From contig JACPUR010000033.1 in the NCBI GenBank assembly GCA_016192135.1, forward strand, positions 1-23,969: DNA of 23,969 bases, given 5' to 3'. This document shows positions 1-23,969 of this stretch, piece after piece. The DNA is from Candidatus Tectomicrobia bacterium. Lineage in GTDB: Bacteria > UBA8248. The translations under genes were made by a program, and so were the position numbers. How positions within the stretch are numbered: the first letter of the stretch is position 1; every line of letters begins with the position of its first letter. The notes under the pieces are model-generated. The model did not search any database, had not been told where the DNA came from, and saw only the letters and a program-made list of their open reading frames with translations.

Positions 1-701
1 ATGCGGTCGAGGAGGTCCGGGTCCACGCAGCGCGCCTTGCCGGCGGGGCCTCCCACCAGGGCGTCCTCGCAGCAGGCGAGGAGCCTCATGCCACGCTCCG
101 CGGCCATTTCCGCCAGCTCGTCCAGGAGGGCCTTGCGCTCCTCGAGCGTCCCCTCCTCCGGCCGGAGGCCCTCCGGGAGCCTCGCGGCGTTGCGCCTCAC
201 CTTCCCGTACATGTCGGCGAAGCTCGCGATGCACTCCCCGGTCGCGCCCGCGAGCGCATCGGCGACCCGGGCGAAGTTCCGCCGGTGGAAGGCGGCGTCC
301 GTCTCCCGCGAGAGGTAGATGGGGTCGTAGCGCCAGCGCACCCGCCCGGGCCCGGCGCGTTCCGCGAGCTTATGGAAGGTGCGTACCGCCTGCGCGAGGG
401 GCGGCACCGCGCGCTCCAGGGATTCGGGATAGGCGTTCACGGTGTACAGGAAATAGAAGGGCGCGCGCGCCTCGACCGCGTCCAGATGCGGGAGCAGCGG
501 CGCCGGGTTGCGCGTCCAGAAGACGAAGGCCCGCACGTCCCCCGGCGCCAGGGAGACGCGGTGACGCTTCCCGCTGAAGGGGTTGCGGTACTCGGCGAAG
601 CCCTCCTCCAGGCGCTTCAGGAACCAGGGCGCGTGGAAGGCGGGCACGTCCGTCCGGCGGGAGACGGAGATGATTTGGGGCTCGGGAGGCGCCTCGCGCA
701 T
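1..701 (-). CDS. DUF1848 family protein, 5' part only (runs off left edge)
   Basis: Reading the minus strand from an ATG at 701 gives at least 233 residues with no stop before the window edge. The start, MREAPPEPQIISVSRRTDVP, continues into an AFHAPWFLKRLEEGF segment, and this matches the usual opening of DUF1848 proteins (SVSRRTDIPAF, then W..F..RL..G). Further on come VFWTRNPAP, a WRYDPIYLS segment, and near the edge a CC pair followed by RCVDPDLLDR, the cysteine-containing tail typical of the family. The biochemical function of DUF1848 is not known to me. An in-frame GTG at 725 is an alternative start; neither has a strong ribosome site. The gene lies downstream of dapB on the same strand, separated by two palindromic repeats, so co-transcription is uncertain. 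The C-terminus is missing because of the window boundary, not because the gene is broken. Confidence 0.85.
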   Translation of the reverse strand, partial: MREAPPEPQIISVSRRTDVPAFHAPWFLKRLEEGFAEYRNPFSGKRHRVSLAPGDVRAFVFWTRNPAPLLPHLDAVEARAPFYFLYTVNAYPESLERAVPPLAQAVRTFHKLAERAGPGRVRWRYDPIYLSRETDAAFHRRNFARVADALAGATGECIASFADMYGKVRRNAARLPEGLRPEEGTLEERKALLDELAEMAAERGMRLLACCEDALVGGPAGKARCVDPDLLDR

Positions 702-766
702 CGGGGGCGTTTTCGGATTCGTCACGGCATCGTCCCGGCGGCGGGGAATTTCGGCGGCATCGGTCC

Positions 767-794
767 GTAGGGGCGAGGCATGCCTCGCCCCTAC
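767..794. repeat. REP-like perfect palindrome, GTAGGGGCG family
   Basis: GTAGGGGCGAGGCA (767-780) is followed directly by its exact reverse complement (781-794), a 28-bp perfect palindrome in the dapB-DUF1848 gap. Outer arms GTAGGGGCG/CGCCCCTAC recur at 820-847 and, in trimmed form, at 3432-3455 and 4189-4212. Confidence 0.85.
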
Positions 795-819
795 AAATCA
801 AGGGCGGCCAAGCACGTCT

Positions 820-847
820 GTAGGGGCGACCGGCTGGTCGCCCCTAC
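820..847. repeat. REP-like inverted repeat, GTAGGGGCG family
   Basis: GTAGGGGCGACC (820-831) and GGTCGCCCCTAC (836-847) are perfect 12-bp arms around the loop GGCT. The outer part matches the palindrome at 767-794, while the inner arm differs. It lies between dapB and the DUF1848 gene and could end or stabilise the dapB transcript, although no T-tract follows. Confidence 0.8.
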
Positions 848-888
848 CAGAAACCGGCCCCAAAAATCCTTCTCTCCACATCCCCCCC

Positions 889-1686
889 CTACAGCCCCAG
901 CACCTCGGCCATGCCGTAGAGGCCGGGGGGCTGCTTCGAGGCCCAGCGGGCGGCCCGGATGGCGCCCGCGGCGAAGTTGTCGCGGCTCGAGGCCCGGTGG
1001 GTGATCTCGACCCGCTCGCCCATCCCGAAGAAGTAGACGGTGTGCTCCCCGGCCACGTCCCCCCCGCGCAGGGTCTGCATCCCGATGGCCCGGGGGGGCC
1101 GCTTGCCCGTCTGGCCCTCCCGGTGGAAGACGGCGTCCCCGGGGTAGCTCCGCCCGAGCGCCCGGGCGGCGATCTCCCCCATGCGGACGGCGGTGCCCGA
1201 AGGGGCATCCACCTTCTGGTTGTGGTGGGCCTCGAGGATCTCCACGTCGTAGGCGTCCCCGAGGAGGCGGGCGGCCTCCTCGATGAGCCTGAAGGCCACG
1301 TTCACCCCCACGCTCATGTTGGGGGCGAAGACGACGGCCGATTTCCTCGCGGCCTCGGCGATGATTTTTTTTTGCTCGTCATTCAGGCCCGTGGTGCCGA
1401 TGACGGCGGCCATGCCCTTCCCCGCCGCGAGCCGGGCGTGGGCGGCGCTCGCCTCGGGGACGGCGAAAGAGACGAGAACATCCCCGGCCAGGGAGCCCTC
1501 GTCTGCCGTGAGGGGAACCTTCAAGGACCCGACCCCGGCGTTCGCCCCCGCGTCCTGGCCCAGCGCCGGGTGGCCGGCCCGCTCCAAGGCCCCCGAGATC
1601 GCCATGTCGCCCTGGGCGGCGATCTGCTGGATGATCCGGCACCCCATCTTGCCCGCCGCCCCTGCGACCGCCACGCGAATGGCCAC
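889..1686 (-). CDS. dapB: 4-hydroxy-tetrahydrodipicolinate reductase
   Basis: DapB reduces 4-hydroxy-tetrahydrodipicolinate to tetrahydrodipicolinate with NAD(P)H, a cytosolic step of the diaminopimelate/lysine pathway. The 265-residue product has the normal family length. The Rossmann nucleotide loop GAAGKMG is at residues 9-15, GTTG at 97-100, APNMSVG at 121-127, and the diagnostic catalytic and substrate motif EAHHNQKVDAPSGTA at 152-166, including the His-His pair 154/155 and Lys158. The start is a GTG at 1686 with AAGGAGGA just upstream, a strong ribosome site that decides the choice. A TATAAT box lies about 55 bases upstream. lysA and dapF are in the window on the same strand but 5.6 kb away, and no dapA is present here. 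Identification is secure. Confidence 0.97.
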   Translation of the reverse strand: MAIRVAVAGAAGKMGCRIIQQIAAQGDMAISGALERAGHPALGQDAGANAGVGSLKVPLTADEGSLAGDVLVSFAVPEASAAHARLAAGKGMAAVIGTTGLNDEQKKIIAEAARKSAVVFAPNMSVGVNVAFRLIEEAARLLGDAYDVEILEAHHNQKVDAPSGTAVRMGEIAARALGRSYPGDAVFHREGQTGKRPPRAIGMQTLRGGDVAGEHTVYFFGMGERVEITHRASSRDNFAAGAIRAARWASKQPPGLYGMAEVLGL

Positions 1687-1740
1687 CCGATCCTCCTTTT
1701 TGAAGGCCAGAAAGAAGCCAACCCCTTGTTTCTCGGGGGC

Positions 1741-1746
1741 ATTATA
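1741..1746 (-). promoter_or_regulatory. Candidate -10 box of dapB
   Basis: On the minus strand the hexamer is a perfect TATAAT, standing out in GC-rich sequence 55 bases before the dapB GTG. No good TTGACA-like -35 lies at 16-18 bases, so an activator or a weak -35 is implied. Confidence 0.45.
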
Positions 1747-1781
1747 TTACCTTTCCCCGGTGGGGGGTGAAGCATGGGGGT

Positions 1782-1802
1782 GGAACCCGGAGCGTCATAA
1801 GG
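1782..1802 (+). promoter_or_regulatory. Leader motif copy 1 (GGAACC-N5-CGTCATAAGG), upstream of the ECF sigma gene
   Basis: GGAACC (1782-1787), five bases, then CGTCATAAGG (1793-1802). Two further copies with N6 spacing and the decamer CGTCNTAAGG lie upstream of the SHOCT gene and the Met/His-rich Spy-like gene. GGAACC is the classic -35 of many ECF sigma factors, and CGTC is a common ECF -10 core. However, the 5-6 base gap is too short for those two roles together. Either GGAACC is the -35 with a -10 about 16 bases downstream, or the whole block is an operator. It ends 104 bases before the proposed sigma start, which would fit autoregulation. Confidence 0.5.
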
Positions 1803-1906
1803 GCAAAAGGGGCGGGCCCGGCGGACGGGCTCCCCACGGGCCCATCCGGAATTGCTATAGTACCGGGCGGTCGAACCCGGGACCTCCTACGGCCTTAGGG
1901 GATGGG

Positions 1907-2491
1907 TTGTTGAGTCCGCCGCCCGAGCCGCAAGACGACTCGGTCTGGGTCGCCCGGTGCAAAGCGGGGGACCCGGACGCCTTCGAGCCCCTGGTGCTCC
2001 GCCACGCGGGCAGGGTCCGGCGGCTGGTGTGGGGGCTGCTGGGGGAGCGGCGGGAGGAAGCCGAGGATGTGGTGCAGGAGGTATTCCTCAAGGCCTACTT
2101 GGCCCTGCCCCGCTTCCGGGAGGAGGCCCGCTTCTCGACCTGGCTCTACCGCATCGCGGTCAACCACGTCCGCGACATGGCCCGGCGCGCCCCGCCGGCC
2201 CACGTGGAGTTCGACGAGACGCGGCTGGAGGCCCCCGGGCCCCGGGGGGAGGAAGAAGACGCGGGAGCCGATGCCCCCCGTCCCGGCCGGAGCGAGGAGC
2301 TTCGCCGCCTGCTGGGCGAGCTCAGCGAGCCGCAGCGGAGAATCCTGGTGATGCGCGAGCTCGAGGGGCTCAGCTACGATGAGATCGGCGGGATCCTGCG
2401 GATCCCGCCCGGCACGGTCCGCTCCCGCCTCAACCGGGCGCGCGCGGGCCTGCTGAGGGCCGCCGCGAGACGGAAAGAAGGAGAAGCATGA
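1907..2491 (+). CDS. ECF-family RNA polymerase sigma factor
   Basis: This is a sigma-70 family extracytoplasmic-function factor of 194 residues, normal for the class, with only regions 2 and 4. Region 2 spans about residues 24-92, including EDVVQEVFLKAY (53-64, core polymerase contact) and FSTWLYRIAVNHVRD (76-90, -10 recognition). An acidic linker (110-128) follows. Region 4 spans about 130-185, with the helix-turn-helix SYDEIGGILRIPPGTVRSRL recognising the -35. The start is inferred: no in-frame ATG fits, but adjacent TTG codons at 1907 and 1910 follow AGGGG (1897-1901), and either is plausible. The stop overlaps the next start as ATGA, so the downstream putative anti-sigma factor is probably translationally coupled. 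A GGAACC/CGTCATAAGG motif upstream suggests autoregulation. The exact ECF group was not assigned. Confidence 0.92.
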   Translation: MLSPPPEPQDDSVWVARCKAGDPDAFEPLVLRHAGRVRRLVWGLLGERREEAEDVVQEVFLKAYLALPRFREEARFSTWLYRIAVNHVRDMARRAPPAHVEFDETRLEAPGPRGEEEDAGADAPRPGRSEELRRLLGELSEPQRRILVMRELEGLSYDEIGGILRIPPGTVRSRLNRARAGLLRAAARRKEGEA

Positions 2492-2913
2492 TGCTGCGTT
2501 GGCGCGAGTGGCGTGAGAGCCTGCGGCGGGCCCGCGAGTGGGATTCGGCCCCGGACCCGGAGATCCGGCGCCTGCAATCGCTCTTCGCCGCCGCCCGCCC
2601 CGGGGAGGACTCCCAGGCGGACGCGCGGCTGTGGCGCAGGCTCCGCGCCCGCATCCACGGGCTGGAGCGGGAGCGCGTGCCCGCGCTGAGCGGGGCGCTC
2701 GCCTCCTTCGGCTTCCGCTTCGCCGGAGCCGCGGCCCTCGCGCTCGTCCTCGCCGCCGGCCTGACCTGGCGGGACGGGCCCTTCGGTTCCCCGCAGGGCG
2801 CCCAGACGGCCTCCTTCCTCGAGACCCCCGACGAGGTCCTGAGCGGCCCGCTCCAGGCGAGGAGCGGGGACGATCTCCTCCAGTTCATCGCCTACAATGC
2901 GGCGGGCCGGTGA
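2488..2913 (+). CDS. Probable membrane-bound anti-sigma factor
   Basis: A 141-residue protein of no family I can name. Its N-terminal 70 residues are Arg/Glu-rich and cytosolic in character. One transmembrane helix follows at about 76-93 (FRFAGAAALALVLAAGL), then a short periplasmic tail of about 48 residues. It starts at the ATG at 2488 inside the sigma factor stop (ATGA overlap) after AAGGAG, and its end overlaps or abuts the sensor gene. This position and topology are typical of anti-sigma factors paired with ECF sigmas, such as the CnrY type. There is no HxxxCxxC zinc motif of the ZAS class. The role is inferred from position and topology, not from sequence similarity. Confidence 0.7.
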   Translation: MMLRWREWRESLRRAREWDSAPDPEIRRLQSLFAAARPGEDSQADARLWRRLRARIHGLERERVPALSGALASFGFRFAGAAALALVLAAGLTWRDGPFGSPQGAQTASFLETPDEVLSGPLQARSGDDLLQFIAYNAAGR

Positions 2914-2918
2914 AGGCC

Positions 2919-3401
2919 ATGCGCGACTCCTTCCGCAACCCGAAGGCGAAGGCGGCGGCGGTCCTCGTGGCCGTCTTCCTCCTGGGAGGCGGCACGGGCT
3001 ACTTCGCGGGCTACTGGCACGCGATGGGAGGCCCCGGCCAGGGCGGCTGGCGGGGCCGCGCCGCCGGCGCGCGCGGCGAGGACCGCACCGCGCACTTCCT
3101 CCGCAAGTTGGAGAGCGACCTCGGGCTCAGCGGCGCACAGAGCAAGCAGGCGGAGGATATCCTCCGCCGCCATCACCAGCGCTTCATCGAACTGCGGCGC
3201 GAGATGGCCCCCAAGATCGACGGCATCCTCAAGGAAGTCCGGGCCGACCTGCGCGCCATGCTGGGCCCCGGCCAGCGGGAGCACTTCGACCGGATGGTGC
3301 GCATGATGGAGGAGCACCGCCAGCGCCGGCGGGAGCGCTGGTGGCGGGGGATGGGCGGCATGATGCGCGAGTCCCCCGGCCCGCCCGGGGAATCGAGATA
3401 G
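2919..3401 (+). CDS. Periplasmic metal-sensor-like protein (CnrX/ZraP/Metal_resist type)
   Basis: A 160-residue protein with an N-terminal signal anchor (about 11-32) and a helical, charged periplasmic domain. LGLSGAQSKQAEDILRRHHQ (68-87) and MLGPGQREHFDRMV (114-127) are the two helix regions typical of the Metal_resist/CpxP superfamily, where paired helices form a hook that binds metal or misfolded protein. The His pair at 85/86 and the Met/Trp-rich end (WWRGMGGMM, 141-149) could bind metal. It is the third gene of a tightly packed sigma / anti-sigma / sensor unit, the same cast as CnrH-CnrY-CnrX. A GTG at 2910, overlapping the previous stop as GTGA, is an equally possible start and adds three residues. 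The ligand cannot be read from sequence. Confidence 0.75.
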   Translation: MRDSFRNPKAKAAAVLVAVFLLGGGTGYFAGYWHAMGGPGQGGWRGRAAGARGEDRTAHFLRKLESDLGLSGAQSKQAEDILRRHHQRFIELRREMAPKIDGILKEVRADLRAMLGPGQREHFDRMVRMMEEHRQRRRERWWRGMGGMMRESPGPPGESR

Positions 3402-3431
3402 CCTGTCTTTTCCCGGCAGACCATCCTTCGC

Positions 3432-3455
3432 AGGGGCGAGGCGTGCCTCGCCCCT
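3432..3455. repeat. REP-like inverted repeat, GGGGCGAGGC variant
   Basis: AGGGGCGAGGC (3432-3442) and GCCTCGCCCCT (3445-3455) are perfect 11-bp arms with a two-base loop, almost identical to the core of the palindrome at 767-794. It lies between the sensor gene and the next gene, so it may weaken read-through. Confidence 0.8.
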
Positions 3456-3484
3456 ATTCATTACGCCGCCGGAGGAAATGAGCG

Positions 3485-4030
3485 ATGCGCTTTCGGCCCG
3501 CGATGGCGCTCTTGCTCCCCCTCGTCTTCCTCGCCTCTCCCGCCTCGCATGCCGCCGAGTCGCCCTACAAAGGCCAGGAGAAGCGCCCCATCAAGGCCCT
3601 CTCCGGGAAGGAGGTCGAGGATCTCCTCGCCGGGAACGGCATGGGCTTGGCCAAGGCGGCCGAGCTGAACCGCTACCCGGGCCCCCTGCACGTGCTGGAG
3701 TCCACCTCCCGGCTGGGGCTGACGGAGACCCAGCGGGCCGAAACCCGGCGCCTGTTCGACGCCATGAAGCGCGAGGCGGTGCCGCTCGGGAGGGAGATCG
3801 TGGAGCGGGAGCGCGAGCTCGACGCCCGCTTCGCCTCCCAGGAGATCGACGAGGCCTCCCTCGCCGCCGCCCTGGCCGAGATCGGGCGGCTCACGGGGGC
3901 TCTCCGCCTCGTCCACCTCAAGGCCCACCTCCGGATGCGGGAGATCCTGACCCCCCATCAGATCGCCCTCTACGGCCGGGCGCGGGGATATGAATCCTCC
4001 GGCGGCGCGGGCGGGCATTCGGGACATTAG
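3485..4030 (+). CDS. CpxP/Spy-related periplasmic protein with two LTxxQ motifs
   Basis: A 181-residue secreted protein. The signal peptide is at residues 1-24 (hydrophobic MALLLPLVFLASPA, then SHAAE). GNGMGLAKAAELNRYPGPLH (50-69) is a conserved-looking segment, and the helical core carries LTETQ (79-83) and LTPHQ (155-159), the signature repeats of the LTXXQ/CpxP-Spy family of periplasmic chaperones and stress sensors. The tail is short and Gly/His-rich. The start at 3485 is set by GGAGGA eight bases upstream. It follows the sensor gene by 83 bases, with a palindrome between, so it may belong to the sigma operon or be transcribed separately. The role is probably envelope protein protection or metal buffering; the ligand is unknown. 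Confidence 0.75.
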   Translation: MRFRPAMALLLPLVFLASPASHAAESPYKGQEKRPIKALSGKEVEDLLAGNGMGLAKAAELNRYPGPLHVLESTSRLGLTETQRAETRRLFDAMKREAVPLGREIVERERELDARFASQEIDEASLAAALAEIGRLTGALRLVHLKAHLRMREILTPHQIALYGRARGYESSGGAGGHSGH

Positions 4031-4188
4031 CCGCCACCGGCCGGGCGTATTGCGATCCGTCCCCAGCGAACTCGCGGGCGCTGGCCGCCCAGGGGTTCCC
4101 TGCGTTTTTACTGAGGCGGGCAGAGAACCCGCCCCTATGCCCCCTCCAGTTCACACGTCGCCTTTCAATCCTCCGTCCATGCATTCGT

Positions 4189-4212
4189 AGGGGCGTATTG
4201 CAATACGCCCCT
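4189..4212. repeat. REP-like perfect palindrome, GGGGCGTATTG variant
   Basis: AGGGGCGTATTG (4189-4200) followed by CAATACGCCCCT (4201-4212) is a perfect 24-bp palindrome preceded by GT. It has the same GTAGGGGCG outer arm as the other copies with a different inner arm. A degenerate relative lies about 140 bases upstream. Confidence 0.8.
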
Positions 4213-4286
4213 GCTCCTCCACCCCCAATCGAATTTCCCGAAAAAATTCCCTTTCTTATTTGCGATTCCGGACCCGCGTCATTCCC

Positions 4287-4308
4287 GGAACCCCGCCCCG
4301 TCCTAAGG
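4287..4308 (+). promoter_or_regulatory. Leader motif copy 2 (GGAACC-N6-CGTCCTAAGG), upstream of the SHOCT gene
   Basis: GGAACC (4287-4292), six bases, then CGTCCTAAGG (4299-4308). Aligned by eye with copy 3, the similarity runs beyond the motif: about 34 of 41 positions match from CGGAACCC through to GATGC. The motif ends 63 bases before the SHOCT start. TCATAA, 16 bases after GGAACC, is a possible -10. Confidence 0.55.
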
Positions 4309-4371
4309 TCATAAGCGGGAGATGCATGGATGGCCCGCCAAATGACCGCCTTTCCGGAAGGAGCCGTCCCA

Positions 4372-4695
4372 ATGAAGCGTCCGGTGGCCTTGAGCGTTCT
4401 CGGCAGCGTCCTTCTCTCTCCCTTTCCCGCCCTCGCCCAGCCCTGGGGATCGTATGCCGGCCCCCGCATGATGTGGGACTACGGCTGGCACGGCTGGTTC
4501 CTGGGGCCCTTCGCCATGATCCTCTTCTGGGGGCTGGCCATCGCCGCCATCGTCCTCGTGGTCCGCTGGTTCAGCCCCTCGGGCCATGGCCCCCAGGCCG
4601 CCAGGACTCATCTTGACATTCTCCGGGAGCGCTTCGCGCGGGGCGAGATCGGCAAGGACGAGTTCGAGGAGCGCAGGCGCGTTCTGGGCGACTAG
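4372..4695 (+). CDS. SHOCT-domain membrane protein
   Basis: A 107-residue protein with three parts. The signal peptide is at 1-22, ending ALAQ. A Trp/Tyr/His-rich stretch (24-42: WGSYAGPRMMWDYGWHGW) leads into one transmembrane helix (about 43-67). The C-terminal SHOCT domain (80-106: LDILRERFARGEIGKDEFEE, then RRRVL) is a short two-helix module often attached to membrane or transport-linked proteins and of no fixed function. The start at 4372 has AAGGAG eight bases upstream; an upstream ATG at 4330 lacks one. Small SHOCT proteins of this type are frequent beside copper and other heavy-metal genes, which agrees with the Met/His-rich neighbour. It has its own leader motif, so it is probably co-regulated with the Spy-like gene. 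Confidence 0.82.
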   Translation: MKRPVALSVLGSVLLSPFPALAQPWGSYAGPRMMWDYGWHGWFLGPFAMILFWGLAIAAIVLVVRWFSPSGHGPQAARTHLDILRERFARGEIGKDEFEERRRVLGD

Positions 4696-4703
4696 TCCGC
4701 CTC

Positions 4704-4725
4704 GGAACCCGCGCCCGTCTTAAGG
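4704..4725 (+). promoter_or_regulatory. Leader motif copy 3 (GGAACC-N6-CGTCTTAAGG), upstream of the Met/His-rich Spy-like gene
   Basis: GGAACC (4704-4709), six bases, then CGTCTTAAGG (4716-4725), directly after the SHOCT stop and 95 bases before the next start. The surrounding leader resembles that of the SHOCT gene, including a GACCGCCTT segment shortly before each ribosome site, as if the leader had been duplicated with an extra ~30-base insert here. Confidence 0.55.
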
Positions 4726-4820
4726 TGCATGAGCGAGGGATGCCCCGGAGGCCCCTCGGTGAACCGCAACGCCGGCCCCGGCCACCGGGTTGCAAAGACC
4801 GCCTTGAAAAGGGAGGCAAC

Positions 4821-5462
4821 ATGACCAGGAAGCGGATCGCCATCATCATCGCCGCCGCCGCGCTGACCGTGGGCGCGGGCCTGGCGGCCAACGAGTACGC
4901 GTCGGCGCAGGGCTGGGGAGGCGGGCCGGGCTTTCACCGCGGCGGCCCCACGATGCGGGGCCACATGATGGGCGGCATGATGGGCGGCCATATGATGAGC
5001 GGCCCGATCATCTCCCGCGCCCTCGCGATGAAGGACGAGCTCAAGCTCACCGCGGACCAGGTGAAGAAGCTCGAGCAGCTCCGCGACGGCTTCTACCAGA
5101 AGGCCGCGAGGGAGCGCATCGAGATGCAGTCCACCGGCCTCGAGCTCCAGAAGCTCCACCTCGCCGACAAGCTGGACGTGGCCGCGGCGGAGAGGCTCAT
5201 CCGCGCCATGGAGAAGAAACGCGCCGACATGCGCATCGAGCGCCTGAAGACGATCGAGCAGGGCAAGGCGATCCTGACCTCCGAGCAGCTCAAGCAGCTC
5301 CAGGCGGCCAGCTTCGGCCCGGGCGCCCGCATGGGGCGCGGCGGCTCCGGTCCCGGCCAGGGCTTCGGTCCGGGGCGGGGCGCGGGGATGATGGGGCCCG
5401 GGTTCGGCCCCGGTCCCGCATGGGAGGACGCCCAGCTGCCCGGCGGCGGATCGCTGGAATAA
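4821..5462 (+). CDS. Met/His-rich Spy/CpxP-family periplasmic protein
   Basis: A 213-residue secreted protein. The signal peptide is at about 1-29 (IIIAAAALTVGAGLA, cleavage near ASAQ). A Met/His/Gly-rich segment at 37-59 contains HRGGPTMRGHMM and two GGMM/GGHMM repeats. The LTXXQ helical core spans about 65-165, with LTADQ (76-80) and LTSEQ (152-156). The Gly/Pro-rich tail (165-210) has further Met residues. The family includes Spy (ATP-independent periplasmic chaperone), CpxP and ZraP. The Met/His segment resembles copper-binding patches, but the metal is inference. The start is the ATG at 4821 with GGGAGG four bases before it. The leader motif upstream is shared with the SHOCT and sigma genes. 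A hairpin at 5482-5509 probably ends the transcript. Confidence 0.85.
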   Translation: MTRKRIAIIIAAAALTVGAGLAANEYASAQGWGGGPGFHRGGPTMRGHMMGGMMGGHMMSGPIISRALAMKDELKLTADQVKKLEQLRDGFYQKAARERIEMQSTGLELQKLHLADKLDVAAAERLIRAMEKKRADMRIERLKTIEQGKAILTSEQLKQLQAASFGPGARMGRGGSGPGQGFGPGRGAGMMGPGFGPGPAWEDAQLPGGGSLE

Positions 5463-5481
5463 CGGCTCAAGCGAAAGAGGC

Positions 5482-5509
5482 GGAGGGCCCTCCCTCGGGG
5501 GGGCCCTCC
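5482..5509 (+). terminator. Hairpin after the Spy-like gene
   Basis: GGAGGGCCC (5482-5490) pairs with GGGCCCTCC (5501-5509) around a ten-base loop, 20 bases after the stop codon. The following T-tract is poor (TTCC), so it may be a weak or factor-assisted terminator. Confidence 0.5.
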
Positions 5510-5540
5510 TTCCGATCCCGGGCTTCCCCGTGAAAGGACC

Positions 5541-5558
5541 GTCCGGGAAATCCCGGAC
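5541..5558 (+). promoter_or_regulatory. Perfect inverted repeat just upstream of a ribosome site
   Basis: GTCCGGGA (5541-5548) and TCCCGGAC (5551-5558) are perfect 8-bp arms with an AA spacer, ending at the AGGAAGG ribosome site of the next gene. It could be an operator or an RNA hairpin affecting translation of the two-gene operon. No known regulator was matched. Confidence 0.4.
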
Positions 5559-5572
5559 AGGAAGGCGGCGCG

Positions 5573-5770
5573 GTGATTTTCGACGGATTCCGCGAGCTGA
5601 TGGACGCTTCGGTCGCCCTCGTCCTGCTGCTCGATCTGGTATTCTTCTCCTACCTCGCGTTCCGGCTGACCCGGGAGCGAGAGCTGTTCGGCCCGGCGCG
5701 GAACGGCCTCCTGCCCGCGCCAAAGCCCGTCCGGGCGGATCGCCCGGAGTGGCGGAGGGACATGCAATGA
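5573..5770 (+). CDS. Small single-pass membrane protein, unknown
   Basis: A 65-residue protein of no recognised family. It starts at the GTG at 5573 with AGGAAGG seven bases upstream. After a short amphipathic start (MIFDGFRELMDA) there is one strong transmembrane helix (about 13-32: VALVLLLDLVFFSYLAF), then a basic tail (RLTRERELFGPARNG onward), suggesting an N-out, C-in small membrane protein. Its stop overlaps the next start as ATGA, which indicates translational coupling with the DUF6515-like gene. The good ribosome site, the overlap and the helix support a real gene, but the function is unknown. Confidence 0.6.
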   Translation: MIFDGFRELMDASVALVLLLDLVFFSYLAFRLTRERELFGPARNGLLPAPKPVRADRPEWRRDMQ

Positions 5771-6309
5771 ATCGCCGTGATGCCCGCAAGTGGTTCCTGA
5801 CCGCAGTGCTCGCCGCCCTCCTGATCCCGGCCGCCGCCTCCATCCCGGCGCGGGCCGAGGCCCGTCCCCGCCACGGGACGGCGGTGGTGGTGCTGCCCCC
5901 GGGGCACCGCCCGGTGGTGGTCCGCCAGGTGACCTACTACTACCACAACGGCGCCTATTACCGCCGCGCGCCCCGCGGCTATGTCGTCGTCCCGGCGCCT
6001 TACGGCGCGGTCGTGCCGGTGATCCCCCCGAGCCATCGCACCGTGATCGTGAGGGGCGCCACCTACTACGTGGACGACGAGGTGTACTACCGCCGGGTGC
6101 TGGTCTCGGGCCAGCCCCAGTACGAGGTGGCGCAGTACCCGGTGCAGCCCGAGGTACGCCCGCCCGCGCCCGTCCAGCCGCCCGTCCAGGGGGCGCCCTA
6201 TTGCCGCGAGGCCCTGATCCCCATCTTCGTGGCGGGCAAGGAGGAGCGCGCCGTCACCACCGCCTGCCGCGAGCCGGACGGCACCTGGCGGCTTCAGCCC
6301 GGGCGGTAG
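5767..6309 (+). CDS. DUF6515-like exported protein with a surface-antigen-type tail
   Basis: A 180-residue secreted protein. The signal peptide is at about 1-31 (WFLTAVLAALLIPAAAS, then ARAEA). The middle is a Tyr/Val/Pro repeat region: PPGHRPVVV, VTYYYHNGAYYRRAPRGYVV (55-74), IPPSHRTVIVRGATYYVDDE and VYYRR (87-110). This is the PPG/YYY pattern of DUF6515 proteins. A Pro/Gln linker follows (116-143). The end, from Cys146 (CREALIPIFVAGKEERAVTT) to Cys167 (ACREPDGTWRL), resembles the C-R-E...A-C-R-x-P-D-G-x-W tail of 17 kDa surface-antigen-type proteins. The start at 5767 overlaps the upstream stop and has GGAGGG seven bases before it. It is probably periplasmic or surface-exposed; its role is unknown. 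Confidence 0.75.
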   Translation: MNRRDARKWFLTAVLAALLIPAAASIPARAEARPRHGTAVVVLPPGHRPVVVRQVTYYYHNGAYYRRAPRGYVVVPAPYGAVVPVIPPSHRTVIVRGATYYVDDEVYYRRVLVSGQPQYEVAQYPVQPEVRPPAPVQPPVQGAPYCREALIPIFVAGKEERAVTTACREPDGTWRLQPGR

Positions 6310-6382
6310 GAGACGGCCGCGGAGAAGCGGGCGCGGCGGCGCCTTTCGTAAGGACGATCGCCACGGCAGAGAAAGACAATGA

Positions 6383-6435
6383 GCCCCCCTTGCTCCCGCC
6401 TCTTGTGCGGCGGGAGCAAGGGGGGCCGTGTTTTT
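6383..6435 (+). terminator. Strong rho-independent terminator
   Basis: Perfect 18-bp arms (6383-6400 and 6409-6426, core CTCCCGCC/GGCGGGAG) enclose the loop TCTTGTGC and are followed by CGTGTTTTT. It lies 74 bases after the DUF6515-like stop and 72 bases beyond the convergent collagen-like stop, so it may serve both strands. Confidence 0.8.
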
Positions 6436-6506
6436 CGCGGGATTCTTAAAGCGGCTCCTCGTGAGCCGGAGCCGCGGGGGCGGCTAGGCCACCCCACCGT
6501 GGCGCA

Positions 6507-6974
6507 TCAAGGAGCGGGCGCTCCTGCGACCGGTCCGCGAGGTGCCGGAGGTCCGGCCGGTCCGCGCGGTCCGGCTGGCCCGCGCTCACCCCGCGGTCCC
6601 TGGGGTCCCCGCGCTCCCTGGGCCCCTCGATCTCCCTTCATTCCCCGCTCTCCCCGCATTCCCTGGGGCCCCCGAGGCCCCGGCCGCGACTGGCTGCTCG
6701 CGATTCTGCTCTGAAGAGCGCTCATCTGCTGGCTGAGGGCGCTCATCCGCTGCTGCTGATTGTTGATCTGCTGCTGGTGAGCGTTGATCTGCTGGCGCTG
6801 AGCGTTGATCTGCTGGGTGGCGGCGCGAAGTTGGTTCTGAAGCGCAGCCACTTGGGCCTGAAGCTGGGCCAACGCGTTGGCCCCTTGCGACTCGGCGCTC
6901 CTCGGCGTCCAGAAGGTCAGCGACGCTCCCAAGAGCAGAAGAAAAATCCCCGCACCGACGGATTTCCAACGCAT
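6507..6974 (-). CDS. Membrane-anchored coiled-coil and collagen-like protein
   Basis: A 155-residue protein in three parts. An N-terminal hydrophobic segment (7-22: GAGIFLLLLGASLTFW) acts as signal peptide or anchor. A Gln-rich coiled coil (about 33-92) follows, with near-perfect heptads QQINAQR, QQINAHQ and QQINNQQ (54-74), then in-register Met77 and Met84. Fifteen uninterrupted collagen G-x-y triplets follow (Gly99 to Gly141), rich in GERG, GDRG and GPRG, with a short Pro/Ala tail. Bacterial collagen-like proteins trimerise and usually stand on the cell surface; the preceding coiled coil would nucleate the triple helix. The ATG at 6974 has AGAGG and GAGGGA upstream; an ATG at 7022 is less likely. 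A CRP-type palindrome lies about 125 bases upstream. Partner and role are unknown. Confidence 0.82.
   Translation of the reverse strand: MRWKSVGAGIFLLLLGASLTFWTPRSAESQGANALAQLQAQVAALQNQLRAATQQINAQRQQINAHQQQINNQQQRMSALSQQMSALQSRIASSQSRPGPRGPQGMRGERGMKGDRGAQGARGPQGPRGERGPAGPRGPAGPPAPRGPVAGAPAP
6763..6825. repeat. 21-bp in-gene tandem repeat encoding coiled-coil heptads
   Basis: TTGATCTGCTG recurs at 6763, 6784 and 6805, exactly 21 bases apart, and encodes the QQIN heptads of the collagen-like protein. Slippage here would add or remove whole heptads without a frameshift. Confidence 0.7.
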
Positions 6975-7096
6975 GCCTCTTCCCTCCCCCCCAAGCGCAA
7001 AATGAACGAACGGAGAATACATTAATGAAAAAAATACCCCACAATCCGAAAGAACGCTCTCATCCAGAGAAATAGGAGCCAGGAAAAGTTCGAGCG

Positions 7097-7116
7097 AATG
7101 TGATTTCAGTCACATT
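7097..7116. promoter_or_regulatory. CRP-family operator candidate
   Basis: AATGTGA (7097-7103), six bases, TCACATT (7110-7116): a perfect 7-bp inverted repeat containing TGTGA-N6-TCACA, the consensus for CRP-type cyclic-nucleotide regulators. The only promoter-proximal gene is the collagen-like gene on the minus strand; the neighbouring dapF ends nearby and does not start here. CRP-family proteins of other phyla use related sites, so the effector is uncertain. Confidence 0.6.
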
Positions 7117-7173
7117 TGGGGGCAAATACTTTTGGCGGAGCGTTAGAAGACTACGGGAGTCAATTAAGACTTC

Positions 7174-7193
7174 CCCACGCAGGCCTGCGTGGG
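7174..7193. terminator. Perfect palindrome downstream of dapF
   Basis: CCCACGCAGG (7174-7183) is followed directly by CCTGCGTGGG (7184-7193), about 100 bases after the dapF stop. It can form a hairpin ending the lysA-dapF transcript, but with no loop and no clear T-tract. It might instead be an operator or repeat. Confidence 0.35.
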
Positions 7194-7295
7194 CGCAGCT
7201 ATGGCGGGGGCGGGCGGCTGGACCCGCCGGAAGCCGCTACGGGCTGAGCCTTGCGCGGGAAGGGAAAGGAGGCGAGGCGGGCAGAGCGATGGGTC

Positions 7296-8123
7296 CTAGA
7301 GGGCCGCCTCCTCGGTCATCTCCCCCTCGTAGACGAGACGGGTGTCCCCTTCCATGTGGACCTCGCGGACCTCGCCGCCCCGCCCCGAGAAGTGGATGGT
7401 GAGGACCTCGCCGCCCCGCACCTGGACGTCCACCGGGGGCTCGACCATCCCGCGTGCCGCGGCCAGGATGGCCGAGGCGACGGCGCCCGTGCCGCAGGCC
7501 AGGGTTTCGTCCTCCACCCCGCGCTCGTAGGTGCGGAGCTTCAGGGCGTGCGGGCCCGCGGCCTGGCAGAAGTTGGCGTTGGCTCCCGCCGGGGCGAAGA
7601 GCGGATGGAAGCGGATCTGGCGCCCGTCCTCCCGCACGGCCGCCTTCTCCACGTCCGGGACGAACTCGACGGCGTGGGGCACGCCCGTGTTGAGGAAGTC
7701 GAGCTTCGCCGTGCGGCCCTTCAGGGGGGCCTCGATGCCCTGGCGGAAGCCCGCCGGGGGGGTGAGGCGCACCTTCACGCGGTTGCCCTTGATCGTGGCC
7801 TCGATCACCCCGGCGAGCGTCTCGAAGGAGGCCCGCTCCTTCACCATGCCCAGCTCGCGGGCGAAGCGCACGGCGCAGCGGCTGCCGTTGCCGCACATCT
7901 CGGCCTCGGAGCCGTCCGAGTTGAAGAAGCGCCACTTGAAGTCGGCCCGCTCGCTCGGCTCGATGAACATGAGCCCGTCGGCACCTACGGAGAGCCCCCG
8001 CCGGCAGACCTTGCGCACGAAGTCGGCCATCTTGTCGGCGTCGAAGCGGCGGTCGCGGTTGTCGATGAAGATGAAGTCGTTGCCGCTCCCGCTCAGCTTG
8101 GTGAAGCGCACCCGCCCGGCCAT
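7296..8123 (-). CDS. dapF: Diaminopimelate epimerase
   Basis: DapF interconverts LL- and meso-diaminopimelate in the cytosol without a cofactor, supplying the cell wall and the LysA substrate. The 275-residue length is normal. It opens with FTKLSGSGNDFIFID (7-21, family FxKMxGxGNDF). The two catalytic cysteines are present: Cys77 in MCGNGSRC and Cys210 in LACGTGA. FNSDGSEAEMCGNG (67-80) is the conserved substrate loop. The ATG at 8123 lies one base after the lysA stop, so the genes are coupled. The order argH - lipoprotein - lysA - dapF is preserved. A palindrome about 100 bases downstream may end the transcript. Confidence 0.97.
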   Translation of the reverse strand: MAGRVRFTKLSGSGNDFIFIDNRDRRFDADKMADFVRKVCRRGLSVGADGLMFIEPSERADFKWRFFNSDGSEAEMCGNGSRCAVRFARELGMVKERASFETLAGVIEATIKGNRVKVRLTPPAGFRQGIEAPLKGRTAKLDFLNTGVPHAVEFVPDVEKAAVREDGRQIRFHPLFAPAGANANFCQAAGPHALKLRTYERGVEDETLACGTGAVASAILAAARGMVEPPVDVQVRGGEVLTIHFSGRGGEVREVHMEGDTRLVYEGEMTEEAAL

Positions 8124-8124
8124 G

Positions 8125-9399
8125 CTACTCGCCCCCCCCGGCGATGAAGGAGGGGATGCTCTCCCCCAGGATCAGGTCGTCGTAGCTCTCCCGCCTGCGG
8201 ATGATGTGGTACTCCTCCCCGCGCACGAGGATCTCGGGCGGCCGGGGCCGGGAGTTGTAGTTCGATGACATGGCGAAGCCGTAGGCCCCGGCGCTCATGA
8301 TGGCGATGAGGTCCCCTCGCCGGTACTCGGGGAGCTGGCGGTCCTTGGCGAGGTAGTCCCCGCTCTCGCACACCGGGCCCACGAGGTCGCTCTTGTGCCT
8401 GGGGCGCCGGGCGGCGGCCTCCTCCACCGGCAAGGCCTCCTGGTAGGACTCGTAGAGGGCGGGCCGGATGAGGTCGTTCATCCCCGCGTCGATGATGACG
8501 AAGCGCTTCTCCTCCTTGCTCTTGGCGTAGAGCACCTTGGTCACGAGCACCCCCGCGTTCCCGACGATGACGCGGCCGGGCTCGAAGATGAGGGTGCAGC
8601 CCAGGTTCTTCACGGCCGGGAGGATGGCCCCCGCGTAGTCGCTGGGCAGCGGCGGGGCCTCGTCGCGGTAGGTGATGCCGAGGCCTCCGCCCAGGTTCAG
8701 GTAGCGGATGTCGTGCCCGTCCGCCCGGAGCGCCCGGACGAGGGAGGCCACCTTCTCCACCGCCTCGACGAAGGGGCTGCTCTGGGTGATCTGGCTCCCG
8801 ATGTGGCAGTGCACCCCGCAGGGCTCGAGATGGGGCATCCCGGCCGCCGCCCGGTACTGGGCGCGCGCCTTGGTGATGTCGATGCCGAACTTGCTCTTCT
8901 TCATGCCGGTCGAGATGTAGGGGTGGGTGGCCGGGTCCACGTCCGGGTTCACCCGGATGGCCACCCGGGCCCTCTTGCCCATCCGCGCGGCCACCGCCTC
9001 GATGTTGGCGAGCTCCTCCTCGCTCTCGACGTTGAACATGAGGACGCCCTGCTCGAGCGCGTAGGCGAGCTCCTCGTCGGACTTCCCCACCCCGGCGAAC
9101 ACCACGCGATCCGCCGGCGCGCCCGCCTTCAGCCCCCGGAAGAGCTCACCGCCCGACACGATGTCGAGCCCCCCGCCCATCCCCGCGAAGAGCCGCAGGA
9201 TGGCGAGGTTGGAATTGCTCTTCATGGCGAAGCAGACGAGGTGCGGCACCGAGGCGAAGGCCTCGTCGAAGACGCGGAAGTGCCGCACCAGCGTCCTGTG
9301 GCTGTAGGCGTAGAAGGGCGTGCCCACCTCGCGCGCAAGGCGGGAGAGGGAGACGCCCTCGGCGTGCAGCTCGCCATCCTTGTACTCGAAGTAGTGCAT
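8125..9399 (-). CDS. lysA: Diaminopimelate decarboxylase
   Basis: LysA decarboxylates meso-diaminopimelate to L-lysine using pyridoxal phosphate. The product is 424 residues, normal for this fold-III (alanine racemase-like) enzyme. The PLP lysine is Lys60 in CFAMKSNSN. GVHCHIGSQI (195-204), NLGGGLGI (235-242) and EPGRVIVGNAG (273-283) line the active site. Cys344-Glu345 in GPVCESGD is the second-subunit active-site motif. The ATG at 9399 is chosen because homology begins there with YFEYKDGELHAEGVSL; an in-frame ATG 30 codons upstream would run into repeat sequence. The ribosome site is weak (GAGAGAAG). It lies 223 bases downstream of the LptM-like gene and one base before dapF. Confidence 0.96.
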   Translation of the reverse strand: MHYFEYKDGELHAEGVSLSRLAREVGTPFYAYSHRTLVRHFRVFDEAFASVPHLVCFAMKSNSNLAILRLFAGMGGGLDIVSGGELFRGLKAGAPADRVVFAGVGKSDEELAYALEQGVLMFNVESEEELANIEAVAARMGKRARVAIRVNPDVDPATHPYISTGMKKSKFGIDITKARAQYRAAAGMPHLEPCGVHCHIGSQITQSSPFVEAVEKVASLVRALRADGHDIRYLNLGGGLGITYRDEAPPLPSDYAGAILPAVKNLGCTLIFEPGRVIVGNAGVLVTKVLYAKSKEEKRFVIIDAGMNDLIRPALYESYQEALPVEEAAARRPRHKSDLVGPVCESGDYLAKDRQLPEYRRGDLIAIMSAGAYGFAMSSNYNSRPRPPEILVRGEEYHIIRRRESYDDLILGESIPSFIAGGGE

Positions 9400-9511
9400 C
9401 TTCTCTCTCTGTTCCCTTCCGTTCGAGCGGTCCCACTTCTCGAATCTACGGGGGCGGGATTTTACATCCGCCTGATCTTGGGGAGCCACAGCGGGGACAG
9501 CCCCTCAACCT

Positions 9512-9590
9512 CCCTCCCCCTCCGGGGGAGGGTCGGGGTGGGGGAGCCATGACCATTCCCTCCCCTACCCCCTCCCGGAGGGAGAGGGGA
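9512..9590. repeat. Two GC-rich hairpin repeats between the LptM-like gene and lysA
   Basis: CCCTCCCCC (9512-9520) pairs with GGGGGAGGG (9524-9532). Nearby, TCCCCT (9561-9566) pairs with AGGGGA (9585-9590), enclosing CCCTC (9570-9574) and GAGGG (9578-9582). Both resemble dispersed intergenic C/G-run palindromes. They sit inside an otherwise compact operon and may uncouple lysA from argH. Confidence 0.6.
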
Positions 9591-9622
9591 CACCAGGGTC
9601 ACCCAACTTCTCTGGCCGGCGC

Positions 9623-9754
9623 TCACAGCCCCGGGACGATGGGCTCCCGGGGAACCTTCGGGGGGCCCTTCAGGCCGCAGCCCGCCGCGCCCACCCCCAG
9701 CGCGAGCAGGAGCACGAAGGCGGCCAGGCGCCGGAGCCAGCGCCGCCTAGGCAT
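9623..9754 (-). CDS. lptM: LptM/YifL-like small lipoprotein
   Basis: A 43-residue lipoprotein. The start is basic (MPRRRWLRRL), followed by a hydrophobic helix (11-22), a lipobox AAGC with Cys26, then the mature sequence CGLKGPPKVPREP. CGLKGP directly after the lipobox is the hallmark of the LptM (YifL) family, the outer-membrane lipoprotein reported to assist maturation of the LptD-LptE lipopolysaccharide translocon. Its ATG at 9754 overlaps the argH stop by eight bases, and its ribosome site GGAGGAGG lies in the argH end, so translation is coupled. A small lipoprotein in this place, near lysA/dapF, matches gamma- and deltaproteobacterial gene orders (lppL/yifL), which strengthens the call. 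Confidence 0.88.
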   Translation of the reverse strand: MPRRRWLRRLAAFVLLLALGVGAAGCGLKGPPKVPREPIVPGL

Positions 9755-11168
9755 GGAGCCTCCTCCGCTCCGCCCGGATCTGGCGCAGCACGCTCGCCCG
9801 CGACGCCCCGCCCTCGCTGCGCCGGGAGGCCAGGGAACGCGCGAGGGCCGTGGCTTTGAGGTCGGAGGGCCTCAGGCGCGGGTCCGCCTTCTTGAGATCG
9901 GCGGCGCCGAGCCCCGAGAGCGGCACACCCTTCGAGAGGGCCAGCCGCACCGCGCGCCCGGCGGCCTCGTGGGCCTCCCGGAAGGGGACGCCCCGGCGCA
10001 CCATCGCGTCGGCCAGGTCGGTCGCCGTCATGTAGCCACCCTCGGCCGCCTCCGCCATCCGGTCCGGGCGGGGGCACATCGCCCCGGCGAGCCCGGCCAT
10101 CACCTCCAGGGAGGAACGAAGGGTGTCCGCCGCGTCGAAGAGGGGCTCCTTGTCCTCCTGCATGTCCCGGTTATATGTCAGCGGCAATCCCTTCATCAAG
10201 GCGAGGAGGGCCACGAGATCTCCGATGGCCCGCGCGCTCTTGCCCCGGACGAGCTCGGCCGGGTCGGGGTTCTTCTTCTGGGGCATGAGGGAGCTCCCGG
10301 TCGAGAAGGCGTCGGGCAGCTCGACGAAGCCGAACTCGGCGCTCGCCCAGAGCACGATTTCCTCCCCCAGCCGGCTCAGGTGCACCATGGCCAGCGCGGC
10401 CGCCGCGGCGAACTCCACGGCGAAGTCCCGGTCGCTCACCGCGTCCATGCTGTTCTCGGCCAAGCCCTCGAAGCCCAGCCGCCGCGCCACCCTCCCCCGG
10501 TCGATGGGGTGGACGGTGCCCGCGAGCGCCCCCGCGCCCAGGGGGAGGACGTTCACGCGCCGCCGCACCTCCGCCAGCCGCTCGGCGTCCCGCCGGAGCA
10601 TCTGGCTGTAGGCCAGCATGTGGTGGGCGAAGGTCACCGGCTGGGCCCGCTGGAGGTGGGTGTAGCCCGGCATCACCCAGTCCACCCCGCGCTCGGCCTG
10701 GGCCAGCAGCGCCTTGCGCAGCGAGGCGATGGCCGCCTGGATGCGGTCGATCTCGTCCCGGAGCCAGAGGCGGGCGGCGGTGGCCACCTGGTCGTTCCGG
10801 CTGCGGGCGGTGTGGAGCCTCCCCCCGGCCGGACCGATGCGGCGGGTGAGCGCCGCCTCGATGTTCATGTGAACGTCCTCGAGCGCCGGGTCGAAGCGGA
10901 ACCTCCCCGCCTCCACCTCCTTCAGGATGGCCCGGAGGCCCCGGACGATCTTGGCGGCGTCCGCCTTGGGAATGATCCGGCGGGCGCCCAGCATCTCGGC
11001 GTGGGCGATGGAGCCCCGGATGTCCCAGGGAGCGAGCCGCCGGTCGAAGGAGACGCTCTGGGTGAAGGCCTCGACGCGGGGGTCCGTCCGCCCCGCGAAG
11101 CGCCCGCCCCAGGGCTTGGCCGGCGCCCTCTTTTCCGCTCTCAGGCTGGATATTCGCTTGGCGGCCAT
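9747..11168 (-). CDS. argH: Argininosuccinate lyase
   Basis: ArgH splits argininosuccinate into arginine and fumarate, the last step of arginine synthesis. The 473-residue protein belongs to the fumarase/aspartase superfamily. KPWGGRFAGRTDP (18-30) is the family start. HTARSRNDQVAT (119-130) and GYTHLQRAQP (168-177, catalytic His171) are substrate-site regions, and GSSLMPQKKNPDPAE (291-305) is the superfamily signature on the mobile loop that carries the catalytic serine. The ATG at 11168 has GAGGGA just upstream and is preferred over an in-frame ATG 27 codons earlier. It is the first gene of an argH - lptM - lysA - dapF array. No argG or other arginine gene is in the window. Confidence 0.97.
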   Translation of the reverse strand: MAAKRISSLRAEKRAPAKPWGGRFAGRTDPRVEAFTQSVSFDRRLAPWDIRGSIAHAEMLGARRIIPKADAAKIVRGLRAILKEVEAGRFRFDPALEDVHMNIEAALTRRIGPAGGRLHTARSRNDQVATAARLWLRDEIDRIQAAIASLRKALLAQAERGVDWVMPGYTHLQRAQPVTFAHHMLAYSQMLRRDAERLAEVRRRVNVLPLGAGALAGTVHPIDRGRVARRLGFEGLAENSMDAVSDRDFAVEFAAAAALAMVHLSRLGEEIVLWASAEFGFVELPDAFSTGSSLMPQKKNPDPAELVRGKSARAIGDLVALLALMKGLPLTYNRDMQEDKEPLFDAADTLRSSLEVMAGLAGAMCPRPDRMAEAAEGGYMTATDLADAMVRRGVPFREAHEAAGRAVRLALSKGVPLSGLGAADLKKADPRLRPSDLKATALARSLASRRSEGGASRASVLRQIRAERRRLHA

Positions 11169-11501
11169 CGTTCCCTCACGCCCGGGCCGGGCACGCCGGA
11201 CCGGAGCCCAAAGAAACCGATACTTACCCGACCCGTCCCGCCCCGGCAACCGGAAGGAGGCGGGAGGGGCGAATTATCGCCCATTCTTGGCCCTTCTGCC
11301 CCTGCCCCCCGCCGGGAGGACGGGACACCGGGGGTACATATCTTGCTATATCAACGGGCTACGGGCGGGCGGCCCCACTGGTCGGCTCCACCCCCAGGCA
11401 GAAAAAAAGACATTGGAAATCCTTTGTTTTTTGGATTATCGGCGAGGTCCGGAAAACCGATAAGCCATACAGGCGGAAACGCCCTTCCCCGAGGAGAAGC
11501 C
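11169..11501. other. Divergent promoter region between argH and the radical SAM gene
   Basis: No gene was recognised. Two A/T-rich patches stand out: TACATATCTTGCTATATC (11336-11353) and 11401-11440 (A and T runs). TTGGAA (11413-11418) with TTATCG 17 bases later is a weak plus-strand promoter candidate for the radical SAM gene. No clear argH promoter could be fixed. Confidence 0.4.
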
Positions 11502-12587
11502 GTGACCCGGCAGAATTTGCTCGAGAACCCACCCCAGGCGGCCGCTGCTCCCCAGAACCAGACCTATACACTGACGCTGGGGCAGGCGGTCGAGCTCGCC
11601 CGCCAGTTGCAGCGCAGGGGCGAGCTGGGGACGGCGGCCCTCGTACTGCGGAAGCTCCTGGAGGTCCATCCCCAGCGGATGGACGCTTATCAGCTTCTCC
11701 AGCAGGTGGCTCCCTACATCCAATACCAGGAATCATTCCTCCAGAAGCGGGCGTCGCTGTACATGAACTACCCGAGCCACATCCACATGGAAACCCTCTC
11801 CGTCTGCAACGCGGCGTGCAGCTTCTGCCCCTACCCCGGCATCGAGCGCAAGGGGCGCCGGATGTCCGATGCGCTGATCGAAAAGATCCTCGGCGACCTG
11901 CGCGACATCCCCGGGCAGCTCCCCTTCCTGATCTCTCCCTTCAAGGTGAACGAGCCCTTCCTCGATCACCGCCTCTTCGATATCCTGGGAGCCATCAACG
12001 AGAAGCTGCCGAACGCCTCCATCGCCCTCACCTCGAACGCCTCCCCCATCACGGAGGAGAAGCTCCACCGCTTGGCGCGAGTGAGGGGCATCCAGTATCT
12101 CTGGCTCTCGGTCAACGACCACCGGCCGGAACATTACGAAACCACCATGAAGCTCCCCTTCGCTCGCACCCTGGAGCGGCTGGACATGATCCACCGCAAG
12201 GTGGCCGCGCGCGGGGTCGCCTTCCCCGTTGTGCTCTCCCGGGTGGGGGACGGGACCCAAAGCGACGCCGACTTCGTCCGCTGGGTCGGGCAGCGCTACC
12301 CCCTCTTCCGAGCCAACGTGTTCCCCCGGGGTGGATGGCTGGGCCAGGTGGACCTTCTCCTGGGTCCCGTTCCGGCCGTGGCCTGCCACCGCTGGTTCGA
12401 GCTCTCGATCACCTCGAGCGGCGTGGTGGCCCACTGCTGCATGGACGGCCAGGCCAAATGGCCCATCGGAGACGTGAGCCGGCAGCACGTCCTGGAAGTC
12501 TACAACTCCCCCGAATACCGCAGGCTCCGCGAGCAAATGACGACGCGGCTCGACGCCGACCCCTGCCGCACCTGCACCTTCTTGTGA
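11502..12587 (+). CDS. TPR-like/radical SAM/SPASM protein
   Basis: A 361-residue enzyme. An N-terminal helical pair (about 26-66: GQAVELARQLQRRGELGTAA and following LVLRKLL) looks like a single TPR. The radical SAM core begins at METLSVCNAACSFCPYPG, where Cys102, Cys106 and Cys109 (CxxxCxxC) bind the 4Fe-4S cluster that cleaves S-adenosylmethionine. The C-terminal SPASM-type region has Cys295, Cys312, Cys313, Cys355 and Cys358 for an auxiliary cluster (ACHRWFELSITSSGVVAHCC, then DPCRTC). Start: GTG at 11502 with GAGGAG five bases upstream; the frame stays open far upstream, but that overlaps argH. SPASM enzymes modify peptides or sugars and alcohols; no precursor peptide gene was seen. The methyltransferase and glycosyltransferase neighbours suggest glycan or conjugate modification. 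The substrate is unknown. Confidence 0.85.
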   Translation: MTRQNLLENPPQAAAAPQNQTYTLTLGQAVELARQLQRRGELGTAALVLRKLLEVHPQRMDAYQLLQQVAPYIQYQESFLQKRASLYMNYPSHIHMETLSVCNAACSFCPYPGIERKGRRMSDALIEKILGDLRDIPGQLPFLISPFKVNEPFLDHRLFDILGAINEKLPNASIALTSNASPITEEKLHRLARVRGIQYLWLSVNDHRPEHYETTMKLPFARTLERLDMIHRKVAARGVAFPVVLSRVGDGTQSDADFVRWVGQRYPLFRANVFPRGGWLGQVDLLLGPVPAVACHRWFELSITSSGVVAHCCMDGQAKWPIGDVSRQHVLEVYNSPEYRRLREQMTTRLDADPCRTCTFL

Positions 12588-12682
12588 GACCCGGACTCTC
12601 CCGCGCGGCGGCCTTGTGAGACCTTCTCGTTCATCCTAATATGGCCCGCAACAACCTCCGCAGGTCCGGGCAAGGGGCAGCC

Positions 12683-13459
12683 GTGTCCATCCAACTGGGG
12701 ACGATCGATTTCCTGGCCACCCAGCTCCTCCCCCACGTGAAGCGGCGCGGCAGCGTCGTCTCGCTCTCCCGTGTGAGCATCTTCTCGCCGCCCGCGGCCG
12801 TAAAGCGTTACTTGGAGGCGTCCGGCTTCCACGCCTGGCTGGATCGGGTGCAATGGGAGGGCCACCGGGGGCGGCTGACGACGCGCGATCTGTTCCTCGC
12901 GTTCGGCTTCGAACGCTACGACGACATCGACATCGACGCCGAAGAGGGCTGCACCATCACCCACGACTTGAACCGGCCCGTGCCGGCCGAGCTGCACGGC
13001 CGGTACGACCTGGTGTTGGAGATGGGAACGCTGGAGCACATCTTCGACATCCGGGCCGTCTTCGAGAGCGTCATCCGGATGCTCAAGGTGGGGGGTGTGG
13101 CCTTCCACTTCTCCCCGGTGGATTGGTTCAACCACGGCTTCTACAACTTCTCGTTCACGCTCTTCAATGACGTCTACCGGGTCAATGGGTTCGATGATAT
13201 GGCGTTCTACATCGTCGCCTTTCCCACGCAATGGGAAACGAACCAGGAGATCAAGTTCAAGCAGGTGGATTTCACGCCGCAGCAGATGCTCCTGCCTCCA
13301 CCGCCTGACAAACATCTTTACATGGTGAGCTGCATCGCGAGGAAAGCGAGGGAGCTCCCCTCCTTCCAGGTCCCCATCCAGGCGGTGTACGACCCCGCCC
13401 TCCGCCTGAACACAGCCCTCAGGCCGCGCGGCGGCCCTCCCCCCCAGGCCGCGCCCTAG
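12683..13459 (+). CDS. Class I SAM-dependent methyltransferase-like protein
   Basis: A 258-residue protein with a Methyltransf_11-like second half. YDLVLEMGTLEHIFDI (108-123) is the motif II/post-II region seen in sugar and lipid methyltransferases, followed by a helix and MLKVGGVAFHFSPVDWFNHG (133-152). A canonical glycine-rich motif I is not obvious: the expected region reads SVVSLSRVSIFSPP, so catalysis is uncertain. The start is inferred as the GTG at 12683, with AAGGGG five bases upstream. An ATG at 12641 would add 14 residues but has no ribosome site. It lies 95 bases after the radical SAM gene on the same strand and probably shares its transcript. Its stop codon shares CTAG with the convergent neighbour. 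Confidence 0.75.
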   Translation: MSIQLGTIDFLATQLLPHVKRRGSVVSLSRVSIFSPPAAVKRYLEASGFHAWLDRVQWEGHRGRLTTRDLFLAFGFERYDDIDIDAEEGCTITHDLNRPVPAELHGRYDLVLEMGTLEHIFDIRAVFESVIRMLKVGGVAFHFSPVDWFNHGFYNFSFTLFNDVYRVNGFDDMAFYIVAFPTQWETNQEIKFKQVDFTPQQMLLPPPPDKHLYMVSCIARKARELPSFQVPIQAVYDPALRLNTALRPRGGPPPQAAP

Positions 13460-14760
13460 GCGGCGGAATAGCCCTTCGCCCCGGGGGCCCCGGCGGCTTC
13501 CGCCTCTCCGTAGGGATGAGGGTCTCGGAAATAGTCCACGAGCGATCCCTCGTGCTCGAGCAGGATGGCCTGGCAGGCGATCCCCTCGCGCCCGATCTCG
13601 CCCACGATGTCGCGGGCACGCCACTGGGTGGCGATCAGGATGACGTCCGCCGGCTCCAGCTTCAGGTCGTCGCGGAAACGGATCTCTTGCCCCGTCCCGG
13701 GGACGAAGGTGCCCACCTTGTCGGGGTCGGAGTCCACCACCAGGGGGAAGCGCCCCGCGTCCACGCCGTAGCGGTTGATGAAGGCCGCCGCCTTCCCCGT
13801 GCCGCCCCATACGGCCACCCGCTTCCCAGAGCGGGCGAGGGCGTCCAGATGAGCCCTCACGCGGTCCTTGCTCTCGGCCGCGCGGCCGCGGAAGGCGAGC
13901 GCCTCGCGGGCGTAGGCGGCCTGCGCGGCGCGCACCCCGATGCGGACGAAGCCATAGACCACTTCGTCGTCATAGCCCCGCTCGACCAGCTCCACCTCGC
14001 GCGAGCAGCGCTTGAGCAGCCGCGAGAGCGACTCCGTGGTGAAGTGGGAGTTGTGCTCGTAGAAGAAATCCGCCGTCCGGCCCATGGCGAAGACCTTGTC
14101 GATGCAGGGGACTTCGATGAAGAGGCGGGTCTCGACCCCCTCCCAGGTCGCCGAGAAGGACAGCGCCTGGAGGAAACCCATCGGGTCCATCAGGTGCTCC
14201 AGCACGTGCCGGCTAATGATGAGATCCGGCCGGCAGTCGGCGAGATGGACGGCCGGATCGAAGAGCTCCTGCCGGGCCTCGATCATTCCCCCCCCGGTAT
14301 CCACCTTGGCGTTTGGGTCGAAGCCGATGTAGCGCCCCTCGGGATGGGCCTCGGCGAGGGCGCGCAGCAGATGGCCTTCCCCGCAGCCGATCTCCACCAC
14401 GGTGGGGTGCAGGGGGAGACGCTTGAGGATCAGGCCGCGCACCTGCAGCAGATGCTCGCGCCATCCCTCGCCCCGGTTGAACATCAGGTTCGGCTTCTCC
14501 GAGTAGGGAACCTTGGAATAATCGAACTCGGGGTTGTACACGTGCCCGCACTCCACGCACCGCACGAAGCGGAGGGGAAGGCGCTCCATTCTCCGCGCCT
14601 CCTCCGCGCTCGCCGGCCAGGCGAGGGTAGCCAAGGGCTGATGGCCGCCGTCGTAAAACGGCACGGCCACGTGGTGGCCGCAGGCGGCGCACACGTGCTG
14701 GCGCAGCAGATCACGAAGCCCCTCTCTCCCGTTCCCGTCGGCTTCCCAGTTCCGATGCAC
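13456..14760 (-). CDS. C-methyltransferase-type protein with zinc site and C-terminal nucleotide-binding domain
   Basis: A 434-residue, three-domain protein. The zinc-binding start has CAAC (24-27) and CVEC (68-71), the Methyltransf_13 pattern. The SAM domain has motif I VVEIGCGEG (121-129) and RHVLEHL (184-190). A C-terminal domain has FYEHNSHFTTESL (233-245) and the Rossmann-like VAVWGGTGKAAAF (315-327), matching the C-methyltransferase C-terminal family. Relatives such as TylC3/NovU methylate carbon 3 of nucleotide-linked ketosugars. The start is the GTG at 14760 with AGGGAG upstream; earlier in-frame ATGs lie within the glycosyltransferase gene. Only 13 bases separate it from that gene, so they form an operon. 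A nucleotide-sugar substrate is inferred from the family. Confidence 0.87.
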   Translation of the reverse strand: MHRNWEADGNGREGLRDLLRQHVCAACGHHVAVPFYDGGHQPLATLAWPASAEEARRMERLPLRFVRCVECGHVYNPEFDYSKVPYSEKPNLMFNRGEGWREHLLQVRGLILKRLPLHPTVVEIGCGEGHLLRALAEAHPEGRYIGFDPNAKVDTGGGMIEARQELFDPAVHLADCRPDLIISRHVLEHLMDPMGFLQALSFSATWEGVETRLFIEVPCIDKVFAMGRTADFFYEHNSHFTTESLSRLLKRCSREVELVERGYDDEVVYGFVRIGVRAAQAAYAREALAFRGRAAESKDRVRAHLDALARSGKRVAVWGGTGKAAAFINRYGVDAGRFPLVVDSDPDKVGTFVPGTGQEIRFRDDLKLEPADVILIATQWRARDIVGEIGREGIACQAILLEHEGSLVDYFRDPHPYGEAEAAGAPGAKGYSAA

Positions 14761-14773
14761 GGCGCGTCTCCCT

Positions 14774-17530
14774 CTAATGGGCGCAGGTCCCTTGAGTTCT
14801 GGCCTTCTCGACCGCCTTTTCGAAGAACGCTCCCAGCTCGCGGAGGACCGCCGCGTCCTCGTAGAGGACATGATTGGCCGAGAGAATCCTGGACTTCAGC
14901 TCGCCGTGGCAAGCGGAATCGTTGGCCAGGCGGATGGCGGTCTCCACGTACTCATCCGGGTTGGAGACCACGGCGTCCATCACTCCCATCTTCTTATAGC
15001 AGGCGTAGGTGACGCGGCTCCGCATGAAGGCGCCCGGCATGGTCACGATCGGAGCGCCCACGAAGAACGCCTCGTAGGAAGTGGTGCCACCGCCGAAGTG
15101 GATCGGGTCCAGGATCACGTTCGCCAAGGCGAGAACGTTCAGAAACGCCTCGCCATTGACGCGCGGGATGAATTTAACCCGGTCGATCCCATGGGCGAGG
15201 GTCCGCCGGAAACGCCGCATCAGCGCATCGCCTAGGGACTTCGGCTGCCCCTCGATGAAGTAGAGCTGACTGTAGGGGTCCCGGCGGAGGATCTCGCCCA
15301 GGATACCGTCGAAGTCGGGATGGATCTTGAAGAGGCTCTGCGGGCAGAGGTACACGCGGGCCCGCTCGGCGATCAGGAAAGCGGCCCGGCGCATGAGCGC
15401 GGCCTTAGGCCGGGGCCGGAAGTAATAGGTCGGGAGCGAGTCGAAACGGACCAGATCCTCGCTGTAGTGGTCCTCGGCCCCCTCCGGCTCCAGGTCCTTC
15501 GAGGAGACGAAGTAGTCCACGTTAGGGATGCCCGTCGTCACCGGATGGCCCCACGTCACGCACTGGACCGGGGCCAGGCGGGAGAAAGCCAGGAAATACG
15601 TGAGGGCGTCCATCCCGATGTCGGCGTAGAAGAGAACGTCGAGGTTCAGCGCTGCGATCTGCTCCCTCGCGGCGGCGATGTCGGCCGGGACGATGACGAA
15701 TTCATCCGAATGCTGCCTGAATTGCTGCACCATCGGATCGTCCGGCGGATCCACCGCCAAGGTCACCACCTCGAAACGGCGCCGGTCAAGGAAAGCGACG
15801 TAGCCGATCATGAACTTTCCGATGGTATGCTGCTTGAAGTTGCGCGAGATGAAGCCCACGCGGATCCGGGAACCCTCGGGGCGGCTCTTGGGGCAAAGCG
15901 AAATTTCCTGAGACCGGTAGAGCCGGGCTATCTTCTGCTGAAGCTCCCGGTCGTTGAAACCCTGATACGCTAGATAGAAATTGGTGAAACCGATTTCCTT
16001 GAGGGGGTCCCGGATGACCACCCCCTCCCGCACCAGCTCATCCACGCTCCTTTCCACCCGGGCCCGGCATTCCGCCACTTGCTCGGATGAGCTGCAGATG
16101 ACCGGCAGAAGGGCGCTGGTGCGCACCCGGAGGAGGTCCGAGCGGTCCAGCCGGAGGGCCGCCTGCGCCGCGTCCCATCCCTCCTCGAAGTCGCCACGCT
16201 TGATCAGGACGGTGGCCAGCCCCCAGTGGCCCTCCGCCAGGTCCGGCCGAAGGTGAATCGCCTCCCGGAAGGCGCCGGCCGCCTCGTCCAGCTTCTCATC
16301 CTGCTTGAGGGCGATCCCAAGGCCGATGTGCGCCGAGGCGCTCTCGGGATTGAGCCGCGCGGCCTCCCGCAAGTTCTCCACGGCCTCCTCGATCTGGCCG
16401 GTCTCCTTCAGCAGGAGGCCGAGGCCCAGCCGCGCGTCGAAGCTCTCCGGGCGCAACTGGACGGCTTTCCGGTAGCGTTCGGCCGCTTCCTTGAGATCCC
16501 CCTCCTTCTTGAGCACGGCGCTTATGCCGACCAGGGCATCGAAGTGGCCCGGGCGGAGGCGCAGGGTCTCTTCGTAGCTCTCGCGGGCCTCTTCCGGCCT
16601 CCCCTGCGATCTCAGCGCCGTCGCGAGGAAGAAGTGGGCGTCCGCATAGCCGGGCCGGAGGGCGATCGCCCGGCGGAAGCTTTCCTCGGCCTCCGCCAGC
16701 CTCCCCTGGCTCATCAGCACGGCGCCCAGGCCGAAGTGCGCCTCGGCGTAATCCGGCTGGGCGGCGAGCACCCGCAGGAAGCTCCTCTCCGCTTCGTCGA
16801 GGCGCTTGAGGTCATGGAGAACCACGCCCAGGCCGAACGCAGCCGTCATGTCCCGGGGATCGATCTCGAGCGCGCGCGAGAAACTCTCGGACGACGCCTC
16901 CAGGCACCCCAGCTCCTTACGGACCATACCTAGCCGGCGATGGGTCTCCGCCTGATCGGGCCTTAGCCCGGCGGCGAGCGAGAAGCTCTCTTCCGCCTCC
17001 TCCAAACGGCTCAGCTCCACGAGCACCCTGCCCTGGTTCACGAGCGCCACCGCGTAGGAGGGCTGCAAGCGGATGGCCTCGCGGAAGGCGGCGGCCGCCT
17101 CTTCTCTCTTGCCGAGGTGATGAAGCGCCGTTCCCAGGTTGTTGTGCGCGTCGGCCATCCCAGGCGAGAGCCGGATGGCGCAGCGGTAGGCCTTGATCGC
17201 CTCGGAATAACGGCCGAGCGCGGCCAAAACGTTGCCCAGGTTGGAGTGGAAGATGCCTGCCTTGCCCTTGCGCCGGATGGCCTCTGCGATGTGCCGGACC
17301 GCGGTTTCGTGCTCGCCCCGCTGATAGGCTAGGACACCCAGCAGATGCAAGGCGTCCGGATGGCCGGGCTCTTCCTCCAGGAGACGCCGGTAGAGCGCCT
17401 CGGCGGCGGCCAGATCGCCCGCCTGGTGGCGCGCCAGCGCCTCCTCGAAGAGCCGGACCGACCGTTGCCTGGGGGCAACCTCGGAAACCTTGCGACCGGG
17501 GAGAGGCATGGATCGGACCTTGGGTGCCAT
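14774..17530 (-). CDS. TPR-containing OGT/SPINDLY-type glycosyltransferase (GT41)
   Basis: A 918-residue protein. Thirteen consecutive TPR units (about residues 24-465, typical ADAHNNLGTALHHLGKREEA) form a superhelix that usually binds protein substrates. A GT41 catalytic domain follows (about 540-910), with RVGFISRNFKQHTIGKFM (first lobe with conserved His), GHPVTTGIPNVDYF, CPQSLFKIHPDFD and DPIHFGGGTTSYEAFFVGAP, then SRVTYACYKKMG. These match O-linked GlcNAc transferase/SPINDLY-type enzymes, which glycosylate Ser/Thr of proteins; in bacteria some modify adhesins or flagellin. The start is the ATG at 17530 with GGGAG upstream; the 34 codons before it look non-coding in third-base composition, though an ATG at 17632 remains possible. 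It is the first gene of the operon with the C-methyltransferase. Donor and acceptor are unknown. Confidence 0.9.
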   Translation of the reverse strand: MAPKVRSMPLPGRKVSEVAPRQRSVRLFEEALARHQAGDLAAAEALYRRLLEEEPGHPDALHLLGVLAYQRGEHETAVRHIAEAIRRKGKAGIFHSNLGNVLAALGRYSEAIKAYRCAIRLSPGMADAHNNLGTALHHLGKREEAAAAFREAIRLQPSYAVALVNQGRVLVELSRLEEAEESFSLAAGLRPDQAETHRRLGMVRKELGCLEASSESFSRALEIDPRDMTAAFGLGVVLHDLKRLDEAERSFLRVLAAQPDYAEAHFGLGAVLMSQGRLAEAEESFRRAIALRPGYADAHFFLATALRSQGRPEEARESYEETLRLRPGHFDALVGISAVLKKEGDLKEAAERYRKAVQLRPESFDARLGLGLLLKETGQIEEAVENLREAARLNPESASAHIGLGIALKQDEKLDEAAGAFREAIHLRPDLAEGHWGLATVLIKRGDFEEGWDAAQAALRLDRSDLLRVRTSALLPVICSSSEQVAECRARVERSVDELVREGVVIRDPLKEIGFTNFYLAYQGFNDRELQQKIARLYRSQEISLCPKSRPEGSRIRVGFISRNFKQHTIGKFMIGYVAFLDRRRFEVVTLAVDPPDDPMVQQFRQHSDEFVIVPADIAAAREQIAALNLDVLFYADIGMDALTYFLAFSRLAPVQCVTWGHPVTTGIPNVDYFVSSKDLEPEGAEDHYSEDLVRFDSLPTYYFRPRPKAALMRRAAFLIAERARVYLCPQSLFKIHPDFDGILGEILRRDPYSQLYFIEGQPKSLGDALMRRFRRTLAHGIDRVKFIPRVNGEAFLNVLALANVILDPIHFGGGTTSYEAFFVGAPIVTMPGAFMRSRVTYACYKKMGVMDAVVSNPDEYVETAIRLANDSACHGELKSRILSANHVLYEDAAVLRELGAFFEKAVEKARTQGTCAH

Positions 17531-17879
17531 TGGATTCTCCCGACTCCTCCGCCGAGCGGAATCTTCCAGGGGCAGCGATTTCGATAGACCTCGCCCTCTG
17601 GAATCCTTTTCGGCTGAATCCGCCCCGGCCATGAGGCGCACTTCGGCCACGAGGCGGGCAAAAAGCAAGAAATATACCAAACCAAAAAATAAAAACCCTT
17701 ATATTTCAAATGGTTGTATGGAAAACCTCCGCCCTTGCAAGGAAATTGCTGCCTGGCCTGGCAAAACCTGCCACTGGCAAGGCCGAATCCCTTGTCCGCA
17801 CCCTCCCTAAGGCGTAGGATGCCGCGGATCCGGCTCCGCCCGCGCGCTCCCCCATTCCAGCCGGTGAGGGGCCTTCTCA
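17531..17879. other. Divergent promoter region with an AT-rich island
   Basis: No gene was recognised. 17658-17725 is strikingly AT-rich, containing AAAAAGCAAGAAATATACC and a run of A around CCAAAAAATAAAAACCC, and probably drives the glycosyltransferase operon leftwards. TATATT on the minus strand (17671-17676) is a possible -10, but no clear -35 was found. Near 17752-17785 are GGC/GCC-rich short inverted elements (TGCCA-C-TGGCA) of unknown meaning, on the MFS gene side. Confidence 0.5.
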
Positions 17880-19148
17880 ATGCGCTCGTTCACCCCCCGG
17901 GAATGGAGCATCATCGGCGGCGCCTTCGTCCTCCTGGGCCTCTTCTTCGGCTTCAACTTCATGTTCGGCATCTTCATGAAGCCCCTCATCGCCGAGTTCG
18001 GCTGGTCCACCTCGGCCACCTCGGCCGCCTACTCGATCTACATGTTCATGGTCGCCGTCTGCGGGGTGGCGGTGGGCGGCCTGGCGGACCGCTACGGCGC
18101 GCGCCCCGTCATCATCGCGGGCATCGTCGTGGCGGGCGGAAGCGTCGCCCTCTCCTACTCCATCCAGAACCTCTGGCAGTTCTACTTCCTGACGGGGGTC
18201 ATGGCCGGGCTCGGGCGGAGCGCCCTGCAGACCCCGGTCTCGGCCTACCTGCAGCGCGCCTTCACCCGGAACCGCGGGCTCGCGACCGGGCTCGCGGGCT
18301 CGGGGAGCGGGATGGGCCTCATCTTCATCGCACCCTTGACGGGCTATTTCATCACGGCCCACGGATGGCGAATGGCCTACCTGCTGCTGGGCCTGCTCTT
18401 CATCGCGCTGGCCGTGCCCGCGGCCCTGATGCTCCGGGCCTCGGACGAGCGGAGGGAGGAGGCGCCGGCCCCCGCCAGGGCGCGCGCCGAGGCCGCTCCT
18501 CCGTCCGTTCTCCTCCCCGAGGCCTCGCTCGGGGTCCGGGAGATCGTCAAGCGGCGCCCCTTCTGGGCCATCATGGGGAGCCACACCACCGACTGCGTCT
18601 GCCATTCGGTCCTGATCCTCCATCTGGTGCCGATCGCCATCGAGGCCGGAATCGACCGGGTCCAGGCGGCGAGCCTGATGGGGGTGATGGGGGTGAGCCA
18701 GCTCCTGGGCCGCGTGCTCACAGGGGTGCTCTCGGACCGGGTCGGGCCGAAGCTGGCCCTCCTGGCCGCCCTGCTCTCCCAGACCCTGCCCGTTCCCCTC
18801 CTTTGGGCCTCGCCCACCCTCCCCGCCTTCTTCGTGGTCGCCGCGATGGTCGGGCTGGGGCTCGGCGGCCACGGCACGATGTACCAGATCGTGACGCGCG
18901 AGTATTACGGGCCCAAGCGGGTGGGGCTGCTCTTCGGCACCTTCACGTCGGGCGCCAGCGTCGGGATGGCGACGGGGGGGTTCGCCGGAGGGCTGCTGCG
19001 CGACCTGAGCGGGGACTACAGCCTGGCCATCCTGTTCAGCTTCGCGACGGGCGTCGTCTCCGTTCTTCTGGTGCTCGCCTACCCCGGCCGGAAGGGCCAG
19101 GCCGCGCCCTCTCCCGCCCCGGAGGGGGCCGCCCAGCCGGCGGGGTAG
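17880..19148 (+). CDS. Major facilitator superfamily transporter (OxlT/MCT-like)
   Basis: A 422-residue inner-membrane protein with about twelve hydrophobic helices and a charged central loop (about residues 190-225), the normal MFS layout. Between helices 2 and 3 is GGLADRYGARPV (66-77), the MFS loop motif GxLaDRxGrR. The second half has the matching TGVLSDRVGPKLAL. The GLARG-like GLATGLAGSGSGMG stretch and the order of motifs resemble the oxalate/formate antiporter and monocarboxylate-transporter branch, so an organic acid is a likely substrate class, though this is inference. The ATG at 17880 follows GAGGGG by about nine bases. It stands alone, divergent from the glycosyltransferase operon, with no adjacent catabolic gene to suggest a substrate. 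Confidence 0.9.
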   Translation: MRSFTPREWSIIGGAFVLLGLFFGFNFMFGIFMKPLIAEFGWSTSATSAAYSIYMFMVAVCGVAVGGLADRYGARPVIIAGIVVAGGSVALSYSIQNLWQFYFLTGVMAGLGRSALQTPVSAYLQRAFTRNRGLATGLAGSGSGMGLIFIAPLTGYFITAHGWRMAYLLLGLLFIALAVPAALMLRASDERREEAPAPARARAEAAPPSVLLPEASLGVREIVKRRPFWAIMGSHTTDCVCHSVLILHLVPIAIEAGIDRVQAASLMGVMGVSQLLGRVLTGVLSDRVGPKLALLAALLSQTLPVPLLWASPTLPAFFVVAAMVGLGLGGHGTMYQIVTREYYGPKRVGLLFGTFTSGASVGMATGGFAGGLLRDLSGDYSLAILFSFATGVVSVLLVLAYPGRKGQAAPSPAPEGAAQPAG

Positions 19149-19389
19149 CGGTACCCAGGAACGCCCGCATCCCTCGCCAGGGAGGCAGGGAGCGAAGATC
19201 CCGCCCCGCGGAGCGGCTCCGTCAGAAACGGGGCCTCTGCTCGTCTTCAGATTCTGCTTTCGCCCATCCGCCGTCTCCTGTATGCGCTTTTTTCGGCTCC
19301 AAAAAGAGGCCCGACCCTCCCCCAGCCGCCCTACATTAATAGATGGGGCAGCCGCCCGGTTTTCCTGCCGCCACACAGGAGAACGAAGG

Positions 19390-19998
19390 ATGATTTCAAG
19401 GGGCAGCCGCGACACATTCCGCCTGACCGGGCTCGCCGCCGCCATTCTCGCGCTTTCGCTGGCGGGTTGCGCCGGGGGCAATCTCGCGGCCCGCGATTCC
19501 CAGCTGAAGCAGGGCGGGGAGATATTGGCGTCGCTTGAAACCAAGAGCGCGAGCGGCGAGCGGGAGGAGGGGGATCCGGCCGGATTCCCGGTCAAGATCG
19601 TCTTCGCCACCCCGGAGGGGGTCTATGTCGACAACGTGAAGGTGAGCTTTCAGAAGGACGGTGAGACGCGGGAGATATTCTCGGAAGGGCCTTGGCTGTA
19701 CGTGAAGGGCGGCCCCGGCTGGTACCACGTCCAGGCCCAGGGGCCGGACGGCAAGGCGGCCGGCGCCAGCTTCAGCATTTCCGAGGGCGGCGAGAGGAAG
19801 GATGCGGCGCCCCAGGTTGTGATCCTGAGCCTCGCGGAAGGCGGGGCGGGCCGTGGAGGCCCCTCCGGCGAGGCCTCGCCGGACCAGCCGGGACAGACGG
19901 GCCAGAATCCGCCCCCGCAGAGCCAGCCGGAGGAGAACCGGCCCGGGCAGAATCAATCCCAACAGAACCAGCCGGAGCAAGGTCAGCCGGGCAAGTGA
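19390..19998 (+). CDS. Lipoprotein with Q/P/N-rich tail, unknown function
   Basis: A 202-residue lipoprotein. The signal peptide ends in the lipobox LAGC (Cys27) after a hydrophobic run from about 12. The mature region has a compact beta-rich domain (about 60-140: FPVKIVFATPEGVYVDNVKV, then WLYVKGGPGWYHVQAQGPDG), resembling a carboxypeptidase-regulatory or PEGA-like fold, although no family was matched. The tail (about 155-202) is low complexity, with repeats of NQPEQ, GQ and PQSQPEE, and could span the periplasm or bind the wall. The ATG at 19390 follows AGGAG by eight bases. It lies 241 bases after the MFS gene and ends at a strong terminator. Its function is unknown; it is probably in the outer membrane. 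Confidence 0.8.
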   Translation: MISRGSRDTFRLTGLAAAILALSLAGCAGGNLAARDSQLKQGGEILASLETKSASGEREEGDPAGFPVKIVFATPEGVYVDNVKVSFQKDGETREIFSEGPWLYVKGGPGWYHVQAQGPDGKAAGASFSISEGGERKDAAPQVVILSLAEGGAGRGGPSGEASPDQPGQTGQNPPPQSQPEENRPGQNQSQQNQPEQGQPGK

Positions 19999-20017
19999 AG
20001 GCCATCCGGCCAGATGG

Positions 20018-20054
20018 AAAAGCGGCCTTCCGGGCATCCGGAGGGCCGCTTTTT
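20018..20054. terminator. Strong bidirectional rho-independent terminator
   Basis: A 16-bp stem, AAAAGCGGCCTTCCGG (20018-20033) with CCGGAGGGCCGCTTTT (20038-20053), has one G-T wobble and the loop GCAT. The A-tract on the left and T-tract on the right let it work on both strands. It separates the convergent lipoprotein gene and the flagellar operon. Confidence 0.93.
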
Positions 20055-20073
20055 CGTCCCGTGAAACTTGGGC

Positions 20074-20703
20074 TCAGTCGATCCTCTCCCGAATGTGCTC
20101 GAATCCCTCGCGCATGGGGCCGATGTAGTAGCCCAGGTCGTGGAGCAGGATGTCCTTGAGCCCGGCCAGCTCGCCCCGGCCGATCTCATCCCTCATCCTC
20201 TGGATGATGGCGCTCAGGTCGCGCGCCACGGCGGCCAGCGGGCGTCCTTCCATCTCCACGGCCGATGGATCGGCTCCGGCGAAGCGCAGCATGTCGCGCA
20301 AGGACTGGAGGGCGAAGCTCCAGCCCTCGGCGCAGTCCCGGATTCCCTCCAGCACCTTGCCGCGCTCTCCGGCCTCGGCCGCCCGGGCCGCTTCCTCTCC
20401 CCGCGCCGCCAGGCGATCGAGGAAGTCCATCATATCCGCGCAGGTGCGCCGGGCCAGCGCCCGGGGCTCCGCCGAGAGGAACTCCAGCGTCCCGAACTCA
20501 TCCAGCGGGCGCACCTGCCAGCGCTCGGCCTCGTCGCGCGTCACCCCGGCCTCGCCGTGCAGGGCGCCCAGCAGGACGCGCCCCGCCTCGCGCAGGCGGG
20601 CCGCGACCCAGCCCTCGAGCTCGCCATAGGTCGCGACCCCGCCGGGAGCCTCGTGCCACTCCTCGTCGAGCTTGAACCGGAACCGATCGGCCACCCGCGC
20701 CAT
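20074..20703 (-). CDS. Unknown protein at the end of the fliD-fliS operon
   Basis: A 209-residue soluble protein with no signal peptide and no family I recognise. It is mostly helical in character, with YGELEGWVAARLREAGRVLL near the N-terminus, an FLSAEPRALARRTCADMMDF segment in the middle and LKDILLHDLGYYIGPMREGF at the C-terminus. It starts at the ATG at 20703 with AGGAGG in the nine bases after the fliS stop, so it is co-translated with fliS and belongs to the flagellar operon. In other genomes this slot holds FliT or another export chaperone. The size and lack of similarity make FliT itself unlikely, but a flagellar chaperone or regulator role is a reasonable inference. The end abuts a bidirectional terminator. 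Confidence 0.72.
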   Translation of the reverse strand: MARVADRFRFKLDEEWHEAPGGVATYGELEGWVAARLREAGRVLLGALHGEAGVTRDEAERWQVRPLDEFGTLEFLSAEPRALARRTCADMMDFLDRLAARGEEAARAAEAGERGKVLEGIRDCAEGWSFALQSLRDMLRFAGADPSAVEMEGRPLAAVARDLSAIIQRMRDEIGRGELAGLKDILLHDLGYYIGPMREGFEHIRERID

Positions 20704-20712
20704 GCCCGCCTC

Positions 20713-21093
20713 CTATGCGGCGCCCTGCGAGATTTCGCGCCACGCCGCGCCCAGCGACTCCATGATGCCGGCCGCCTCGGGCAGCGCTTCGGGATCGCGC
20801 TCCCGCAGGGATTTGCTGATCAATCCAAGGACGTACTGGTAGATGCCCGAGAGATTCCGGGCCAGCTCGGGCGAGGCGTGCGGTTTCAGCACCCCCGCCA
20901 GCTCCGTGATGATGCCCATCGCCTTCAGCAGGTGCTCGGCCGCCTCGTGGAACGTGTCCTCTCCCTGGAGGAGGGCCTCGCCCTTGCGGATGTGCTTCAC
21001 GGCTCCCTCGTACAGGAGCACCACGAGCTGGACCGGAGAGGCGGTCTTCACCCCGACGTCCCGGTAGGCGGCGTAGGAATTCCTGGCATTCAC
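20713..21093 (-). CDS. fliS: Flagellar export chaperone FliS
   Basis: FliS binds the C-terminal region of flagellin in the cytosol, prevents premature polymerisation and delivers it to the export gate. The 126-residue protein shows the family pattern: YAAYRDVGVKTASPVQLVVL (7-26), matching the Y...V.TASPEQLV.MLYD signature, then LYEGAVKHIRKGE, and a four-helix-bundle layout to the end. The start is a GTG at 21093 with GAGGAGA upstream; only 21 bases separate it from the fliD stop. Order fliD - fliS is standard. The flagellin gene itself is not in the window. Confidence 0.95.
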   Translation of the reverse strand: MNARNSYAAYRDVGVKTASPVQLVVLLYEGAVKHIRKGEALLQGEDTFHEAAEHLLKAMGIITELAGVLKPHASPELARNLSGIYQYVLGLISKSLRERDPEALPEAAGIMESLGAAWREISQGAA

Positions 21094-21114
21094 CCGGATT
21101 GTCTCCTCATCCTG

Positions 21115-23715
21115 TTATCTCTTTCCGAAGTTGGACGCGTTGGCGTTGATCTGGGCGAGCTGCCGGCTGAGGAACTGGCTGGTGGTCTGCAAGGTGCCGA
21201 GGGCCTGCTCCAGGCGCGTGAACTCCTCGCTGAGCCGGGCCTGCTCGCGGGCGATGCGGGCGTTGACGGCGTCGATCTGGGACTTGAGGTCCGAAACCCG
21301 GCTGTTCGCCTCGTCAATGGCGGCCTGGATGGGGCCGTCCTGGTTCTGATCGGTGAGGAAGCCGAGCAGCTCATCGAGCTGGGTGGCGATACCCCGGGAG
21401 ACGGTCACGACGCCCTGCGAGGCGCCCTGGGCCGTAAGCTGGGCGGGGGTGATCTTCACCAGAATCTGGAGGCCGTCGGTGCTGGTGTTCCCGCTGTCCC
21501 CGGTGAGGGTCTGGCCCTCGCCCGTCGCCGCCTCCCCCCCGATGGTGCCCTTCACGTCCTGGCCGGTGAAGGTGGCCTCGGTGTTCGCGACGGTGCTGCC
21601 CAGGCCCGAGCTTCCCGCCGTTCCGCTCGCCACGGTCGATTTCACCTTGAAGGAATGCTTCAGGCCGTACTTGGCGTGAATCAAGGTGATCTTGCCGGTC
21701 GAGGAGTTGAACGAGGCGCTCACGTCCGTGATGCCGGCATTTTTCAGCGTGGTGTTGATGGCGGTGACGGCGTCTTGTGCGGTCATGCCGCTGGTGAGGG
21801 AGGCGCTGGCCGTGAGGCCGCCGGCGGTGATGGTCAGGGTTTCGTTCTGGGTGAGGCCCCCCGAGACGTTCTGGGCGCCCACGTCCTCCGCGCGGGTGGC
21901 CGCCTGGGTGATCTGGACGGCGTAGCCCAGCGAGGAGCTGGTCTTCGTCTTCGCCGAGAAGGCGAGCGCCTGGATGTCGGTGTCGGTGGCGGTGGCCACC
22001 GAGGCGAACAGGTCGCGCAGCTCATCGGGCTTGCTGGCCAGCAGCGAGCTGAACTTCGCCGTGTCGAGGGTGTAGCGGCCGGTATCCGGGCTGAGGCTGA
22101 TCCCGGCCTCGGAGAGGGCCCGGATCTTCCCGGGCGCGATGCTCTTCACCACCCCGGTCAGGATTTCACTCACGCGGGAGCGGGTGGTGAAGAGGTTGAA
22201 GTCGGAGAAGAGCGGCCCGGTCGCGTTGGTCTCGGCGTCGAAGAAGCTGTTCTCCTGGATGAAGGCTTCGGTATCGTTGATGGCGTCCAGCAGGGACTGG
22301 ACCGAGCCCGTCACGCCGAGGGTGCTCCGCTTCACCTCGACGATGATGGTGGCGGCCGCATCCTCCTTCTTGAGGCTCAGGGTGACTCCCTCGATAACGT
22401 CCGATATCTCGTTGGATGACTTGCGGATGGTCACCGCGTTCGCGCCCGCGCCGAACTCGATGATGGCGTCCTGGGCGGCCTGGCTCTGCTTGAACTCGAG
22501 ATCGTATTCGTAGTCCGCCGTGACGGTGAGGGTCTGGTCGGCGAAAAACGCGACGGCGCCCGTCGTCTCGTCCAGGGTATAGGCGCCCGTGGTGGTCGTG
22601 GTCAGCGCCGCGGTCTGGGCCTGGTTGGTGTCGGTGAAGGTGAAGGTGGCCGATCCGTTGTCCGATACCGTGCCGATCCGGGAGTTCTGGCCGGTGAAAT
22701 CGGCCAAGACGGGCGACCCGGGAGTCCCCGCCTGCGCGTCGCTGATACGGTAAATGCGGTATTCGGTGGCGTTCTGCACGTCGCCGAACTGGACCTGCAC
22801 GGAGTTGTCGTTGGCGCCCGTGGGGGTGGTGACGCTCGATATGCCGCTCACGACCGTCTCCACGCCCCCGACCACGGCCGCCACGACGTAGTGGTACTGC
22901 GTGCTCGCGAGGAGCGTGCCGCCGGTGTCCTGGGCGGTGAGGGTGGCCGCGATCCCTTCGGCCTGGGCCACCCCGTTCACCTTGACCGTTGTGGTATTCG
23001 CGTTCGGGATGTGGCGGAGGGCGTAGGTCTTGGCATTCAAGTCGTCGGTGTCCTGGGTGGACGCCGCCGCCCCCTTGCCGAGGACCTCGCCCGTCACGGA
23101 GGTCTTGATGCCGGCGGTCTGGGTGATGGTGACGGCGTTGCCCGCGCCGCCCTCCTTGGCCGTGACGGTGAGCTGGTAGGGGGCGGAGCTGCTGTCCACC
23201 TTGATGATGGAGGCGGTCACCTTGGCGCCCGAGCCGTTGATGGCGGCGGCGATGCCATCGAGGGTGTTGTTGGAATTGTCGATCGTGATGGCCGTCGAGA
23301 CGGCGGAGGCCCCCGTTCCCACGGTGATGGTCAGGGTGCCGCTCCCGAGGGTGGTGGCGTTGGTGTCGGAGAAGCGGTTGCTCACGTACTGGTTCTTCTT
23401 GGCGAGCTGCTTCACCACGAGCTGGTGGGAGCCCACGGCCGCCGTGGCCGAGGCGGTGGCGGTGAGGATATCGGTGTCGCTGCTCGAGACGGAGCGCTGA
23501 TCGAAGAGGCTGGGGCTCTTGAGGGAGGCGGCCGCGGTGCGGACGCTGAGGTAGTTCGCTTGAAGGGTCTGGAAGAGGGCGACCTTTTCGGTCTGATCGG
23601 CCTGCTTCGCCTGGAGCTTGGCCACGCGGCTGGCCTGGAGCGCCACGAGCTGCTCGATGATGCTCTTGGTGTCGAGGCCCGAGATCAGCCCGTCCACCGA
23701 AACCGGCCCGGCCAT
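21115..23715 (-). CDS. fliD: Flagellar filament cap protein FliD, with large insertions
   Basis: FliD forms the filament cap that helps flagellin subunits polymerise and can act as an adhesin. The N-terminal FliD domain is clear: DGLISGLDTKSIIEQLVALQ (8-27) and the coiled-coil region to about 105. The C-terminal FliD domain is interrupted: GPLFSDFNLFTTRSRVSEIL (500-519), ISLSPDTGRYTLDTAKFSSL (539-558) and the closing coiled coil (about 795-866). At 866 residues it is far longer than the usual 400-700. An insert with fibronectin-III-like character lies at about 262-362, and another at about 585-755 includes the flagellin-hook-like ATFTGQDVKGTI. The ATG at 23715 has GGGGAG about nine bases upstream. 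A probable sigma-54 promoter is at 23815-23830. Confidence 0.96.
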   Translation of the reverse strand: MAGPVSVDGLISGLDTKSIIEQLVALQASRVAKLQAKQADQTEKVALFQTLQANYLSVRTAAASLKSPSLFDQRSVSSSDTDILTATASATAAVGSHQLVVKQLAKKNQYVSNRFSDTNATTLGSGTLTITVGTGASAVSTAITIDNSNNTLDGIAAAINGSGAKVTASIIKVDSSSAPYQLTVTAKEGGAGNAVTITQTAGIKTSVTGEVLGKGAAASTQDTDDLNAKTYALRHIPNANTTTVKVNGVAQAEGIAATLTAQDTGGTLLASTQYHYVVAAVVGGVETVVSGISSVTTPTGANDNSVQVQFGDVQNATEYRIYRISDAQAGTPGSPVLADFTGQNSRIGTVSDNGSATFTFTDTNQAQTAALTTTTTGAYTLDETTGAVAFFADQTLTVTADYEYDLEFKQSQAAQDAIIEFGAGANAVTIRKSSNEISDVIEGVTLSLKKEDAAATIIVEVKRSTLGVTGSVQSLLDAINDTEAFIQENSFFDAETNATGPLFSDFNLFTTRSRVSEILTGVVKSIAPGKIRALSEAGISLSPDTGRYTLDTAKFSSLLASKPDELRDLFASVATATDTDIQALAFSAKTKTSSSLGYAVQITQAATRAEDVGAQNVSGGLTQNETLTITAGGLTASASLTSGMTAQDAVTAINTTLKNAGITDVSASFNSSTGKITLIHAKYGLKHSFKVKSTVASGTAGSSGLGSTVANTEATFTGQDVKGTIGGEAATGEGQTLTGDSGNTSTDGLQILVKITPAQLTAQGASQGVVTVSRGIATQLDELLGFLTDQNQDGPIQAAIDEANSRVSDLKSQIDAVNARIAREQARLSEEFTRLEQALGTLQTTSQFLSRQLAQINANASNFGKR

Positions 23716-23742
23716 CTTCGCTGCTCCCCCCGCAAGAGGCCT

Positions 23743-23802
23743 CTGGCCTGAAGCGTGCTGGCCTAAAGCTTATCGGCTTGAGGCGGATGGGCCTAAAGCG
23801 CC
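23743..23802. repeat. Four 15-bp imperfect tandem repeats in the fliD leader
   Basis: CTGGCCTGAAGCGTG (23743-23757), CTGGCCTAAAGCTTA (23758-23772), TCGGCTTGAGGCGGA (23773-23787) and TGGGCCTAAAGCGCC (23788-23802) are in exact 15-base register, with conserved GGC(C/T)T(A/G)A(A/G)GC. They lie between the putative sigma-54 promoter and the fliD start, so they would be transcribed. Confidence 0.7.
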
Positions 23803-23814
23803 TATTGCCCCGAC

Positions 23815-23830
23815 AGCACATTCCGTGCCG
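23815..23830 (-). promoter_or_regulatory. Candidate sigma-54 promoter of the fliD operon
   Basis: On the minus strand this reads CGGCACGGAATGTGCT, with GG and GC exactly ten bases apart; it matches TGGCAC-N5-TTGCW at all but two of the fixed positions. It lies about 100 bases before fliD. Late flagellar genes are widely sigma-54 dependent, which raises the probability. The enhancer site for the activator would lie beyond the window edge or in the A/T-rich patch at 23903-23920. Confidence 0.6.
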
Positions 23831-23948
23831 GATGGGGCCGTGGCGGCTCTTCTTGAGAACAGAGGGAGGCGCGGCAACCCGCCGGGAGGGATTCCCGGAG
23901 CGTAATATTTGTATTTTCAACCGGTTGCGGCGGGGGGGCCCGGCGGCG

Positions 23949-23962
23949 CCCCCCCCCCCCCC
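23949..23962. repeat. 14-C homopolymer at the window end
   Basis: Fourteen consecutive C residues, with a seven-G run at 23932-23938 just before. Such runs are prone to slippage in cells and to sequencing or assembly errors, so this end of the window should be trusted less. Confidence 0.8.
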
Positions 23963-23969
23963 GAGGCTC

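Follow-up and report, generated by a model that had tools for sequence, protein, structure and literature searches.

Sigma-E-type half-sites about one helical turn too close in a probable envelope-stress control cassette of Candidatus Tectomicrobia

Segment 1782-5462 of the window, by which the whole analysed stretch of 23,969 nucleotides from Candidatus Tectomicrobia is meant, carries a gene cassette encoding an ECF sigma factor, a putative anti-sigma factor, a helical protein and CpxP/ZraP-like, SHOCT and Spy-like proteins. It raises a double question: what kind of regulation this cassette serves, and how a motif composed of sigma-E's own words may be read if only 5-6 bp separate GGAACC from CGTC. 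The features are as follows.

1782..1802, + strand: compressed promoter motif (N5) in the sigma-gene leader, GGAACC-CGGAG-CGTCATAAGG (window and genome pattern search; 14 relatives have GGAACC-N6-CGTC in the same leader)
1853..1861, + strand: extended -10 element TGCTATAGT, likely a housekeeping promoter (read in the sequence)
1872..1892, + strand: perhaps a second, decayed motif copy, cGAACCCGGgaCcTCcTAcGG (read in the sequence)
1910..2491, + strand: ECF sigma factor, RpoE/AlgU-like, start TTG 1907 or 1910 (Pfam Sigma70_r2/r4, NCBIfam, similarity search)
2488..2913, + strand: putative anti-sigma factor of 141 aa with one predicted transmembrane segment and a conserved C-terminal tail, SGDDLLQFIAY in the window (position, topology, and NCBIfam antisigma NF052375 at E 0.0037, below cut-off)
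2910..3401, + strand: membrane-anchored periplasmic helical protein, putative sensor, weakly assigned to the CpxP/CnrX/Spy superfamily (profile searches, orthologue alignment, predicted model)
3485..4030, + strand: periplasmic CpxP/ZraP-like protein (Metal_resist 5.8e-12), conserved in genera g1 and g6
4287..4308, + strand: compressed promoter motif (N6) upstream of the SHOCT gene (window and genome pattern search)
4372..4695, + strand: SHOCT-domain membrane protein (SHOCT 6.1e-8); the ORF opens at 4330, ATG 4372 has a Shine-Dalgarno sequence
4704..4725, + strand: compressed promoter motif (N6) upstream of the Spy-like gene (window and genome pattern search)
4821..5462, + strand: Spy/LTXXQ-like Met-rich periplasmic protein (LTXXQ 2.5e-8)

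The sigma ORF (1910-2491) is overlapped by ORF 2488-2913, and this in turn by ORF 2910-3401; the gene order of the cassette, looked for in related genomes, is preserved across the family. No RNA families were registered in the window by Rfam scan. The sigma factor (193 aa; Sigma70_r2 2e-17, Sigma70_r4_2 1.2e-17; NCBIfam sigma70-ECF above cut-off) consists only of sigma2 and sigma4 domains, as is characteristic of the ECF (group IV) members of the sigma-70 family. Since it scores 111 bits against the RpoE equivalog TIGR02939 with its curated cut-off of 236, it should be called RpoE-like rather than RpoE. In similarity searches it reached 130-138 bits with AlgU/RpoE, and its region 4 contains GTVRSRLNRAR, resembling GTVRSRIFRAR of RpoE. 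An orthologue was found in 15 of the 17 other genomes of the phylum, a weak match in G012 being left out of this count; G012, having no close sigma orthologue, also gave zero matches to the core motif. In G010 motif sites are present, while neither the sigma orthologue nor its usual neighbour dapB was found, which suggests an assembly gap. Outside the phylum, one scan of genome contigs retained, besides one Tectomicrobia contig, matches of 35-45% identity.

The first-pass annotation had noticed GGAACC-N5/6 motifs in three leaders, including that of the sigma gene, and all three were found again on the + strand. The full motif gave 3 matches in the window versus 0.00 expected and exactly 3 exact matches in the whole 3.92-Mb genome, all at this locus, while its reversed version had 0 matches in the same genome. 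In this genome the full motif is unique to the locus, and the concern that it might be common at random positions was not borne out. Across the family a shorter core is preserved, GGAACC-N5/6-CGTC, usually followed by N-W-A; the TAAGG tail is restricted to parts of genera g1 and g2. This core stands ahead of the sigma gene in every one of the 15 genomes (four genera) whose leader could be read, and it is the only conserved block there, with pairwise identity of 63-67% in motif blocks versus 19-31% away from them. Altogether 18 genomes contain about 106 core matches versus 31 for the reversed control. Some core sites fall within coding sequences and are probably due to chance; sites for the motif profiles were picked by hand. 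The earlier view of the motif as a sigma-linked regulatory site agrees with these data: the sigma gene carries its own copy, and Spy and SHOCT genes have one in other genera as well, namely spy orthologues of G001, G015, G016 and G017 and SHOCT-like genes of G015 and G017, the latter in N5 form.

Known ECF promoters have about 16-17 bp between their -35 and -10 words. Both words are present here, yet CGTC begins only 6-7 bp after GGAAC, so that the gap is about 9-10 bp below the canonical one and the half-sites are approximately one DNA helical turn too close. The first-pass annotation had not remarked on this spacing, which is far below that of ordinary ECF promoters. When pairs with spacings of 0-30 were collected by pattern searches, 20 out of 29 GGAACC...CGTCTAA pairs and about 30 out of 115 GGAACC...CGTCMAA pairs fell on N5/N6, the remainder being scattered over other spacings. 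The compressed form as a general trait of RpoE-like relatives was rejected, because 12 proteobacterial genomes that encode RpoE-like sigmas showed no N5/N6 peak; two of the sigma leaders in them have GGAAC-N16-CGTC. A sigma-54 promoter (GG-N10-GC at -24/-12) was rejected as well, since the motif reads GG-N9/10-CG with variable spacing and has no fixed GC at -12. For the same gene (spy or SHOCT) the gap is N5 in some genomes and N6 in others, as a -35/-10 spacer would be. Alignment of motif-bearing leaders revealed neither a conserved -35 element upstream of GGAACC nor a second -10 at the canonical place. A purine peak (84%) appeared at position +13 relative to CGTC (uncorrected p=7e-6), becoming weaker if GGAACC was used for alignment. 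Phased on CGTC, it likely marks the start site.

Standard models of promoter reading do not account for sigma-E words placed so closely, and 5-6 bp, against the 16-17 bp of known ECF promoters, is difficult to reconcile with the known complexes. Among the open-licence papers searched, none described an ECF promoter spaced in this way. Tentatively, and somewhat short of even confidence, we suggest that the ECF holoenzyme may read both the -35 and the -10 word of sigma-E minus one helical turn, which would imply a geometry of sigma2 and sigma4 (or their equivalent) unseen in known promoter complexes of the sigma-70 family. A somewhat unlikely alternative confines the promoter proper to CGTC(Y)AA, with no true -35, and treats GGAACC as a spacer element contacted by the segment following sigma2 or by core polymerase. 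The lack of any conserved -35 word 9-10 bp upstream of GGAACC would suit it, whereas GGAACC is the word read by sigma4 of RpoE, and region 4 is kept in the window sigma. ECF promoters with a conserved spacer element and promoters of phage ECF-like sigmas devoid of -35 have been described (PMC5333181); like the Tectomicrobia sites, they have additional conserved sequence lying between the places where -35 and -10 normally stand, but in Tectomicrobia this element is none other than the -35 word of sigma-E, with no further -35 seen above it. This alternative is compatible with the regulon model set out below and competes with it only over how GGAACC is read.

It is rather improbable that the motif serves as a site for an activator, CpxR-like or other, located upstream of ordinary sigma-70 promoters, with the sigma gene as one of the targets and the likeness to sigma-E arising by chance. 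The site is bipartite, with half-site starts 11-12 bp apart, as is typical of response regulators, and the Cpx targets of E. coli include DegP, Spy, CpxP and YccA. Tectomicrobia resemble the Cpx system in the kinds of targets and in having CpxP/Spy-like proteins in the cassette, which, however, contains a sigma factor instead of a two-component system, and no such regulator is present at the locus. At a few targets (L170, L175) TATAAT stands about 30 nt downstream of the motif, as would suit an activator site. In sigma leaders of g1 and g2 the motif is followed by extended -10 elements; the one at 1853..1861, matched by TGGTATAGT in G001 and by TGCTATATT in G002, is likely a housekeeping promoter for basal sigma expression. 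Yet no element is conserved at any fixed distance downstream, and -10-like scores there exceed those of shuffled sequences only a little (mean 3.9 versus 3.3; 18% versus 12% above threshold). At L214 just 54 nt separate CGTC from the likely start codon, leaving little space for a separate promoter. Besides, neither half-site repeats the other; taken in order, they correspond to the -35 and -10 words of this sigma's own relatives.

The set of genes preceded by the core motif is coherent. Elsewhere in the genomes it includes those for HtrA, LolA, LpoB, TolC/OEP, four RND adaptors (HlyD_D23), glycine-zipper lipoproteins, Hsp20, Bax1-I, Spy (LTXXQ)/SHOCT proteins and a multicopper oxidase, and it appears to constitute a sigma-E-like envelope-stress regulon. 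The system, initially described as self-contained, is therefore not so, since many unlinked envelope genes carry the motif. The sensor, the CpxP-like and the Spy-like proteins had been proposed to belong to one superfamily; for the sensor this assignment is weak (Metal_resist E 0.087 for the window protein, below cut-off; 8 of 14 orthologues at E<=0.1, best 6e-4; hhalign with the Spy set 84%). The least probable reading, and a very doubtful one, is the metal-sensing system of CnrYXH type suggested by the first-pass annotation: Cupriavidus metallidurans has the same parts in one operon (sigma, membrane anti-sigma, membrane-anchored periplasmic helical protein), and the multicopper oxidase and RND adaptors occur among possible targets, but the sigma is distant from CnrH (4cxf; 72 bits versus 137 for AlgU/RpoE), the gene order differs, invariant and near-invariant columns of 14 sensor orthologues comprise no His or Cys and one near-invariant Met (M99), that is, no conserved metal ligand set, and the targets are mostly genes of envelope protein quality and lipoproteins. 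Foldseek with the sensor model gave no significant match, CnrX-like fold included; the model is poor and of low confidence, and this result is no evidence either way on such a fold. CnrYXH is an analogy only.

RpoE-RseA-RseB and AlgU-MucA-MucB are nearer: they have the closest sigma, a membrane protein encoded with it where an anti-sigma would be expected, a motif for autoregulation, HtrA and LolA among their targets, and the half-sites GGAAC and CGTCTAA. The differences are that the putative Tectomicrobia anti-sigma has no recognisable RseA domains, that a small helical CpxP/Spy-like protein occupies the cassette, where no RseB was found, and that the spacer is 9-10 bp shorter. We consider it quite probable that this cassette controls an RpoE-like envelope-stress regulon. 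The 141-aa putative anti-sigma, which has 14 orthologues adjoining the sigma gene and an AlphaFold model of low confidence, would hold the sigma at the membrane; the small helical protein, perhaps together with the secreted CpxP-like and Spy-like ones, would sense periplasmic misfolding and cause its release. We infer that the freed sigma would then transcribe, along with its own operon, envelope genes at unlinked loci, using GGAACC-N5/6-CGTC-N-W-A as promoter and starting about 13 nt past the C of CGTC, with CGTC(Y)AA as the -10 element. GGAACC would thereby be placed near -25 rather than -35, where it may be read by sigma4 shifted from its usual place, by a spacer contact adjacent to sigma2 or by a second protein.

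Holoenzyme architecture is considered to set the distance between -35 and -10. If a whole family runs a regulon on sigma-E words about 10 bp too close, either this limit is not absolute or the upstream element is read in a new way, and such regulons would escape ECF promoter searches built on spacers near 16 bp. For Tectomicrobia, an uncultured phylum, this would be a first map of an envelope-stress response.

Reanalysis of the window bore out the positions given in the first-pass annotation for the cassette genes and the three copies of the motif GGAACC-N5/6-CGTC:
1782-1802 (+), motif, sigma leader
1910-2491, ECF sigma factor
2488-2913, anti-sigma candidate
2910-3401, sensor
3485-4030, CpxP-like protein
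4287-4308 (+), motif, SHOCT leader
4372-4695, SHOCT protein (ORF open from 4330)
4704-4725 (+), motif, Spy-like leader
4821-5462, Spy-like protein

The whole-genome scan that the same annotation called for was run on the assembly (3,923,448 bases, 41 contigs, 96.8% complete) with the pattern GGAACCN{4,7}CGTCNTAAGG; exactly three matches were registered, all within the window, and none with the reversed control. The N5 form with two mismatches permitted added just two further places. Other features of the window are:
4189-4212 and 3432-3455, two perfect REP-like palindromes, AGGGGCGTATTG/CAATACGCCCCT and AGGGGCGAGGC-N2-GCCTCGCCCCT
5767-6309 (+), secreted Tyr-rich DUF6515 protein, downstream of the cassette and directly 3' of a 65-aa ORF
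6507-7022 (-), coiled-coil protein with a collagen-like Gly-X-Y tail (Collagen, 3.2e-9)

The nearest named contig, MGDP01000205 of Candidatus Tectomicrobia bacterium RIFCSPLOWO2_12_FULL_69_37, encodes a sigma factor 81% identical to this one; short stretches around the palindromes match it (locus L013) out of order. Among 18 Tectomicrobia genomes of one family (G000-G017), a close sigma orthologue was found in 15 of the 17 others (a weak G012 match excluded); 14 of these others encode the anti-sigma candidate. The order sigma, anti-sigma, sensor, (CpxP-like), Spy, which the first-pass annotation proposed to look for in relatives, is kept together with divergent upstream dapB in genera g1, g2, g4 and g6, in most genomes whose contig is long enough. 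G012 is an exception, its best sigma match being only 35% identical, and the core-pattern search found no motif there. The search of G010, the other exception, revealed no close sigma orthologue; as dapB is not found either, the G010 assembly probably lacks this stretch. Each of the 15 sigma leaders that could be read carries GGAACC, then 6 bp, then CGTC (5 bp in the window copy), and beyond the motif the leaders of six representative genomes have almost nothing in common.

The core GGAACCN{5,6}CGTCNWA gave about 106 matches in the 18 genomes versus about 31 for the reversed pattern; some are likely due to chance, for instance inside coding sequence (G000, contigs C35 and C4). Sixty sites outside the locus were retrieved and the genes 3' of them read.

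Motif-preceded genes (names from Pfam; "similar", ORF alike by eye, without Pfam scan)
HtrA-type protease: G010, G011
LolA: G016; similar G017
LpoB: G011
OEP/TolC: G016; similar G017
HlyD_D23 RND adaptors: G000, G003, G010, G017; similar G001, G007, G008
Glycine-zipper 17-kDa lipoproteins: G000, G003, G010, G015, G016; similar G017
Hsp20: G000; similar G001, G002
Bax1-I: G015; similar G016
LTXXQ: G010
SHOCT: G015; similar G017
Multicopper oxidase: G003
ARPP-1: G003; similar in five more g2 genomes
ABC transporter: G016; similar G017
5'-nucleotidase: G001
spy: G001, G015, G016, G017

Judged from sequence, this set reads as the regulon of an envelope-stress response, and the claim that the system is "self-contained" therefore does not hold: the motif precedes many envelope genes outside the locus. 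Upstream of the Bax1-I-like gene of G016 (contig C206) the motif forms a tandem repeat of two 22-bp units, GGAACCCGGCCCGTCTTATAAG GGAACCCGGCCCGTCTTATAAA, and in G015 (C62) and G017 (C19) the core lies at an equivalent place inside the 3' half of putative tilS.

The motif could be an activator site or a promoter. In sites aligned on CGTC (pattern matches, with seven to ten coding-looking ones removed by hand) just one further signal emerged, a peak at +13, where 84% of 49 non-redundant sites have a purine (p=7e-6 uncorrected for positions tried); purines continue to about +18, and the peak is weaker upon alignment on GGAACC. A CGTCTAA -10 element would place the start site at this peak. No element at fixed distance upstream or downstream was seen in the aligned sites, most of the likely start codons are 54-150 nt past CGTC, and for the same gene (SHOCT, spy) one genome has N5 and another N6. 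Because of this peak, the lack of a fixed-distance element, the start-codon distances and the N5/N6 interchange, a promoter is tentatively favoured over an activator site.

The words of this putative promoter are those of sigma-E. The best PDB matches of the sigma factor are 6in7 (sigma-H = AlgU, 138 bits), 8z6g and E. coli sigma-E 1or7 (130 bits), with CnrH at 72 bits, and region 4 retains GTVRSR..RAR. The anti-sigma candidate has no Pfam and a weak NCBIfam match; its putative role follows from where its gene lies, from the one hydrophobic helix it has and from the conservation of its C-terminal tail. The sensor can be weakly assigned to the CpxP/Spy/CnrX kind, its orthologues have no conserved His or Cys, and AlphaFold models of both proteins are of low confidence.

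CGTC starts 11-12 bp past the first G of GGAACC here versus 21 in the Oxalobacteraceae relatives L064 and L069 (GGAACTTTT, CGTC 16 bp after GGAAC). To exclude an effect of pattern choice, GGAACC-N0..30-CGTCTAA was scanned over the phylum and spacings were counted by hand: 20 of 29 pairs fell at N5 (11) or N6 (9), the other nine at N2, N9, N12, N12, N15, N15, N18, N19 and N19. For CGTCMAA about 30 of 115 had N5/N6 versus about 3 per other spacing (hand count). Totals of these wide scans do not exceed the reversed control, the signal being the concentration at two spacings, and the peak was not seen in twelve proteobacterial genomes. The SigAb ECF promoter is reported to have a 17-bp spacer; shortening it to 16 bp had little impact, and 18 bp cost about threefold (PMC12153292). 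Phage promoters that lack a -35, and a conserved element within the spacer, have also been described (PMC5333181). No report of a 5-6 bp ECF promoter spacer was found in open-licence papers. Tectomicrobia appear to have a real, conserved sigma-E-like regulon that is unusually spaced; the half-site spacing is the part a specialist would find surprising, and it is directly testable.
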